This document shows positions 1 through 64,000 of a stretch of DNA of 64,000 bases, piece by piece. Source of the DNA: Candidatus Sulfopaludibacter sp. SbA3 (GTDB lineage Bacteria; Acidobacteriota; Vicinamibacteria; Vicinamibacterales; UBA2999); the NCBI GenBank assembly GCA_945903265.1, contig CAMDNQ010000012.1, positions 1 through 64,000 on the forward strand. Reading direction: 5' to 3'. The notes under the pieces were generated by a model. The model did no database searches. It saw only the letters and a list, made by a program, of their open reading frames with translations, and was not told where the DNA came from. The position numbers and the translations under genes are program-made. The first letter of the stretch is position 1. Each line of letters opens with the position of its first letter.

Positions 1-1105
1 CGTCCACCGCGACAGGCGACGCCGAGAATCCTTCGCGCTGCGCGACGCCAAGTCTTCCCTGCCATAACGACTGTCCCGTTGTCGCCGACAGCGACGTGAC
101 GATGCTCGCCATGTCGTTGATCATGTAGAGCTGCTCGCCGTACAGAATCGGCGACGGCACAAACGGGGATCCGCGGGGACTTTCCCAGGCGAGATGCGTG
201 CGGCTCACGTCGCCGCTGCCGCCAGGCTTAATCGCCAGCGTCGGCCCGGCACGGCCGGACGAACAGAACACCATGCCGTATCCGACGACGGGCGTCGGGA
301 TGACTTCGTACGTCGTGCCGCCACAGCGCCACAGCTCGCGCCCGGTGATCGGATCGTACGACGTGACGTGCTGCTGGCCGTTGACGATGATCTCGTCGCG
401 CTGCCCGGCGCGAATGGCGATCGGTGTGCCCCACCCCACGCTGGCGTCCCGGCGCGTCCGCCACAACTCGCGTCCGGTTCGCGTATCGAACGCCGCGATG
501 AACGAGCCGCTGAACTGATCCTGGTAGAGGACGATCCGGTCTCTATAGAGAAGCGGTGATCCCGCTGCACCGTGATACGCGTCCATCGGGCCGAGGTCGC
601 GTTGCCATGCGAGCTTGCCGGTGAAGTCGAATGCAAACAGTCCACGTGCGCCGAACAGGACATAGACGAGCCGCCCGTCAGTGGCCGGCGTGGACGAGGC
701 GTGGCCGTTCTTGTAGTGGGCGCCCGAATCGGTCCGTCCCGCGGGTGCCGGCGTTTCCCAGAGCAGTCGGCCGTCGCTTCGTCGATACGCGAGGAGCGAC
801 AACTTCCGGCCGCCCTCATATGACGAGGTGACGAAGATGTGGTCGCCCCAGACGATCGGCGACGAGTTGCCGGTGCCGGGAACCGGGGTCTTCCACAGCA
901 CGCCCTGCGTGGGCGACCACGTATCCGGATACCCGGTGCCGGTCGCGAGGCCCTGCCCGGAAGGCCCGCGCCACCGCGGCCAGAACTTCATGCCCTCACC
1001 CTCGTCCGCGATCATGCGGACAGCAGGCTCCTGGCCTCGAACTTCGGGTATCGGCGTCAGGGAGGCGCCCAGCGCGACGGCGACGGCGAGAAGGAGGCGG
1101 ATCAT
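1..1105 (-). CDS. PQQ-like beta-propeller protein, secreted (C-terminus beyond window)
   Basis: Open minus-strand frame running off the left edge; about 368 codons are visible. The ATG at 1105 gives a hydrophobic signal peptide (residues about 1-24, ending near EVRGQ), so the product is exported. The rest shows repeated propeller-blade motifs typical of PQQ-like (BamB-like) repeats, such as GRLLWETPAP, GKLAWQRDLG, GRELWRTRR and GRELWRCGG, plus WPRWRGPSGQG near the N-terminus. The start overlaps the stop of the upstream permease gene by four bases (ATGA), so the two are probably translationally coupled. Quinoprotein dehydrogenase activity cannot be judged because the C-terminus is missing; a non-catalytic outer-surface propeller is equally possible. 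Confidence 0.85.
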   Translation of the reverse strand, partial: MIRLLLAVAVALGASLTPIPEVRGQEPAVRMIADEGEGMKFWPRWRGPSGQGLATGTGYPDTWSPTQGVLWKTPVPGTGNSSPIVWGDHIFVTSSYEGGRKLSLLAYRRSDGRLLWETPAPAGRTDSGAHYKNGHASSTPATDGRLVYVLFGARGLFAFDFTGKLAWQRDLGPMDAYHGAAGSPLLYRDRIVLYQDQFSGSFIAAFDTRTGRELWRTRRDASVGWGTPIAIRAGQRDEIIVNGQQHVTSYDPITGRELWRCGGTTYEVIPTPVVGYGMVFCSSGRAGPTLAIKPGGSGDVSRTHLAWESPRGSPFVPSPILYGEQLYMINDMASIVTSLSATTGQSLWQGRLGVAQREGFSASPVAVD

Positions 1106-4100
1106 TCGGTTCGGAGTGATTGCAGCACAGGTGCTCGTGAGACCAGGCGGGTCGCTGCGAGCGACGATAGCAGACCGGTCAGGAACACCGCAAAGACAAC
1201 GAGCAAGCCGGCAGTACTGATGGGAAGCCGCCCGCCGCGCTCCACGAGGGTGGGGGCAATGGCCACCGCCGCGCAAATCGCACCGACACCGAGCCCGCCG
1301 GCGAGCAGCAGGATCGACTCGGCGGCGGCCATCAGCATGAAATGCCCGCGGCGAAAACCGAGGGCGCCCAGCATGGCCAGTTCCCGGCGCCGCTCGATGA
1401 CGTTGCGCAACATGACCGCCCCAAGTCCAACCGTACCCAGCAGCAGACCAAGGCCTCCGAGCGTCTGAAACGTCGAGAGGTACGTGTTTTCGACACGATG
1501 GAAGGCCGCCAGACGTTCCGCCGTGCCGGTCGCATCGCCGCCGACATCCGTCAGCGCATCTTCGACGCGCACCGCCAGCGCACCGGGTGTTTCGGGCGAA
1601 TCCACCAGAAACACCTGATACCCCTGTTGCTCGGGGAAATGCTGGACGAAGTTCGCCTGCGACATGACCAGCTCGCTTTGAAACAGGCTGTCCCTCAGAG
1701 CGGCCACAAACCGCACGGTGATCTCGCGGTCGCCGAACATGATCGTCAGCTCGTCGCCCAGACGCTTGTGCAGGACATAGGTGAGCGAATTCGCATCGAC
1801 GACGACGGGAATGGCCCCGGTGGGGTCGGGGAGCTGCAGCAGCAGCCAGGGGTTCGCGCGCTCCTGGTCATTCGGCGCGAGGGAATCCTGAAACGCGAAT
1901 CGTCCCTGCTCGATGAATGCGTCGCTCGCGCCGAGGATGCGTGGCCGCGTAGGCACGTACAGATTGAGACAACTCGTGTCGTCGCCAGGCAGCAGCCGGA
2001 ACGGTTCGAACGTGGCGCCGGAAAATTCCACAAGGTTTAGAGCCTGGCGGCCCTCTTCGGTGTTCGGATCGTGCGCCACCGGAACGAGCGTTTCGACGAA
2101 GAGCGCGTAGCCACCGGTGCCGGAGGACCGGGTGGCATCAACCCCGCCGTCACGGCGGAAGGCATCCACGGCCAGCAGGATGAACGTCGCCGATGCGATG
2201 ACCGCGATGGAGAGCACGCTGCGGGCGGGCCTGTACGTGGTGTTCCGCAATCCAAGCCGCAAGACGGACGGCCAGCCACGCCCCCAGTCCCGACCCCCGA
2301 CGCCTTCACCCCCTCGGCGGCGGAACAGTTCTCGCCGGAACAGTTCTCGGCGGAATAGTGCGCTGCAGAAACAGAGTCCCGCCGCGAGCAACAGCGCGCC
2401 TGCGCCGAAGAACGACCCGGCGGCCGGAATGAGATTCGCGCTCGCCGCGCCAATCAGCGCGACACCGGCCACGGCCAGCACGGCGCCGACGCCCGCCTGC
2501 CGGCCGCCGGAGGAGACGCCGGCGCGATCACCGTCGACCGCGAGCTGGCCGGCGAGCAGTTCGCGCTCGGATAACCGGCCCAATCCGCGAAGCGTCCACC
2601 AGATGCAGACAAGCGCGGCGATGACAACCCCGGCCGCGCCCGCCAGCAGCGAGACGACGGACACGTGCAGCGTCAGCGCGCGCGTGCCGATGGCATCCAC
2701 CCACCACGTGCGAAGGGCCGTCACCAGCAGCGCCGCATATGCCACGGCACCCGCCATGCCGAGGACGCTGCCGATGCCGGACACCAGGAACCCTTCGGCC
2801 AGGAACAGGCGCCGCAGTGCCGCAGGCCCGAACCCCACCGCGCGAAGCAACCCGATTTCGCGCGCGCGCTGATCGACACCCAGCTTGAAGAACAACACCG
2901 CCAGCAGAAGCGCCGACACGACGAGAAAGAAACTGAAGTACACGAAATAGGCGCCGAAGTCGGTGGCCCCGCGAGCAGCGGCCACGCCTTCGCCGCGAAC
3001 ATCGCGCACAGCCAGTCCGGCCGCCAGCGGGTCGATTCCCGCTCGCAGACGCACTTCGTAATCCTGCTGGGCGTCGTTCAGCGTCTGTCCTGTCGAGGGA
3101 GCGAGGCGGATGGACGTGACGCCCCCGTGGCGCGATCGCCAGAGGCGCCGCCCCGTCTCGAAGTCGACGAACGCCTTGGGGGTGGTGCGGTGCTCGTTCC
3201 AGTACTCCTCGTCGCGCCGCTCGATCCGCCGCAGGTCGAGCGGAAACGGCGGATCCCAGTCGACGATCGTCGGGGAGTCTGTAATCCCGGGATACGCCGG
3301 CGCCATGTCGCGGTCGCCGGCGGCAATCGGCACAATCGCCGCCACACGGAAGTCCGCCGACTGCGTGGCAAGCCGTCCGGTGTCCTGCCAGACGTAGTAC
3401 TCGAGCGCGACCGGGTCACCCACGCGCGCCTGAAGCTCCGTCGCCGCCCACTCGTTCAGCACGATCGCGGGACCGTCGACCGCCGCGAGATCCGGAGTCA
3501 CCGACGTCAGGTCGGTGGCTGTGACCAGCGAATACGGAATCTCCCGATCACCGGTGCGCATGGTGTTGGCGAGATACGTCAGCAGCGGCTGGCTCTCGCC
3601 TGCTCCCAGCGAAAGACCAGCGGCAGCGGACGCCTGCTGATCCGTCATCACGCCGGCATCCGAGGTCACCGTGAGAAGGTTGCGCGCCGGGAGCGTCGTC
3701 ACGCGGAGGCCAAGGTCTGTCAGCGCCGCGGTCCGGCGAATCACCTCCTGCAGTGCGCCGGCCCCGCCAGCGTCGGCCCCGTCAGCACTCGCCCGATCAG
3801 CGTCGCCACCGAAACCAGACACGAGCAACGTGTTCACGCGCTCCGGAACGTCGAGCTCCTGCTGCACCTGCGAGAGCGGCACGAAGAGCGCGCGGAGGGC
3901 CGCCTGACGCTGCTCGAGCGAGAACTCGCCAAGGGCATCAGCCGGGACAACGCCAACGGCCGTAAATCTCATCGTCCGGCCGGCATTCTCTTTCCGTCCG
4001 TGGAGCGACTCGAGCGGAATGTCCGAGGGGCGCTGCACCCGAACGAGCAGCGTCGCGCCGCCGGCCGCCCCGAGTTCGTCCGCCAGCGCGGCACTCATCA

Positions 4101-4518
4101 GCGCCTCGCCCTCTGCAGGACCGGATCGTCCGGTGCCGTGGAACATCCAGAACCGATCGTCGACCGCATAGACGCGGACGTCGCCAAGTTTGCGGCCGCT
4201 CTCCTGGTTCGTAGCGATGGCTGGAAGCACGATCAGCGGTACGACGCCATCGAAGCCGCGGCCAAACGCAGCGTCCGATTGAACGTCCGCGGCCAGCGCC
4301 TCGCGGAAGAACCCGCTCGACACCACCACGAAGTCCGTCTGGCCGAGGCGCTGAGCAGCAAGGTCGCGGAGCGTGCCCCGGACGGAATCGCCCACAAGCA
4401 GCGCGCCCGCGAGCACCGCGACGGCGGTCGCCACACCGGCGATGGCCGCAAGGTGCGACCGCCAGTAGTACGCGAGGTTCCGGAGGATCAGCGTGCTGGC
4501 GTTCATCGGCGCATTCAT
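1102..4518 (-). CDS. Large FtsX/MacB-type ABC permease, duplicated FtsX domains
   Basis: Membrane protein of 1138 aa. An N-terminal TM segment (about 15-40) precedes a long extracytoplasmic region (about 45-510). A first FtsX-like block of several TMs lies at about 515-690 and contains RAREIGLLRAVGF. A second extracytoplasmic region follows a TM near 770, and a C-terminal FtsX block (about 1025-1138) contains RRRELAMLGALGFRR. This duplicated layout is typical of LolCE/MacB-like permeases that move lipoproteins or peptides. The start chosen is the ATG at 4518, preceded by a perfect AGGAGG and four bases after the MFS stop; a longer frame would run into the MFS gene. No ATPase gene is adjacent, which is unusual. 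A 15-bp tandem repeat encodes RRELF units near residue 725. Confidence 0.85.
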   Translation of the reverse strand: MNAPMNASTLILRNLAYYWRSHLAAIAGVATAVAVLAGALLVGDSVRGTLRDLAAQRLGQTDFVVVSSGFFREALAADVQSDAAFGRGFDGVVPLIVLPAIATNQESGRKLGDVRVYAVDDRFWMFHGTGRSGPAEGEALMSAALADELGAAGGATLLVRVQRPSDIPLESLHGRKENAGRTMRFTAVGVVPADALGEFSLEQRQAALRALFVPLSQVQQELDVPERVNTLLVSGFGGDADRASADGADAGGAGALQEVIRRTAALTDLGLRVTTLPARNLLTVTSDAGVMTDQQASAAAGLSLGAGESQPLLTYLANTMRTGDREIPYSLVTATDLTSVTPDLAAVDGPAIVLNEWAATELQARVGDPVALEYYVWQDTGRLATQSADFRVAAIVPIAAGDRDMAPAYPGITDSPTIVDWDPPFPLDLRRIERRDEEYWNEHRTTPKAFVDFETGRRLWRSRHGGVTSIRLAPSTGQTLNDAQQDYEVRLRAGIDPLAAGLAVRDVRGEGVAAARGATDFGAYFVYFSFFLVVSALLLAVLFFKLGVDQRAREIGLLRAVGFGPAALRRLFLAEGFLVSGIGSVLGMAGAVAYAALLVTALRTWWVDAIGTRALTLHVSVVSLLAGAAGVVIAALVCIWWTLRGLGRLSERELLAGQLAVDGDRAGVSSGGRQAGVGAVLAVAGVALIGAASANLIPAAGSFFGAGALLLAAGLCFCSALFRRELFRRELFRRRGGEGVGGRDWGRGWPSVLRLGLRNTTYRPARSVLSIAVIASATFILLAVDAFRRDGGVDATRSSGTGGYALFVETLVPVAHDPNTEEGRQALNLVEFSGATFEPFRLLPGDDTSCLNLYVPTRPRILGASDAFIEQGRFAFQDSLAPNDQERANPWLLLQLPDPTGAIPVVVDANSLTYVLHKRLGDELTIMFGDREITVRFVAALRDSLFQSELVMSQANFVQHFPEQQGYQVFLVDSPETPGALAVRVEDALTDVGGDATGTAERLAAFHRVENTYLSTFQTLGGLGLLLGTVGLGAVMLRNVIERRRELAMLGALGFRRGHFMLMAAAESILLLAGGLGVGAICAAVAIAPTLVERGGRLPISTAGLLVVFAVFLTGLLSSLAATRLVSRAPVLQSLRTE
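2321..2362. repeat. 15-bp tandem repeat inside the permease gene
   Basis: Two near-identical 15-bp units (consensus CGGAACAGTTCTCGC) are followed by a degenerate third. On the minus strand they encode reiterated RRELF between TM segments of the permease. The unit is a multiple of three, so copy-number change would keep the frame. Confidence 0.8.
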
Positions 4519-4522
4519 CTGC

Positions 4523-5752
4523 TCAGTCACCTCCTGAATGCGCCAGCGCGCCCGAAGGAATGCGCACGACGAACGCAGCGGCGGCGAGCGACGCGGTACA
4601 GGCGGCCAGCGTGTAGAACGCCGCCGCGTACGACCCGGTCGCATCGACCGAGGCGGCGAGCAGCAGCGGACCGACCGCCGACGCGATCACCGTCATGGCC
4701 TGGGCGGCGCCCTGAATCCGCCCGAGGTGCCGGCGTCCGTACGCCCGTCCCCAGAAACTGAAGAAGACGACCATCACAAAGCCGCCGGCGATGCCCATAG
4801 CCACCGCCTGGATCATGACCTGGCCCGGTGTCGCCACGCGAGCGAGGCCGATCAGCGCACCCGCGAGAATCACCAGCGCGGTCACGGCCACGGCGCGCAG
4901 CGACCCGCGACCGGCGAGCGCGCCTGCCCCGAAGTTCCCCGCCAGGCCGGCGATGGCCGTCACGGCGAGCGCCTGATGAAAGACGGCCGGCGCGAACCCG
5001 CGTTCCGCCAGAATCGACTCGTTGAACAGGCCGATACCGGAGGCCACGAGTCCATACACAGACGTCGCGAGCGCGAACACCCAGAACGCCGGCGATCGCA
5101 GCGCCTCCCCCAGCGTGGCATCGACACCCGCTGCCGGCCGCGGCGTCTCGTCGCCGTCAACCGAGAGTCCGACTGCTTCGGGTGACGATCGGTCCAGCAG
5201 CCACGCGACGGGTGCGACCCCGGCCATGAGGGCGAGACCGACGACGGCCCATGCGTTGCGCCAGCCGGTGGTCAGCACCAACCCACCGACGATCGGGAAC
5301 GCCGCCATGAAACCGACGCTCATCGCGACCGCGTAGACCGCCATGGCGCGCGTCAGGCGCCGGCGGAACCACTTCCCCACCATCGCGAGGCTGACGATCG
5401 AGAGCGAACTCTGTCCGAGGCCCCGCGTCAACGTGACGGCGACCAGCATCATCGCCAGGCCTGTCGCGCGGCTCATCGCGAGTACGACCATCCCGAGCGC
5501 GAGCACGATCGTGGTCAGGACAATCCGGCTGCCCGCGCGGTCGAGCCATCGCCCGATCCCGACGCAGAAGAGCGACCCGATCAGCGTCGCCACCAGATTG
5601 ATCTGGGCAAACGTGACGCGGCCGATGCCCAGGTCGCGCATCAACGGCTCTGTGATGAGCCCCAGGCCCTGCGTCCGCCCGGGTAAGGTCGCCACCATCC
5701 CGAGCGCGGCAACCCCCAGCGCCACCCATCCGTAATAAAAGGGCGGTCTCAC
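4523..5752 (-). CDS. MFS transporter
   Basis: Protein of 409 aa with about 12 hydrophobic segments. The MFS loop 2-3 signature is recognisable as GIGRWLDRAGSRIV (about 65-78), and a second-half counterpart GALAGRGSLRAVAV lies near the middle. The N-terminus (MRPPFYYGWVALGVAALGM) is typical of the monocarboxylate/oxalate-formate antiporter branch of MFS proteins. Its start overlaps the stop of the lipid kinase gene by four bases and it lies four bases before the permease gene, so it is the middle gene of an operon. The substrate cannot be told from the sequence. Confidence 0.85.
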   Translation of the reverse strand: MRPPFYYGWVALGVAALGMVATLPGRTQGLGLITEPLMRDLGIGRVTFAQINLVATLIGSLFCVGIGRWLDRAGSRIVLTTIVLALGMVVLAMSRATGLAMMLVAVTLTRGLGQSSLSIVSLAMVGKWFRRRLTRAMAVYAVAMSVGFMAAFPIVGGLVLTTGWRNAWAVVGLALMAGVAPVAWLLDRSSPEAVGLSVDGDETPRPAAGVDATLGEALRSPAFWVFALATSVYGLVASGIGLFNESILAERGFAPAVFHQALAVTAIAGLAGNFGAGALAGRGSLRAVAVTALVILAGALIGLARVATPGQVMIQAVAMGIAGGFVMVVFFSFWGRAYGRRHLGRIQGAAQAMTVIASAVGPLLLAASVDATGSYAAAFYTLAACTASLAAAAFVVRIPSGALAHSGGD

Positions 5753-6666
5753 GCCAGCACCTCGATCCGCGCATCGGCCGGTACGCGCACACGCAGCGCG
5801 CCGGGCCGCGTCCGCACGGTGATTTCGGCGGAGCCGACAAACGGTTCCCCGTCCACGTGATAGACCACCGGCTTTGCGGAGGTGATCGTGATCTCGGCAG
5901 CGCGCCGGGTTGTGACTCCCCTGATACGAGCGATGTGCCCGGCAAAGATCCTCGGCACCTGTACCAGTGCCGCCAGCGGAGATCGGGCGGCGACCACGAC
6001 CACGTCGAGTAACCCGTCGTTGAGTCTCGCCTCAGGCGCGATCAGTGCGCCATTGCCGTACTGACGGGAGTTGGCGATCGCAATGAGCAGGGCACGGACG
6101 CGCACGGCGTCGCCGTCCGCGACAACGGTGTGTTCGTCGGGCGTGTAGGAGAACAGTTCCTGCGCCGTGATCGTCAGATACTTCCGGAACCCACGGATGA
6201 GCAGCCCCTCGGTCGCGAACCGGTGGGCGACGCGGGCGTCGAGACCAATCCCCGCGACGTTGAAGAACAGGTGGCCATCAAGCTCCCCGGCATCAATCTG
6301 CACGTCGCGACCATTCAGCGCGACGTCGATGGCGCCGACAGGATCCAGTGGAATGTGCAGTTCGCGGGCGAGCCCGTTGCCCGATCCGCTGGGAATGATG
6401 CCCAGCGTGGCGTCGCGGAAGGCCAGGGTGGACGCGATCTCGTTGACGGTGCCGTCGCCACCCCACGCGACAATCGTCGTGGTGCCCTCCCGCAGCATGG
6501 CGCCGGCGATTTCGCACGCGTGACCGGGACGCTCCGTCAGGACGACATGGGCATCGAGTCCGCGCGCGGCCAAGAGCGACGCGGCGAGTTCCGCACGCGC
6601 GCGGGCCACGTGCGGCCGACCTCCCGTCCCGGAGATCGGATTGATGATGATCGCGACACGGGCCAA
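5749..6666 (-). CDS. Diacylglycerol/lipid kinase, YegS/DagK family
   Basis: Protein of 305 aa, the usual length for the DAGK catalytic family that phosphorylates diacylglycerol or related lipids with ATP at the membrane. The nucleotide-binding GGDGT is at residues 69-73, followed by the family motif SGSGNGLAREL (about 93-103); the N-terminal INPISGTGG is also diagnostic. The start is a TTG at 6666 (MARVAIIINP); no in-frame ATG fits better. It overlaps the MFS gene by four bases. Upstream, the 34 bases to sixA are almost entirely a 7-bp tandem repeat. Confidence 0.9.
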   Translation of the reverse strand: MARVAIIINPISGTGGRPHVARARAELAASLLAARGLDAHVVLTERPGHACEIAGAMLREGTTTIVAWGGDGTVNEIASTLAFRDATLGIIPSGSGNGLARELHIPLDPVGAIDVALNGRDVQIDAGELDGHLFFNVAGIGLDARVAHRFATEGLLIRGFRKYLTITAQELFSYTPDEHTVVADGDAVRVRALLIAIANSRQYGNGALIAPEARLNDGLLDVVVVAARSPLAALVQVPRIFAGHIARIRGVTTRRAAEITITSAKPVVYHVDGEPFVGSAEITVRTRPGALRVRVPADARIEVLA

Positions 6667-6675
6667 GGGTGCTTG

Positions 6676-6703
6676 TGACCTTTGACCTGTGACCTGTGAC
6701 TTA
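6676..6703. repeat. Heptameric tandem repeat (TGACCTG)
   Basis: Four consecutive 7-bp units, TGACCTT then TGACCTG twice then a degenerate TGACTTA, run into the sixA stop codon. They fill most of the sixA-lipid kinase junction. One of several period-7 repeats of different sequence in this window. Confidence 0.85.
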
Positions 6704-7207
6704 TTTCTTCAGTCCGCGCAGCAGCTTGGGTTGCACGAACCAGCTGAGTGCGCCGGCGCGGCGGGACGTCAGGCTCTCGAGGTCGATGCGGCACGCGCCG
6801 CCTTTCTTGAACGGGAGCGCGCGCCCGGCGCCGATCAGATGTGCGGCAAGCTCGCCGAGACCCGGCTCGTGTCCGACGACCGCGATCCGCCGGCGCTTGG
6901 CGGCGCGATTGAGCTGGGCCATTACGGACCCGGGTGCGTGCCCGGGCGCCAGGGCGTCCAGCGTCCGCACGGTCGGTTTTCCCGGCAGGCCTGACGCCAT
7001 CAGCTCCGCCGTCTGCTTGGCGCGAATCAAGGGGCTGGTAAAGATCTCGTCGACTTCCACGCCCATCTTCCGCATGCCCTCGACCGATTCCTTGAACCGC
7101 GCGATACCGCGAGTCGTCAGCGGGCGTTTGTCGTCGTCGGGCCAGTCTTCGCCGCGTTCAGCAGCAATCGCATGACGAACCAGGTACAGCGCGCAGGGGC
7201 CGGCCAT
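6701..7207 (-). CDS. sixA: SixA-type phosphohistidine phosphatase
   Basis: Protein of 168 aa from the histidine phosphatase (RHG) superfamily. The catalytic motif LVRHAIA has the nucleophilic His at residue 12, and the second core His is in VVGHEPGLGELAAHL. Length and the DDKRPLTTRG segment match SixA, which removes phosphate from histidine in signalling and phosphotransfer proteins. Its start directly abuts the stop of the CHAD gene, so the two form a unit. The placement beside CHAD, ppx and pst genes suggests a link to phosphate or polyphosphate signalling (inference). Confidence 0.88.
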   Translation of the reverse strand: MAGPCALYLVRHAIAAERGEDWPDDDKRPLTTRGIARFKESVEGMRKMGVEVDEIFTSPLIRAKQTAELMASGLPGKPTVRTLDALAPGHAPGSVMAQLNRAAKRRRIAVVGHEPGLGELAAHLIGAGRALPFKKGGACRIDLESLTSRRAGALSWFVQPKLLRGLKK

Positions 7208-8122
7208 CTATGCGGCGGACGCCGACGCGCCGGTCGAATCATGGGGAGCGGCGGCCTTCTCGGTCGTATCGCACACCGCGAGCAGCTTGCGACGCATGGT
7301 GACGTAGCGCCCGTGAATCTGGCGGCACTCGGTTTCCAGATGCCGGACCAGATGATCGAGATTGGCGGAGATGCGAAGGGTCGGGGCCTGCGGCGACCCC
7401 TGCAGGCCGCGGACGCGGAGAATCAGCACCTCTAGATCATGCATCCGTCCGAGCAGATCCTGCACCTGTTTGAGTGTGCGAATCTGCGCCACGGCGCGCG
7501 ATCCGCTCAGTTCCCGCGACACTTCGAGCGCGTAGCGCAGTTTCTTCACCGCGACGCGCACCTCGTGCAGCCGATCCGGCAGGTAGATGGCCCCGGCGTT
7601 TTCAATGGCTCCACGCAGCCGCGCGGCCCGCCGCGCGGAGCGGATCCGCGCGCGGGCGATGCGTTTCGGGTCTCTGGCCCGCGGCCGCGCGGGATGCGGC
7701 TGGTGCTTGCGCGCGGCGGCCACCAGCTTCCGGCTAAGCCGCTCGACGTCGACATGCGACACCTCGGACTGCATGTGCGCGTGCACGCGTTCACGTTCCA
7801 GCCGGATTTCCTGCTTGAGCCGCGCGATCGACGCGGCCGGCACGGCGCCGCCCGTGCTCAGCTCGTCGAGCGTCTGCAACGCGACGTCGAGCTCGCGGAC
7901 AGGCCCGAGCGCGCGCGTGAGACGCCGCATGCGGCGTTCGAATTTCCTGCCGCGCGCGCCGGACACGATGAGCGGCACGGCCTCGCGCAGTCGGCGCGTC
8001 GCCACTCTGGCTTCATGTACCCGCGCGACCTCGCCCTTCTGCGCGCCGGGTAGCGATCGCTCCAGCGCCAGAGCGCGCTGGCGGATCACAATTTCGGCCG
8101 GCGACGTGGTGCGACGCGTCAT
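7208..8122 (-). CDS. CHAD-domain protein (polyphosphate-binding helical domain)
   Basis: Protein of 304 aa rich in Arg and His and predicted to be largely alpha-helical. The motifs VHEARVATRRLRE and LHEVRVAVKKLRYALE are the two repeated helical hairpins of CHAD (conserved histidine alpha-helical domain), a family known to bind polyphosphate. No triphosphate tunnel (CYTH) domain is fused to it. It lies back-to-back with ppx across a 20-bp gap, a context seen for CHAD proteins and consistent with polyphosphate handling. The ATG at 8122 has a TATAGT box seven bases upstream, suggesting leaderless transcription. Confidence 0.88.
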   Translation of the reverse strand: MTRRTTSPAEIVIRQRALALERSLPGAQKGEVARVHEARVATRRLREAVPLIVSGARGRKFERRMRRLTRALGPVRELDVALQTLDELSTGGAVPAASIARLKQEIRLERERVHAHMQSEVSHVDVERLSRKLVAAARKHQPHPARPRARDPKRIARARIRSARRAARLRGAIENAGAIYLPDRLHEVRVAVKKLRYALEVSRELSGSRAVAQIRTLKQVQDLLGRMHDLEVLILRVRGLQGSPQAPTLRISANLDHLVRHLETECRQIHGRYVTMRRKLLAVCDTTEKAAAPHDSTGASASAA

Positions 8123-8128
8123 TGTGCC

Positions 8129-8136
8129 TACTATAT
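8129..8136. promoter_or_regulatory. Shared divergent -10 region, CHAD/ppx
   Basis: The only AT-rich box in the 20-bp space between the divergent starts. Read rightward, TACTAT (8129-8134) sits eight bases before the ppx ATG. Read leftward, TATAGT (8135-8130) sits seven bases before the CHAD ATG. Transcripts would begin at or very near the start codons. No convincing -35 is visible. Confidence 0.6.
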
Positions 8137-8142
8137 CCCTGC

Positions 8143-9693
8143 ATGCGCATAGCGGCGATCGACATCGGGACGAATTCCGTCCACATGATCGTGGCCCGCG
8201 TACGCCCCGATCTGTCGTTCGAGATCGTCGATCGCGAGAAGGCGATGGTGCGGCTCGGCGCGGGCGGGCTCGACGGCCGCGCCCTTACGGCCGAGGCGAT
8301 GACCGCGGCGCTGCAGGCGCTGTCCACGTTCAGGAAGATTGCCGATTCGCATCGCGTCGACAAGATCCGGGCAGTCGCCACGAGCGCGACGCGTGAAGCG
8401 CGGAATGGCGGCGAGTTTCTGTCTCGCCTCGCGAAGGAGACGGGCATCCGGCCGCGCGTCATTACCGGCGCCGAGGAAGCGCGGCTGATTCACCAGGCCG
8501 CCGTCTACGGCGTCGACGTCGGCAGCGCGCGCGCGGTCGTCATCGACATCGGCGGCGGCAGCGTCGAAGTGACGCTCGGCACCGGCTCCTCCGTCCAGCT
8601 CGCACGCAGCTTCAAGCTTGGCGTCATCCGGCTGTCGGAACGGCTGGTGACCACCGACCCGCTCTCCAGCCGCGATGAAGGGCGGCTCGAGAAGCACATC
8701 CTCGCGGAGGCCGGCAGCTACTGCGATCAGATCGCGGAAATCGGGTTCGATCGCGTCGTCGGTACGTCCGGCACGATCCTGAGCCTTGGCGTCATGGCGA
8801 CGACCGCCGTCAGGGGCACGCCTCCCGCCGAACTGAGGAACCTGCGCGTGTCCGCGAAGCAGATCCGGCGCGTGCGGAAGGAGCTGCAGAGCCACGATCT
8901 GGAGGGCCGTCTGGCGATTCCTGGCCTTGATCCCCGCCGCGCCGACGTCGCGGTCGCGGGCGGCATTCTTCTCGACACGCTGCTGCGCCGCCTGGGGGCC
9001 GAGGAGCTGACGCTCTGCGATCTCGCGTTGCGCGAGGGGCTCGTCATCGACTACGTGCGGCGCCACAAGCGGGAGATTGCGCAGGTCGATCGCATCCCCG
9101 ACGTCCGGCGCCGCAGCACCATCGAGCTTGCCGAGCGCTGCAACTACTTCGCGGTGCACGCGGACCAGGTCGCGCGGCTGGCGCTGGCGCTGTTCGATCA
9201 GACCCGCGCGCAGCACGAGCTAACCGATCGAGAGCGTGAGTTGCTGGAGTACGCGGCGTTCATGCACGACCTGGGCACCCACATCAGCTACCCGCGCCAC
9301 CACCGTCATTCGTATTACCTGATTAAGAACGGCGACCTGCGAGGCTTCGAGCCCGACGAGATCGAAGTCATGGCGCTGGTCGCCCGGTACCATCGGCGCA
9401 GCACGCCAAAGAAGGCGCACGACGAATATGCGTCCCTGACGCCAACGCTGCGGAGGACCGTCAGGATTCTGTCGGGCGTCCTCCGGGTTGCGGAAAACCT
9501 CGACCGGAGCCATGCCCAGATTATTTCGGCGGTCGAGCTTCAGGACCGCGGCAGCGATGTGCTCGTCCAGCTGAGGACAAACGGCGACGCGGAGCTCGAA
9601 ATGTGGGCGGCTTCCCGGAACGTTGCACCGTTCGAAACGCTGGTCCGAAAGCCCGTCCGCTTCGCCGCGGCGAAGCCGTTAACACGGAATTAA
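8143..9693 (+). CDS. ppx: Exopolyphosphatase, Ppx/GppA family
   Basis: Protein of 516 aa, the length of full Ppx enzymes that release phosphate from the end of polyphosphate or hydrolyse pppGpp. The ASKHA-fold motifs are clear: AIDIGTNSVHM at the N-terminus, VVIDIGGGSVE near residue 133 and GTSGTILSLG near 206. The C-terminal half (about 320-500) is an HD-like helical domain with MHDLGTHISY and HHRHSYYLI. The ATG at 8143 is chosen because MRIAAIDIG is the conserved N-terminus; an upstream TTG would overlap the promoter. The stop codon lies inside the Pho-like box for pstS, so ppx probably leads a phosphate regulon block. Confidence 0.92.
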   Translation: MRIAAIDIGTNSVHMIVARVRPDLSFEIVDREKAMVRLGAGGLDGRALTAEAMTAALQALSTFRKIADSHRVDKIRAVATSATREARNGGEFLSRLAKETGIRPRVITGAEEARLIHQAAVYGVDVGSARAVVIDIGGGSVEVTLGTGSSVQLARSFKLGVIRLSERLVTTDPLSSRDEGRLEKHILAEAGSYCDQIAEIGFDRVVGTSGTILSLGVMATTAVRGTPPAELRNLRVSAKQIRRVRKELQSHDLEGRLAIPGLDPRRADVAVAGGILLDTLLRRLGAEELTLCDLALREGLVIDYVRRHKREIAQVDRIPDVRRRSTIELAERCNYFAVHADQVARLALALFDQTRAQHELTDRERELLEYAAFMHDLGTHISYPRHHRHSYYLIKNGDLRGFEPDEIEVMALVARYHRRSTPKKAHDEYASLTPTLRRTVRILSGVLRVAENLDRSHAQIISAVELQDRGSDVLVQLRTNGDAELEMWAASRNVAPFETLVRKPVRFAAAKPLTRN

Positions 9694-9718
9694 CACGGCG
9701 GCAATCGGCGCGTAATCG
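9679..9718 (+). promoter_or_regulatory. PhoP/PhoB-like box: four half-sites at 11-bp spacing
   Basis: TTAACAC occurs at 9679 and 9690, followed by GCAATCG at 9701 and GTAATCG at 9712, all exactly 11 bp apart. Two TTAACA units with a 5-bp spacer match the known Bacillus PhoP box arrangement, and the 11-bp period matches PhoB boxes. The array ends eight bases before a candidate -10 for pstS, where an activator would replace a -35. It overlaps the ppx stop codon. Confidence 0.68.
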
Positions 9719-9726
9719 CGGTCGCA

Positions 9727-9732
9727 TAGCGT
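9727..9732 (+). promoter_or_regulatory. Candidate -10 box of pstS
   Basis: TAGCGT fits the TANNNT pattern and lies six bases before the pstS ATG, downstream of the Pho-like repeats. This spacing predicts a leaderless or nearly leaderless pst transcript. Confidence 0.4.
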
Positions 9733-9738
9733 GAAGGC

Positions 9739-10770
9739 ATGCGACATTCACTGTTACACGCTGCCCTGCCCGTTCTCCTCACCCTGACGGTCGCCTGCGG
9801 CGGCGGCACACCAGCCCAGCAGGAAGGCGAAGCGGCGCCCGAGGCGCTGATCACACTTGACGGGTCGAGCACCGTGTTCCCGATCGCCGAGGCGGTGGCC
9901 GAAGAGTACGGCAAGGCGAATCCGGACGTGCGCACGCCGACGGTCGGCATTTCCGGCACGGGCGGCGGCTTCCAGAAGTTCTGCCGCGGCGAAACCGACA
10001 TCAGCAACGCCTCGCGGCCGATTCGGCCCGCGGAGATCGAAGCCTGCAAGACCGCCGGCATCGAATACATCGAAGTCCCGATCGCGTACGACGGTCTCGC
10101 CATTGTCGTGAATCCGAAGAACACGTGGGCGACGACGATTACGGTCGCCGAACTCAGGACGCTGTGGGCCCCGGAGGCGCAGGGCAAGGTCATGCGCTGG
10201 AACCAGGTGCGCGCGTCCTGGCCCAATCGCGACATCCGGCTGTTCGGCGCCGGCGTCGATTCGGGCACCTACGATTACTTTACCGAGGCGACTGTTGGAA
10301 AAGAGGGCGCCAGCCGCGGCGACTTCACCTCCAGCGAGGACGACAACGTGATCGTCCAGGGCGTCTCCAGCGATGAGCTCGCGCTGGGCTTCCTCCCGCT
10401 CGCGTATGTCGAGCAGAACCGCGAACGGCTGAAGCTTGTTCCGGTCGAAGACGGGAAGCCGGATAACGGTGCGGGCCCCATTACCCCCACGGCGGAAACC
10501 GTCCGGAACGGCACGTACCAGCCGCTCTCGCGGCCCCTCTTCGTCTATATCTCGCGGAAAGCGGCCGATCGCCCGGAAGTACAGACGTTCGTCGAGATGT
10601 TCTTCAGCCGGACGGATCTCACGCAGGAAGTCGGCTACATCGAGCTGACGCCGCAGATCTATGACCTGGCGCGCAAGCATTTCGCGGATCGCAAGACAGG
10701 CACGGCGTTCGGCGAGGGCGGCTCTAAGGTCGGCATGACGCTCGAGGCGCTGCTGGCCAGGGAAAAGTGA
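9739..10770 (+). CDS. pstS: Phosphate ABC transporter substrate-binding lipoprotein
   Basis: Protein of 343 aa. The signal peptide ends in the lipobox LTVAC, with Cys20 as the lipidated residue, so it is anchored outside the cytoplasmic membrane. [18 protein letters not shown] and [20 protein letters not shown] are the phosphate-binding PstS motifs, and ASRPI is the usual third contact region. It hands phosphate to PstCA. It is preceded by the Pho-like box and overlaps pstC by four bases (GTGA). Confidence 0.95.
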
Positions 10771-11644
10771 AGCTGAAGCGCTTCGAGTTCCTGATCGAAT
10801 GGGCGCTGTTCCTCTGCGCCCTGCTCTCCGTGGGCACGACGGCCGGCATCATCCTGGTGCTGGCTGTCGAGACGTTCGCCTTCCTGCGTGAAGTTCCGAT
10901 CACCGATTTTCTCTTCGGCACCGAGTGGACGCCGCTCTTCGCGACCCCGAGCTTCGGCGTCCTGCCGCTGGTGTCCGGCACCGTGCTCGTGTCGGCGATC
11001 GCGATGCTGGTGGCCCTGCCCTGCGGCCTGCTCAGCGCCATTTATCTGAGCGAGTACGCCGACCATCGCGTCCGCCGCGCGATCAAGCCGGTCCTGGAAA
11101 TCCTCGCGGGCGTGCCGACGGTCGTGTATGGCTACTTCGCGCTGCTGTTCGTCACGCCGCTGCTCCAGCGCGTCATCCCGGGCCTCGCCGGCTTCAACGC
11201 GCTCGGTCCCGGCATCGTCATGGGCATCATGATCCTGCCGCTCGTCTCCTCGCTGTCCGAAGACGCCATGCAGGCGGTGCCGCGAAGCCTGCGCGAGGGG
11301 TCGTACGCGCTGGGCGCCACCAAGATGCAGACGAGCCTGCGCGTGGTCCTGCCGGCGGCGTTTTCCGGGATTACCGCGGCGTGCATCCTGGCTGTCTCGC
11401 GCGCGATCGGCGAAACGATGATCGTGGCGATTGCCGCCGGCCAGCAGCCGCGGCTCACGTGGAATCCCCTGGTTCCGGTGGAGACGATGACCGCGTATAT
11501 CGTGCAGGTCAGCCTGGGCGATACGCCGCAGGGCACGCTCGAATACCGGACGATCTTCGCCGTCGGCATGCTGCTGTTCGTCGGCACCTTCATTCTGAAC
11601 CTTGTCAGCGCGTGGCTGCGCGAGCGGTACCGCGAGGAGTACGC

Positions 11645-11648
<4 letters not shown>
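10767..11648 (+). CDS. pstC: Phosphate ABC transporter permease PstC
   Basis: Membrane protein of 293 aa with about six TM segments. The BPD-permease EAA loop is seen as [22 protein letters not shown], followed by [15 protein letters not shown], both typical of PstC. The start is GTG at 10767, overlapping the pstS stop, and its stop overlaps the pstA GTG. It forms the inner-membrane phosphate channel with PstA. Confidence 0.95.
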
Positions 11649-12519
<871 letters not shown>

Positions 12520-12523
<4 letters not shown>

Positions 12524-13347
12524 GCGCCAGCATTCCCATTCCCTCGCTCGCCGGCATCGCCGCGCGCGGTGCGCAGCCGGCCATTCAGGGCCCGCCGAAG
12601 GTGCAGGCCGAGGCGCTCAACTTCTTCTACGGCGAGACGCGTGCCCTGCAGGACATTTCCATTAACATCCAGCCGAATGTCGTGACGGCCTTTATCGGTC
12701 CGTCGGGATGCGGCAAGAGCACGTTTCTCCGGACGATGAACCGGATGAACGACATCATTCCTGGCACCCGTGTCGAAGGGAAGCTCCTCATCGACGGCAC
12801 GGATATCTATGGGCACGGCATCGACGTCGTGTCGCTCCGGCGCCGCGTCGGCATGGTGTTTCAGAAGTCGAACCCGTTCCCGAAATCGGTCTTCGACAAC
12901 ATTGCGTACGGACTGCGCGTCAACAACATGGACGGCAGCCGCGCCGAGGTCGAGGAACGGGTCGAGCAGAGCCTGCGGCAGGCCGCGCTCTGGGACGAAG
13001 TCAAGGATCGGCTCCACGATTCCGCGCTCGCCATGTCGGGCGGCCAGCAGCAGCGCCTGTGCATCGCGCGCGCGCTTGCGGTCAAGCCCGACATCCTGCT
13101 CATGGACGAGCCGGCGTCGGCGCTCGATCCCATCGCCACGCAGCGCATCGAAGAGCTTGTGTACGATCTGAAGAAGGACTACACGATCGTGATCGTGACG
13201 CATAACATGCAGCAGGCCGCACGGGTGTCAGACTTCACCGCGTTCTTCTGGCTGGGCAAGCTGGTCGAGTACGATCGGACGCAGAAAATCTTCACGAACC
13301 CGGGCGAGAAAACCACCGAAGACTACGTCACAGGGCGGTTCGGATAA
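12520..13347 (+). CDS. pstB: Phosphate ABC transporter ATPase PstB
   Basis: Protein of 275 aa. Walker [10 protein letters not shown] is near residue 61, the ABC signature [15 protein letters not shown] near 171 and Walker [14 protein letters not shown] near 190; the Q-loop [10 protein letters not shown] is characteristic of PstB. The ATG at 12520 overlaps the pstA stop. An N-terminal stretch of about 25 residues ([14 protein letters not shown]) precedes the ATPase domain and is a little longer than usual. It powers phosphate import and is coupled to PhoU. Confidence 0.96.
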
Positions 13348-13349
13348 CG

Positions 13350-14021
13350 ATGGAACGAGTCCGTCACTTTCAGGAAGAGCTGGAGGCGCTTCAGTCGCGG
13401 CTGCTCGAAATGGGCGGCCTCGCCGAAGAGCGCGTGCGCGCATCGGTGCAGGGCCTCGTCGTTCGCGACACCGCGTTCATCGACAAGGTGCTGCGGGGCG
13501 ACGAGCCGATTAACGAGCTGCACATCGAGATCGATAACCGGTGCTTCATGCTGCTGGCGCTCCACCAGCCGATGGCCACCGACCTCCGCGCAATCGTGGC
13601 GGCGGTCAAGATCAACACCGACCTCGAGCGCGTGGGCGACCTGGCGGTCAACATCGCCGAGGCGGCGCGCCGGTACGCGAGCCATCCGCCGGTCAAGAAG
13701 CTGATCGACATCCCCCAGATGGGCGACATCGCCCAGGGGATGCTGCGCGACGCGCTCGATTCGTTCGTCCGGCGCGACACCGTCCTGGCCCAGCAGGTCC
13801 TCAACCAGGACGACATCCTGGATGCGCTGAAGACCCAGGTCTTCCGAGAGCTCCTTACCTACATGCTCCACGACCCGACCACCGTGGAGCCGGCGCTGGA
13901 CCTGATTCTGGTCTCCCGCCATCTGGAGCGGATTGGCGACCATGCCACGAATATCGCGGAAGACGTGATCTTCATGGTGTCGGCGCTGGATGTCCGGCAC
14001 CAGCCGGGGCAGCACCAGTAA
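13350..14021 (+). CDS. phoU: Phosphate-signalling regulator PhoU
   Basis: Protein of 223 aa and all helical, with the two PhoU repeats. The metal-binding helices show DTDLERVGDLAVNIAE-type motifs: INTDLERVGDLAVNIAEAA (about 90-108) and SRHLERIGDHATNIAEDV (about 189-206). PhoU restrains the Pho two-component system and PstSCAB under phosphate plenty. It lies two bases after pstB and closes the pst operon. No phoR/phoB pair is in the window. Confidence 0.94.
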   Translation: MERVRHFQEELEALQSRLLEMGGLAEERVRASVQGLVVRDTAFIDKVLRGDEPINELHIEIDNRCFMLLALHQPMATDLRAIVAAVKINTDLERVGDLAVNIAEAARRYASHPPVKKLIDIPQMGDIAQGMLRDALDSFVRRDTVLAQQVLNQDDILDALKTQVFRELLTYMLHDPTTVEPALDLILVSRHLERIGDHATNIAEDVIFMVSALDVRHQPGQHQ

Positions 14022-14038
14022 CGCCGGACCCGCCAGCT

Positions 14039-14059
14039 ACCAACTACCAACTGGAAACC
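14039..14059. repeat. Short heptameric repeat (ACCAACT)
   Basis: Two exact ACCAACT units followed by GGAAACC, in the phoU-yacG gap and immediately before the yacG promoter palindrome. The unit is the same as in the six-copy repeat at 57982-58023. Confidence 0.7.
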
Positions 14060-14074
14060 GATAGAATCTATCGG
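14058..14074 (+). promoter_or_regulatory. Palindromic operator/-10 before yacG
   Basis: A perfect inverted repeat, CCGATAGA-A-TCTATCGG, ends exactly at the yacG ATG. It contains TAGAAT (14062-14067), a -10-like box seven bases before the start. A protein bound here would block RNA polymerase, so it is a candidate operator for the yacG-gltA unit. Confidence 0.5.
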
Positions 14075-14248
14075 ATGGGCGAGGCACCGCTCTGCGTGCA
14101 GTGCCGCCGGGATCCGGTTCACGAGCACTGGCGGCCGTTCTGCAGTGAACGGTGCCGGAACGAGGACCTGGCGCGGTGGGCCGACGGGCGCTACCGGGTC
14201 GCGGCCGAGCCAATCACCGAACCTGAAACCGACGAACCTGTGGACTGA
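14075..14248 (+). CDS. yacG: YacG-family zinc-binding protein (DNA gyrase inhibitor family)
   Basis: Small protein of 57 aa. CVQC (residues 7-10) and FCSERCRNEDLARWADG form the four-Cys zinc site and the following helix typical of YacG/DUF329, which in E. coli binds GyrB. The ATG at 14075 follows a -10-like TAGAAT by seven bases. The C-terminal tail is acidic and Pro/Glu/Thr-rich (ITEPETDEPVD), as in other family members. It precedes gltA by 11 bases and may share its transcript. Confidence 0.85.
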   Translation: MGEAPLCVQCRRDPVHEHWRPFCSERCRNEDLARWADGRYRVAAEPITEPETDEPVD

Positions 14249-14259
14249 TTCTCTTCATC

Positions 14260-15546
14260 ATGGCCGATACGCTCACGATTACCGACAACCGCACCGGCAA
14301 GACGTACGACGTGGCGATCACGGACGGCACGATCAAGGCGACCGATCTGCGCCAGCTCAAGGCCGTGGCCGACGACCCCGGCCTCATGACGTACGACCCG
14401 GCATTCATGAACACGGCGAACTGCCGCAGCCGGATCACCTTCATCGACGGCGATAAGGGCATCCTCGAGTACCGGGGCTACCCGATCGAGCAGCTGGCGG
14501 AACATTCCACCTATCTGGAAACCGCGTATCTGATCATCTTCGGCGAGCTGCCGACCGCCGCGCAGCTCCAGACGTGGACGAACGACATCACCCTCCACAC
14601 GATGCTTCACGAGAACATCAAGAAGCTGATGGAGGGGTATCAGTACGACGCGCACCCGATGGGCGTCTTCCTGAGCACGGTGGGCGCGTTCTCGACGTTC
14701 TACCCGGACGCGAAGCAGATCTTCGACGAGCAGTCGCGGCGGAAGCAGATCCACCGGCTGGTCGCGAAAGTCCCGACCATCGCCGCCTACGCCTACCGCC
14801 ACAGCATCGGCCGTCCCTACAACCAGCCTGACAACGAGCTCAGTTTCACCGGCAACTTCCTGAACATGCTGTTCCGGATGACCGAGCTGAAATACAAGTC
14901 CAACCCGGTGCTCGAGAAAGCGCTGGATGTGCTGTTCATCCTGCACGTGGACCACGAGCAGAACTGCAGCACCAGCGCGATGCGCAACATCGGCAGCTCG
15001 CACGTCGATCCCTATTCGGCAATGGCCGGCGCCGCGGCGGCGCTGTACGGCCCGCTGCACGGCGGGGCGAACGAAGCGGTGCTGCGGATGCTCAACGAGA
15101 TCGGCAGCGTCAGCAACGTGCCGGCGTTCGTGAAGCGCGTGAAGGCGGGCGAAGGACGCCTGATGGGCTTCGGCCATCGGATCTACAAGTCGTACGACCC
15201 CCGCGCGAAGATCATCAAGCGGACCGCCGACGAGGTGTTCGAAGTCACCGGCAAGAATCCGCTCCTCGAGATCGCCATCGAGCTGGAACGGATTGCGCTT
15301 CAGGACGAGTACTTCGTGTCCAGGAAGCTCTACCCGAACGTCGACTTCTACTCCGGCCTCATCTATCAGGCGATGGGCTTCCCGGTCACGATGTTCCCGG
15401 TGCTGTTCGCGATTCCGCGGACCGCGGGCTGGATTGCGCAGTGGGAAGAGATGCTGCTCGACCCGGAACAGAAGATCGCCCGGCCGCGGCAGATCTATAT
15501 CGGCTCACCCAAGCGCGATTACGTACCGCTCAAGAAACGAACCTAG
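14260..15546 (+). CDS. gltA: Citrate synthase (type II)
   Basis: Protein of 428 aa, the length of hexameric type II enzymes. It condenses acetyl-CoA with oxaloacetate at the entry to the TCA cycle. The active-site His lies in LHVDHEQNCST (about 229), the second His in GFGHRIYKSYDPRA (about 305) and the Asp in VDFYSGLIYQAMGFP (about 361), matching E. coli GltA numbering. The N-terminal beta-domain (about 1-50) is present. It follows yacG by 11 bases. Confidence 0.95.
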   Translation: MADTLTITDNRTGKTYDVAITDGTIKATDLRQLKAVADDPGLMTYDPAFMNTANCRSRITFIDGDKGILEYRGYPIEQLAEHSTYLETAYLIIFGELPTAAQLQTWTNDITLHTMLHENIKKLMEGYQYDAHPMGVFLSTVGAFSTFYPDAKQIFDEQSRRKQIHRLVAKVPTIAAYAYRHSIGRPYNQPDNELSFTGNFLNMLFRMTELKYKSNPVLEKALDVLFILHVDHEQNCSTSAMRNIGSSHVDPYSAMAGAAAALYGPLHGGANEAVLRMLNEIGSVSNVPAFVKRVKAGEGRLMGFGHRIYKSYDPRAKIIKRTADEVFEVTGKNPLLEIAIELERIALQDEYFVSRKLYPNVDFYSGLIYQAMGFPVTMFPVLFAIPRTAGWIAQWEEMLLDPEQKIARPRQIYIGSPKRDYVPLKKRT

Positions 15547-15547
15547 G

Positions 15548-16453
15548 ATGCGATCCGCCGCCGCGGTCGTCGGTGCGCTTCTGGTGGCCTGCGCGGTGAA
15601 TAACCCGGCTTCGATGCAGACGGCCCCACTGAAGTTCGACAGCACCCGCGCCTACGAAGATCTGCGCCGCCAGGTCGGCTTCGGTCCACGGCCCTCCGGA
15701 TCGGCGGCACTCGGGCAGACCCGCCAGTACATCCTGGCGCAGTTGAAAACCGCCGGTGTGGCCGCGCACGAGGATGCCTGGGACGCGCAGACGCCCATCG
15801 GACCCATCCGGATGGTCAACATCATCGCGACGATCCCCGGCCGCCGGACGGATCGAATCGCGTTCGCCACCCACTACGACACGAAGCTGTTCCGGGACTT
15901 CCGGTTCGTCGGCGCCAGCGACGGCGCCTCCTCGACCGCGGGCGTGCTGGAGCTCGCCCGCGTGCTGCAGGGCCGGCAGAACGACTACACCATCGAGCTG
16001 CTCTTCTTCGACGGCGAAGAGGCGGTCGTCGACTGGTACCGCAACAACGACAACACCTACGGCAGCCGCCACTACGTCCAGAGCGCGCAGAAGGCCGGGA
16101 CGCTCGCCGGCCTCAAGGCGCTCGTGCTCCTCGACATGATCGGCGACCGCAACCTCACGATCCGCCGCGACAGCAATTCCACGCGGTGGCTGACCGATCT
16201 GGTGTGGGCGTCGGCGGCGCGTCTCGGATATCGCGCCCAGTTCCTGCCGGACGACACGACCATCGAGGACGACCACGTCAACTTCGTCAAGGCCGGCGTG
16301 CCGTCCGTTGACATCATCGATCTCGACTATCCCGCCTGGCACACGGTGCAGGACGACCTCGATCACGTCAGCGCCCGGAGCCTGCAGATTGTGGGTGACG
16401 TGGTGCTGGACGCGCTCCCGCAGATCGAGAAGCGCCTGGCATCAACGAAGTAG
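15548..16453 (+). CDS. Glutaminyl-peptide cyclotransferase-like M28 lipoprotein
   Basis: Protein of 301 aa. The ATG at 15548 begins one base after the gltA stop. The signal peptide ends in LLVAC, a lipobox, so it is probably a lipoprotein. Zinc ligands of the M28 fold are visible: HYDTK, ASDGASS, FFDGEEA, LLDMIGD and AWHTVQDD. FFDGEEA followed by YGSRHYV and then DDHVNFVKAGVPS closely resembles animal-type glutaminyl cyclase (QPCT), which forms N-terminal pyroglutamate. An aminopeptidase role is the alternative. Confidence 0.85.
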   Translation: MRSAAAVVGALLVACAVNNPASMQTAPLKFDSTRAYEDLRRQVGFGPRPSGSAALGQTRQYILAQLKTAGVAAHEDAWDAQTPIGPIRMVNIIATIPGRRTDRIAFATHYDTKLFRDFRFVGASDGASSTAGVLELARVLQGRQNDYTIELLFFDGEEAVVDWYRNNDNTYGSRHYVQSAQKAGTLAGLKALVLLDMIGDRNLTIRRDSNSTRWLTDLVWASAARLGYRAQFLPDDTTIEDDHVNFVKAGVPSVDIIDLDYPAWHTVQDDLDHVSARSLQIVGDVVLDALPQIEKRLASTK

Positions 16454-16474
16454 GGATCAGGGATCAGGGATCCG
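16454..16474. repeat. Heptameric repeat (GGATCAG) exactly filling a convergent junction
   Basis: Three 7-bp units (GGATCAG twice, then GGATCCG) occupy exactly the 21 bases between the stop codons of the glutaminyl cyclase gene and the convergent DRE-TIM enzyme gene. Nothing else is in the junction. Confidence 0.85.
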
Positions 16475-17719
16475 TTAGGCGTCGAGGCGCGTGGGACGCG
16501 GCCGGGCGTGCTCGATCTCGGTAAGGATCTCCTGTTCGGTCAGCACCGTAGACGACGACTTCGCACGGCGGAACACTCTGTCGACGAGGTCTTCTTCCGC
16601 CTCGATGCCATGCCGCTCCAGCCAGAACACGACATTCGACTTCCCCGACATCGGTCCGACCTCGATTTCCTGGCATCGGCCTACCAGGCGTGCCGGCACT
16701 CCTGAATAGACGGCATCCATCAGCGCGGGGTCGCCCTTCCGGAACGCCTTGATGACCGCTGCGGCATGGACGCCGGTCGCCGTCCGGAACGCATCGCGGC
16801 CGAACACCGGATAGTTATCGGGGATCGGCTCGCCGGTAGCGTCCGAGACCGCCCGCACCAGCTCGTTCAGGCACCCGAGGTCACGGTCGATCCAGCGCAT
16901 GAGCACGAGGTTCACGAGCAGGAGGTCGAGCGGCGTGTTCCCGACCCGCTCGCCAATGCCCATGATCGTGCCGTGCACGCGCGAGGCGCCGGCTTCGAGC
17001 GCGAACAGGCTGTTGGTCGTCCCCATGTCGCGGTCGCGGTGTCCGTGCCAGTCGATCCCGACATCAGGGTTTCCCGATTCGTCGATGACCGAGCGCGCGA
17101 AGCGGACGAGCGCCCGTGTGCCGTCGGGCGTGGCGTGGCCGACGGTGTCGGCCAGACAGATCCGCGAGGCCCCCGCCCGGATCGCGGCGAGGAACAGGCG
17201 GCGCAGGGTCTCCGGATCGGATCGCGTCGTATCTTCAGTGATGTACATGACGCGCAGGCCCTGCCCGACCGCGAATCCGATCGCGTCTTCCGTACAGCGC
17301 TGCAGATAGTCGACCGACCAGTCTTCCGCATACAACCGGATGGGGCTGGATCCGATAAAGCAGCAGCATTCGATGTCGAGGCCGGTCCGCTGCTGGATGT
17401 CGGCAATGGGCTGAATATCGCTGACGACCGTACGCGCCGCGCACTGCGCGTGGATGCCCAGCTTCGCGTCGACGATTTCGCGCGCAAGCCGTTCGGTGTC
17501 GCGCACGACATGCGCACCGGCCCCCGGCAGGCCGATGTCGGTCGTGTCGATGCCCAGCCGGTTCAGGAAATGAAGGATCTGAATCTTCTGCGCGATCGAC
17601 GGCGTCCGCACCGACGGCGACTGAAGACCATCCCGCAGCGTCTCGTCGCACAGCATGACGACGGGCGGCTTCGGCGAAGGTGACGCGCGGTTCCAGTCGT
17701 AAATCAGGCCGTCATGCAC
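16475..17719 (-). CDS. DRE-TIM metallolyase (isopropylmalate/homocitrate synthase-like)
   Basis: Protein of 414 aa from the HMGL-like family, which condenses acetyl-CoA with 2-oxo acids. The catalytic DRE motif is CDETLRDG (24-31), and the metal-binding HxH lies in DWHGHRDRDMGTTN, where most relatives have HxHND.G. GERVGNTPLDLLL and EVGPMSGKSNV follow as in the synthase branch. The C-terminal LeuA regulatory domain is absent, so feedback control by leucine is unlikely. The substrate is unresolved: 2-isopropylmalate, homocitrate and citramalate synthesis are all possible. GTG start; it overlaps the upstream membrane protein gene by eight bases. Confidence 0.8.
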   Translation of the reverse strand: MHDGLIYDWNRASPSPKPPVVMLCDETLRDGLQSPSVRTPSIAQKIQILHFLNRLGIDTTDIGLPGAGAHVVRDTERLAREIVDAKLGIHAQCAARTVVSDIQPIADIQQRTGLDIECCCFIGSSPIRLYAEDWSVDYLQRCTEDAIGFAVGQGLRVMYITEDTTRSDPETLRRLFLAAIRAGASRICLADTVGHATPDGTRALVRFARSVIDESGNPDVGIDWHGHRDRDMGTTNSLFALEAGASRVHGTIMGIGERVGNTPLDLLLVNLVLMRWIDRDLGCLNELVRAVSDATGEPIPDNYPVFGRDAFRTATGVHAAAVIKAFRKGDPALMDAVYSGVPARLVGRCQEIEVGPMSGKSNVVFWLERHGIEAEEDLVDRVFRRAKSSSTVLTEQEILTEIEHARPRPTRLDA

Positions 17720-17987
17720 GGCGGGATCTCCCGATGAGTGCGGCCAGCGCCACGCCGGCCGCCAGCACCGCGCCGCTCCACACGAGTCCCTGGTGAACCG
17801 ACTGCCGGACCGCCGGCTTCACCACCTCGTCAATCGCCACGGACTGACGCTGGCCCGCTGCCGCGTCGCGCTGCAGCGCCACGTACCGGCGGGCACCGGC
17901 CGCCGTGACGCGATCCTGTACGACTGCGAACGTGATGACAGCCGCCACCACGGTGATCAACAGAATCGTGCGGGGGCGGCACGCCAT
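17712..17987 (-). CDS. Small two-TM membrane protein, unknown function
   Basis: Protein of 91 aa with an N-terminal TM (about 7-25, ILLITVVAAVITFAVV), a polar middle of about 40 residues and a C-terminal TM (about 67-85, GLVWSGAVLAAGVALAALIG) ending in RRSRRA-like basic residues. No family is recognised. It overlaps the following DRE-TIM gene by eight bases, so the two are probably cotranscribed. A TATAAT box lies nine bases before its ATG. Confidence 0.6.
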   Translation of the reverse strand: MACRPRTILLITVVAAVITFAVVQDRVTAAGARRYVALQRDAAAGQRQSVAIDEVVKPAVRQSVHQGLVWSGAVLAAGVALAALIGRSRRA

Positions 17988-17996
17988 TGGGCCCTG

Positions 17997-18002
17997 ATTA
18001 TA
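17997..18002 (-). promoter_or_regulatory. -10 box for the two-TM protein/DRE-TIM unit
   Basis: Perfect TATAAT on the minus strand, nine bases before the ATG at 17987, giving a very short leader. No clear -35 is seen. Confidence 0.5.
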
Positions 18003-18080
18003 CGGGCCTGCCTCTTGCTTACGTCACAGGGCGAGAACCTCTTCACTTCGACTTGCTCGGCCACTGCCGGGAGGAACCAA

Positions 18081-18506
18081 ATGCACATTCGCGACGTAAT
18101 GACAGCCAATCCCACCTGCGTGTCACCCGACGACAGCATTCAGAACGCCGCGCGCATCATGCGGGACGAAGATACGGGCGTCGTACCTGTTGTGGAGAAC
18201 GGCCGTCCAGTTGGCATCGTGACCGACCGCGACATCGTCGTGCGCGCGGTTGCGGAGGACGGACAGCTCAACCGCTGCATCCGTGACATCGTGACGGGAA
18301 ACATCGTTTCGGCGAGTCCCGACATGTCCACGCGCGAGGCGGCTGAGCTCATGAGCGAGCATCAGGTGCGCCGGCTTCCGGTCGTGGAAAACGATCGCCT
18401 CGTCGGTATCGTCTCGATCGGCGATCTGGCGGTCAAGGAAGGCCGCGACAGCCGTGTCGGAGACGCGCTGCAGCACATCTCCGAAGGGGTCAAGGAGCGA
18501 AATTAG
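18081..18506 (+). CDS. CBS-domain pair protein
   Basis: Protein of 141 aa made of two CBS motifs: [22 protein letters not shown] with [15 protein letters not shown] (about 6-60), and [22 protein letters not shown] with [12 protein letters not shown] (about 70-125). Such stand-alone pairs bind adenine nucleotides or ppGpp-like ligands and act as sensors. The ATG at 18081 has a good Shine-Dalgarno (GGGAGGA) at ideal distance. Its 3' end overlaps the convergent zinc-ribbon gene by 17 bases. Confidence 0.88.
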
Positions 18507-18705
18507 CCGACAGGAAATACCAGAGCGCCACGAGGACCAGGATGACGATGGCGACCACCATCGTCATCGGGCTCCTGCGCCTGGGCGTGTCGAAGAGCGA
18601 TCCTTCGACGGGCGGCTTCACGCGCGGCTCGGTCGTCGCTTCGCCGCATCGGTAACAAATCAGCGCCTTCTCGGCGATTTCGGTCCCACAATTCGTACAG
18701 ATCAT
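18490..18705 (-). CDS. Zinc-ribbon single-TM protein
   Basis: Protein of 71 aa. CTNCG and CYRCG (residues 3-22) form an N-terminal zinc ribbon, followed by a Pro-rich linker and one TM (about 48-66, [17 protein letters not shown]) near the C-terminus. It is probably a tail-anchored membrane protein with a cytosolic zinc ribbon. Function is unknown. It ends inside the convergent CBS gene. Confidence 0.72.
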
Positions 18706-18738
18706 CGTCGTTCACGCTTCTCGGCTTCTATCTTCTCT

Positions 18739-18755
18739 GTTCGTGTTCAGGTTCG
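18739..18755. repeat. 17-bp sequence shared with 40262-40278
   Basis: GTTCGTGTTCAGGTTCG occurs here and identically at 40262-40278, and both copies are preceded by similar CTTCTA/TTCTC tracts. It lies in the 64-bp gap between the caspase-like gene's stop and the zinc-ribbon start. Confidence 0.8.
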
Positions 18756-18769
18756 CTAGCGGAACCGGC

Positions 18770-19765
18770 CTACGAGGACTTTCGAATCTGCTGCGCGACT
18801 CTCGCGAGCTCGACGAGGATCGCTTCGAGTTCCGCCTGGTACTGCTCTTCCGAGAGCAGCGCCTTTCGCGACTTGAGCTCCTCGAGCCGGCCTTCGAGCA
18901 GCCGGCGCGCACGTTCGAGGTCGGCCGCCGCCGGATTGGTGATCGTGGCGGACGCGGGATCGGCATCGAAGTACATCGCGCGCGCCATGACCCCGTCTTC
19001 GCCCGGCGCATCCGCCTCACGGCCGACGCGGTCCCCGTTGTCATCGAGCAACGGACGTTCTGTCGACAGCTGCCCGCGCTGCTCGTAATGCTCCTTCACG
19101 CCCGCGCTGGCCGACGCAAACGCTTCCCAGAGGGAGATTCGTCCGTTCTTGTCCAGGTCACTGGACAGATCGGCGAGCGACCGAATGAAATATTCGGGAA
19201 AGACGGTCGCAAAGCGCTGCTGCGCCGAGTCGGTGGCCGTGATGATGACGCGTCCGGCGCGCGAGAGCTCCTCGAGAAACGGGTAGCTCGATTCCGTGGT
19301 GTTGATGACGACGAGACGGCCCGCGATCCCGTCGATGGCCTCTTTCCACTGCGGCGCGTTGAGGTCGGGGCCAACCAGGTTGAACTTCGCGTCTGCGCCG
19401 TCAAACGTGCCGTGGCCGAGGAGCACCAGCATGAGGGTGTCGTCGCGCGTCACGCGCCGGCGCAAATCCCCCAGCAGGCGCCGGACGTTCTGCGCCGTCG
19501 CCTGGGAGGTGCCCGTGCTCTCCTCATCGAGAATCGCCACGTTCGCATCGGGAACCAGAAAGTTCGACGTCAGAAAGACCGTGAGCTCATTACGCCACTG
19601 CTTCTGCTGCTCCGCGTACTTCTCGCCACCCGACGCGCCCGACACGATCACGACATAACGCTCGCTCGCGAAGGACGGGACGGCGGCGAGGCCAATCAAA
19701 ACCCAAATCCCAAAACCCAAAGCCCAGCCCTTCACCGAAGCCCCCAGCGGCGGCGAAGAATCCAT
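18770..19765 (-). CDS. Caspase-fold exported protein with EF-hand, catalytic Cys missing
   Basis: Protein of 331 aa, last gene of the MoxR/VWA operon. A signal peptide (about 1-34) is followed by a caspase/C13-like domain: RYVVIVSGASGGEKYAEQQ, then LVLLGHGTFDG with the catalytic-position His near 117. The strand that should end in a Cys reads VVINTTESS (about 150-158), so the usual nucleophile is absent. DLDKNGRISLWEAF (about 200-213) is a canonical EF-hand calcium loop. The C-terminus (about 275-331) is a charged coiled coil. Probably a pseudoprotease or a binding module. The start overlaps the preceding gene by 34 bases; a GTG at codon 11 is an alternative. Confidence 0.72.
   Translation of the reverse strand: MDSSPPLGASVKGWALGFGIWVLIGLAAVPSFASERYVVIVSGASGGEKYAEQQKQWRNELTVFLTSNFLVPDANVAILDEESTGTSQATAQNVRRLLGDLRRRVTRDDTLMLVLLGHGTFDGADAKFNLVGPDLNAPQWKEAIDGIAGRLVVINTTESSYPFLEELSRAGRVIITATDSAQQRFATVFPEYFIRSLADLSSDLDKNGRISLWEAFASASAGVKEHYEQRGQLSTERPLLDDNGDRVGREADAPGEDGVMARAMYFDADPASATITNPAAADLERARRLLEGRLEELKSRKALLSEEQYQAELEAILVELARVAQQIRKSS
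19702..19729. repeat. Heptameric repeat (CCCAAAN) inside a signal-peptide coding region
   Basis: Four 7-bp units, CCCAAAT, CCCAAAA, CCCAAAG and degenerate CCCAGCC. On the minus strand they encode GWALGFGIW, part of the hydrophobic signal peptide of the caspase-like protein. Confidence 0.75.
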
Positions 19766-21936
19766 TCGCTGGCGAGCAGCAGCACGATGGCCATGAACAC
19801 CCAGGGTGTGTGCCAGAGCTCTTCCAGCCTCGGCGGACCTGGTGCCGCCGCCGACGCTGCCAGCAGTGCCGGCAGCCGTCCCGCATCGGCCGCACTCAGG
19901 TACGCCCCGCCGCTGGCGGCCGCGACGCGCTTGAGCACGTCTTCATTGAGGCGGGGATCAGCCATCTCCGGATCGCTGCCGCCGATCAGCAGCCATCGAT
20001 CGTGCGTCCCGAGCGGTTCGCCGCCGCGCGTGGCGGTGGCCGCGACGCGATAAATGCCAGGCGCCTCGAACGCGAATTCTGCGGCATACCGGCCGGTTCG
20101 CGCATCGGCGATGCGAGCCGGCGCATCTTCGACGTGGCCGTCCGGGTGCGTGATTCGCAGCGGCACGTCCGCGTCGGCGACCGGCGTGAATTCGTCCGAG
20201 CGGACCTCGACGGCGATCGTGGTCCGGCCGGCCGCCGCGGGCACGATGGTGCTGGCGACGCGGGGGGGCGCGCCGCCCGCGATCCAGCGTCCGGCCTGGC
20301 GCCAGAACATGTCGTAGCTGCGGTCGGTGGACGGCATCTGCATGCGCCACCGCCACGACGCCTCGCCCGCGAACAGCATCGATCGCCCCTGGCCGTAACG
20401 CTGCACCGCGACGAGCGGCCTGAGGCCATCTGGACCGCTGACGAGCGCGAGCGCCTCGGCGCCAGGGCGCAGCGCGCCGAGTGCTGTCACCCCTGCGAGT
20501 GCCGGCAGCGCCGCCCAGCGCTTCTCCATGCTTTCAGGCGTGCCGTCGAGTCGCATCACCGGGTGTGCCTGGCCGCCGGACGTCAGCCGCACCGTCGGCC
20601 GCGATCCGCCCGCGGCCGACGCGCGCACGACGCCCGTGCCGCGTCCGGTCAGCTGGAGCGGCAGCACCTCGTCGAGCGGTGTGCCGGCGTATCCCTGCTG
20701 CGCGAACGACCGCGCACCGAAGACGAGCAGCCCGCCGCCGCGGGTGTCCACGAAGTCGGCGAGCATCTGCAGCTGGGCGCGCGGGAGCGCGTCACCCTCG
20801 AGATTGGCGAGGATGACCGCGTCGTATTCGTAGAGCGCCGCCCGCTCCTGCGGGAAGCCGGTGGCCAGGCGCGGCGCACGAGCCCCGTCCGCCTGCACAA
20901 AATAGGTCGCATCGCCGCGGGCGTCGCGCCCTTTGCGCACGACCGAATCGAGCTCGATCCCGGAATCGGTCATCAGCGCGCGCTTGATGAACGCGTGCTC
21001 GAACCCGGGTGCGCCCTCGATCATCAGAATGCGGCGGCGGCGTCCCGGCGGCTCGAGCAGCACGCTCCGGCGGTTGTTCTCAATGACCGACTCGCCGGCG
21101 GCGGACGGAATCTCCACGGTGTAGACGGCTGCCGTGTCCCGCGGCGGCGACACCGTGAAGACGGCGCGAACCGGACTGCCATCGGCGGCGGGCGTCACAG
21201 GACGCACGTCGATCGGCTTGCCGTTCTCGAGGATACGAATATCGAACGGCGCGGCGCTCCCGCGACGCACGGCGGCGACCGTCAGATCTACTGACGATTC
21301 GGCGAGCGCGACTTCGCCGGCGGATACATCGATCACTTCCAGATCGGCATCGACGGCCGGCGTTCCAAGACCAACTGCGTAGATGGGCATGGCGCCGTCC
21401 TGAACGAGCGCGGCGGCCTCTTCTGTGCCGGTATCGCCACCGTCCGAGAAGACCAGAACACCTGCCACACGGCGTTCGCGATACCGCTCGCGCAGCGCCC
21501 GCAGCGCGCCCGAGAGATCGCTCTGCGTGTGCGTGGCCGACACGCTGTCAGCCTCCAGCGGCGCGAGGCGATCGCCAAAGGTCCAGACTTCGGTCCGGAA
21601 GCGCTGCTGCAACGCGGGCTGCATCTCCTGGAGCAGCTGCCGGGCCGCGTCGAGACGCGGGCGGCCGTCAACATCGGACAGGCCCATGCTGCGGGACGCG
21701 TCGAGCAGGATGGGCACGACCGCGTCGGTATCACCCGTGGGAGGAACAACGCGAACCGGGCGCAGCAGGCAGATGACGAGCAGCAGCAGCGTGAGCGCGC
21801 GGAGTCCCACGAGGGCGGCGTGGCGACGCCGGCCCAGCGCCCCGATCGCGCGCGCGTACGACGCCCACGCGATGAGGCCGATGCCGGCCGCGATGAGCAG
21901 CAACATCCACCAGGGAAGCGCGAGCGCGAATTGCAT
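19732..21936 (-). CDS. Membrane VWA / GATase1-like protein
   Basis: Protein of 734 aa. Two N-terminal TMs (about 8-28 and 44-58) and a C-terminal TM (about 710-726) bracket an extracytoplasmic region. A von Willebrand A domain at about 70-190 has the MIDAS motif DASRSM and VLVFSDGGDT. A glutamine-amidotransferase-like domain at about 290-480 includes ILMIEGAPGFEH and GGGLLVFGARSF; no GATase catalytic triad is evident. A late beta-sandwich region (about 560-690) resembles an Ig-like domain. Two bases separate it from the DUF4175 gene. Probably assembles with the other VWA proteins of the operon. Confidence 0.8.
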   Translation of the reverse strand: MQFALALPWWMLLLIAAGIGLIAWASYARAIGALGRRRHAALVGLRALTLLLLVICLLRPVRVVPPTGDTDAVVPILLDASRSMGLSDVDGRPRLDAARQLLQEMQPALQQRFRTEVWTFGDRLAPLEADSVSATHTQSDLSGALRALRERYRERRVAGVLVFSDGGDTGTEEAAALVQDGAMPIYAVGLGTPAVDADLEVIDVSAGEVALAESSVDLTVAAVRRGSAAPFDIRILENGKPIDVRPVTPAADGSPVRAVFTVSPPRDTAAVYTVEIPSAAGESVIENNRRSVLLEPPGRRRRILMIEGAPGFEHAFIKRALMTDSGIELDSVVRKGRDARGDATYFVQADGARAPRLATGFPQERAALYEYDAVILANLEGDALPRAQLQMLADFVDTRGGGLLVFGARSFAQQGYAGTPLDEVLPLQLTGRGTGVVRASAAGGSRPTVRLTSGGQAHPVMRLDGTPESMEKRWAALPALAGVTALGALRPGAEALALVSGPDGLRPLVAVQRYGQGRSMLFAGEASWRWRMQMPSTDRSYDMFWRQAGRWIAGGAPPRVASTIVPAAAGRTTIAVEVRSDEFTPVADADVPLRITHPDGHVEDAPARIADARTGRYAAEFAFEAPGIYRVAATATRGGEPLGTHDRWLLIGGSDPEMADPRLNEDVLKRVAAASGGAYLSAADAGRLPALLAASAAAPGPPRLEELWHTPWVFMAIVLLLASEWILRRRWGLR

Positions 21937-21938
21937 CG

Positions 21939-24900
21939 CTACTTCTCCCTTGCCTTGCCGCCTGTGTTGTCTCCAGAGGCGAGCGCCCGGTAGTACTTGT
22001 CGACCAGCCGCCGATAGGCGTCGGGGACGCTCTGTGACGCCCCCGCGTTCAGGCGATCGCGTGACTGCTGCTGCCGGAGGCGCTCGGCCGTCGTCTGCTC
22101 CGACCGCTCGAGCGCGGCGGCGAGCTGCACTTTCAGCTCATCCCACTTGGTGAAGTCCTGTTTGAACCCTTCGGTCCCGGGCGCCGAGCGCCCGGGGTTG
22201 AAGCCGTCGGCTTGCGGCGGCACCAGACTGTCGTCCTCGCGCCTGAGCTCGTTGAGGAGCTCGCGCGCATCATTCCAGGGCTGGTGGCCTCCGGTCTCCT
22301 GACCCGAGCCTCCAGGCTGCGCGCCGCGACCGCTCTGCTGGCCGCGCCCCTCACCGCCGCCGTTTTTCATCTCGGTCAGCTGCCGATCGAGGCTGGCGAG
22401 TTGCTCCCGCAGCTGACGCACGCGCGCCAGCTCTTCGCTGAGCTGCTGCGACGCCTCGCCCTGGCCACCGGCGGCACCCAGGCGATCGGCCAGGCGCTCC
22501 AATCCGCGCGCAATCTGTTCGCCTTCCTGTCCGGCGGCTGCCCCCTGGCGCTCGGGACGCGCGGCTTCGCGCATCCGCTGCGACAGCCGCTGACTGTCGA
22601 CTTCCTGCGCGGCCTGCGAGGCGGCTTCGCGCTCGCGCGGATCGCCGCCGCGGCCTGCGCCTCGGCCAGCGGCGGCCAGCTGGCGGACGGACTGCTCGAG
22701 CCGCTCCGCGCGCTCGGCCAGCCGCTCCTGCTCCGATGCCGCGCGGCGCGCCTGATCCTGCCGCTCGGCGGGCGAGCCGCCGCCGGTGCCTGCCTGATTC
22801 CCGATGCGGCGCTGCGCTTCCGCCAGCTGCCGCGATTCGAGCGCCATCTCGCCGAGCGCCCGCCGGCGCTGGTCCGGCTGCTCGCCGCGCAGGCGCTGTT
22901 CGAGCTCACGAAGGCGCTCCGCCGCCCGATTGCCGCGGGCGCTGGCTTCCTGCGGATTGTCGCGGCGCAGCTCGCTCGTTGCGCCCTGCATGTCCTGGGA
23001 CGCCTGCTGCAGCTCGCGGCTCGCCTGCTGGTCATCCTGGCCACCCGACTCGCCAGCGCCGCCTGCTGTCCCTCCAGAGCCACCGCGCCCGCCGCGGCCG
23101 CGTCCGCTCTGCGCCTTCTGCTGCATCTGGCGCGCGAGTTCCTCGGCTTCGCGGCGGAGCTCGGACTGCTCGCGCGTGAGACGTTCGAGCTCGCGCTTCA
23201 GTTGGTCCTGTGGCATCGACGCGCGATTCCTGGCCAGCTGCTCTTCGCTGCGATTCAGGGCGTCCTGCCGCCTCGCCAGCTCCTTGACCCGATCCGCGTC
23301 CGCATCCGACTGGTTCTCCTGGCCCTGGCTCTCGCCTCGACCGGGCGTCTCGTAATTGGTCTGCTGCTGGCGGGCAAGCTCGCGATCGAAGAGCGACGAC
23401 ATGTCCTGCTGCTGGCGATTGCCTCCGGGGCGGCCGTTGCCGTTGCCCTGCTGCTGGATTTCGCGGCGGCGCACTTCGGCCTGCGCGCGAAGCAGCTCGT
23501 TCAGGGAGGTCATCTCCGGCGGCAGGGCGTCGGCGGTCTTCAAGGCGTCGAGCCGTTCCTGCGCGCTCGCCATGGCGGGCACCGCACGCCCGAGTGCCTC
23601 GGCCATCAGGTCAGGTGCCGTTGGTGCGGCTGCTGCTCCGCGCCCCGCCGGCAGCCGGCGCCGGCGCGTCTCGTTCGCCTGCCGCATGTCGGCGAGCATC
23701 CGCGCGGTGCCCGTCCGCACGTCGTTCTGTGCCTTCCACACGCTGCGGATGTCGCCGGCGGACTGGGCACCCGCCTGCCGGCCGCGGCGATCGAGATTCC
23801 ACGTCGCCGTAATCACGTCCTTCTGGGCCTGGATCAGATCCTCCAGCGCCTGTTCGTCGTTCCCGCCACCTGCGCCGCCCTGGCTCTGCGAGGCGACGAA
23901 CTCCTCTTCGAACGGCTTGACCTCGAGAAAGAAGATGTCGCTCCGCGCTTCACTGGCCCGCTTGCCGCGGCTGACGTCCCGGGCGCGCGCGTAATACGAG
24001 ACGACATCGCCCGGCTTCACGCGCAGGTCCTCGAGGTACAGCATCCGGTTCCCCGTGACGGCGATGCCACTGCCGACGCGTGTGAACGGGACGACCTTTT
24101 CCGCACCGCCTGCGACGGCATACACAAGGTCCAGCGAGGCGACGCCGAAGTCGTCATCGGCCTGCGCTTCTATGGCCACCTCCTCGAGCGGCGTGACCTG
24201 TCGATCGGTGGCGGGACGGGTGACGCGCACATCGGGAGGGCCGTCCTGCAGCGTCCGGATGAAGTATTCGGTGTCGCCAGGATTTTCGAGACCGTCCGCA
24301 TCGGCCAGGGCGACGCGGTACGAGCCATCCTCGACGATCGTCATATCGCCTTGAAGCGCGTTCAGATCGGCACGCCATGTCAGCGCAATGGCGTCGCCCT
24401 CCGTCAGCGCGAGCCGCGCGGTACGAACAGGCTTCGTGGGACGGACCGTGATGCGGACACGCGTGCCGGCGGGTCCGTAGACGTCGCCGCCATCCTCCTC
24501 GTCGCGCGGCTTCATGCCGAACGCCGCCGGGTACTCGTAGTGAAGATCGATCTGCTCGACCCGGGGCCGATAGAGGACCGTCACGGCATACTCGGTGGAC
24601 GTCGTCCCTGCGGCCGTCACGACGTAGTGGAAGTCGCGATCGACGCGCTCGACGGTCGTCGTGAAGCCCTCGGCGGATGGCTCCATCGCAAGGTCGCGCC
24701 ATTCGGACCCGACGGTCAGACGCAGCAGCGGCGCGACCGGCACGCCACTCGACACGCGGGCGATCACGCGAAATGACTCCCCCTCGATGACGCGGGCATC
24801 GCCCGGCCGCACGTCGAGTCCCAGCCGCTCGGGAAAGAGATAGATGCCTGCCGCGCGAACGGCCTGACCGGCCGGCGGCGCCGACAACACCATGGCCACC

Positions 24901-25370
24901 GCGAGCGCCGCAACCGCGACAGCAGCCACCGCCGCACCCCGCCGTAGCGTGAGCCGGCTGATCACGCGGTCGAGATCAAGGGATCGGATCTGCTCGGTCG
25001 CCTGGTGGACGACGGCCGCAGACATCGGACCGCCGCCGGCGTCGCTCCCGGTCGAGAGCGCCGTGACCAGCGAATCTTCGAGCTCCTCGCATCGCTCTTC
25101 GATGAGACGCGCAATCTGCATGTCGCGCGGACGGGATGCGAGCGACAGGGCCACGGCCACGAGCGGCGCCAGGACGAGTACGCCGGTCACACCCCACAGC
25201 AGGATCAGTGCGGCGCCCTGCGGCTGCATCAGCCAGTGCGCAAGAAGCGCGCATGCCAGGACGACGCAGGCCGCCGCGGCGGTCCGCCACGCTGCCTGCA
25301 GAAGGCGCATCGCCTGCCAGCGGCGTCGCACCCGCACCAGGAGGGCGAGAAGTTCCGGATAGCCGTCCAT
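21939..25370 (-). CDS. DUF4175-like membrane protein with long coiled-coil tail
   Basis: Protein of 1143 aa. Three TMs lie at about 30-45, 50-75 and 140-160, followed by a large extracytoplasmic region with Ig/cadherin-like strands (about 165-520). The C-terminal half (about 560-1143) is low-complexity, rich in Gln, Arg, Glu and Gly, with heptad coiled coils such as KRELERLTREQSELRREAEEL and glycine-rich spacers (GRGRGGRGGSGG). The layout matches DUF4175 proteins found in MoxR/BatA operons. The start at 25370 (MDGYPELLALL) overlaps the BatA-like stop as TGATG; longer readings would run inside that gene. The role is unknown. Confidence 0.82.
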   Translation of the reverse strand: MDGYPELLALLVRVRRRWQAMRLLQAAWRTAAAACVVLACALLAHWLMQPQGAALILLWGVTGVLVLAPLVAVALSLASRPRDMQIARLIEERCEELEDSLVTALSTGSDAGGGPMSAAVVHQATEQIRSLDLDRVISRLTLRRGAAVAAVAVAALAVAMVLSAPPAGQAVRAAGIYLFPERLGLDVRPGDARVIEGESFRVIARVSSGVPVAPLLRLTVGSEWRDLAMEPSAEGFTTTVERVDRDFHYVVTAAGTTSTEYAVTVLYRPRVEQIDLHYEYPAAFGMKPRDEEDGGDVYGPAGTRVRITVRPTKPVRTARLALTEGDAIALTWRADLNALQGDMTIVEDGSYRVALADADGLENPGDTEYFIRTLQDGPPDVRVTRPATDRQVTPLEEVAIEAQADDDFGVASLDLVYAVAGGAEKVVPFTRVGSGIAVTGNRMLYLEDLRVKPGDVVSYYARARDVSRGKRASEARSDIFFLEVKPFEEEFVASQSQGGAGGGNDEQALEDLIQAQKDVITATWNLDRRGRQAGAQSAGDIRSVWKAQNDVRTGTARMLADMRQANETRRRRLPAGRGAAAAPTAPDLMAEALGRAVPAMASAQERLDALKTADALPPEMTSLNELLRAQAEVRRREIQQQGNGNGRPGGNRQQQDMSSLFDRELARQQQTNYETPGRGESQGQENQSDADADRVKELARRQDALNRSEEQLARNRASMPQDQLKRELERLTREQSELRREAEELARQMQQKAQSGRGRGGRGGSGGTAGGAGESGGQDDQQASRELQQASQDMQGATSELRRDNPQEASARGNRAAERLRELEQRLRGEQPDQRRRALGEMALESRQLAEAQRRIGNQAGTGGGSPAERQDQARRAASEQERLAERAERLEQSVRQLAAAGRGAGRGGDPREREAASQAAQEVDSQRLSQRMREAARPERQGAAAGQEGEQIARGLERLADRLGAAGGQGEASQQLSEELARVRQLREQLASLDRQLTEMKNGGGEGRGQQSGRGAQPGGSGQETGGHQPWNDARELLNELRREDDSLVPPQADGFNPGRSAPGTEGFKQDFTKWDELKVQLAAALERSEQTTAERLRQQQSRDRLNAGASQSVPDAYRRLVDKYYRALASGDNTGGKAREK

Positions 25371-27268
25371 CAGCCCGGCCTCCGTCCGATCAGTCCTTCG
25401 CCGACAAGCGTCAGCAACATCAGGAGCAGGCCGTATCGCCACAGGCCCTGCCCGTCCTCACGCTGCTGGTCCGCAACACCAGCCTCCTGGACCGTGAGCG
25501 TCTGGATCCGCGCAACGCTGTCGCGAAAGGCGTCGGTCGTGATGACGCCAGGATCGGATTCACGGGGATCGATATTGATCGCCACCTGTCGCGTGCCGAT
25601 CATCACGACGCCCGTCGACGTTCCGTGTCCGGGCAGCTCTCCGACGAGGTACTCCGTCCGCGCGGCGCGCGAGGCGGCAAGGTACCGCACCGTCTCGTGC
25701 ACGAAGGGCACAAACGATGGCTGCAGTGGAAAGTCGTTCCAGCGGTAGTTGAGATCCGAGGCGAGCAGCAGCACCCGGCCCTTGCCGGTTCGCTCTTCAA
25801 TCACCGCGGGCGTTCCGTCTGTGTACCGCGCGATCACCGTGCCTTCCGCACCCGCCTTGAGCAGCGCCGACCGCGAAAACGTCACATTACTCAGGGTGCC
25901 GGCGCCGCCGAACAGCCGGAAGACGGGATGCCGGCTGTCGTCGGGCGCGAAATTCGTGGCCACGGCATCCCGCACCTGCCAACCCGTCTTCACGACTTTC
26001 GCCGGACTCTGCGTCAGCATGTCGGGCTCGACGTCGGGACCCGCAGCGACCAGCATTCCCCCGCCCGCCTCCACAAATTGCGCGAGGCGCTGCCGGCCTC
26101 GCTGATCGAGGCCGCGTGATCCGAGGATCGCGACGACGTCGACGCCGCCAAACGTCCTGTCGTCGAGCGAGGAAAGCGCCGCGGCCGCAATCGAACGAAA
26201 CTGGAATCCGCCGGCGCCTCCGGCAATCGTCAGCGCGCGTTCGAGATACAGCGAGTCGGCGGGGTTGCCGGAGGCGCTCACGGCCAGCACGAAGATGCCG
26301 CCATCGCCGTCGGCCACGGCGTAGCGCACGTTGTCGGCGGCGTATCCGCGGGCATCTGCGATCGTGGCCGACAGTGGCCCCGACAGTGGCCCCGAAAGCG
26401 GCCCCGAAAGCGGCCCCAACACGATGCCGGCCACAGCCAGCCGGGCGTCCGCGCTCCCCTGTGGCGGCACAGTCAGCGGCACGGCGCCAAGCCGGCGTTC
26501 GCCGGCGGCAAAGACGACCTGCGCGGTCGCCGCGTCGGCCGAATAGTTCGACAGCCCCGCAATCGCCTCGCCGCCTTCGATGCGCAGTGACGTCAGCGCG
26601 AGGTTGCCCGACGGCATAACGACCGGCTCGACGTCGACGGTGACGTTGTCCGGCAGGGCGCCGTCAGTCATCCCCGTCGCCCATCCACTCTCCTGGAGGT
26701 CGGTCACCACGACGATGCGCCCGGGACGGCCGGCCAGTTCCTCGCCCGCGCGGCGAAGCGCCGCGGCGTAGCTGGTGGCGCCCCCGCCAGGCTGCAGCTG
26801 CGACAGGGCGGCCAGAGCGAGGCTGTGATCCGCGGCGAGCGGAGACACCAGGTCGGCGGTATGCGCGAACGACAGGACCGCCACCGCCTGCGTGACAGGG
26901 ACCCGGCGGATGACGTCGGCAGCGCGGGTGCGAACCTGTTCGAACTGGCCCGGCGCCGTGAGGCTGGCAGAGGTATCCACAAGCACCACGGTCGCCCCGT
27001 CCGCCAGTGCCGACGATGCGGACGCGAAATAGGGACGGGCAAACGCGAACGCCATCAGCGCCAGCGCCGCGACACGAAGCGCCAGCAGCACGAACTCACG
27101 CACGCGCCGGCGGCGGGACTGCTCTACCGGCGCTTGGCGCAGGTACCGCATGGCGGCGAAGTCGACTACCGGCTCCGCGCGCCGATGGAAGAGGTGCAGC
27201 AGGATCGGAATGGCCGCCGCAACAGCACCGGCAAGGAATAGAGGCGCGAGGAACGACAGACCGAACAT
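25370..27268 (-). CDS. BatA-like aerotolerance/VWA membrane protein
   Basis: Protein of 632 aa. The N-terminus is the BatA domain: TM FLAPLFLAGAVAAAIPILLHLF, then FHRRAEPVVDFAAMRYL and a second TM (about 60-78). A VWA domain follows with MIDAS VDTSAS (about 97-102). The C-terminal half has Ig-like strands and a GATase-like segment (GGGMLVAAGPDV), with a final TM near the end. Start ATG 27268 overlaps the DUF58 stop as TGATG. It contains four tandem GPLS units near residue 295. Bat proteins were linked to aerotolerance in Bacteroides; here the role is inferred only from the family. Confidence 0.85.
   Translation of the reverse strand: MFGLSFLAPLFLAGAVAAAIPILLHLFHRRAEPVVDFAAMRYLRQAPVEQSRRRRVREFVLLALRVAALALMAFAFARPYFASASSALADGATVVLVDTSASLTAPGQFEQVRTRAADVIRRVPVTQAVAVLSFAHTADLVSPLAADHSLALAALSQLQPGGGATSYAAALRRAGEELAGRPGRIVVVTDLQESGWATGMTDGALPDNVTVDVEPVVMPSGNLALTSLRIEGGEAIAGLSNYSADAATAQVVFAAGERRLGAVPLTVPPQGSADARLAVAGIVLGPLSGPLSGPLSGPLSATIADARGYAADNVRYAVADGDGGIFVLAVSASGNPADSLYLERALTIAGGAGGFQFRSIAAAALSSLDDRTFGGVDVVAILGSRGLDQRGRQRLAQFVEAGGGMLVAAGPDVEPDMLTQSPAKVVKTGWQVRDAVATNFAPDDSRHPVFRLFGGAGTLSNVTFSRSALLKAGAEGTVIARYTDGTPAVIEERTGKGRVLLLASDLNYRWNDFPLQPSFVPFVHETVRYLAASRAARTEYLVGELPGHGTSTGVVMIGTRQVAINIDPRESDPGVITTDAFRDSVARIQTLTVQEAGVADQQREDGQGLWRYGLLLMLLTLVGEGLIGRRPG
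26370..26417. repeat. 12-bp tandem repeat encoding GPLS
   Basis: Four 12-bp units, two of GACAGTGGCCCC then two of GAAAGCGGCCCC, give four GPLS tetrapeptides on the minus strand. The unit is in frame, so copy number can vary without frameshift. Confidence 0.88.
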
Positions 27269-28182
27269 CAGCGCGCCCGTCCTCTCGTCGAGAGATACGA
27301 CATCAGCGCAAAGTCCAGCGGCGTCGACGTATCGACCAGCGAGTAGTCGATGCCGCACGAACCCAGTTCACGCTTGTACCGCTCGATCGCGGCATTCAGC
27401 GACTCGAGATAGCGCTCCCGCACGACCGATGGCACGGCCATCACTTCGTCGCCGAGCTCCATGTCGCGGAAGCGGGTCGCCCGTTCAAAGGGAAACGTCA
27501 GTTCGGCCGGGTCGAGCAGGTGAAAGACGATGACGTCGCTGCCGCGGAACCGGAAATGGCGCAGTCCGTCGATGATGCGCTCGGGTTCATCGAGCAGATC
27601 CGAGATGAGGACGACGATCCCCCGCTTACCGATCCCTTCGGCCAGCTGCTGCAGCGGCCTCGTGACGTTGGTCTTGCTCCCTCCCGCGATGCTGTCGAGG
27701 GCGACGAGAATCGACCGGAGATGGCTGGGACGCGCACTCGGCGGCGTCATCGACACAATGCGCTCGTCGAACGTCGTCAGGCCGACGGCGTCGCGCTGTC
27801 GGTTCATCAGGTACGCGAGCGAGGCGGCCAGCATCGACCCGTAACGCAGCTTCGTCACCGCGTGGGATCCGTACGACATCGAGCCGCTCACGTCGAGCAG
27901 CAGGTGGCACTCGACGTTGGTCTCCTCCTCGAACTTCTTGACGTACAGACGGTCGCTGCGCGCGTAGACCTTCCAGTCGATCGTCTGCAGCGGGTCTCCC
28001 GGCAGATACTGCCGGTACTCCGCGAATTCGACGCTGAAGCCTTTGAAGGGACTGCGATGGAGGCCGGTGAGAAAGCCTTCGACGACCGTGCGCGCCTTGA
28101 GCTCGAGCGTACCCAGGCGGGAGAGGATTGCCGGGTCGAGAAACCGCAGTTCACTCGCGCCCCGACGCTCCCCGACGGTCAT
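27268..28182 (-). CDS. DUF58 (VWA-like) protein
   Basis: Protein of 304 aa. The DUF58 core motif EFAEYRQYLPGDPLQTIDWKVYARSD lies at about 50-75, followed by a VWA-like domain with MIDAS LLDVSGSM (about 93-100). DUF58 proteins are standard partners of MoxR ATPases and are thought to help insert or remodel metal- or cofactor-dependent proteins. The start ATG 28182 overlaps the MoxR stop by four bases. Longer readings overlap MoxR and carry no conserved sequence. Confidence 0.9.
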   Translation of the reverse strand: MTVGERRGASELRFLDPAILSRLGTLELKARTVVEGFLTGLHRSPFKGFSVEFAEYRQYLPGDPLQTIDWKVYARSDRLYVKKFEEETNVECHLLLDVSGSMSYGSHAVTKLRYGSMLAASLAYLMNRQRDAVGLTTFDERIVSMTPPSARPSHLRSILVALDSIAGGSKTNVTRPLQQLAEGIGKRGIVVLISDLLDEPERIIDGLRHFRFRGSDVIVFHLLDPAELTFPFERATRFRDMELGDEVMAVPSVVRERYLESLNAAIERYKRELGSCGIDYSLVDTSTPLDFALMSYLSTRGRAR

Positions 28183-29183
28183 ACCTCGAGCCCGCTCCTC
28201 GGCACCGGTACCGCCTCGAGCAGCCGCGAGACGATGCTGTCGGAATTGAGATGCTCGGACTCCGCGTAGAAATTCGTGACGATGCGGTGGCGCAGAATCG
28301 GCGCCGCCAGCGCCTGGATGTCCTTGATCGACACGTGGTGGCGGCCGTGCATCAGGGCGCGCGCCTTGCCGCCGAGAATCAGCGCCTGGGAGGCCCGGAG
28401 GCCCGCTCCCCACTTGACGTATTTGTCGATGAAGTCCGGTGTCCCTTTCTCGCCGGGCCGTGAGGCCGCCACCAGCCGCACGGCGTACCGTGCCACCTCG
28501 TCGCTCACCACAACCTGGCGGACCACCTGCTGGAACTCGAGGATGTCGGCGCCTGCGAGCACCCGCGACACCGACCGGAGATCCGCGCTCGTCGTCTGGG
28601 TGACCACCCGCACTTCGTCGTCTTCCGGCAGGTAGGTCATGACGACGTTGAACATGAAGCGATCGAGCTGCGCTTCTGGAAGCGGATACGTCCCTTCGAG
28701 CTCGATCGGATTCTGCGTCGCGAGAACAAAGAACGGCCGCTCCAGCGGATAGGTGCGGCCGGCGGAGGTGACGTGATACTCCTGCATCGCCTCGAGGAGC
28801 GCCGCCTGTGTCTTTGGGGGTGTCCGGTTGATCTCGTCGGCCAGGATGATCTGCGCGAAGATCGGCCCCTGGACGAAGCGCAGCGTGCGCGTGCCATTCT
28901 GCTCGTCGAGGATCTCGGTGCCGGTAATGTCGGACGGCATCAGATCGGGCGTGAACTGAATCCGCTTGAACCGCAGGTCCAGGATTTCCGCCACGGTCTT
29001 GATCAGCAGCGTCTTCGCAAGACCCGGCACGCCGGTAATGAGACAGTGCCCGCCCGTGAAAAGGGCTACGAGGACCTGATCCACCACTTCGTCCTGCCCG
29101 ACGATGACCTTGCGGAGCTCCGAGAGAATCCTCTCGCGTCCCGCCTGGACCACGGCGGCGAAATTTGGCACGGCGACAGTCAT
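28179..29183 (-). CDS. MoxR-family AAA+ ATPase
   Basis: Protein of 334 aa. VIVGQDEVVDQVLVAL leads into Walker A GVPGLAKTLL (about 53-62) and Walker B LADEINRTPPKTQAALLEAMQE (about 115), the hallmark of MoxR ATPases. A C-terminal lid domain follows (WGAGLRASQALILGGKARAL). It supplies ATP-driven chaperone action for the VWA proteins encoded next to it. Start ATG at 29183 overlaps the DUF4159 stop (TGATG). Confidence 0.92.
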   Translation of the reverse strand: MTVAVPNFAAVVQAGRERILSELRKVIVGQDEVVDQVLVALFTGGHCLITGVPGLAKTLLIKTVAEILDLRFKRIQFTPDLMPSDITGTEILDEQNGTRTLRFVQGPIFAQIILADEINRTPPKTQAALLEAMQEYHVTSAGRTYPLERPFFVLATQNPIELEGTYPLPEAQLDRFMFNVVMTYLPEDDEVRVVTQTTSADLRSVSRVLAGADILEFQQVVRQVVVSDEVARYAVRLVAASRPGEKGTPDFIDKYVKWGAGLRASQALILGGKARALMHGRHHVSIKDIQALAAPILRHRIVTNFYAESEHLNSDSIVSRLLEAVPVPRSGLEV

Positions 29184-30004
29184 CAGTGGGTCAGGGTGTA
29201 GACGATTTCGTTGATGAACATGCGGTAGGCGTCCGCGGTGTGCTTCAAGTACCCGGGATACTCCTCGGCATTCGACCATTCCACGCCGTCGCCCATGTCG
29301 GTATTCCAGTTCGCGAGCACGAGCGGGCGGCCGCGGTCGTCGAGGATGGCCCTCAACCGCGCGACGAAGCCGCCTTTCTCCCACGTGCGCCCAGCGAAGA
29401 ACGACCCGAGCCCCGGGGTCTGCGGATAGCCCGTCAGGTTGTAGAACGACGTGTAGATGGGATGCGGCGGCTCGAGATCGACGATCTCCCGGTCGGGGAA
29501 TACACGCCGCATTTCACTGGCGAAGTTGTCCCACTCATACGGGCCATGAAAGTCATCGAACGTGGCGGTGCCGCCGCGCAGCAGGAATTCGCGAAGGATC
29601 GACACTTCCTCATCCTCGAGGCGCAGGTTGCCGGGCTCGACGAAGTAGAGCCACGCGTGATCGAACAGCTTCGGGTCCTTCAGCGTGAGGACGATCGGAT
29701 CGTTGACCTCAATCGCCGTCGCGGTGCGGAGCCGCCGGGAAAGGTTCTGTTCCGCCGCGGGCGCGTCGATCGCCCACGGCTCGCCCCAGTAGTCGACGCG
29801 ATATCTGTTATCGACGGTGAACGCCTGGTAGCGGATGCGGACGAAGGTCCACTGGAGGCCGGCAAACCGCTCGTCCTGCGCAAGCGGCATCTGCGCGATC
29901 GCCTGCGACAGGCGCGAGGAATCGACGAACAGCAGGCCGGCACAGACCGCCGTCAGCACGAGTCCCGCGCGACGGGTCGTCTCCCGGGTCGCTGCCCGAA
30001 TCAC
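29183..30004 (-). CDS. DUF4159 exported protein
   Basis: Protein of 273 aa with an N-terminal signal or anchor segment (about 12-28, AGLVLTAVCAGLLFVDSS). The body shows the DUF4159 pattern: FVRIRYQAF near the start, RLRTATAIEVNDP, YFVEPGNLRL, LRGGTATFDDFHG, then VLANWNTDMGDGVEW and FINEIVYTLTH at the end. The fold is GATase-like but no catalytic residues are evident. It overlaps the TPR gene by four bases and MoxR by one. Confidence 0.85.
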   Translation of the reverse strand: MIRAATRETTRRAGLVLTAVCAGLLFVDSSRLSQAIAQMPLAQDERFAGLQWTFVRIRYQAFTVDNRYRVDYWGEPWAIDAPAAEQNLSRRLRTATAIEVNDPIVLTLKDPKLFDHAWLYFVEPGNLRLEDEEVSILREFLLRGGTATFDDFHGPYEWDNFASEMRRVFPDREIVDLEPPHPIYTSFYNLTGYPQTPGLGSFFAGRTWEKGGFVARLRAILDDRGRPLVLANWNTDMGDGVEWSNAEEYPGYLKHTADAYRMFINEIVYTLTH

Positions 30005-32541
30005 TGCGCAGCTCCGGACGGCTGCGCGGTCACGACCTTCAACAGCAGATCCTGCGCCCGCTCGAACGACGGCGCGATTTCGAGCGCGGCCAGCGCCTCG
30101 CGCTTTGCCTCGCCAAACTGGCCCGCCAGCACATACGCTTCGCCGAGATCGGCGTGCGCAGCCGCACGGTCGGCGGTCCCCGCAGCCAGCGCGGACCTCA
30201 GCGCGCGCAGGGCGAGTGGAGCGTCTTTCTGCTGCAGCGCGTACCGTCCCACCGCCGTTTGCGCCTGGGCGTCGAACGGATCGATCTCCGCGACGCGCGC
30301 GTAGGCCGCTGCGGTGCGGGCGGCATTGCCCAGCGGCGCCACGAGGGCGGCCAGCTGCCGCGCCGACTCCACGTCGGACGACTCGACGGCCATGACCGCT
30401 TCGAGCGCCTGAATCGCCCGAGCCGTATTTCCTTGCTCGGTCGCCACCGCCGCGATCATCGTGTTCGGGTTGGCCGGCCCGATCGCGATGGGCACCAGTT
30501 TCGCGGCCCGCTCGAACGCCTGAATGGCACCGGTCAGGTCGCTGGCGTTGTACAGGCCGCGCGCGAGCGCCATCTGGGCGACGAAGCTGCCTTCATTCGC
30601 GGCGGCGATGGCCTTGATCTCGTCGAGCCCGGCCTTCTCGGGAATCTCTGGGCCGCGGAGCGCGCGACGGATGTCCGCGTACTTCTTGTCCAGCCACCCG
30701 TTGACACCGCGCTGCACGTCGTCGAGCGTCACGTTGAACGCTTCCTTGAACGCGGCGTCGGTTTCGAGCCCCTTCCCGTAGGCCCGCAGCATCCGTCCGA
30801 GCGCGGGCTCACCGTAGGTCGCGATCAGGTACTCGATCACGTGCGCCGCGTGCGCGTAGCTGATCGAGGCCGTTCGCGGATCGCTGATGGCCTCGCCGAT
30901 GTCTTCGAGCGTCGGGAGCTTCCCAGCCTCGAGCGCCCGCACGAAGTCGAGCGTACGTTCGTGGCCCCAATGGGGACGCGCACGCCGCTCCTCGAAGTCG
31001 GACATGCCCTCCGACAGCCAGCGCGGCACGCGGTTGTTCGACATCTGCAGGCTGATGACGTGCGCCATCTCGTGCCAGAGCGTGGACGCCCACAGGAATT
31101 CGCCGGGCCCTCTCGCGCGGGGCGAATCAAGCGTCACGACGCGGCCAAAGCAGGCACCGAGCGCGCCGATAAAACCGGGCAGGCCGATGGTCCGCACCGC
31201 GAAGTCGTCGTGCTTCGGGAACATCTCCAGCAGGATGGGACCCTGTGGCTTGAACTGGTACAGCTTCGAGAGCGTATCGAGCGACTGCCTGGCAAGGGGC
31301 ACGACATGCTCGCGCATCACCGCCGCTTCGCTGGGATCGAGACGGACGACAAGCTCGCCGTCGCGAATCGTCTCAAACTTGTCGACGCTGTCGAGCATGG
31401 CGAGCTGATTGAAGACGACGATGTCGTAGGGGTCGGCCTTGAAGGCGGTCTCGAGCGCCACGCGCGCCGCCCCTTCGTCGCCCGTGCGCAGCAGGTGGGT
31501 CCCGATATCGGCAAACGCCCGGATGTTGGTCTTGTCGATCTCGAGTGCGCGCTTCGTGAGGCCGACCGCTTCGTCGAACCGGTAGTTCCGCGCCATGTGG
31601 TCGCCGGCGACGCGGTACACATCCCCGTAGCGCGGATTCAGCTTCAGAACGCCCGCGACGGCGGCATCGAAATCCATCGTGCGGGCCTCGAGCAGCGCGA
31701 TGGCCGCATCGAGCGACCGCGCTTCGAGGCTGTTCGGATTGACGGCCAGCGCTCTGGCGATCGACTCTTTTGCCTCGCCGCGCTCGCGGTTGTCCATCGC
31801 CATTTCGGCGAGCAGAAGATGCGCGGGGACAGAGCCCGCATTGACCTTGAGCGCCGCTTCGACGGCGCTCTTCGCCTCGGGCGGATTCTCGTCGAGCAGC
31901 GTACGGGCGAGGCCGAGACGGGCGGGTCCGTACAGCTGATTCGCCTTGAGCGCCGCCTGGAACGACGTCAGCGCCTCCGGCCGGTTGTACTTTTCGAGAA
32001 AGAGCTCGCCCCACGCGGTGTTGATCTCGGCGTCGTTCGGGGCCAGCCGAATCGCATCCCGGAAAAAGCCGTTGGCATCCTGGAACCGGCCAAGTGCGCG
32101 GGCAGCGAGTCCGAGCCGCAGCAAATCAGCGGGCGTCGTGTCGTCGCTCTGCGTCAGAACTGTCTGGAGGGTGCGGGCCGCCTCGGCGCGTCCGAGGTAC
32201 TGCTGCAGAAGACCCCACTCGAGTGCTGCGTCACCGCCGGGACTGGTGGACGCCGGCGCCGCCAGCAATTTTTCGGCCTCGGCGTAGCGGCCGCGGGCCA
32301 TGTGCGCCTTCGCGCGGAGCGCAACGGCGCGCTCACCGCTTTCGGACCTCAATAGCGATTCGATCTCGTCGTACTGGCCCGCGTTGTACGCGCGGGCTGC
32401 GGCTGCTGTGGGGGAATTGTCGGCCGCGGGCGTCTGGCCGGACGAAGAGGTATTTACGGCAACGAGAAGCGCGGTGCAGACCGCGAGCAGTCGCCGGCGG
32501 GTGAATACCTCACCCCGCGGTGTCTCGCGGTCGCCAGGCAT
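30001..32541 (-). CDS. TPR-repeat protein with gluzincin (peptidase MA-like) domain
   Basis: Protein of 846 aa, first gene of the MoxR/VWA operon. After a signal peptide (RRLLAVCTALLVAV, about 16-30) come many tetratricopeptide repeats (about 45-390). A metallopeptidase domain follows at about 420-600: LWHEMAHVISLQ gives HExxH near 489, and WLSEGMSDFEERR supplies the probable glutamate zinc ligand about 20 residues later. More TPRs fill 650-846. This arrangement is known in peptidase MA-like proteins. The ATG at 32541 is preferred because a TATACT box lies nine bases upstream. Confidence 0.82.
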   Translation of the reverse strand: MPGDRETPRGEVFTRRRLLAVCTALLVAVNTSSSGQTPAADNSPTAAAARAYNAGQYDEIESLLRSESGERAVALRAKAHMARGRYAEAEKLLAAPASTSPGGDAALEWGLLQQYLGRAEAARTLQTVLTQSDDTTPADLLRLGLAARALGRFQDANGFFRDAIRLAPNDAEINTAWGELFLEKYNRPEALTSFQAALKANQLYGPARLGLARTLLDENPPEAKSAVEAALKVNAGSVPAHLLLAEMAMDNRERGEAKESIARALAVNPNSLEARSLDAAIALLEARTMDFDAAVAGVLKLNPRYGDVYRVAGDHMARNYRFDEAVGLTKRALEIDKTNIRAFADIGTHLLRTGDEGAARVALETAFKADPYDIVVFNQLAMLDSVDKFETIRDGELVVRLDPSEAAVMREHVVPLARQSLDTLSKLYQFKPQGPILLEMFPKHDDFAVRTIGLPGFIGALGACFGRVVTLDSPRARGPGEFLWASTLWHEMAHVISLQMSNNRVPRWLSEGMSDFEERRARPHWGHERTLDFVRALEAGKLPTLEDIGEAISDPRTASISYAHAAHVIEYLIATYGEPALGRMLRAYGKGLETDAAFKEAFNVTLDDVQRGVNGWLDKKYADIRRALRGPEIPEKAGLDEIKAIAAANEGSFVAQMALARGLYNASDLTGAIQAFERAAKLVPIAIGPANPNTMIAAVATEQGNTARAIQALEAVMAVESSDVESARQLAALVAPLGNAARTAAAYARVAEIDPFDAQAQTAVGRYALQQKDAPLALRALRSALAAGTADRAAAHADLGEAYVLAGQFGEAKREALAALEIAPSFERAQDLLLKVVTAQPSGAAQ

Positions 32542-32550
32542 CGGACGGCC

Positions 32551-32556
32551 AGTATA
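32551..32556 (-). promoter_or_regulatory. -10 box for the MoxR/VWA operon
   Basis: TATACT on the minus strand nine bases before the TPR gene ATG. No -35 is obvious. Transcription could also read through from the methyltransferase gene 45 bases upstream. Confidence 0.45.
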
Positions 32557-32586
32557 TGTCACCACTCGTCCAGCTTCGGTCGAGAC

Positions 32587-33105
32587 TCATGAGCAAGTGA
32601 GGTGCCGCAGAGCGCGATTTTCGACGTGGATTCGCCTCCAGATGAGCAGGCTGAACAGCACCGTCGCCACCGGGCCCGCCACCCGCGCACCGACAAGCAG
32701 CGCCATGCTCACCAGCTCGCCCACTACCGCGACATAGTTCGGATGACGAATCCATGCGTACGGCCCCCGCACCACCAGCGGTTCCGGTACAACGAGCACC
32801 CTGAACGTCCATCGATCCCCGAGCGACGCAATCGCCCAGAACTTGAGCGCCTTGGACGCGACCATCAGGAGGGCGCCGGCGATTGTCGGGACGCCGATGG
32901 CCGGGCCGAATATCGCGCCTTCGATCGCCATGAGGACGAATGACGCCGGATAGGCCCATTGCATCGTGCGATAGACATCGACGGCCGGCTCGACCGCGCC
33001 GCGCCCGCGCAGGGCAGTTTCGTTGCGCCGTGAAACAGACGCCTCGACGGCCATCACGAGCAGGACGAGGCCGAGCGCCAGCATGGAAAGCGTCAGCGGC
33101 GTCAT
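32587..33105 (-). CDS. Isoprenylcysteine methyltransferase (ICMT)-family membrane protein
   Basis: Protein of 172 aa with four to five TM segments. VRGPYAWIRHPNYVAVVGE (about 118-136) is the SAM-binding signature of the ICMT/phospholipid methyltransferase family, and ENRALRH is the usual C-terminal motif. The start ATG 33105 overlaps the FAD reductase stop by four bases. Related proteins beside polyketide-type enzymes O-methylate lipid products; the substrate here is unknown. Confidence 0.85.
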   Translation of the reverse strand: MTPLTLSMLALGLVLLVMAVEASVSRRNETALRGRGAVEPAVDVYRTMQWAYPASFVLMAIEGAIFGPAIGVPTIAGALLMVASKALKFWAIASLGDRWTFRVLVVPEPLVVRGPYAWIRHPNYVAVVGELVSMALLVGARVAGPVATVLFSLLIWRRIHVENRALRHLTCS

Positions 33106-34253
33106 GCGGGACGCCTCGCCAGATTCACGTCTCCGGCCGCAGCCACCAGCGCGCGAACGGCGGCCGGCCACCGCGACCCCAGCGCCGCGGCGACGTCCAG
33201 GGCCGCGGGCGATCCCACCAGCCACCGGAGTGTTCGATTCAACCGCCACTTGCCCGAAAACTCGCGGCGGCGCACGCGCAGGAGCTCTCCGTACGCCGGC
33301 TGGCCTGTCGTCATTTCTCTCAAGGCGGCCTCGGCCGCGAGCATCCCCCCGCGGACCGCGAACCGGAGCCCGTCGCCGGTCATCGGATCGACGAATCCCG
33401 CGGCGTCACCCGCCAGCAACAACCCGGGCGCCCCCGCGCACGCCGCATCGACAGCCAGCGGACCGAGCACGACCGGCGGCGTCACGCGGCTGGCGCCGCT
33501 GAACCGGTCGCGCAAACGGCCGTCGTCGCGAATTGCGGCGGCGATCATCTCCTCGGCAGGAACGCCGCCAGTATCCATGTGCACGAGCTCCCGCACGACG
33601 CAGACATTCGCGAGGCCTGGCGCGACCGGCGCGATCCCGAGATACCCGTCGGCTCGAATGTGCATCTCGCCCCGCGTGGTCATGGCGTCGATGCCGCGAA
33701 AGTACGCACCATACGCCCAGCGCTGCGGAGACGACGCGAACCGTGTCAGTCCAAGCGCGCCTCCGAGCCGCGAGCCTCGTCCGTCCGCGGCGATCACGAT
33801 GTCGGCGTGCACGTCCTCGTGCCGGCCGCGGTCGTTGACCCGGATGCCTGCCACCCGCGCCGTCTTTGGATCGATGACGGGCGCATCGACACGCACACCC
33901 GACGTCAATCGTGCGCCGGCCGAGACCGCCGCGGCGAGGAGCGCCGCATCGAACTCTCGGCGCTCGATCGCTGCCCCGCACACACCGAGGGGATAGTCAG
34001 CAGCGATCGCGGCGCCGTGAGGTCCGGTCACCAGCATGCCGGTCACGGGATGGGACGCGTTCCGCACGGCTGCACCTACGCCCAGCGCATCGAGCATGGC
34101 CAGCGTGCCTGGATTGACCGTATCGCCGCAGAGCTTGGGTCTGGGGAAGGTCGCGCGGTCGAACAACTCGACATCGACGCCCGCGCGCGCAAGCACGAGC
34201 GCCGCAACGCTGCCGGCGGGACCCGCGCCGACCACCACGGCACGATGGCTCAC
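33102..34253 (-). CDS. FAD-dependent oxidoreductase, geranylgeranyl reductase family
   Basis: Protein of 383 aa. The N-terminal dinucleotide-binding motif GAGPAGSVAALVLARAGVDVELFD is present, followed by RPKLCGDTVNPGTLAMLD, the CG motif of geranylgeranyl reductases. VIAADGRGSRLGGALGL and GLLLAGDAAGFVDPMTGDGLRFA are the second and third FAD contacts. Members reduce double bonds or hydroxylate lipids and aromatic polyketides. It sits between the ketosynthase (43 bases upstream) and the ICMT-like gene, so a role in tailoring a fatty or polyketide product is inferred. Confidence 0.87.
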   Translation of the reverse strand: MSHRAVVVGAGPAGSVAALVLARAGVDVELFDRATFPRPKLCGDTVNPGTLAMLDALGVGAAVRNASHPVTGMLVTGPHGAAIAADYPLGVCGAAIERREFDAALLAAAVSAGARLTSGVRVDAPVIDPKTARVAGIRVNDRGRHEDVHADIVIAADGRGSRLGGALGLTRFASSPQRWAYGAYFRGIDAMTTRGEMHIRADGYLGIAPVAPGLANVCVVRELVHMDTGGVPAEEMIAAAIRDDGRLRDRFSGASRVTPPVVLGPLAVDAACAGAPGLLLAGDAAGFVDPMTGDGLRFAVRGGMLAAEAALREMTTGQPAYGELLRVRRREFSGKWRLNRTLRWLVGSPAALDVAAALGSRWPAAVRALVAAAGDVNLARRPA

Positions 34254-34271
34254 CTCTCGACTCCCGCTCGG

Positions 34272-34299
34272 GGTGACCCTGAGCTTGGTCGCAGGGTCA
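34272..34299. repeat. REP-like inverted repeat
   Basis: Perfect 9-bp arms GTGACCCTG / CAGGGTCAC around a 10-base loop, overlapping the ketosynthase stop codon. No U-tract follows, so it looks more like a dispersed palindromic element than a terminator. Confidence 0.6.
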
Positions 34300-35565
34300 C
34301 TGGGCCCGGCCGAGCACCAGCGCGCTGTTCTTGGACCCGAATCCGAGGCAGTTGCACAGCGCGGCTTCGATCTGCGCCTCGCGGGGCACGTTCGGAATGA
34401 AGTCCATGTCGCACGCCGGATCCTGATCGTGCAGGTTGATGGTGGGCGGAAGGATGCCGCAGGTCATCGCGAGCGCAGTCGCCACCACGCCTGCCGCTCC
34501 GCTCGCGCCCTGGGGATGGCCGATCATCGATTTGGTCGACGACCCCGGCACCGCATCCGCGTGCCGTCCGAAGACGCGGCGCACGCACCGCGATTCAATG
34601 GCGTCGTTCAACTGCGTCGAGGTGCCGTGGTAATTGACGTACCCGATCTCCTCGGGACGACGGTTCGCGCGCGCGAGGGTCGTTTCGATGCATCGCACGA
34701 TTTCCTGGCCATCGGGATCCATCTGGACCCTGTGAAAGGCGTCACAGGTTGATGCGTACCCCTCGACACGGGCATACCGCTTCGCACCTCTGGCAATGGC
34801 GCGATCTTCACGCTCGAGCACCACCATCCAGGCGCCTTCTCCCAGGACGAATCCGTCGCGGCCACGATCGAACGGGCGCGACGCCTCCGCCGGCCGATCG
34901 TTGTAGTGCGTGGAGACCGCCCGCATCCGCGAGAAGCCGAAGATCATCCCGGGCAGCACGCAGCCATCGGTGCCTCCGGACAGGATCGCGTCGTACTCGC
35001 CAGACCGAATCAGGGCCGACGCGTATCCGATGGCATCCGTGGAGCTCGTGCAGCCGCATGACAGGACGTGGCTCTGCCCGTGGAGCTGCAGCGCAATGGA
35101 GATTTCGCTCGAGACCATCCCGCAGATGCCGCACGCAATCGCATACGGGGTGACGTGCTTCCCTCCGGTCGTGAAGAAATCCTCGTACTGCTTTTCGCCG
35201 ACGTCGATGCCGCCCCCGCCGCTGCCGATCACGACGCCCGCATTGGGTTCGCCCGCGCGCAGCCCCGCATCGCCCCACGCCTCGCGCGCCGCGATGACAC
35301 CGAAGAGCGCCGCGCGGGAATACCGCCTGGGGTCCGCGTGTCCCTCTCCGTTGTCGCCGTCGAGCGGCGGCGCATCGTCAATCGACACAGGGGGCACCGA
35401 CGCCGCGACGCGGCACGGCATCGAGGACGCGTCGAACTCGGTAATGGCGCGGCATCCGCTGATACCGCGGCTGACGTGATGCCAGTACGTATCGCGGCCG
35501 ACGCCGTACGGAGACACGACCCCGATGCCACTGATGACGACGCGCGGCGCACCGTTGAGGGTCAT
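34297..35565 (-). CDS. Beta-ketoacyl-ACP synthase family protein (FabF-like)
   Basis: Protein of 422 aa with the thiolase fold. The active-site Cys is in SCGCTSSTDAIGYA, and the two catalytic His residues are in YHGTSTQLND and SMIGHPQGASGAAG. The N-terminus VVISGIGVVSPYGVGRDTYW is typical of KAS II. It would extend acyl-ACP with malonyl-ACP by decarboxylative condensation. No ACP or malonyl transferase gene is adjacent. Its neighbours (FAD reductase, ICMT-like) suggest a specialised lipid or polyketide rather than housekeeping FabF. The ATG at 35565 has a TATAGT box six bases upstream. Confidence 0.87.
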   Translation of the reverse strand: MTLNGAPRVVISGIGVVSPYGVGRDTYWHHVSRGISGCRAITEFDASSMPCRVAASVPPVSIDDAPPLDGDNGEGHADPRRYSRAALFGVIAAREAWGDAGLRAGEPNAGVVIGSGGGGIDVGEKQYEDFFTTGGKHVTPYAIACGICGMVSSEISIALQLHGQSHVLSCGCTSSTDAIGYASALIRSGEYDAILSGGTDGCVLPGMIFGFSRMRAVSTHYNDRPAEASRPFDRGRDGFVLGEGAWMVVLEREDRAIARGAKRYARVEGYASTCDAFHRVQMDPDGQEIVRCIETTLARANRRPEEIGYVNYHGTSTQLNDAIESRCVRRVFGRHADAVPGSSTKSMIGHPQGASGAAGVVATALAMTCGILPPTINLHDQDPACDMDFIPNVPREAQIEAALCNCLGFGSKNSALVLGRAQ

Positions 35566-35571
35566 GCGGTC

Positions 35572-35579
35572 ACTATAAT
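35572..35579. promoter_or_regulatory. Shared divergent -10 region, ketosynthase/methyltransferase
   Basis: ACTATAAT contains TATAAT for the rightward gene (35574-35579, seven bases before its GTG) and TATAGT for the leftward ketosynthase (35577-35572, six bases before its ATG). Both transcripts would be leaderless and polymerase could not occupy both sites at once. Confidence 0.6.
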
Positions 35580-35586
35580 AGCGGCC

Positions 35587-36282
35587 GTGCACGACGATCG
35601 GTCCGCCTTTGCGAGCGTGTTCCGATGGGTTGGCGCCATCCTCTTCTTCGCCTCTCTCGCCTATTTTCTTTTCACGTATCTGACAACGTTCGGCATCGCC
35701 GCGACCGGCGCGGCGTCGATGCGGGCTATTACGTGGAACGTCGCGCTGTTTACGATCTTTGCGCTGCACCACAGCGTCTTCGCGCGCACCGGCATCCGCG
35801 ACTGGGTAAGGCGGACATTTCCCGACCTCGAACGTTCGATCTATGTGTGGGTGGCGAGCGCTCTGTTCATCGCGGTGTGTGCATTCTGGCGACCGGTGCA
35901 TGGTGTGGCCTGGAGCGTGACGGGGCCGGCCGCGTGGGGGCTCTGGGCACTTCAGGCAGCCGGCGTCTGGCTGACGCTGCATAGCGCGCGAGCGCTTGAT
36001 GTTCGGGATCTTGCGGGATTACGTTCCGTGGCGCGCCACACGGAATTCAAGACATCGGGACCGTACGGCTGGGTACGACACCCAATCTATTCCGCCTGGT
36101 TTCTGATGGTGTTCCCGACGCCTGAGATGACGGGGACGCGGCTCGTCTTTGCGGTGGTGAGCTGCGTCTATCTGCTGATCGCGATTCCGCTGGAAGAACG
36201 AACGATGCGGGCCTCACCCGACGGTGGGTACGACGGTTACATGCGAAAAGTGCGCTGGCGCCTGATACCTTGGCTCTACTGA
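35587..36282 (+). CDS. Membrane methyltransferase (NnrU/ICMT-like superfamily)
   Basis: Protein of 231 aa with about six TM segments. TSGPYGWVRHPIYSAWFLM (about 156-174) is the SAM-binding signature shared by ICMT, phospholipid methyltransferases and methanethiol S-methyltransferase (MddA). IPLEERTMRASPDGGYDGYMRKVRWRLIPWLY-like C-terminal residues (about 200-231) carry the family's EE and Y..Y motif. The GTG at 35587 is chosen because TATAAT ends seven bases upstream. Divergent from the ketosynthase gene. The substrate is unknown. Confidence 0.8.
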   Translation: MHDDRSAFASVFRWVGAILFFASLAYFLFTYLTTFGIAATGAASMRAITWNVALFTIFALHHSVFARTGIRDWVRRTFPDLERSIYVWVASALFIAVCAFWRPVHGVAWSVTGPAAWGLWALQAAGVWLTLHSARALDVRDLAGLRSVARHTEFKTSGPYGWVRHPIYSAWFLMVFPTPEMTGTRLVFAVVSCVYLLIAIPLEERTMRASPDGGYDGYMRKVRWRLIPWLY

Positions 36283-36314
36283 ACTCGGAACCCGGAACTC
36301 GGAACCGGGAACGC
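36280..36314. repeat. Heptameric repeat (GGAACYC)
   Basis: Five 7-bp units, from TGAACTC through GGAACCC, GGAACTC and GGAACCG to GGAACGC, starting in the stop codon of the membrane methyltransferase gene and ending six bases before the convergent zinc-ribbon gene's stop. Confidence 0.85.
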
Positions 36315-36319
36315 GTTCT

Positions 36320-36625
36320 TTATTCGTCGTAGTCTTCCTTCGGCAGCCCTTCGTACTGATCGAGCGAGACGATCGACTGATGCGACGGCAGCTCGAACCG
36401 CTTGCCGCACGTCTTGCAGGTCACTTCGTCTTCCGCGCGGATGAGATGGTCCTTGACCTTCGCGAAGAGGGCACGGTCGCGCTCGTCGCCGCCGCCAGGC
36501 ATCTGGGGCTTTCGTGTCCGGCGGACCCACCGAATCGTGTAGTCGTTCGTACGGCGGCACCGGGGGCACTGCAGGCGCGCCGGACGCTGCTCCGGCTTTT
36601 CCGTAAAGAAATGTCTCTCGTCCAC
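36320..36625 (-). CDS. Zinc-ribbon protein, unknown function
   Basis: Protein of 101 aa with two CxxC pairs, CPRC (about 20-23) and CKTC (about 70-73), separated by a charged segment, suggesting one zinc site. The C-terminus is acidic (LPKEDYDE). No family is recognised. GTG start at 36625; TACTCT (minus strand, 36637-36632) lies six bases upstream. Divergent from lon across 32 bases. Confidence 0.65.
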   Translation of the reverse strand: MDERHFFTEKPEQRPARLQCPRCRRTNDYTIRWVRRTRKPQMPGGGDERDRALFAKVKDHLIRAEDEVTCKTCGKRFELPSHQSIVSLDQYEGLPKEDYDE

Positions 36626-36631
36626 GGAACG

Positions 36632-36650
36632 AGAGTAGCACTGATAAACT
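36632..36650. promoter_or_regulatory. Divergent -10 boxes, zinc-ribbon gene and lon
   Basis: Minus strand: TACTCT (36637-36632), six bases before the zinc-ribbon GTG. Plus strand: TAAACT (36645-36650), seven bases before the lon GTG. Both fit leaderless starts. Confidence 0.5.
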
Positions 36651-36657
36651 GCGATCA

Positions 36658-39048
36658 GTGCCCGACCCGACGCCGCCGACGCTCCCCGCGGAGCTGCCGG
36701 TCCTCCCCCTTCGCCGCACCGTTGCGTTTCCGCTGACGCTGCAGCCGCTGGCGATCAACCGTCCAGTGTCGATTGAATCGGTGAACCGCGCGCTGGCGGC
36801 CGACCGGCTCATCCTGCTGCTGCTCCAGAAAAACGACGAGGACGATCCGACCCCGGAGGACGTCTCGAATGTCGGCACCGTGGCGGTGATCCGCCAGATG
36901 GCCAAGGGGGGCGGCGGCGTCAACGTGGTCATCGAGGGGGTCGCGCGCGTTCGCGCCGACGTCGTCACGCGGACGGGCACCTCGATGCGCGCGCAGATCA
37001 CGCCGCTGCCGGAAAGCGTCGAGCGGACGATCGAAGTTGACGCGCACGTCCGCCGCATCCAGGAACTGGTCGAGAAGGCGATGCCGCTATCGACCGGACT
37101 CGCCGAGGAATTGCGGACCGTCGTCATGAACATCGACGACCCGCTGCGGCTCGCGTACGTGATGGCGACGCTCCTCGACATCAAGCCGTCCGATAAGCAG
37201 CAGCTCCTCGAAGAGAACGACCTACTGAAGAAGCTGCAGATGGTCGTCTCCGCTCTGACGCGCGAGATTTCGCTCCTCGAGCTGAAGGGCAAAATCGAGT
37301 CGCAGGCACAGCAGGAGATGACCGACGCGCAGCGGCATTACTACCTGCGCCAGCAGTTGAAGGCGATCCAGCAGGAACTCGGTGAAGGCGAAGGCAACGA
37401 GCTCGCCGAGCTGCGCAAGCGGATCGAAGACGCCAAGCTTCCCGAATCGATTCTCGTCGCCGCGATGCGCGAGGTGGACCGCCTGGCGCGGATGGGACCC
37501 TCCTCACCCGAGTCGCAGATGCTGCGCACCTACATCGAGTGGCTGCTCGACGTGCCCTGGTCGGTGATTACCGAGGATCGCCTGGACCCGGTGGAGGCGC
37601 GCAGGGTCCTCGACGAAGATCACTACGACCTCGACAAGGTCAAGCAGCGCATCGTCGAATACCTGGCCGTCCGGAAGCTCAAAGGCGACATGAAGGGGCC
37701 GATCCTCTGCTTCGTCGGGGCCCCCGGTGTCGGCAAGACCTCGCTGGGCCAGTCGATCGCCCGGGCGATGTCGCGCAAGTTCGTGCGCATTTCGCTCGGC
37801 GGCGTGCGCGACGAGGCGGAAATCCGGGGACACCGGCGCACATATATCGGCGCCATTCCCGGCCGGATCGTTCAGGCCCTCAAGCAGGCCGGATCGATGA
37901 ACCCGGTCTTCATGCTCGACGAGATGGACAAGATTTCCGTCGGCTACCAGGGCGACCCGGCGTCGGCGCTGCTCGAGGTGCTCGACCCGGCCCAGAACAA
38001 CACCTTCCGGGACCATTACCTGGAAGTGCCCGTGGACCTCTCCAAGGTGCTGTTCATCGCCACGGCGAACCAGCTCGGCACGATTCACCCGGCGCTCCTC
38101 GACCGGATGGAGATCATTTCCCTCAGCGGCTACACCGAGGAAGAAAAGGTCCACATCGCCCGTAAGTACCTGCTGCCACGGCAGATGAGCGAGCACGGAC
38201 TCCCCGACGGTGCGATGGACCTGACCGATCGGGCGCTCGCGGTGATCATCTCGGAATACACCCGTGAGGCTGGCGTCCGGAACCTCGAGCGCCAGCTCGG
38301 CACGATCTGCCGTAAGGTCGCCGCCCGGATCGCGACGCTTCCGCCGGGGGCGCCCGCCATCGAAAAAGCGGTGATCGACGGGCCTGAGGTCGACGATTAT
38401 CTCGGGCCGGCGCGCTTCAAGAAGGAGCTGGCGTTCCGTACATCCCGCCCGGGGGTCGCGACGGGCCTGGCGTGGACCGAAACGGGCGGCGACGTGCTTT
38501 TTATCGAAGCGACCTTGCTTCCGGGCGGAAACCAGAACATCATTCTCACGGGCCAGCTCGGCAACGTGATGCAGGAATCGGCGCGGGCCGCCGTGAGCCA
38601 CCTGCGGTCGCGGGCCATGGAGCTGGGCATCGCGCCGGAGTTCCTGGCGAAACATGACCTGCACGTCCATGTGCCGGCCGGAGCCATTCCGAAGGATGGG
38701 CCGTCGGCTGGCGTAACGATCGCGACAGCGATCCTGTCGGCCGCGCGTAACCGCGCCGTGCGGCAGGATGTCGCAATGACCGGCGAGATCACTTTGAGCG
38801 GCCTGGTGCTTCCCATCGGCGGAATTCGCGAGAAGGCGCTGGCGGCCCGCCGGTATGGCATCAAGACGGTGATCCTGCCGGCGCTCAACGAACCGGATCT
38901 CGAAGAACTGCCGGAAGAAGTCCGGCGCGACATGACGTTTGTGCCGGTCGAGACGCTTGATCAGGTGATCAAGGTGGCGCTCCCGGACGGAGACACTGTG
39001 ACAACCCCCGACACCCTAACGGCCACGCACGATCACCCGGAACGATAA
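36658..39048 (+). CDS. lon: ATP-dependent protease Lon
   Basis: Protein of 796 aa, usual for LonA. The N-terminal substrate-recognition domain runs about 1-210 ([19 protein letters not shown]), then a coiled coil (about 215-260). Walker [10 protein letters not shown] is near 355 and Walker B MLDEMDK near 421. The catalytic Ser is in PKDGPSAGV (about 682) and the Lys in [12 protein letters not shown] (about 725). It degrades misfolded and regulatory proteins. GTG start; -10-like TAAACT seven bases upstream. No heat-shock-type inverted repeat (CIRCE) is visible. The glycosyltransferase start follows after two bases. Confidence 0.95.
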
Positions 39049-39050
39049 AT

Positions 39051-40226
39051 TTGGCAGCAGCGATCGTCTTCTACGTCTCGGGACACGGCTTCGGCCACGC
39101 CTCACGCACCATCGAGGTCATCAACGCCATTCTCGTCAAGCGCCCAGAGACGCGTATCGGCGTCCGGACGGGGGCGCCCCGCTGGCTCTTCGACCTGACG
39201 GTCAAGGGCAAGATTGCGTTCAGCACGCTCGAGACCGATACGGGCGTCGTGCAGAGCGACGCGCTGTCGCTCGACGAAGCGGACACGATCCGCCGGGCGT
39301 CTGCCTTTCACAGCGATCTCGTCACGCGCGCGGCGAGCGAAACCCGCATCCTGCGCGAGCTGGGTGCCGGCCTGATCGTGGGAGACATCCCGCCGCTGGC
39401 GTTCTCGGTCGGCGCCGCCGCCGGGATTCCGTCGATCGGGATGGGCAACTTCACCTGGGACTGGATCTACGCCGACTACCCGCGCGTGCGCCTGGCGCCC
39501 TCGCTCCTGCCGGCCATCCGCACCGCGTACGGCAAAGCGTCGATGGCGCTGCGGCTGCCAATGTCGGCCGGGTTCGAGAGCTTCTCGAACGTCAAGGACA
39601 TCCCGTTCATCGCCCGTCACGCCACGAAGACGCGCGAGGAAGTCGCCAAGGCGCTCAAATTGCCGACCGAAAAGCCCTGGGTGCTGATGTCGTTCGGCGG
39701 GTACGGCGCGTCGAGCATCGACATGGATGTCGTCGCCAAGATGAAGAAGTACATCGTCCTCAATACCATTACCCAGCCGTCCGGCCGAGCCCGCAAGGAC
39801 ACCCCGATGATCGACCGCAAGGGGGCGCTCGTCTCGATCAGTGAAGAGCCGATGTACGACCATGGCGTGCGGTACGAGGATCTCGTGGGCGCGGCCGTGG
39901 CGGTGGTCACCAAGCCTGGCTACGGCATCATCTCGGAGGCGATCGCGAACGACACCGCGGTCCTGTACACCTCGCGCGGCCACTTCCCCGAGTACGAAGT
40001 GCTGGTCGAGGAAATGCCGAAGTATCTGAAGTCGGCGTTCATCAGTCAGGAAGATCTGTTCAGCGGCAAGTGGGATTCGCCGCTCGATAAGCTCCTGGCG
40101 CAGACGCGGCCGAAGGGCGCGAAGAAGCCAGACACCAACGGCGCCGAGGTGGCGGCGGACATGCTGCTCCAGGCGCTCGACAAGCCGCCGAAGAAGCCGC
40201 GCGGACGGCCGAAGACGAAGGTCTAG
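39051..40226 (+). CDS. MurG-like glycosyltransferase (MJ1255 family type)
   Basis: Protein of 391 aa with a GT-B-like layout. The N-terminal YVSGHGFGHASRTIEVINAI resembles the glycine-rich acceptor-side loop of MurG-like enzymes, and the C-terminal half has VLMSFGGYGAS and VVTKPGYGIISEAIANDTAVLYT, the nucleotide-sugar binding region. Substrates are not identifiable. TTG start two bases after the lon stop, so it is probably cotranscribed with lon, an unusual partner. The C-terminus is Lys/Pro-rich (PPKKPRGRPKTKV). Confidence 0.75.
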   Translation: MAAAIVFYVSGHGFGHASRTIEVINAILVKRPETRIGVRTGAPRWLFDLTVKGKIAFSTLETDTGVVQSDALSLDEADTIRRASAFHSDLVTRAASETRILRELGAGLIVGDIPPLAFSVGAAAGIPSIGMGNFTWDWIYADYPRVRLAPSLLPAIRTAYGKASMALRLPMSAGFESFSNVKDIPFIARHATKTREEVAKALKLPTEKPWVLMSFGGYGASSIDMDVVAKMKKYIVLNTITQPSGRARKDTPMIDRKGALVSISEEPMYDHGVRYEDLVGAAVAVVTKPGYGIISEAIANDTAVLYTSRGHFPEYEVLVEEMPKYLKSAFISQEDLFSGKWDSPLDKLLAQTRPKGAKKPDTNGAEVAADMLLQALDKPPKKPRGRPKTKV

Positions 40227-40246
40227 GCGGTCCGTTCACTCTTCTA

Positions 40247-40325
40247 GATTCTCGCTGCTCGGTTCGTGTTCAGGTTCGGGGTTCGAACGCCTTTGAACGT
40301 GAACACGAACGGAGAAGAGAGAATC
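40247..40325. terminator. Long hairpin between convergent genes
   Basis: Symmetric arms GATTCTC (40247-40253) / GAGAATC (40319-40325) and GTTCGTGTTCA (40262-40272) / TGAACACGAAC (40300-40310) are each separated by eight unpaired bases, making a large two-step stem. It sits between convergent stop codons (40226 and 40339) and may end transcription from both sides. No U-tract is seen, so intrinsic termination is uncertain. It contains the 17-mer also found at 18739. Confidence 0.5.
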
Positions 40326-40338
40326 CAGAACCGCGAAT

Positions 40339-41025
40339 TCACTCCTTAATACAGGTAATCAACGACCAGATCGGGGGGACGTTCACCTTCTCCACCGAGA
40401 GTGGGCGGAGCCCCGTCTGCTCCAGCAGCATCTGCCGATCGAGATCCGCCTTGAAGCCGATGTGCACGGTGGCGGGCGAGATCGCCTGCTCCATCCGGGC
40501 GAGCAGGCGGTTCGTGCTGCGGAAGTGATTGAGGATGACGATGCGTCCTCCGCGGCGGCAGACCCGGCACATTTCGCGGACGACGGCGACCGGGTCGGGC
40601 ACGACGCTGACCGTGTACGGCGCATACACGCGATCGAAGGACTCGTCGACGAACGTCAGGTGCGCGGCATCCGCCTCCAGCAGCCGGATATGCGTCAGCC
40701 CGGCAGCCCCAATGCGATCCCGGGCGCGTTCGAGCATGTCCGATGAGAGATCAACGGCCGTGACCTCGCAGTGCGGCGGATAGAGCGGCGCGTTGATGCC
40801 TGTGCCCGCGCCGACTTCCAGTACGCGATCGCCAGGCTCGATCGCCAGGCGCTCAATCGCCTTGACCCGGCCCGGCTGCAGGAGCGGCCCGAACGCGATG
40901 TCGTAGACGGGCGAGAGGTACGCGTAGACGCGATCGACAAAGGCGTTCCCCACGGTGGCGACCGAGAGGGCGTCTGCGCGCGAGTTGTGCGGGAAATGGT
41001 CGTGCCGCCGAAGGGAGATGGCCAT
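40339..41025 (-). CDS. PmtA-like SAM-dependent methyltransferase (paralogue 1)
   Basis: Protein of 228 aa, class I Rossmann methyltransferase. SAM-binding motif I is VLEVGAGTGINAPLY, preceded by SPVYDIAFGPLLQPGR, which resembles the N-terminus of phosphatidylethanolamine N-methyltransferase PmtA of Rhodobacter type. Motif IV region is FDRVYAPYTVSVVPDP, and GRIVILNHFRS follows. Likely makes phosphatidylcholine precursors at the membrane; other small-molecule substrates are possible. The paralogue encoded just upstream is similar along its whole length. Confidence 0.8.
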   Translation of the reverse strand: MAISLRRHDHFPHNSRADALSVATVGNAFVDRVYAYLSPVYDIAFGPLLQPGRVKAIERLAIEPGDRVLEVGAGTGINAPLYPPHCEVTAVDLSSDMLERARDRIGAAGLTHIRLLEADAAHLTFVDESFDRVYAPYTVSVVPDPVAVVREMCRVCRRGGRIVILNHFRSTNRLLARMEQAISPATVHIGFKADLDRQMLLEQTGLRPLSVEKVNVPPIWSLITCIKE

Positions 41026-41105
41026 TAACAGCCCTTCGATCCATGGTCCGTGCCGCCTTCGCGCCGTATTCGACGCCGCTGCGCGGCACGCGACGAATTA
41101 CCGAG

Positions 41106-41789
41106 CTACTTGTTGCAGATCACCAGCGACCACAGCGGTGGCATGCTGATCTTCTGGACGAGCACGGGACGCAGCTCAGCTTGCGCCAGGAACTCCGGCA
41201 GGTCGAGATCCGACTTGAATCCAATATGGACCGTCAACGGAGACAGCGCACGGTCGAGACGCGACATCACCGGGCTGGTGCTCCGGAAATGGTTCAGGAT
41301 GACGATCTTGCCGCCGGGCCGGCACACCCGCCGCATTTCCTGGACGACCTTGATCGGGTCCGGCACGCAGTTCACGAGATACGGCGCGTAGACCACGTCG
41401 AACGAGTTATCGGGAAACTGCAGCGCCGCCGCATCCATCTGCATCAGGCGGATGTGGGAGAGGCCCTTCTTGATGATTCTGGCCCTGGCCTTGTCGAGCA
41501 TCGGATTGGAAAAGTCGATGCCGGTGACGTGGCAATGGCGCGGATAGAGCGAGGCGTTGATCCCAGTGCCGACGCCAACCTCGAGCACACGGTCGCCGCG
41601 ACGGATGCCGATTTTTTCGAGCGCGAGCAGCCGGCCGGGATGGAGGATCGGCCCAAAAATGACGTCGTAGACCGACGCCAGCTTGTCGTAGACGCCATCG
41701 ACGAAATGGTTATCGATCGCGACAACCGACAGCGCCTGGCTGCGGAGGTCGGCCCGAAACTCGTCGTTTTCGCGCTCGAACAAGGGCAT
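41106..41789 (-). CDS. PmtA-like SAM-dependent methyltransferase (paralogue 2)
   Basis: Protein of 227 aa, a tandem paralogue of the next gene. VLEVGVGTGINASLYPRHCHVTGID is the SAM pocket, written about residues 70-94. ASVYDVIFGPILHPGRLLALEK precedes it as in PmtA enzymes. Conserved blocks shared with the neighbour include FDVVYAPYLVNCVPDPIKVV and IVILNHFRSTSP. Two PmtA-like enzymes could divide the successive methylations from PE to PC. The ATG at 41789 has GGAG six bases upstream. An 80-bp gap without visible features separates the two genes. Confidence 0.8.
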   Translation of the reverse strand: MPLFERENDEFRADLRSQALSVVAIDNHFVDGVYDKLASVYDVIFGPILHPGRLLALEKIGIRRGDRVLEVGVGTGINASLYPRHCHVTGIDFSNPMLDKARARIIKKGLSHIRLMQMDAAALQFPDNSFDVVYAPYLVNCVPDPIKVVQEMRRVCRPGGKIVILNHFRSTSPVMSRLDRALSPLTVHIGFKSDLDLPEFLAQAELRPVLVQKISMPPLWSLVICNK

Positions 41790-41923
41790 CCGATTCTCCA
41801 GTATGGACCAGCTAAATTGCTGAGAATAAAGACTTTACTGATGAGCGGTCGCGAGCCGTTTTCGCGAAGCCGACTGGGCACTATACAACAATTTGGAGGG
41901 GCCCTGCGGCCAAAACATGCCGC
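41790..41923. other. Intergenic region upstream of the PmtA-like pair
   Basis: 134 bp of lower G+C than its surroundings. On the minus strand TATAGT (41885-41880) could be a -10 giving an 84-base leader, and CATACT lies near the start codon. No gene, terminator or repeat was recognised apart from two TCGCGA hexamers seven bases apart. Confidence 0.4.
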
Positions 41924-43774
41924 TCAGACGGCGGCCAGAATGCCGTCCAGGACCTCAACCGCGCCTTCGGTCGAACCCGACGGGGCCGCGACGTGCACGC
42001 CCTGCACGCTCCCCTTGAGCGCGCAGCCGACCTCGCGCGCGATCGCGACGCCCTCGGCCGCCTCGGCGGCCGGACTCCCCGCTCCACGCATCCGATCCAG
42101 CACCACCTGCGGCACGCGGACGCCCGGCACCTCGTTCGCCATGAATTCGGCATTCAACGCGCTCTCGAACGGCCACAGCCCGAGAATGATCGGGATCCGC
42201 ATGGACTCGATGCCGCGGGCGAAGCGCTCGAACGTCGCGGTGTCGAACACCGGCTTGGTCACGGCGAACTCGGCCCCCGCCTCCACCTTGTAGGCAAACC
42301 GGCGAATCTCGCTCTCGAGATCCTCGGCGCCAGGGTTCACCTGGACACCCACGTGGAACGACGTCGCGGTCCCAATCGATTGCCCGCCGATATCGAGCCC
42401 GTGGTTCAACCGCGTGACCACGTTGGTGAGGCCGATCGAGTCGACGTCGAAGACCGCGGTCGCGTCCGGATAGTCGCCAACCGCCCGCACATCCCCGGTG
42501 ACGATCAGCAGGTTGCGTACGCCCATGGCATGCGCGCCAAGCAGATCGGACTGCATCCCCAGCAGGTTGCGATCACGGCAGGAATACTGCAGCAGCGCCT
42601 CGATGCACGCCTTCTGCTGCACGAGCACTGCGAGCGAGAGCGCGCTCATGCGGCTTCCACGCTGGCCGTCCGGAACGAGGACGGCATCCACGCCGCGCGC
42701 TTTCAGCGCGCACGCCTGTTCGATGAGCCGATCGCTGGCATAGCCGCGCGGCGGGGAGATCTGCACGATCGTCGCAAATCGGCCCTCGGAGAGAGCGCGC
42801 GCGAACTGCGATCGCTCCGCCTTGGGAACGACGGCCACGCCCGGATCGGGAACCAGGTGGGCCTTCACGGCCGCGGGGGCAGCGCCGCGCGTGCGCGCCA
42901 CGCCGGATGCCGCGGCTTTGACCGCGTTCTTGATCTGGCGGATGTGCTCCGGGGTTGTGCCGCAGCATCCACCGACGAGACGCACGCCGTGCGTCACGAA
43001 CCGGCGCGCGTACGACGCCAGGTACTCCGGCGACGCCAGGTAGATGTTGCGCCCCTCGATATCGCGGGGCCGGCCGGCGTTCGGCTGCGCCGACAGGCGC
43101 GCGCGCGTCACTCCCTCGATCCGCTCGATGGTTTCGAGCATCGGTGCCGGTCCGATGCTGCAATTGACGCCGATGACGTCGGCAAACGGCTCGAGCGCGG
43201 GCGCGAACTGCTCGGGCGGCGTGCCGTCGAGCGTGTTGCCGTCCTCCTCGATGGTGACCTGCGCGACGATCGGCAGCGCGCAGACGCTTCTGATGGCGGC
43301 AATCGCGGCCCGCACCTCGCCGAGGTCGCGGAAGGTCTCCAGCACGAACAAATCGACACCGCCGGCCACAAGTGCTTCGACCTGTTCCCGGAACAGCGCC
43401 TCGGCTTCGTCTTTCCCGGTCTTGCCCCACGGCTCGATGCGGATGCCCAGAGGGCCAATCGCGCCCGCCACGTACGCCTGGTCCCTGACGACCGTCCTGG
43501 CAAGGCGCGCCCCCTCGGTATTGATCTCCCGGAGTCGATCGGCCAGCCCGAAGCCGCGCAGCTTGATGCGGTTCGCTCCGAACGTGTTCGTCTCGATCAC
43601 ATCAGCGCCTGCGCGGAGGTAGTCCTGATGGACCTCGGCCACGCAGCTGGGCTCGGTCAGATTCAGCGCATCGAAGCAGCGGTTGATGAACACGCCCTTG
43701 GCATAGAGCATCGTCCCCATGGCGCCGTCGCACACGAGTACCCGCTGATCAATTGCCTCGAGAAACGGTGTCAT
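41924..43774 (-). CDS. Homocysteine S-methyltransferase / methylenetetrahydrofolate reductase fusion
   Basis: Protein of 616 aa with two domains. Residues 1-300 are a homocysteine methyltransferase (VLVCDGAMGTMLYAKG at the start; zinc-ligand Cys in GVNCSIGP near 204 and GGCCGTTPEHI near 269). Residues 330-616 are a MetF-like methylenetetrahydrofolate reductase TIM barrel (VQISPPRGYAS, LIVTGDVRAVGDYPD). The bifunctional arrangement is known from Firmicutes YitJ. It would make methyl-THF and methylate homocysteine in methionine synthesis without a cobalamin domain. Minus-strand GATAAT lies 11 bases before the ATG. No SAM riboswitch was seen. Confidence 0.9.
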   Translation of the reverse strand: MTPFLEAIDQRVLVCDGAMGTMLYAKGVFINRCFDALNLTEPSCVAEVHQDYLRAGADVIETNTFGANRIKLRGFGLADRLREINTEGARLARTVVRDQAYVAGAIGPLGIRIEPWGKTGKDEAEALFREQVEALVAGGVDLFVLETFRDLGEVRAAIAAIRSVCALPIVAQVTIEEDGNTLDGTPPEQFAPALEPFADVIGVNCSIGPAPMLETIERIEGVTRARLSAQPNAGRPRDIEGRNIYLASPEYLASYARRFVTHGVRLVGGCCGTTPEHIRQIKNAVKAAASGVARTRGAAPAAVKAHLVPDPGVAVVPKAERSQFARALSEGRFATIVQISPPRGYASDRLIEQACALKARGVDAVLVPDGQRGSRMSALSLAVLVQQKACIEALLQYSCRDRNLLGMQSDLLGAHAMGVRNLLIVTGDVRAVGDYPDATAVFDVDSIGLTNVVTRLNHGLDIGGQSIGTATSFHVGVQVNPGAEDLESEIRRFAYKVEAGAEFAVTKPVFDTATFERFARGIESMRIPIILGLWPFESALNAEFMANEVPGVRVPQVVLDRMRGAGSPAAEAAEGVAIAREVGCALKGSVQGVHVAAPSGSTEGAVEVLDGILAAV

Positions 43775-43793
43775 GGGTCGTCTGTATTATCGC

Positions 43794-44468
43794 CTACTGA
43801 TCGACCTTCCGATACGTCAGCGACCCCGCATCGATGAGCAGGTACGACCGGTTTATCCGATCGATGCAGACGGAGCGGATGCCCTCGCGCGTGGTGTCCA
43901 CGAAGCGATGATGATGGCCGCACAGATGCAGCCGCGGCTTGACGGCGGCCAGGAGCTCGTTGATGACCGGCTTTCCCGCATCCCGCCGCTTGTCGGTGGG
44001 AGAGGCCTCCTCCGGGACGACGATGAAGGGCCGCGGCGCCTCGTGGGTCATCAGAATGTCGACATCGGCCAGCTCGCGGCACGCCTCGACTTCCTCGCGA
44101 ACGAAGTGCCGGCGCTTGTCGTCCTTCGACCTGTGCGGCAGCTGCGCCGCCGGGATGTCGTACCAGGTCGGCGCGTACGTGCCGCCGATGCCGGCCACGA
44201 GCAGCGCGCCAACGCGCGCGGACGTACCGTTGCGGATGTAGTGCAGGTTAGGTGGCAGGGGCACGCCGGCTTCCCACTCGGCGATGCGATCGAACTGTTC
44301 GTTGTTGCCCTTGATCCAGTACAGCGGCGCCGGAGGCTCCGGATACGCGCCCGTGATGCTCGCCACGTCGCCTACGCAGATCCAGAGGCGCACGTCGTCG
44401 TGCCGCGCCATGGCGCGATAGAGCGCATCGAAGTTGCCGTGGATATCGGCGACGGCGCCGATGAGCAT
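43794..44468 (-). CDS. Calcineurin-like metallophosphoesterase
   Basis: Protein of 224 aa. Metal-binding motifs are in order: ADIHGN (D-x-H), VGDVAS (GD), KGNNEQ (GNxE-like), MTHEAP and LCGHHHRF (GHxH). The length suits simple YfcE-like phosphodiesterases or diadenosine tetraphosphatases; the substrate is unknown. The ATG at 44468 is the first that keeps the conserved LIGAVADIHGN start; earlier readings run through a palindromic repeat and the nuoI gene. Confidence 0.85.
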   Translation of the reverse strand: MLIGAVADIHGNFDALYRAMARHDDVRLWICVGDVASITGAYPEPPAPLYWIKGNNEQFDRIAEWEAGVPLPPNLHYIRNGTSARVGALLVAGIGGTYAPTWYDIPAAQLPHRSKDDKRRHFVREEVEACRELADVDILMTHEAPRPFIVVPEEASPTDKRRDAGKPVINELLAAVKPRLHLCGHHHRFVDTTREGIRSVCIDRINRSYLLIDAGSLTYRKVDQ

Positions 44469-44477
44469 TGTGACGGC

Positions 44478-44507
44478 GTAGGGCGCAGGCTTAAGCCTGC
44501 GCTCTAC
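44478..44507. repeat. REP-like 30-bp palindrome
   Basis: A near-perfect palindrome with arms GTAGGGCGCAGGCTT and AAGCCTGCGCTCTAC (one G/T wobble), overlapping the nuoI stop and lying just before the phosphoesterase gene. It could fold into a very stable RNA hairpin. Confidence 0.75.
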
Positions 44508-44947
44508 ATCTGCTGTGACGGCTTTGCGTTGGCCGCGCCGGGCACCAGCAGATCCGACTTGTCCCAGATGAAGTCGTCCTTGCTGTAGACGGCCGTCTCG
44601 TAGTCCTTGCCCATGAAGATCGCCGACACGGGGCAGGCTTCTTCGCAGTAGCCGCAAAAGATGCAGCGCGTCTTGTGGATCTGATAGAGCGACGCGTAGC
44701 GCGGGCCGGCCATCACGGTGCCGTCGTTTTCCGCCGCCTCGAGATAGATCGCGTCGGCCGGACAGGCCACCGCGCAGAGCCCGCACGCGACGCACTTCTC
44801 GAGGCCGTTCTCGTCGCGCATCAGGACCTGTTTGCCGCGGAACTTGGGGAACATCGGGATCTTCTCGTCCGGATAGTTCACCGCCACCTTTTTCTTGAAC
44901 ATATGGCGGAAGGTGGTGGCGAGACCGACGAGGATCGGCTTAATCAT
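44504..44947 (-). CDS. nuoI: NADH-quinone oxidoreductase subunit I (NuoI) / 2[4Fe-4S] ferredoxin
   Basis: Protein of 147 aa. Two 4Fe-4S motifs, CVACGLCAVACP and CIFCGYCEEACP, with the intervening IYLEAAENDGTVMAGPRYASLYQIHK-type spacing (about 78-103) match NuoI, the peripheral-arm subunit of complex I. N-terminal TFRHMFKKKVAVNYP and RGKQVLMRDENGLEKC also fit. No other nuo gene is adjacent, so this copy is isolated from its complex. ATG at 44947; TATGAT nine bases upstream on the minus strand. Confidence 0.85.
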   Translation of the reverse strand: MIKPILVGLATTFRHMFKKKVAVNYPDEKIPMFPKFRGKQVLMRDENGLEKCVACGLCAVACPADAIYLEAAENDGTVMAGPRYASLYQIHKTRCIFCGYCEEACPVSAIFMGKDYETAVYSKDDFIWDKSDLLVPGAANAKPSQQM

Positions 44948-44963
44948 GCGAAGTTCATCATAA

Positions 44964-44969
44964 TACAAT
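44964..44969 (+). promoter_or_regulatory. -10 box of the LytS-like kinase gene
   Basis: TACAAT fits TANNNT and lies exactly seven bases before an in-frame GTG at 44977, but overlaps the ATG at 44968. If it is the promoter, the true start is the GTG and the transcript is leaderless. Confidence 0.5.
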
Positions 44970-46299
44970 GGCGACCGTGCTCGAGACGCCTGCATTCCTC
45001 TCGCACGATCAGTCGCTGCTGACGACGCTCATCGTCAAGCTCGCGGTGATGGCCGTGCTTGCGACGATGCTTGCGCGGTTCCGGCAGTTCCGGCACATCC
45101 TGATCTTCGAGCGGCGGAACTGGCAGGACCGGCTGGTCTTCACGCTCGCCTTCGGGCTCCCTTTGATGGCAGGCGTCACCGCGCGTCTGCTGCTCAACTA
45201 CAACGCCGCCGATCTGACGCTCGAGGGCGCCTTCCTCGCCGGGCTCATCGCGGGCCCGTACTCGGGCGCCATGGTCGGCGCCCTCGTCGCGTCGCCCGCC
45301 GTCATGGGCGGCGAGTTCATCGCGCTGCCGTTCGCCGTCGGCTGCGGGTTTGCGGGCGGCGGCCTGCGCGAGGCGTGTCCGAAGGAAGCCATCTGGCAGT
45401 TCACGCCGTTCGTCTTCGTCGATCTCGGCAAGCACCTGTGGCACGCCGTACGCCGGCTCGAGCCGAACTGGCAGTTCGTCCTTCTCGCGGCGCCGGTCGG
45501 CCTGGAACTCCTGCGGCAGGGGCTCGGCTACCGGTTCGGCGCGCAACGGCTCTTCTATCTGAACTCCCCGTCCGTCTGGATGACCGTGCTGGTCGTCCTT
45601 GCCGCGGTGCTGGCCGTCGCCACGCCAATCAAGATCTGGAACAGCGCCCGCATCGAGCACCGCCTGCAGGAGCAGGAGAAGCTGCTGCTCGCGGCGAAGA
45701 TCGAGGCGCTCAAGAGCCAGATCAATCCTCACTTCCTCTTCAACACACTGGCGTCGATTTCGTCCCTGATCCGTTCGCAGCCCGAGACCGCGCGCACGCT
45801 GATCATCAAACTGTCCGGACTCCTCCGCCGGCTCATTCGAAGCCACCAGCACTTCGTCACGCTGCGCGAAGAACTGGAAGCGATCGACGAGTATCTCGAC
45901 ATCGAAGTGGTGCGATTCGGTTCCAAGCTTCGGGTGCAGAAGGAGATCAGCGCCGATACGATGGAGCTCATCGTGCCCAGCATGCTGCTGCAGCCACTCG
46001 TGGAGAACTCCATCAAGCACGGCCTCGCTCGGAAAATCGGGCCTGGGTCGATTGTCATCCGCAGCTGGCGCGACAACGGCCGGGGCGTCATCGAGATCGA
46101 GGATGACGGCACCGGCTTCCTGCTCGACCGGTTGAACCAGACCATGTCGAGCGGCATTGGCCTCGCGAACGTGCGCGAGCGCCTGCGTGTGATCTACGGC
46201 GCCACGTCGCAGCTCACGCTGACGAGCGAGCCGGGCGTCGGCACGCGCGTCCGCATTGAGCTGCCCGAGATCGTCGCCGTCGAACAGATCACCGCATGA
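44968..46299 (+). CDS. LytS-family sensor histidine kinase
   Basis: Protein of 443 aa (440 if translation starts at GTG 44977). The N-terminal half has about six TM segments resembling 5TMR-LYT sensors. The phosphoacceptor region is QINPHFLFNTLASISSLIR (about 251-269), the His_kinase family motif of LytS/YehU proteins, and the ATPase domain has LLQPLVENSIKHGL and GIGLANVRERL. It overlaps the following LytTR regulator by four bases. LytS-like sensors often respond to membrane state or small metabolites; the signal here is unknown. Confidence 0.92.
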   Translation: MATVLETPAFLSHDQSLLTTLIVKLAVMAVLATMLARFRQFRHILIFERRNWQDRLVFTLAFGLPLMAGVTARLLLNYNAADLTLEGAFLAGLIAGPYSGAMVGALVASPAVMGGEFIALPFAVGCGFAGGGLREACPKEAIWQFTPFVFVDLGKHLWHAVRRLEPNWQFVLLAAPVGLELLRQGLGYRFGAQRLFYLNSPSVWMTVLVVLAAVLAVATPIKIWNSARIEHRLQEQEKLLLAAKIEALKSQINPHFLFNTLASISSLIRSQPETARTLIIKLSGLLRRLIRSHQHFVTLREELEAIDEYLDIEVVRFGSKLRVQKEISADTMELIVPSMLLQPLVENSIKHGLARKIGPGSIVIRSWRDNGRGVIEIEDDGTGFLLDRLNQTMSSGIGLANVRERLRVIYGATSQLTLTSEPGVGTRVRIELPEIVAVEQITA

Positions 46300-47090
46300 A
46301 TCAGCCTGCCACGCTCGTACTCCGCGTCATGGTCGTGGACGACGAGCAGCTTGCGCGCGAAGAGCTGTGCTACCAGCTCGAACGCCTGGGCGAGGTGGAA
46401 GTCGTGGCGCAGGCGGGCAACGGGCTGGAGGCACTGTCGGCCGTCGAGCGCTCGCAGCCCGATGTGGTCTTCCTGGATATTCAGATGCCCGGATTAAACG
46501 GGTTCGAAGTGGCCCGGCGTCTGCTCGAGAACCCGGACCATACGCCGGCGCTCGTCTTCGTGACCGCGTTCGACCAGCACGCGGTCGAAGCGTTTGAGGT
46601 GAACGCCGTCGACTACCTGCTGAAGCCGGTGGACGCGGGACGGCTCGAGCAGGCGCTGGTGCGCGCGCGCCGGCGGCTGAGCCTCGATCGCCCGGGGCCC
46701 CTGAACGACCAGCTGGAGCAGCTGGTCAAGATGATGTCGAATCGCCAGATTCGGCGCGATCAGGTGGCTGTCAAGGTCGGCGAGCGGTTTCTCCTCGTCC
46801 ACGCCGAGGAGATCATCTATGCATCGCTGGCCGATGAGTCGATTAACATAGTGACAGGCCAGGTAACAGGAACGTCCAACTACCGGACTCTCGACGAGTT
46901 ACAGGCGCGGCTCGACCCGGAGGTGTTCTGGCGGGTCCACCGCTCGCACCTGGTCAATATCAACAAGATCAAGGAGATTGTCCCTTGGTTCAGCAGGAAC
47001 TACATCCTTCGGATGAAGGACGCGAAGGGGACGGAGATCCCGGTCAGCCGAGCCCAGACCAAACGGCTCCGGGAATATCTGAAGCTCTGA
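46296..47090 (+). CDS. LytTR-family response regulator
   Basis: Protein of 264 aa. The receiver domain (about 8-125) has the acidic pair VVDDEQ, the phosphoacceptor Asp in VVFLDIQMPGLNG and the KPVDAGRLEQAL switch Lys. The C-terminal LytTR DNA-binding domain (about 155-262) includes ERFLLVHAEEIIYASLADES and FWRVHRSHLVNINKI. It is the cognate regulator of the adjacent kinase (ATGA overlap). Its targets are unknown; the signal peptidase gene downstream is a candidate. Confidence 0.94.
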   Translation: MNQPATLVLRVMVVDDEQLAREELCYQLERLGEVEVVAQAGNGLEALSAVERSQPDVVFLDIQMPGLNGFEVARRLLENPDHTPALVFVTAFDQHAVEAFEVNAVDYLLKPVDAGRLEQALVRARRRLSLDRPGPLNDQLEQLVKMMSNRQIRRDQVAVKVGERFLLVHAEEIIYASLADESINIVTGQVTGTSNYRTLDELQARLDPEVFWRVHRSHLVNINKIKEIVPWFSRNYILRMKDAKGTEIPVSRAQTKRLREYLKL

Positions 47091-47131
47091 CGCCGCCCGA
47101 CCCGTCCGTCGTCGCGAGCGACGCAGCGCCT

Positions 47132-47716
47132 ATGGAAGCTGCGGCACCGGACATGCGCCTGGCGATCGACGATCGGTCCGTCGCGTTGATGCATCGTCTC
47201 AACGTCTGGAAGGACGAAGCGGTGGCGTGGGTCAAGACGCTGGCGTCGGCGGCGGTCTACGCGACACTCATCGTCACGTTCGGATTCCAGGTGGCGCGCG
47301 TCGAAGGCCAGAGCATGGCGCCGACGCTGGCCGACCAGGATCGGCTCATCGTCAACAAGCTGGCGTACCGGTGGGGCGAACCCCGGCGCGGCGACATCGT
47401 CATGTTGTATTACCCGCTCGACCCGAACAAGTCATTCGTGAAGCGGGTGATCGCGGAAGAAGGCGACCAGGTGCGCGTCGTCGACGGCGACGTGTTCGTG
47501 AACGACGTCGTCATGCCGGATGATTTCGTGCCGCCCGAATACCGCAGCCATGACGACTTCGGGCCCTCGGTCGTGCCGGAGGGCTATTACTTCGTGATGG
47601 GCGACCATCGCAACAACAGCTCCGACAGCCGGCACTGGGGCTTCGTGCCGAAGAAATACATCATCGGCAGAGTGCAGCTGCGCTGGTGGCCGATACCGAC
47701 CGCGCACGTCTTCTGA
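47132..47716 (+). CDS. lepB: Signal peptidase I
   Basis: Protein of 194 aa. One N-terminal TM (about 35-50) precedes the catalytic Ser in VEGQSMAPTL (about 61) and the general-base Lys in SFVKRVIAEEGD (about 103). Box E, GDHRNNSSDSRHWG, is intact. It cleaves signal peptides of exported proteins. ATG at 47132 is the first reasonable start after the LytTR stop (41 bases); MRLAIDD eight codons later is an alternative. Its 3' end overlaps the CDF gene by 31 bases. Confidence 0.9.
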   Translation: MEAAAPDMRLAIDDRSVALMHRLNVWKDEAVAWVKTLASAAVYATLIVTFGFQVARVEGQSMAPTLADQDRLIVNKLAYRWGEPRRGDIVMLYYPLDPNKSFVKRVIAEEGDQVRVVDGDVFVNDVVMPDDFVPPEYRSHDDFGPSVVPEGYYFVMGDHRNNSSDSRHWGFVPKKYIIGRVQLRWWPIPTAHVF

Positions 47717-48582
47717 GCGGCGACCGGTACGCGCAGGTCGTACGCGTCCTCTATCGCGTTTTCTTCCTGAACCTCGGCGTCGCCGTCGTCAAGATCACCC
47801 TCGGGTACATGACCGGGGCGGTCTCCATCCTGTCGGACGGCTTCCACTCGCTCACTGATTCCGCCTCGAACGTCGTCGCGCTGGTCGGCGTCTCGATCGC
47901 GCGGCGACCGCCGGACGACAACCATCCCTACGGTCATCGGAAGTACGAAACGATGGCCTCACTCGGCATCCTCGTGTTCCTAGTGATCGTCCTGGTCCAG
48001 GTGCTGGCCGCGGCGTACGACCGCGTCATCAACGGCGGCACGCCGCGCGTCTTTCCCGAGGGGATCGCGCTGATGACGATCACACTCATCGTGAACGTGT
48101 TCGTCGTGCTGTACGAGCTGCGGGAAGCCAAGAGGCTCAACAGCGAGGTCCTGCGAGCCGACGCGAAGCATACGAGGAGCGACGTGATGACCTCGGTGGC
48201 GGTGCTCGGGGCGCTGATTGGCGTCTGGTGGGGATATCCGCTGCTGGACCCGCTGGCCGCGATTGTCGTCGCGGTGTTCATCGGGCATGCGGGGTGGGAA
48301 ATCGTGCAGGAGGCGTCGCGCATCCTGAGCGACGAGATCGTCATTGCCGAGGATGAAGTTCGTGCTGTCGTCGGGACCATTCCCGAAGTGCTCGGCTGCC
48401 ACAAGATTCGCACACGCGGCGCCTCTGACCATGCATTCATGGATCTTCATCTGTGGCTCGACGGGCAGACGCCACTCGACTCAGCGCACGCCACTTCCCA
48501 CATCGTCAAGGATCGCCTCATGAAGCGCTTCCCCCAGCTCGTGGATGTGGTCATCCATATCGAGCCACCGCCTCCGTCGTAG
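47686..48582 (+). CDS. Cation diffusion facilitator (CDF) transporter
   Basis: Protein of 298 aa with six TM segments. The metal site of TM2 is SDGFHSLTDSASN (HxxxD), and TM5 carries the corresponding DxxxD-like pair in HTRSDVMTSVAV; HPYGHRKYE is the classic loop. The C-terminal cytoplasmic domain (about 215-298) has the CDF dimer fold (GASDHAFMDLHLWLDG, VDVVIHIEP). Exports Zn, Fe, Mn or similar ions. GTG start at 47686 inside the end of the signal peptidase gene. Confidence 0.9.
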   Translation: MADTDRARLLSGDRYAQVVRVLYRVFFLNLGVAVVKITLGYMTGAVSILSDGFHSLTDSASNVVALVGVSIARRPPDDNHPYGHRKYETMASLGILVFLVIVLVQVLAAAYDRVINGGTPRVFPEGIALMTITLIVNVFVVLYELREAKRLNSEVLRADAKHTRSDVMTSVAVLGALIGVWWGYPLLDPLAAIVVAVFIGHAGWEIVQEASRILSDEIVIAEDEVRAVVGTIPEVLGCHKIRTRGASDHAFMDLHLWLDGQTPLDSAHATSHIVKDRLMKRFPQLVDVVIHIEPPPPS

Positions 48583-48608
48583 GCACTCGCCTTGCTGTAT
48601 CGCCAGAT

Positions 48609-49025
48609 ATGGCGAATCACGAACTCGGCCAGACGGAATCGATCGGCGGACTGATGCGCGGGATCCTGGCGGATCTGCGCACGCTGATTCACGAAGAAAT
48701 CGCGCTGGCGCGGATCGAGCTCAAGGAGCAGGCGGGACGCGCGCGCGGCGTCGCGATCAGCTTTGGGGTCATGGCTGTGGCGCTGCTGCTCGGAGTCGTG
48801 TTCCTCCTGGCGGCGGCCGCCACGGGGGTCGCGGATCTGATGAACTGGCCGGCCTGGGCGGTATTCCTCGGTCTGGCGGTACTGCTCAGCGTCGTCAGCT
48901 TCGTCATGCTGTCGTCGGGGCGAAAGCAGGTCCACGAGATGACGACGGTGCCCGGCGAAACAGTGACCACGATGAAGGAGAACGCAGCATGGATCGCGAA
49001 GCGGCTTTCATCCGATCGGAAATAA
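48609..49025 (+). CDS. Phage holin-superfamily (Holin-X/DUF1469-like) membrane protein
   Basis: Protein of 138 aa. An amphipathic N-terminal helix (SIGGLMRGILADLRTLIHEEIALARIELKEQ, residues about 10-40) is followed by two TMs (about 48-70 and 77-97). This is the Holin-X/DUF1469 arrangement, found in chromosomal envelope proteins rather than phage genes. Here it precedes a DUF3618 gene, its common partner, with a 37-base overlap. Confidence 0.8.
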   Translation: MANHELGQTESIGGLMRGILADLRTLIHEEIALARIELKEQAGRARGVAISFGVMAVALLLGVVFLLAAAATGVADLMNWPAWAVFLGLAVLLSVVSFVMLSSGRKQVHEMTTVPGETVTTMKENAAWIAKRLSSDRK

Positions 49026-49216
49026 GCCAGACGCGGGCGGACCTCGACCGCAAGATTTCCCGGCTCGAGGCGCGGGCGCGCGAGCTCACGCCGAGGCGCT
49101 ATGCCACCCGGCTTGCGCACGAGCGCCGTGTCCAGCAGATTGCCGGTGCGATCCTTCTGTGTGCTGCGGTGCTGTTTGCGTGGAAGCGGCGCCCGCGACG
49201 GGCGCACGCGTACTAG
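48989..49216 (+). CDS. DUF3618-family small membrane protein
   Basis: Protein of 75 aa. [28 protein letters not shown] (about 8-35) is the DUF3618 helix, followed by a single TM (about 50-64) and a basic C-terminus. The ATG at 48989 lies inside the preceding Holin-X gene. The pair is widespread and probably structural in the envelope. The stop overlaps the convergent moaC stop by four bases. Confidence 0.8.
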
Positions 49217-49710
49217 GTCTTCTTCCGGCGGTACGAACCGGAACGGCCCCCGCTCTTTTCGACAAGGCAGATGTTCCCGATCACCATTTCCTTGTCGACC
49301 GCCTTCACCATATCGTAGATCGTCAGCGCCGCCACCGACACAGCCACCAGCGCTTCCATCTCGACGCCCGTTTGCGCGCTCGTGCGCACGCGCGCTTCGA
49401 TCCGATAGCCGCGCGCCGTGGGCGTGAGATCGACGCCGACATGGGTCAGCGGCAGCGGGTGGCATAACGGCACGAGCGACGATGTCTGCTTCGCGGCCAT
49501 GATTCCGGCCAGACGCGCCGCCTGAAGCGGATCCCCCTTCGCCACGGCCCCGTCGCGAATGAGCTTCAACGCCCCACGGCTCATCGTGATCTCGCCGCGG
49601 GCCAGCGCCTCGCGGCTGGTGACGGGCTTGTCGCCGACGTCCACCATCTTCACGCGGCCTCGCGTGTCGACATGCGACAGCTTCTTAGCCACCGGCTTCG
49701 CCCTGGGCAA
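49213..49710 (-). CDS. moaC: Cyclic pyranopterin monophosphate synthase MoaC
   Basis: Protein of 165 aa. [17 protein letters not shown] and [29 protein letters not shown] are the MoaC active-site signatures; it makes cPMP in molybdenum cofactor synthesis. The start at 49710 overlaps the 3' end of rex by 26 bases. The C-terminus is short and basic ([12 protein letters not shown]). No other moa gene is nearby. Confidence 0.94.
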
Positions 49711-50368
49711 GATAGAACGACAGGCTCTCGAGCGACACCGTGAGGTCGACCATCTTCAGCTTGACGTGGTCCGGCACCTTGAGCGCGCCCGGGGAGAAAT
49801 TCAGGATCGCCTTGATCCCGGCGGCCACAACGAGATCGACCACGGGCTGGGCATGGGTCGCGGGGACGGCCACGACGGCAATGTCGAAGCGCTCGCGCTT
49901 GACCAGCCGCTTCAATTCCTTGACGTCGTGAATCGGCACGCCGCCGCGCGACTCATGGCCGATTTTCTCGTTGGCAGTGTCAAACAGCGCCGCAATCTCA
50001 AAGCCTTCCTGACGGAAACCTGGATAGTCCGCCAGTGCGAGGCCGAGGTTCCCCGCGCCCATGATCACGACGCGCAAACGCCGATCGAGGCCGAGAATCT
50101 GGCGCAGGTGCCGGCGCAGCTCCTTGACGTAGTATCCGACGCCCCGGACGCCGAATTCGCCGAAGTACGCGAGGTCCTTGCGGATCTGGGCGGCGTTGAG
50201 ATGGAACTGCTCGGCAAGCGCCTGCGACGAGATCGTCTGCACGCCGGAGACATCGAGCTCGTTGAGACAGCGAAGGTAAACCGACAGTCGATTGGTCGTC
50301 AGCTCAGACACCTGGTCGGGCGTTTGGCGACGCTTGTTCGGCCGATTCACAAGCTCCAATGCTACCAT
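49685..50368 (-). CDS. rex: Redox-sensing transcriptional repressor Rex
   Basis: Protein of 227 aa from the ATG at 50368. The N-terminal winged helix includes [29 protein letters not shown] and [21 protein letters not shown] (about 18-85). The NADH-binding Rossmann motif is [16 protein letters not shown]. Rex senses the NADH/NAD ratio and represses fermentation and respiration genes. A longer start at 50407 would overlap the divergent OPT gene. No Rex operator (TTGTGA...TCACAA) was seen beside it. Confidence 0.92.
50363..50368 (+). promoter_or_regulatory. Candidate -10 for the OPT transporter
   Basis: TACCAT lies eight bases before the OPT ATG and overlaps the rex start codon on the other strand. 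Only eight bases separate the two starts. Confidence 0.35.
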
Positions 50369-50376
50369 CTCGCGCC

Positions 50377-52317
<1,941 letters not shown>

Positions 52318-52321
52318 TGAT

Positions 52322-53434
52322 GTGAGGCTCCGTGGCACGCTCGCGGCACTCGCGCTCCTCATCATCGCGGTAGACGCGATCCCGCAGACGGCCGTCCGCC
52401 GTCTCGCCACTGTCGCCGCCCTTCGGCAGTATCCCGGCTACTACCACATGCAGAACGTGCTGCTCCACGGCGAGCTCGTGGAAAGCGGCCCACGCTTCGT
52501 GCTTCGCGGAGGCGAGGCTGAAATCGCGGTCGTCCTGAACAATCAGAGCACGCCTTCGGGCATCGTCGAAGTGCGCGGCCAGTTGATCGACATCGGACGA
52601 TTCGAGCCAGGCGACGCGCGCGTGCAGGCGTACACCGGTCCGTTGTCGCTCGCGCCCGAGAACTGGCCTCGTCCGGGCGAGGAGCTCGTCATCAACGTGA
52701 CGAGCGTCGGCGAGGCGCAGCTCGCGACGACCCCGTCGGTGCGCGGGCTCGCGCTCCAGCCGTGGCGCTTCGACGGACAGCAGGTGACCATCGTCGGCGA
52801 GTTCCGCGGCCGGAATCTTTTTGGAGATCTCCCGAGCGCGCCTGGGAAAAGCCGCTGGGATTTCGTGCTGCGTATGGTGGACTCTGCGGTCTGGGTCACG
52901 GATCTCCGGCCGCGCGGCCGCGGTTTCGACCTGTCGGTCGATGCCCGCGTCGATACAGGCCGGTGGCTGCAGATCACCGGCACGGTGGGTCAGGATCGCG
53001 GCCTGGTGACGCTGACAGGTACGACAATCGCCACCGCGACGCCGCCGCAAATGACCGCCGCGCCCGATGAGGATGTGGCCGCGCCCTCGGTACCGATCGA
53101 GCCAGGCGAAGTGGTCTTCAGCTCCCCGACCGAAGGCGATGTCGACATCCCGCTAGCCAGCAGCATCCGCGTGCAGTTCTCGCGCGGCCTCGACCCTGCA
53201 TCGATTGCCGACCGGATTCGCGTCTCCTACGTGGGGGGCGCAGTGGCCGGCGAACCGCCCGCCCCGCTGGGCTTTACGTTCAATTACGACGCGGGACCGC
53301 GGTCGATCGAGATCAACCTCACGAGTCCTCCTGAGCGATTCCGGACTATCCGCGTGGAGCTGTTGGAAGGGATTCGCACGTTCGACGGCGCGCCAGTCAC
53401 GCCGTGGGCGTTAACCTTTTCGGTCGGCGGTTAG
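52322..53434 (+). CDS. Exported protein with bacterial Ig-like (SbsA) domain
   Basis: Protein of 370 aa. GTG start and signal peptide (LRGTLAALALLIIAVDAIPQT). The middle (about 30-240) has repeated OB-like or beta-sandwich strands such as NVLLHGELVESGPRFVLRGGE. The C-terminal third is an SbsA Ig-like domain: SSPTEGDVDIPLASSIRVQFSRGLDPASI (about 263-290). Function is unknown; probably cell-envelope attached. Its end overlaps plsC convergently by 24 bases. Confidence 0.7.
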   Translation: MRLRGTLAALALLIIAVDAIPQTAVRRLATVAALRQYPGYYHMQNVLLHGELVESGPRFVLRGGEAEIAVVLNNQSTPSGIVEVRGQLIDIGRFEPGDARVQAYTGPLSLAPENWPRPGEELVINVTSVGEAQLATTPSVRGLALQPWRFDGQQVTIVGEFRGRNLFGDLPSAPGKSRWDFVLRMVDSAVWVTDLRPRGRGFDLSVDARVDTGRWLQITGTVGQDRGLVTLTGTTIATATPPQMTAAPDEDVAAPSVPIEPGEVVFSSPTEGDVDIPLASSIRVQFSRGLDPASIADRIRVSYVGGAVAGEPPAPLGFTFNYDAGPRSIEINLTSPPERFRTIRVELLEGIRTFDGAPVTPWALTFSVGG

Positions 53435-54166
53435 CTCCCGCTTCGTGTCCCACACCGAGCCTTCATCCAGCAACGCCTGAACCGCACCGCGCACCCGTGC
53501 GATCAGGTCGTCCCTGTCGGCAAGCGTGAGGCCCGCTGTCGGGATAGCCTCCCCGATTCGCACGCTGACTTTGACGGGGCGTACGAAGGCACTCCCCTTC
53601 CGCATGGCCGCCCGGCCGCCCTGGACGGCGACGGGGACGATCGGCGTCTGCGCTTCGATGGCCATGATGAAGCCACCCTTCTTGAATGGCAGGAGAGCGC
53701 CGGTCCGGCTGCGGGTCCCTTCCGGGAATATCAGAAACGAGCGGCCCGAACGCAGGGCGGCGGCACCGCGCGCAATCGATGCCAGCGCCTTGTCCCGGTC
53801 GCCGCGGTCGATAGGCACGAATCCGCCAACGTCGAAGATCGTCCCCATGATCGGGAACTTGTGCAGCTCGGCCTTGTAGAGGACGTGCAGCTGGGGGTGC
53901 AACACCTTAAAGAGGAGCGGGGGGTCGACGTTGCTCTCGTGGTTCGAGCAGAACACGACGGCTGACGAGGGCACCCGCTCGCGGCCGGCTACGCGATAGC
54001 GGATCCCGGCAAGCGTGAGCGCCAGCCAGACGCCGCCGTGTCCCAGTGCGTACAAGCCGCGCTTCCACCGCAGCACGACCCCGACCACCAACCCGAGAGG
54101 GCCCGCAACGGCGATATACGCCAGGATGACGACGTAGGTGACGAGGGACCGGACGACGGCGAACAT
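53411..54166 (-). CDS. plsC: 1-acyl-sn-glycerol-3-phosphate acyltransferase
   Basis: Protein of 251 aa. One N-terminal TM or amphipathic region (about 5-35) precedes the catalytic HX4D motif CSNHESNVDPPLL, then FVPIDRGDR and FPEGTRSRTG (glycerophosphate binding) and VPVAVQGG. It acylates lysophosphatidic acid in phospholipid synthesis at the inner membrane. ATG 54166 chosen; a longer start crosses the region just after the carD terminator. Confidence 0.93.
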   Translation of the reverse strand: MFAVVRSLVTYVVILAYIAVAGPLGLVVGVVLRWKRGLYALGHGGVWLALTLAGIRYRVAGRERVPSSAVVFCSNHESNVDPPLLFKVLHPQLHVLYKAELHKFPIMGTIFDVGGFVPIDRGDRDKALASIARGAAALRSGRSFLIFPEGTRSRTGALLPFKKGGFIMAIEAQTPIVPVAVQGGRAAMRKGSAFVRPVKVSVRIGEAIPTAGLTLADRDDLIARVRGAVQALLDEGSVWDTKRELTADRKG

Positions 54167-54224
54167 GTCGGACAACTTATTCAGGCCACAACGATTCGAC
54201 AAGCCGATTCGAACACACTGTACG

Positions 54225-54255
54225 AAAAAACGCCCGGGAGACATGCTCCCGGGCG
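54225..54255 (-). terminator. Intrinsic terminator of carD
   Basis: Perfect 10-bp stem CGCCCGGGAG / CTCCCGGGCG with a 5-base loop, followed on the minus strand by a T-run (TTTTTTCG). It lies 32 bases after the carD stop. A classic Rho-independent terminator. Confidence 0.9.
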
Positions 54256-54286
54256 GGCATAGAGGGCTAGGGCAAAGAGAAAGAGC

Positions 54287-54880
54287 TTAGGACGCGCGAG
54301 CGGTTCGCCGCGCGACCGCGATGACCGCCGCCTTCACAGGCTTGGTGATCTTCGCGCGCGTCGCGGCGCGGGCAACGTTGCGCGCTTTGACCATGAAGCA
54401 CTTCTCGAGGGCGCGGTCGACCTTATCCTCAACCGCCGCCACCTTTTCGCGCATGACTTCCGAAATTTCCGAGATGATGAGCGCACGCGCCCGATCCAGC
54501 ATCCGCTTCTCGCGGAACGACAGGCTCTTGGACTTGCTCAGGAACGTCAGGCTCTTGAGGACATCGGCCATGTCGTAAATCGACCCGGTGCGCATCTTGT
54601 CCGAGTTGTCCTTGAAGCGCCCCTTCCAGTTCTGGTGGTTGTCGATCCGGCCATCGCCCAGGAGGCCGAACAACCGCTCGACTTCTTCGTCTGTGATGGC
54701 CTTTCGCAGGCCGACGTTATCGACGTTGGCGACGGGGACGAGGACAGTCGTGTCGTTGGACACGATTCGAAGATGAAAGAAACCGCACGTGGTACCGAGA
54801 ATCGTCTTTTCTTCAACGCGTTCGACGATACCGAGCCCGTGGTTCGGGTAGATGACCTTGTCGCCGACCTGGAATGTCAC
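54287..54880 (-). CDS. carD: CarD-family transcriptional regulator
   Basis: Protein of 197 aa. The N-terminal RNA-polymerase-interaction Tudor-like domain is FQVGDKVIYPNHGLGIVERVEEKTI (about 3-27), followed by the DNA-binding helical domain (about 70-160). The C-terminus (about 165-197) is Ala/Arg/Lys-rich (ARNVARAATRAKITKPVKAA), like histone H1 or myxobacterial CarD partner tails, and could bind DNA non-specifically. GTG start at 54880 has GGGGGA as Shine-Dalgarno. CarD stabilises RNA-polymerase open complexes. Confidence 0.9.
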   Translation of the reverse strand: MTFQVGDKVIYPNHGLGIVERVEEKTILGTTCGFFHLRIVSNDTTVLVPVANVDNVGLRKAITDEEVERLFGLLGDGRIDNHQNWKGRFKDNSDKMRTGSIYDMADVLKSLTFLSKSKSLSFREKRMLDRARALIISEISEVMREKVAAVEDKVDRALEKCFMVKARNVARAATRAKITKPVKAAVIAVARRTARAS

Positions 54881-54939
54881 GTTTCCCCCGTTGGAAGGTT
54901 GGTGGTAGGACCGGACTCGCGCCGGGAATTGCACTCACG

Positions 54940-54968
54940 AGTATAGCGCAGGGCGCCCTCAGAATCAA
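54940..54968 (-). promoter_or_regulatory. carD promoter
   Basis: Minus strand -35 TTGATT (54968-54963), 17-bp spacer, -10 TATACT (54945-54940). It would give a leader of about 50 bases containing the Shine-Dalgarno and a degenerate TTGG-rich stretch. Confidence 0.72.
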
Positions 54969-55166
54969 CGAAATATGGCCGAAAAACGTCGATTTTGCGC
55001 ACTTCAGCCCTGCTGTTGGACCGTTCAACGCCATTCGTTTACAGCCGTGGTGTGCCGTTAACATGCGGAAATTCCGACATTTGTGGGCGGCTGCACGAAT
55101 CGTCCTTCGTCCGGAAGCCCCCACTCGAAAAAGTGCAACCCTTAGTCGATCCGTGTAAGGGATCGG
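54969..55166. other. Intergenic region upstream of the carD promoter
   Basis: About 200 bp with lower G+C than the genes around it. It contains a perfect CGGAAATTCCG palindrome and the ends of two promoter regions. No gene, RNA structure or repeat family was recognised. Confidence 0.4.
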
Positions 55167-55172
55167 TAAAAT
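55167..55172 (+). promoter_or_regulatory. -10 box of the secreted methyltransferase
   Basis: TAAAAT six bases before the GTG at 55179, fitting leaderless transcription. Confidence 0.5.
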
Positions 55173-55178
55173 CGCAGG

Positions 55179-55688
55179 GTGCGAACCCTCCTGGCGGCGT
55201 CGCTGGCGGCCGCGATCGCCCTGCCGCAGGCTCCTTTCGTCGCCACGCCACAGGACGTCGTGGATCGAATGCTGGAACTGGCCGTCCTGCGGTCCTCAGA
55301 CGTTGTGTACGACCTGGGATGCGGAGACGGCCGCATCGTGATTGCCGCCGCGCAGCGCTACGGCGCCCGCGGCGTGGGCGTCGACATTGACCCCCAGCGA
55401 ATTGACGAGGCGAGACGAAACGCAAAGGCGGCCGGAGTGGCGCATCTGGTCACGTTCCGGGTAGAGGACGCACTTCAAACCGACGTCTCTGAGGCCACCG
55501 TCGTGACGCTGTACCTGGTCGCCTCACTCAATGCGCGGCTGCGTCCGCGGCTCATGAGCCAGCTCCGTCCAGGAGCGCGGATCGTGTCGCACAACTTCCC
55601 TATTGGCGACTGGGAGCCGGACACGGTACACCCCTTCACGAGCGTCGACGGACAGTCGCGCACGCTTTTCCGCTGGAATATTAGATAG
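55179..55688 (+). CDS. Class I SAM methyltransferase with N-terminal signal peptide
   Basis: Protein of 169 aa. Residues 1-20 (RTLLAASLAAAIALPQAP) look like a signal peptide, followed by DVVYDLGCGDGRIVIAAAQ (motif I), VGVDIDPQRI and DISHNFP-like ARIVSHNFPIGDW. The core is a small Rossmann methyltransferase. A signal peptide on a SAM-dependent enzyme is odd, because SAM is cytoplasmic; the N-terminus may instead be a membrane anchor. GTG start at 55179. Confidence 0.72.
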   Translation: MRTLLAASLAAAIALPQAPFVATPQDVVDRMLELAVLRSSDVVYDLGCGDGRIVIAAAQRYGARGVGVDIDPQRIDEARRNAKAAGVAHLVTFRVEDALQTDVSEATVVTLYLVASLNARLRPRLMSQLRPGARIVSHNFPIGDWEPDTVHPFTSVDGQSRTLFRWNIR

Positions 55689-55701
55689 GGATCAGGGGTC
55701 A
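55688..55701. repeat. Short heptameric repeat (GGGATCA)
   Basis: Two units, GGGATCA and GGGGTCA, span the 10-bp gap between convergent stop codons. Same family as the repeat at 16454-16474. Confidence 0.6.
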
Positions 55702-56718
55702 GGCTCGGGCGACCGCGAGCTCGACGATCTCTTCGATCAGCTGCGTGTACGTCCGCCCTGACTTGCGCGCCGCCATGGCGAGCTCCGCCTTCGATGCGAG
55801 CCAGGGATTGGGATTGACCTCGATCACGTGCACCTTGCCATCAGGCTGCAAACGCATGTCGACGCGGCCGTAGTCGCGCAGCTCGAGCGCTTGATACGCA
55901 GCCACTGCGGTCTGATGCAGGGTCTGGACGAGCTCGTCGGAAAGGTCGGTGGCGATGGCTGATTTGGTGTCGCGGTAGGCAGCCGTCCCCTTTCCCCACT
56001 TCACTTCCGCCGCCGCGATGCGCGGGGTCCCCTCGGGAAGCTTCGATAAATCAAGCTCCACGATGGGGAGCGCTTCCGGTTTTTCGTTGCCCAGGACCCC
56101 CACGTACATCTCGCGTCCCTCGATGTATTCCTCGATCAGGACCGGGGAATCGAAGTTGGCGTGGAGCCAGTCGATGCGTTCCATCAGCTCCCGGATCGAA
56201 TTGACCACCGCGCTGAATTCGATGCCGATCGACCCGTCCTCGCGCGCCGGCTTGACGATGACCGGAAATTCGAGGTCGTGCGAAAAATCGAGCCGTCCCC
56301 GAAACGATTTCGCGAACGTTGGCGTGTGGATCCCATGGAACGCGAAGATTTTTTTCGCGACGGCCTTGTCCTGCGCCAGCATCAGCCCATGGGTGCCCGA
56401 GCCGGTGTATTTCCTGCCGAGCAGCTCCAGGAATGCCGCGATCTTGTAATCGGCGGTGTCGTCCTCTGCAAAAGATTCCGAGAGGTTGAAGACCAGATCG
56501 CATTCGGCTTTCGCCAGGCCCAGCAGGCTCTTCTGCGTGCCATCCAGCTCGTACAGGATCGGCTCGTGGCCAAGCTTCGTCAGCGTCTCGGCGACCTCTT
56601 CCTCGACTTCCTTCTTATCGAGGGTACGGACGACCGGCGACTTGTCGCCCGACGCTGGTTCATCGTCGTCATCGACAAGGACGCGGTCGTACAGAACGAC
56701 GATTTTGAGCTTGCTCAT
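55699..56718 (-). CDS. ATP-grasp ligase, D-Ala-D-Ala ligase-like
   Basis: Protein of 339 aa. The ATP-grasp fold is seen in GSGTHGLMLAQDKAVAKKIFA (about 120-140), FPVIVKPAREDGSIGIE, LIEEYIEGREMYVGVLG and the metal-binding VHVIEVNPNPWLA near the C-terminus. D-Ala-D-Ala ligases are shorter in their N-terminal region; here the N-terminus has an acidic insert (VLVDDDDEPASGDK). Probably a peptide-bond-forming ligase rather than Ddl. The ATG at 56718 (MSKLKIVV) has AGGGA upstream. It follows a zinc-peptidase gene on the same strand. Confidence 0.82.
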   Translation of the reverse strand: MSKLKIVVLYDRVLVDDDDEPASGDKSPVVRTLDKKEVEEEVAETLTKLGHEPILYELDGTQKSLLGLAKAECDLVFNLSESFAEDDTADYKIAAFLELLGRKYTGSGTHGLMLAQDKAVAKKIFAFHGIHTPTFAKSFRGRLDFSHDLEFPVIVKPAREDGSIGIEFSAVVNSIRELMERIDWLHANFDSPVLIEEYIEGREMYVGVLGNEKPEALPIVELDLSKLPEGTPRIAAAEVKWGKGTAAYRDTKSAIATDLSDELVQTLHQTAVAAYQALELRDYGRVDMRLQPDGKVHVIEVNPNPWLASKAELAMAARKSGRTYTQLIEEIVELAVARA

Positions 56719-56725
56719 TCCCTGG

Positions 56726-56754
56726 TTGGTAGTCGGTGGTTGGTGGTATGGTAG
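56726..56754. repeat. Heptameric repeat (TTGGTRG)
   Basis: TTGGTAG, TCGGTGG and TTGGTGG followed by an 8-base TATGGTAG, in the gap between the zinc-peptidase stop and the ATP-grasp start. Confidence 0.75.
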
Positions 56755-56755
56755 T

Positions 56756-57760
56756 TTAAGTCTCAAAACGTCCGCGCGTCAGAAAATTCATCGCAAGCGT
56801 CGTGGCGAGCACGGTGACCTCGACCAGGTACCGCGCCTCTTCGCCACGCTCGCCCCACAGTTTCATGCGCTGGCACGTCCGGCAGATCGAATCGATCAGG
56901 GCGCGAACCACCGGCCGCGGGACACCGGTCCAATACGTGATTTTCTCGACGAGCTCAGGGCGATGCTTGGTAACGATATCGCCCGCCGGCACGGCTTCCT
57001 TCCGCTTGCGCGTCAGGAAGATCTGCGGGAGATGCGCGTCGAGGGCAATGTCGATGCGCGCCTGACGCTCCTCCCCCGCGGCCTCGTAGAACTGCTCGAC
57101 GGTGACCTTGATGTCGTCGGGCGTGATGTCGACATCGCCGGTCTTGACGATCGGTTCGACGTCTGCGAGCGCGCGGGCGACGCGTTCGACGTACCGCAGC
57201 TTCTGCATCGCCGGCCACCCTTTGTAGCGGCGGCGCCATGCGCTGCGAGGGGTCAGCCAGACCGCAAACGTTTCGGCAAAATCTTCGTCGGGATGCTTCT
57301 GCGCGTACCACCCCTCGATGTGGCGCACGAAGCTGCGGCTGAACGGCACCGGCCGATAGTCGTCGCGATACGGCCTGAAGAACGGTCCAAACAGGCGGCG
57401 CCACTCCGGGGTCGTATAGAGGCGGTACGCGTAATTGAACACGTGCCCCGCCTCATGACGCATGTACATCATGACCTGGCGATCCGTCTCGAGCGTATCA
57501 GCCGCCTTCTCGATTTTTCGGAGCTTTGAATCGGCGAGATAGAACGGAATCCCGAGGACGGGTTGCTGATCCGGACAACCCCATTCGTCGGTCAGGTAGC
57601 AGACAGGACGGAAGTTCTTGAACCCGCGCCGCTCGAGCTCCTCGTAGAGCTGACGGATGTAGCCCTCGACCGGCGACCCCTCGACACGGAGGCCGAGCTC
57701 GCTGACTTTCTTCCCCAGCACGCCTCGGATCTCTGGATCGAGCGACTCGAACTTAACCAC
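56756..57760 (-). CDS. Putative zinc-binding metallopeptidase
   Basis: Protein of 334 aa. MYMRHEAGHVFNYAYRLY (about 100-117) holds the HExxH zinc motif, and KHPDEDFAETFAVWL about 50 residues later supplies the usual glutamate. This arrangement fits the putative zinc-binding metallopeptidase family of unknown substrate. It is encoded 37 bases upstream of the ATP-grasp ligase. GTG start at 57760. The region between it and the ligase is a 7-bp repeat. Confidence 0.78.
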   Translation of the reverse strand: MVKFESLDPEIRGVLGKKVSELGLRVEGSPVEGYIRQLYEELERRGFKNFRPVCYLTDEWGCPDQQPVLGIPFYLADSKLRKIEKAADTLETDRQVMMYMRHEAGHVFNYAYRLYTTPEWRRLFGPFFRPYRDDYRPVPFSRSFVRHIEGWYAQKHPDEDFAETFAVWLTPRSAWRRRYKGWPAMQKLRYVERVARALADVEPIVKTGDVDITPDDIKVTVEQFYEAAGEERQARIDIALDAHLPQIFLTRKRKEAVPAGDIVTKHRPELVEKITYWTGVPRPVVRALIDSICRTCQRMKLWGERGEEARYLVEVTVLATTLAMNFLTRGRFET

Positions 57761-57773
57761 GTCCTGATCTTAG

Positions 57774-57800
57774 TTGGTAGGCGGTAGTCGCCTGGCCGGT
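57774..57800. repeat. Degenerate heptameric repeat (TTGGTAG)
   Basis: TTGGTAG followed by GCGGTAG and less regular units, upstream of the zinc-peptidase GTG. Confidence 0.55.
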
Positions 57801-57827
57801 ACTCGCTCCTCGGCAGGTGGTTCAGCC

Positions 57828-57977
57828 CTAGCGCTCGGGGAACCGCTCAATCCGCTTGTCGTCTTCAAGCCTGGGCGGTTCCTCCTTCGGTTTCCGGCTG
57901 TCTGGATCAGCCGGCGCAGCCGGAGGATTTAATGGCGGCGCGTTCGGTGGCGGGCTCTTCGTTTCCGGCAAGGCCAT
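57828..57977 (-). CDS. Small proline-rich protein (hypothetical)
   Basis: Possible gene of 49 codons from ATG 57977. The product is Pro-rich (ETKSPPPNAPPLNPPAAPADP) then highly charged (KPKEEPPRLEDDKRIERFPER). No family is recognised. GGTGG just upstream could serve as ribosome-binding site; it is part of the 7-bp repeat. Fills most of the 260-bp gap between the reductase and the zinc-peptidase. May be non-coding. Confidence 0.4.
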   Translation of the reverse strand: MALPETKSPPPNAPPLNPPAAPADPDSRKPKEEPPRLEDDKRIERFPER

Positions 57978-57981
57978 AACC

Positions 57982-58023
57982 ACCAACCACCAACTACCAA
58001 CTACCAACTACCAACCACAAACT
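57982..58023. repeat. Heptameric repeat (ACCAACT), six units
   Basis: ACCAACC, three exact ACCAACT, ACCAACC and ACAAACT: six consecutive 7-bp units, exactly 42 bases, ending in the reductase stop codon. The longest example in the window. Confidence 0.9.
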
Positions 58024-59848
58024 AGCTGGCGCACTCCCCGTCCATCACTTCGGGCGTGAATGCCTCGGTTTCGCCAAGGTCGATGTAATCGGCCGGCGTC
58101 AACTCGTCCGGAACGACAGTCGCGAGGTCCTGCAGCACGTCGGTCGCTGCAGCCGGGCCGATCCGCCGGTAGAACGCGCCAAGCGACTCCTCAGCAACCC
58201 GCTGCTGCCGATACAGGCCAATCAGGCGATCGAGTGCGTCTGTCAGACGATTGACCGGCACCTTCGACACGACCTTGCCGAACTGGGCGCCATCGCTGTT
58301 CACGCCGCCTCCGACCAGCACGAAGTACTGCGGCACGGCACGTCCACCGACTTTGCGAACGCTCCCTTGGAAGCCGATCCCGGAGATGTGGTGCTGACCG
58401 CATCCGTTCGGGCATCCGCTGATCTTGATGTCGCCTGACGGGACGGCATCCACGAGCTCAGGATGCGCACTGAGATACTCGGTCAGGATGCGCCCGAGTC
58501 CCCGCGACTGCGTCACGGCGAGACGGCAGCTTTCCGCGCCAGGGCAGCTCGTGACATCGGCCACCGTTCCCGCATCGCCGGCACCGAGATTCGCAGCGCG
58601 GAGCCGCTCGTAGAATGCGGACACCAGCTTGACCGGCACCCACCGGAACAGAATGTTCTGGTCGATCGTCAACCTGACGGTGCCATCGCTGTAGGCTTCG
58701 GCGAGGTCGGCGATGACCTGCGCCTGGCCGGCAGTGAAATCGCCGAGCGGGAGCCGGGCCGTCACCATCACGAAGCCCGCCTGCCGCTGCTTCCGGACGT
58801 TGTGCCTCGTCCAGCGCACGTAGCCATCGGGCAGGGTCTGGAGTTGTACCGTCCCCGGCATGATCCCGGGGCCGGACACGGGGCTCACGGCCAGCGCTGC
58901 GGCCATCTGCGGCGTCAGCGGCGCCGGCTTCGGCCAGTCTGGTGCCTCTTCAACCGGCGGTGCGGACGCGGGGAACGGCAGGCGGGCGCCTCCCTCCGCG
59001 CGGAACTCCGCCAGCGCCTCCTCGAACTTGGCGCGCCACGCGTCCCAGCCGAGCGACTTCATCAGGAACTTCATCCGGTTCCGCTGCGGGTGCTTCCGGT
59101 CGCCGTTGCGGTGGAAGACTCGCAGGACCGCTTCGGCCACGTCGAGCATCTCCTCCGCCGGGAGGAACTCGTACAGCACGGGCGCGTCGATCACCATGAT
59201 CGCGGTGCCGCCGCCGACGACCACCTTGAAGCCGCGCTTCCCGTCGACGATGCGCGCGTGCCAGCCGATGTCATGAATCGCCGCGACAGCGTGGTCTTCG
59301 GGGCATCCCTCGAACGCGATCTTGAACTTGCGCGGGAGCGACGCGGCGAGCGGATGCCTGAGGAAGTACCGTGTCAGCGCCTCGGCGTACGGAGTGACGT
59401 CGAAGATTTCGTTCTCGGCGACGCCCGAATACGGGCATGACGTGATGTTCCGGACCGAGTTGCCGCACGCCTCGCGCGTCGTGATGCCCGTTTCGGCCAT
59501 GGCCCGCATCGCGTCCTCGGCATCACTCAGCTTGACGAAGTGGAACTGGACGTTCTGGCGCGTGGTCACGTGGCCGAATCCGCGGGAGTAGCTGGTAGCC
59601 ACGCCCGCGAGCGACCGCAGCTGCGCGGATGTCAGGATGCCCTGCGGGACTTTCACCCGCAACATCTGGACGTCGTCCTGCCGCTGGCCGTAGGTCCCGC
59701 GCAGCAGGCGGAACTTCCGCCAGTCGTCGGGTGAAATCTCGCCGCGCTCGTACTTGCCGAGCACATCGACGAACTCGTCGATGTCGTGTTCCTTGGCGAA
59801 CCCCGTACGCGGACGGCCTACCGCCGTCGCCTGATCAATGACCGACAT
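58022..59848 (-). CDS. Ferredoxin-type sulfite/nitrite reductase (siroheme)
   Basis: Protein of 608 aa with the duplicated siroheme reductase fold. Cysteines for the 4Fe-4S/siroheme centre are TSCPGAESC (C-x5-C, near 434) and SGCPNGCGQH (C-x3-C, near 478). The family includes both assimilatory sulfite and nitrite reductases; the Cys-rich leader of the operon favours sulfite. Overlaps cysG by 14 bases. It supplies sulfide for cysteine synthesis. Confidence 0.85.
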   Translation of the reverse strand: MSVIDQATAVGRPRTGFAKEHDIDEFVDVLGKYERGEISPDDWRKFRLLRGTYGQRQDDVQMLRVKVPQGILTSAQLRSLAGVATSYSRGFGHVTTRQNVQFHFVKLSDAEDAMRAMAETGITTREACGNSVRNITSCPYSGVAENEIFDVTPYAEALTRYFLRHPLAASLPRKFKIAFEGCPEDHAVAAIHDIGWHARIVDGKRGFKVVVGGGTAIMVIDAPVLYEFLPAEEMLDVAEAVLRVFHRNGDRKHPQRNRMKFLMKSLGWDAWRAKFEEALAEFRAEGGARLPFPASAPPVEEAPDWPKPAPLTPQMAAALAVSPVSGPGIMPGTVQLQTLPDGYVRWTRHNVRKQRQAGFVMVTARLPLGDFTAGQAQVIADLAEAYSDGTVRLTIDQNILFRWVPVKLVSAFYERLRAANLGAGDAGTVADVTSCPGAESCRLAVTQSRGLGRILTEYLSAHPELVDAVPSGDIKISGCPNGCGQHHISGIGFQGSVRKVGGRAVPQYFVLVGGGVNSDGAQFGKVVSKVPVNRLTDALDRLIGLYRQQRVAEESLGAFYRRIGPAAATDVLQDLATVVPDELTPADYIDLGETEAFTPEVMDGECAS

Positions 59849-61184
59849 GCCTCACCTCGTCTCCTGTAGCCGCAGTGCGCGCCAATCTCGCCCGAATCTT
59901 CACCACTTCTCCGATCACCAGGACGCCCGCCGCGCCAGTTGGAGGTTCAGCGGCGCCCATCTGATCGAGCCGCCCGGTCCATACCCATTCGTCAGGCATC
60001 GACGCGCTGCAGACGATCGCCGCGGGTGTGTCCGGCCCCCAGCCGTGTCCTATCAACTGCGCCGCCAGCGACGCGCGGGCGCCAACGCCCATCAGCATCA
60101 CGATCGACAGCGAGTTGGGGCGGACCGCCCCAAGACTGTGATCGACCGTCGCGTCCGTGTGGCCAGCGAGCACGAGGAAGCCGGACGCCACCCCGCGATG
60201 CGTGATGGGAATCCCCGCCATTTCCGGCGCCGCGATCGCGCTGCTGACACCCGGCACCACGTCGAACGGAATCCCCGCCATCGCCAGCGCCAGGGCTTCT
60301 TCCCCGCCCCGGCCGAACACGAACGGGTCGCCGCCCTTCAGCCGCACGACGCGCTTGCCCTGCTTGGCAGCTCGAATCATCAGCCGGTGGATCGTCTCCT
60401 GGGGCACGCTATCCCGCCGTGCCCGTTTGCCGACCGAGAAGCACTGGGCCTTCGTCGCGCGCCGAAGCGCATCGACATCGACGAGGGCGTCATACAGCAC
60501 CAGATCGGCCTGCTGCAGCCTTCTCACCGCCGCGACGGTCCACAGATCCGGATTCCCAGGCCCGGCCCCGACGAGAGACACACTCCCGGGATCGGGGATC
60601 CGGGATCGGGGATCCGAAGGCCGGATCCCGGGGCCCGCATCCCGGTAAATGTTGTTGAGCGCCTCCAGCAACTGCGGCCGGCGCTGCTCCATCGGCACGC
60701 CCTGCTGCTTCCACGCGGCCCGTGCCGCGTCCGCAGTGGCGAGCCACAGCGCCAGGTCCGGCGGCAGCATTGCGTCGATGCCTTCGCGCAGCAGCCCCGC
60801 AAGCGCCGGTGCGCGGCCGTCGGTCGAAATCGCGATGGTGACGCCATCGCGGCGCACGACGCCGCCAAGATACGCCGTCGCATGCCGCGGATCGTCCACC
60901 GCGTTCACGAAAATCCGTCGCTCGTCCGCCGCCGCCCGCACCCGCTCGTTGACGTCAGGCGGCGCCGCGGCGACCACCCACCAGGCGCCGTCGAGATCCG
61001 CCGGCTCGAATCCCCGGCGAACGATGGCCACGGACAGCTGCTCGATCTCCGGCACGACCTGAGGCGCCACGACAGTCACGTCGGCACCGGCAGCCAGCAG
61101 CGCCTCGAGTTTCGAGGCCGCCACGGGACCGCCGCCGACCACGACGGCACGACGCGACTGAAGATTCAGGAATGCTGGAAACAT
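59835..61184 (-). CDS. cysG: Siroheme synthase (CysG-type fusion)
   Basis: Protein of 449 aa. The N-terminal half (about 1-195) is precorrin-2 dehydrogenase/ferrochelatase (RAVVVGGGPVAASKLEALL at the start). The C-terminal half (about 202-449) is uroporphyrinogen III methyltransferase: VSLVGAGPGNPDLWTV, GDPFVFGRGGEEA and GVSSAIAAPEMAGIPITHRG. The linker (about 190-201) is encoded by a GGATC-rich repeat. ATG at 61184 is chosen; TTG at 61199 would lie in the terminator U-tract. Makes the siroheme of the adjacent reductase. Confidence 0.92.
   Translation of the reverse strand: MFPAFLNLQSRRAVVVGGGPVAASKLEALLAAGADVTVVAPQVVPEIEQLSVAIVRRGFEPADLDGAWWVVAAAPPDVNERVRAAADERRIFVNAVDDPRHATAYLGGVVRRDGVTIAISTDGRAPALAGLLREGIDAMLPPDLALWLATADAARAAWKQQGVPMEQRRPQLLEALNNIYRDAGPGIRPSDPRSRIPDPGSVSLVGAGPGNPDLWTVAAVRRLQQADLVLYDALVDVDALRRATKAQCFSVGKRARRDSVPQETIHRLMIRAAKQGKRVVRLKGGDPFVFGRGGEEALALAMAGIPFDVVPGVSSAIAAPEMAGIPITHRGVASGFLVLAGHTDATVDHSLGAVRPNSLSIVMLMGVGARASLAAQLIGHGWGPDTPAAIVCSASMPDEWVWTGRLDQMGAAEPPTGAAGVLVIGEVVKIRARLARTAATGDEVRHVGH
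60588..60615. repeat. Heptameric repeat (GGGATCS) in the cysG linker
   Basis: Four units alternating GGGATCG and GGGATCC, followed by an inverted GGATCCCGGGGCCC stretch. It encodes part of the inter-domain linker (RPSDPRSRIPDPGS) without disrupting the frame. Confidence 0.85.
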
Positions 61185-61189
61185 GCGTC

Positions 61190-61225
61190 TAAAAAGCAAA
61201 AAGCCCGGGTGTCTGTCCCGGGCTT
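61190..61225 (-). terminator. Attenuator terminator before cysG
   Basis: Minus strand: AAGCCCGGG (61225-61217), loop of seven, CCCGGGCTT (61209-61201), then TTTGCTTTTT. Perfect 9-bp stem and U-tract ending seven bases before the cysG ATG. A terminator directly in front of a gene, not after one, implies conditional read-through. Confidence 0.92.
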
Positions 61226-61295
61226 CGATCCTGTTCGTGTTTGGGCTTTTCTACGAGTGACCCGCACGGACCGCAAGCGCCGGGACTTGGGTCCC
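61215..61295 (-). promoter_or_regulatory. Competing RNA stems of the cysteine attenuator
   Basis: Segment 1 GGGAC (61295-61291) can pair with segment 2 GTCCC (61286-61282). Segment 2 as GTCCCGG (61286-61280) can instead pair with segment 3 CCGGGAC (61221-61215), which includes the 5' arm of the terminator. Pairing 2:3 destroys the terminator. Segment 1 begins three bases after the last leader Cys codon, so a stalled ribosome would cover it. Confidence 0.75.
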
Positions 61296-61334
61296 CCGAC
61301 AACACGCGCAGGCGCATCCGCACATCTTGAACAC
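61251..61334 (-). CDS. Cys-rich leader peptide of the cysG-sulfite reductase operon
   Basis: Short reading frame of 27 codons from GTG 61334 (24 from an in-frame ATG at 61325). The ATG-onward sequence begins MCGCACACCRG, with five Cys codons in nine, then TQVPALAVRAGHS and TAG at 61253-61251. GTG is preferred because the -10 box ends eight bases upstream, fitting a leaderless start. It lies between promoter and terminator and ahead of cysG. Similar polycysteine leader peptides are known in mycobacteria as cysteine-responsive attenuators. Confidence 0.78.
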   Translation of the reverse strand: MFKMCGCACACCRGTQVPALAVRAGHS

Positions 61335-61342
61335 GATGAGTG

Positions 61343-61372
61343 ATTTTACAGCGGCAAACCCCACAGGGTCAA
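61343..61372 (-). promoter_or_regulatory. Promoter of the cysG-sulfite reductase operon
   Basis: -35 TTGACC (61372-61367), 18-bp spacer, -10 TAAAAT (61348-61343). One of the best sigma70-type promoters in the window. It starts five bases after the thrC stop codon and drives the Cys-rich leader. Confidence 0.82.
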
Positions 61373-61376
61373 ATAG

Positions 61377-62630
61377 TTACGCCCGTGCGGCGGCGGGCTG
61401 GGAGGCCTGCGGTGCCAGCGCGCGCTCGAAGTCCGCCAGGCTGCGTCCGATTCTGGTCGGCTGGGCGACCCGCCCCATCATGACTTCGGCGGTCTTGTAG
61501 CCATTGCCGGTGATGCAGACCACGACGGACTCATTCCGCTTGATCACGCCCTGCGCAATGAGTTTCCGCGTGACCGCCAGCGTCGTGCCGCCGGCAGGCT
61601 CGGTGAAGATGCCCTCCGTCTGCGCAAGCAGCTGAACGGCATCCAGAATCTCGGGGTCGGTCGCCGAAGCGCCGGCGCCTCCCGTCTCGTGGACCACTTT
61701 GACGACCTGGAATCCGTCGGCCGGATTGCCGATCGCCAATGACTTCGCAATCGTGGCCGGCTTGACGGGCTCAGGGAATTCCAGCCCGGCGTCCAGCGCG
61801 TTGATCACCGGCGACGAACCCGCAGGCTGGGCGGCGTGGATCTTCGGCAGCTGGCCGCTGACCAGCCCGATTTCACGCATCTCACGGAATCCTTTGTAGA
61901 TGCGCGGCAGGAGCGTTCCCCCGGCGACCGGTGACACCACATGGTCCGGGAAGCGCCAGCCAAGCTGCTCCGCGATCTCGAAGCCCATCGTCTTGGCGCC
62001 CTCGGCGTAGTACGCGCGAAGGTTGATGTTGGCGAACCCCCACCCATACCGATCGGCGATCTGCGTGCACAGACGGTTGACGTCGTCGTAGTTCCCCTCG
62101 ACCGCCACGACGTGCGGCGCGTAAATCGCGGCGCCCAGGACTTTCGCGGGCTCCAGATCGTGCGGGATGAAGACGTAGCACGGAAGCCCGAGACGCGCGG
62201 CGTGCGCGGCGACGCTGCCGGCAAGGTTGCCGGTGGACGCGCACCCGAACACCTGGAACCCGAGTTCCACGGCGCGGGTGGCCGCAATCGACACGACGCG
62301 GTCCTTGTACGAGAACGTCGGATGGTTGACTGAGTCGTCTTTGAGATACAGCTCGTCGACGCCGAGCTCACGCGCCAGACGGGTCGCCCGCACGAGCGGC
62401 GTGAAGCCGGAGTTGAAACCGGTACGCGGCTCCTCGACCGGCAGCAGTTCGAGATAGCGCCAGAGCGACCGCGGACGCGATTCAATCACGCTCCGGGTCA
62501 TGACTTTCTTGACCGCGGCGTAGTCGTACGAGACTTCAAGTGGGCCAAGGCAGTCAGCGCAGACCCACAGCGCTTCTGCCGGATACGTCGCGCCACACAG
62601 GTGGCAGGTCAGGCCCGCGACGAATTTCAT
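61377..62630 (-). CDS. thrC: Threonine synthase
   Basis: Protein of 417 aa, PLP-dependent. An N-terminal zinc ribbon (CHLCGATYPAEALWVCADC) precedes the fold. The PLP Lys is in TFSYKDR (about 110). GCASTGNLAGSVAAHAARLGL and ETGGAGASATDPE are characteristic. Converts O-phosphohomoserine to threonine. Overlaps thrB by four bases. Confidence 0.93.
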   Translation of the reverse strand: MKFVAGLTCHLCGATYPAEALWVCADCLGPLEVSYDYAAVKKVMTRSVIESRPRSLWRYLELLPVEEPRTGFNSGFTPLVRATRLARELGVDELYLKDDSVNHPTFSYKDRVVSIAATRAVELGFQVFGCASTGNLAGSVAAHAARLGLPCYVFIPHDLEPAKVLGAAIYAPHVVAVEGNYDDVNRLCTQIADRYGWGFANINLRAYYAEGAKTMGFEIAEQLGWRFPDHVVSPVAGGTLLPRIYKGFREMREIGLVSGQLPKIHAAQPAGSSPVINALDAGLEFPEPVKPATIAKSLAIGNPADGFQVVKVVHETGGAGASATDPEILDAVQLLAQTEGIFTEPAGGTTLAVTRKLIAQGVIKRNESVVVCITGNGYKTAEVMMGRVAQPTRIGRSLADFERALAPQASQPAAARA

Positions 62631-63559
62631 ACCGTTCTCCCCTGGGCCGAGGCCACCGCCTCGCGTGTCGCCTCCGATGACTGGTGGACGCCGAGCGTGC
62701 GGACCGTCACCGGGCAGTTGGCACGCTCGTAGATGGATTGCAGCAGCCGCTCGAGGCGATCGAAATCGCGCCGCGCGAGCACCGCGACCGACGGACCGGC
62801 TCCCGACAGGAACGAGCCCAGAATCTCCGGATCGTCGAGCGCCAGCACGGTGTCGAGCTGCGGAATCAACGCGGTCCGCGCTGGCTGATGCAGCCGATCG
62901 CGCACCGCTTCACGCAGACGGCCGTAATCGCCTTCCTGCAGCGCGTGCACGAGTCCGAGGACGCGCTGCAGATTGAACACAGCATCTTTCCGCGGAACCG
63001 AATCCGCCAGCGCGGCTCTGGCTTTGGACGTCGACAGGCCCACCGACGGCGTCGCCACGATCAGCCGCAGTTCCTCGGGCCACTGCCACCGCAGCGCGAT
63101 CGGCTCCTCGCCCTCACGCTCGATCACGGACGTGAGTCCGCCGTGCAGTGCCGCCGCCGCATTGTCGGCATGTCCCTCGAGCGACGTGGCGACGGCCAGC
63201 AGCACGCCGTCCGGCAGCGGTTGGGTCACGCGCTCGAACATGCGGACGCCCGCCACCGTCGCGGCAGCGCTGCTGCCCAGGCCGGCGGCCATCGGAATGT
63301 CACTTTCAGCTTCGACAAACACCGACGGCGTCTTGAGACCGGTCCATCGGGCCATCGCTTCGAAGGCGCGTTCGACAGAATTTCGCCCGCGGACGGCCGG
63401 CGTGCTCTTGACAACAGACAGCGTCGTCCCGCCGTCGTCCCGGACATCGACAACCCGGAGGCGCAGGTACAACTGCACGGCCACGCCGAGCGTATCGAAG
63501 CCGCCCCCGAGGTTCGCCACGGAGGCCGGCACGGTCACCAAAGTGCTGTTAAGTGACAC
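62627..63559 (-). CDS. thrB: Homoserine kinase
   Basis: Protein of 310 aa from the GHMP kinase family. VPASVANLGGGFDTLGVAV and the ATP-binding MAAGLGSSAAATVAGVRMFE identify ThrB. Phosphorylates homoserine for ThrC. It lies 19 bases after hom and overlaps thrC. The N-terminus (MSLNSTLVTVPAS) is short as usual. Confidence 0.93.
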   Translation of the reverse strand: MSLNSTLVTVPASVANLGGGFDTLGVAVQLYLRLRVVDVRDDGGTTLSVVKSTPAVRGRNSVERAFEAMARWTGLKTPSVFVEAESDIPMAAGLGSSAAATVAGVRMFERVTQPLPDGVLLAVATSLEGHADNAAAALHGGLTSVIEREGEEPIALRWQWPEELRLIVATPSVGLSTSKARAALADSVPRKDAVFNLQRVLGLVHALQEGDYGRLREAVRDRLHQPARTALIPQLDTVLALDDPEILGSFLSGAGPSVAVLARRDFDRLERLLQSIYERANCPVTVRTLGVHQSSEATREAVASAQGRTV

Positions 63560-63578
63560 GAACTACAGAAGATACCAC

Positions 63579-64000
63579 TTACCCCTTCGGGTCGTCGCCA
63601 ACGAGCATCGGAAGGGCGAGCGGAGGCTCGGCGTGGAAGTCGGAACGCGCAATATCCTGAAGCGCCGCCCGGAGGGCAGGCTCCTCGCACGCCTCGACGG
63701 TGATCACAAATGGCAGGGCGTCTTTCGGGTACCCGGGCTCCTGGAGCACGGCATCGAGATTGATCCCCTGATTCGCCAGCGCCGCCGCGATCGATGACAG
63801 GATCCCCGGCCGGTCCTGAACGACAAAACGAAGGTAGTACGGGCGCGGAGGCGGCGGAGCGATTCGGCCGGCCGGCCATTCTTCTCCCCGCTCGTGCGTC
63901 CGCTGCGTCAGGGAGAGGAGGTCCGACACGACCGCGACGGCCGTTGCCGGCCCACCGGCGCCCGCGCCGCTGAAACTGTTTTCGCCGCCGTAGTGTCCGG
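63579..64000 (-). CDS. hom: Homoserine dehydrogenase, C-terminal part
   Basis: About 140 codons to the right window edge; the 5' end is outside. GHYGGENSFSGAGAGGPATAVAVVSDLL matches the end of the catalytic domain (about first 28 visible residues). A C-terminal ACT domain follows (YYLRFVVQDRPGILSSIAAALANQG), implying threonine feedback control. First visible gene of the hom-thrB-thrC operon. Confidence 0.92.
   Translation of the reverse strand, partial: GHYGGENSFSGAGAGGPATAVAVVSDLLSLTQRTHERGEEWPAGRIAPPPPRPYYLRFVVQDRPGILSSIAAALANQGINLDAVLQEPGYPKDALPFVITVEACEEPALRAALQDIARSDFHAEPPLALPMLVGDDPKG

Follow-up and report, generated by a model that had tools for sequence, protein, structure and literature searches.

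The minus-strand region from 61372 to 61191 of the window (the whole stretch of DNA analysed, 64 kb in length) comprises a promoter and a leader which very probably control cysG and the adjoining reductase gene by ribosome-mediated transcription attenuation, as predicted from sequence and RNA folding, with charged tRNA-Cys as the likely signal. Judged by comparison with relatives, the attenuator architecture is conserved and covarying, and the predicted mechanism is very likely. Further sulfur-assimilation genes, both in this genome and elsewhere in its order (probably Vicinamibacterales, phylum Acidobacteriota), are by the same kind of comparison preceded by the same leader layout.

The poly-Cys leader between thrC and cysG

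Direct reading of the minus strand bears out most of what an earlier note had described at this place (Table 1): the -35 and -10 boxes (TTGACC and TAAAAT) with their 18-nt spacer, a leader frame of 24-27 codons with five Cys codons, segment 1 (GGGAC) beginning three bases 3' of the last of these, and a 9-bp terminator stem with T-tract, the 5' arm of which contains CCGGGAC, followed by the cysG ATG (6 nt past the end of the T-tract). The shorter version of the frame (24 codons) would use an alternative start at ATG 61325, three codons in. Segment 2 had been delimited too narrowly: GTCCCGG is present as described and complementary to CCGGGAC at 61221-61215, but the pairing region extends to 61269, the adjacent conserved block pairing as well. 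The terminator hairpin GAAGCCCGGG/CCCGGGCTTT has 9 Watson-Crick pairs plus one G-U pair and a predicted energy of -17.9 kcal/mol.

On the two strands of the 64 kb, just two frames of 10-55 aa reach 4 or more Cys within 8 residues, and only that of the leader also combines a TANNNT motif 5-12 nt upstream with a GC-rich 8-bp hairpin and T4 within 120 nt. A search of positions 60000-62500 against Rfam yielded no family at gathering score; a sub-threshold microRNA match lies elsewhere than the leader.

The naming of the downstream genes as cysG and sulfite reductase stands for the former, which carries both expected domains, and only in part for the latter, which is NirA-like and remains below the curated cut-offs. 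Its product is likely an assimilatory sulfite reductase, the role in sulfite reduction being deduced from the neighbouring cysG since its own matches are below cut-off. Besides ThrC, ThrB is also above its NCBIfam cut-off in the window.

Table 1 Features of the leader and of the genes around it
Feature	Position	Strand	Basis or remark
-35 box TTGACC	61367..61372	minus	read from sequence
-10 box TAAAAT	61343..61348	minus	sequence; 18 nt spacer from -35
Leader frame VFKMCGCACACCRGTQVPALAVRAGHS	61251..61334	minus	GTG 61334 gives 27 codons; TAG ends at 61251
Five Cys codons TGC, TGC, TGC, TGT, TGT	61299..61322	minus	sequence; presumed regulatory
Segment 1 GGGAC	61291..61295	minus	pairs with GTCCC of segment 2
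Segment 2 GTCCCGG (61280-61286) plus conserved block GCGCTNNCGGTC (GTCCCGGCGCTTGCGGTC)	61269..61286	minus	sequence and comparison
Segment 3 GATCGAAGCCCGGGAC	61215..61230	minus	antiterminator partner and terminator 5' arm
Intrinsic-terminator-like hairpin 3:4	61200..61226	minus	fold and comparison
T-tract TTTTTGCTTTTT	61191..61202	minus	sequence
cysG, siroheme synthase N-terminal domain plus uroporphyrinogen-III methyltransferase	59835..61184	minus	NCBIfam cysG_Nterm and cobA_cysG_Cterm above cut-off; ATG 61184
NirA-like sulfite/nitrite reductase hemoprotein, 608 aa	58022..59848	minus	NCBIfam matches below equivalog cut-offs
thrC	61377-62630		NCBIfam ThrC above cut-off; leader sits between thrC and cysG

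Recurrence before sulfur-assimilation genes

A covariance model (R1) built from seven cysG leaders matched in 88 of the 162 genomes of the order at E <= 1, a loose threshold. Of 75 R1 places examined, 68 hold a short frame in which 3 or more of 10 residues are Cys, a count which is partly circular because R1 itself contains Cys codons; the seven matches without such a frame (L097, L098, L099, L101, L106, L107, L109) were counted as misses. The first frames downstream fall into a CysD/CysH group of 29 members linked by a common domain, CysG (21), TauE/SafE (7), two putative sulfate exporters of YeiH type (L079, L087) and small remainders. These groups were obtained by single-linkage clustering with blastp, and the frames in them had been called mechanically, some of them poorly. 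Representatives of the main groups were identified as sulfur genes. The earlier note had proposed a search for the leader in related genomes, and it was indeed found before cysD, cysH, cysG, TauE/SafE and YeiH-type genes, with the Cys codons kept. Poly-Cys leaders were also seen before a RimK-like ATP-grasp gene (L093, one of the small remainders; L248 and L256 are assigned to it because their first residues are similar) and, by eye, before a cysteine synthase-like gene (L253) and a putative binding-protein gene (L260).

With a second model (R2), the genome of the window shows three strong matches, before cysD, cysG and a YeiH-type gene (E 8e-22, 2e-18 and 7e-13, respectively); the next full-length match has an E of 0.06. 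Across the phylum, R2 matched in 108 of 396 genomes at E <= 0.01. Spread beyond the class, considered on this basis, is not claimed, since many of the listed outside matches are confined to the final third of the model and none of the three outside-class loci opened (L254, L258, L259) has a poly-Cys frame. Among loci L226-L260, which comprise strong and weak matches from the own genome and the phylum, a poly-Cys frame together with a GCCCGG-type arm is present in 21 of 35 and absent in 14; of three same-class loci, L246 and L247 have both and L243 does not.

Not every cysG is preceded by a leader. The CysG search matched in 39 of 43 genomes of the family, and 22 cysG loci, those with the CysG N-terminus, were listed. 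The leader is located immediately upstream in seven of these, the window included (L001, L002, L003, L010, L012, L017, L018), and in three others (L022, L023, L024) a related leader precedes a small gene in front of cysG. The remaining 12 listed loci are without a leader directly upstream: in eight, cysG closely follows thrC (L004, L005, L006, L011, L014, L015, L020, L021), in three it follows another gene, cysH-like by eye (L007, L008, L019), and in L009 a leader is found farther upstream. At least genomes G036, G028 and G019, in which cysG lacks the leader, have one before cysD or at the start of the CysD locus (L050, L051, L066/L200).

Loci were also chosen by the CysD protein alone, the leader model being unused. 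CysD matched in 74 of the 162 genomes of the order, and the 30 best matches were taken as loci, 29 of them with upstream sequence. A frame of 10-55 aa that has 4 or more Cys within 8 residues lies within 500 nt upstream in 18 of these 29, compared to 9 of 2900 dinucleotide shuffles and to 5 of 580 control stretches taken from the same loci. In G034 and G035 the leader is 0.7-0.85 kb upstream of cysD, before another gene.

An in-frame start codon is found at the same model-anchored place in 48 of the 68 leaders (GTG 36, ATG 11, TTG 1); 14 leaders have no start at this place and 6 have one outside the Cys frame. An exact TANNNT motif precedes the start by 4-13 nt in 28 of the 48 anchored leaders, as opposed to 1 of 48 at 20-29 nt, and by 7-10 nt in 24, while 20 have no exact TANNNT; an SD-like sequence is present in only one of the 48. 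Promoter and start positions of this kind suggest leaderless translation of the leaders. In the window, the start is probably GTG 61334, 8 nt after the -10 box, and is predicted to be near-leaderless as in mycobacteria.

Competing helices and predicted switching

A single hairpin followed by a T-run was reported by script for 67 of the 68 leaders, the exception (L096) being cut by a contig end; in L083 the script took the wrong hairpin, and a fitting one is seen there by eye. Pairing between segments 2 and 3 is specific to the individual leader: across 66 leaders, the own duplex has -20.3 kcal/mol compared to -18.9 (sd 0.29) when partners are swapped within gene classes, with 0 of 5000 swaps reaching the own value. 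The difference is clear for cysG (-20.2 vs -17.3), TauE (-22.2 vs -19.9) and the remainder (-19.3 vs -17.1), and weak for cysD (-18.7 vs -18.0, run lengths being equal at 5.57) and cysH (-22.0 vs -21.7). Matching segment 2/3 pairs include GTCCCGG/CCGGGAC, GTCCCCG/CGGGGAC, TCCGGGC/GCCCGGA and CTTCCCG/CGGGAAG as well as GGCCCCGG/CCGGGGCC and GCTTCCGGGC/GCCCGGAAGC.

In an alignment (A6) of 46 of the 68 leaders, 85.1 % of the 2:3 cells pair (18-50 % upon sliding) and 33 cells are changed on both sides, compared to 17.1 in shuffles (0/500 reaching the observed value); two of five measures were less extreme, the number of pairs with a double change being reached by 38/500 shuffles and that of pair types by 7/500, all such shuffle counts for the helices being no probabilities because shuffling ignores relatedness. 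For 1:2 plus 3:4, 92.2 % of the cells pair (slid 27-68 %), with 44 changed on both sides versus 16.0 in shuffles (0/500). The share of cells paired likewise exceeds that of every one of the 500 shuffles, both for 2:3 and for 1:2 plus 3:4. One column pair of 2:3 (77:166) is unpaired in 23 of 44 leaders. Columns 61-73-170-182 link all three helices and read AUAU in 14, AUGC in 5, GCGC in 4 and GCGU in 4 of 46 leaders; all three pairs are kept in 30 of 46, and GCAU, which breaks 2:3, is found in 6 of 46. According to these alignments, helices 1:2, 2:3 and 3:4 are mutually exclusive and covary. Helices 1:2 and 2:3 are placed such that a stall on the Cys codons would free segment 2, the cysD and cysH leaders being weak by the swap comparison. 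Covariation in segments 1-3 had been named beforehand as a check, and both the Cys codons and the 2:3 complementarity proved to be conserved in relatives, with coordinated changes.

The block GCGCTNNCGGTC on the 3' side of segment 2 recurs in 50 of 68 leaders if up to 2 mismatches are allowed (5 of 68 with one shuffle each), in 45 of the 50 at 18-22 nt past the Cys run. It pairs with the bases just 5' of the terminator (GAYCG..), so that the antiterminator has some 15 pairs. In the 48 leaders usable for this extended antiterminator, 20 of the 68 having been left out for weak or missing anchors, 79.9 % of the cells pair versus 77.7 % after permutation (0/1000; slid 25-59 %), and 29 cells are changed on both sides versus 14.7 (0/1000).

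Equilibrium folding of the window RNA supports the switch proposed in the earlier note, in which a stall covering segment 1 lets segment 2 pair with the terminator arm. The predicted terminator probability is 0.85 with the leader bare. Masking the RNA up to 7, 10 and 13 nt past the Cys run, roughly as far as we estimate a ribosome halted at the final Cys codons to reach, lowers it to 0.01, 0.00 and 0.09, respectively; from 16 nt on it is 1.0. The exact edge of the mask matters, since values of 0.17 and 0.98 are obtained with the edge at 0 and 4 nt. Taken as a test of switching in general, equilibrium folding works for the window and some other leaders and fails for most. Over 66 leaders, the mean terminator probability is 0.95 bare, 0.82-0.84 from 0 to +13 and at least 0.97 from +20 (0.96-0.98 for shuffled linkers). 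If segment 1 is masked while the complete terminator is available, the terminator wins in most leaders, about 10-12 of 66 being below 0.5 at +7 to +13, so that switching in most of them would have to depend on kinetics; in L047, L100 and L110 (3 of 66) the terminator is below 0.5 even when bare.

Nascent RNA was represented by ending the RNA before segment 4 and scoring upstream pairing of the segment 3 arm in the 66 leaders. This pairing amounts to 0.71 bare and 0.85 at +7 to +10 (above 0.5 in 66/66), and drops to 0.45 at +20 and to 0.32-0.34 once segment 2 is masked (shuffled linkers 0.60-0.64). Such folding shows segment 2 to be the predicted partner of segment 3, and separates the bare (0.71) from the stalled state (0.85) only modestly; in the window, the arm is paired at 1.0 both bare and masked to +13, i.e., without separation.

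On this basis, transcription would start at the GTG or within about 3 nt of it, and a ribosome would initiate on the near-leaderless poly-Cys frame. With ample Cys-tRNA, the ribosome would pass segment 2, helix 1:2 could re-form behind it and 3:4 would terminate transcription before cysG. When Cys-tRNA is scarce, the ribosome would stall on the last Cys codons with its footprint over segment 1, and segment 2 with its extension (GUCCCGG..GCU..CGGUC) would pair with GAUCG..AGC.CCGGGAC. Formation of 2:3 would block the terminator, and cysG-sir would be transcribed. Counted against an attenuator is the position of the stop codon some 17-30 nt past segment 2, i.e., beyond this segment, in contrast to the layout of E. 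coli trp.

Alternative readings and related leaders

The original study of the mycobacterial poly-Cys leaderless short ORFs is reportedly that of Canestrari et al. in 2020. These ORFs share with the present leaders contiguous Cys codons and a place before cysteine-metabolism genes; they are leaderless, as the present frames are predicted to be or nearly to be, and are described as acting by translation attenuation (PMC13236596, PMC9094748, PMC9031893). Accordingly, a stall could free a downstream ribosome-binding site which the hairpin otherwise occludes, no termination being involved. The T-tract ending just 6 nt before the cysG ATG would agree with this, as would poly-Cys frames without terminator before cysD elsewhere in Acidobacteriota (L117, L119 Terriglobus albidus, L124 Edaphobacter lichenicola; L121 by eye). 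For the leaders of the order such control appears improbable, since the hairpin with T-run is reported by script in 67 of 68 (one misplaced, L083) and the first frame past the hairpin begins at varying distance, from overlapping to more than 300 nt by mechanical start calls. Whereas the mycobacterial ORFs are described as acting on translation and not through an intrinsic terminator, a terminator-like hairpin and a covarying antiterminator are present here.

Less probable still is a functional small peptide, binding thiols or metal, as the product of the Cys-rich frame, with the terminator merely marking a gene end. Its C-terminal half (VPALSV-like) is similar in many leaders, but a peptide-level reading of this half was rejected on the frame of the block GCGCTNNCGGTC relative to the Cys codons, which is 0 in 37, 1 in 10 and 2 in 3 leaders; occurrence in all three frames indicates that RNA rather than peptide is kept, and both the sulfur genes as targets and the covarying helices speak against the peptide as well. 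Where a structured leader with a terminator precedes sulfur genes, it often belongs to the S-box or T-box class, yet a ligand-binding riboswitch or tRNA-sensing T-box in place of a translated sensor is similarly hard to credit, as the sensor-like feature is a translated Cys run kept with TGT/TGC exchange among the leaders compared and Rfam gives no gathering-score match over the leaders: in ten representative loci, the sole match was Acido-Lenti-1 RNA, far from the leader (L123:5750-5795, at gathering score).

Transcription attenuation being the preferred reading, the leaders may be compared with known systems of this kind. In common with trp-type attenuators and with leuL2, trpL1 and ilvL of Streptomyces lividans, which are leaderless attenuators (PMC8079986), they have leader codons, competing hairpins and a predicted intrinsic terminator, the known examples responding to amino acids other than Cys. 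As in the trp type, a short frame before a biosynthetic operon contains consecutive codons for the amino acid that the pathway yields, and a terminator recognised by sequence and fold (67/68, one misassigned; 3:4 covaries) precedes the first gene. The uORFC-8-2 motif of Rhodobacterales likewise joins Cys codons in an upstream frame to a terminator, with ribosome-mediated read-through attenuation proposed; it occurs exclusively before cysS and has two tandem Cys codons usually at positions 14-15 (PMC8632094). The leaders described here, in contrast, precede assimilation genes, the first genes being of the cysG, cysD, cysH, TauE and YeiH types, and their Cys runs start near the promoter. Candidate cys leader peptides of Actinobacteria, another phylum, also have runs of Cys codons before cys operons, but differ in that no conserved terminator hairpins are reported for them, Rho being suggested instead (PMC1262725).

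In the open-access literature searched, no description of such leaders in Acidobacteriota or of this combination of features was found, and within this literature the remark made at the outset, that poly-Cys attenuators are known from mycobacteria and perhaps not from this type of bacterium, holds. The individual parts are of known kind; the regulon-wide reach concerns a phylum in which none was found described. As a tentative, quite possible generalisation, one may speculate that sulfur assimilation in Acidobacteriota is a ribosome-read regulon, in which near-leaderless poly-Cys translation, and not a cysteine-sensing transcription factor, sets termination before genes for sulfate activation, sulfate/sulfite reduction and sulfite/sulfate transport, reached separately from mycobacteria and with the output switched between transcription and translation within the phylum. 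If true, a little-studied phylum would gain its cysteine regulation, unannotated short frames (three in this genome) would become sensors, and attenuation through Cys codons would prove to have arisen as a solution more than once, its possible outputs numbering at least two. With their three covarying and mutually exclusive helices, the 46 to 66 natural leaders compared would form a good set for studying near-leaderless translation-transcription coupling.

Further leader types may exist elsewhere in the phylum. In a CysD alignment scan of named genomes, a poly-Cys frame lies within 1 kb upstream in 7 of 15 acidobacterial loci (L112-L125, L127) and in none of the other 65 loci, four of which (L140, L147, L172, L177) have less than 330 nt of upstream sequence. 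Before cysD, L118, L120, L123 and L125 have Cys-rich leaders with CCCACC..GGTGGG-type terminators, their sequence being unlike that of the window's leader. Complements to the terminator of 6-7 nt occur past the Cys run in these four Terriglobia-type leaders (joint 1/2000 shuffles); since swaps among the four reach 7 and 8 and a convincing 1:2 helix was not found in them, a switch of this type is a lead only. Shorter or sparser Cys frames precede cysD in L117, L119 and L121. These frames and that of L124 are short and near-promoter with CCC or CC runs, no terminator being found behind them, and possibly represent translation attenuation within the same phylum. By eye, L122 has a frame with a single Cys (MKISSLRIARCQRQLGIR) beside a -10-like GATAAGCT some 270 nt before cysD, which may be another kind of leader. 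Upstream of cysD in L114, L115 and L116, where a poly-Cys frame was not found, similar CTAT-GACA-like stretches are instead seen by eye near the start, perhaps representing a protein-bound operator.
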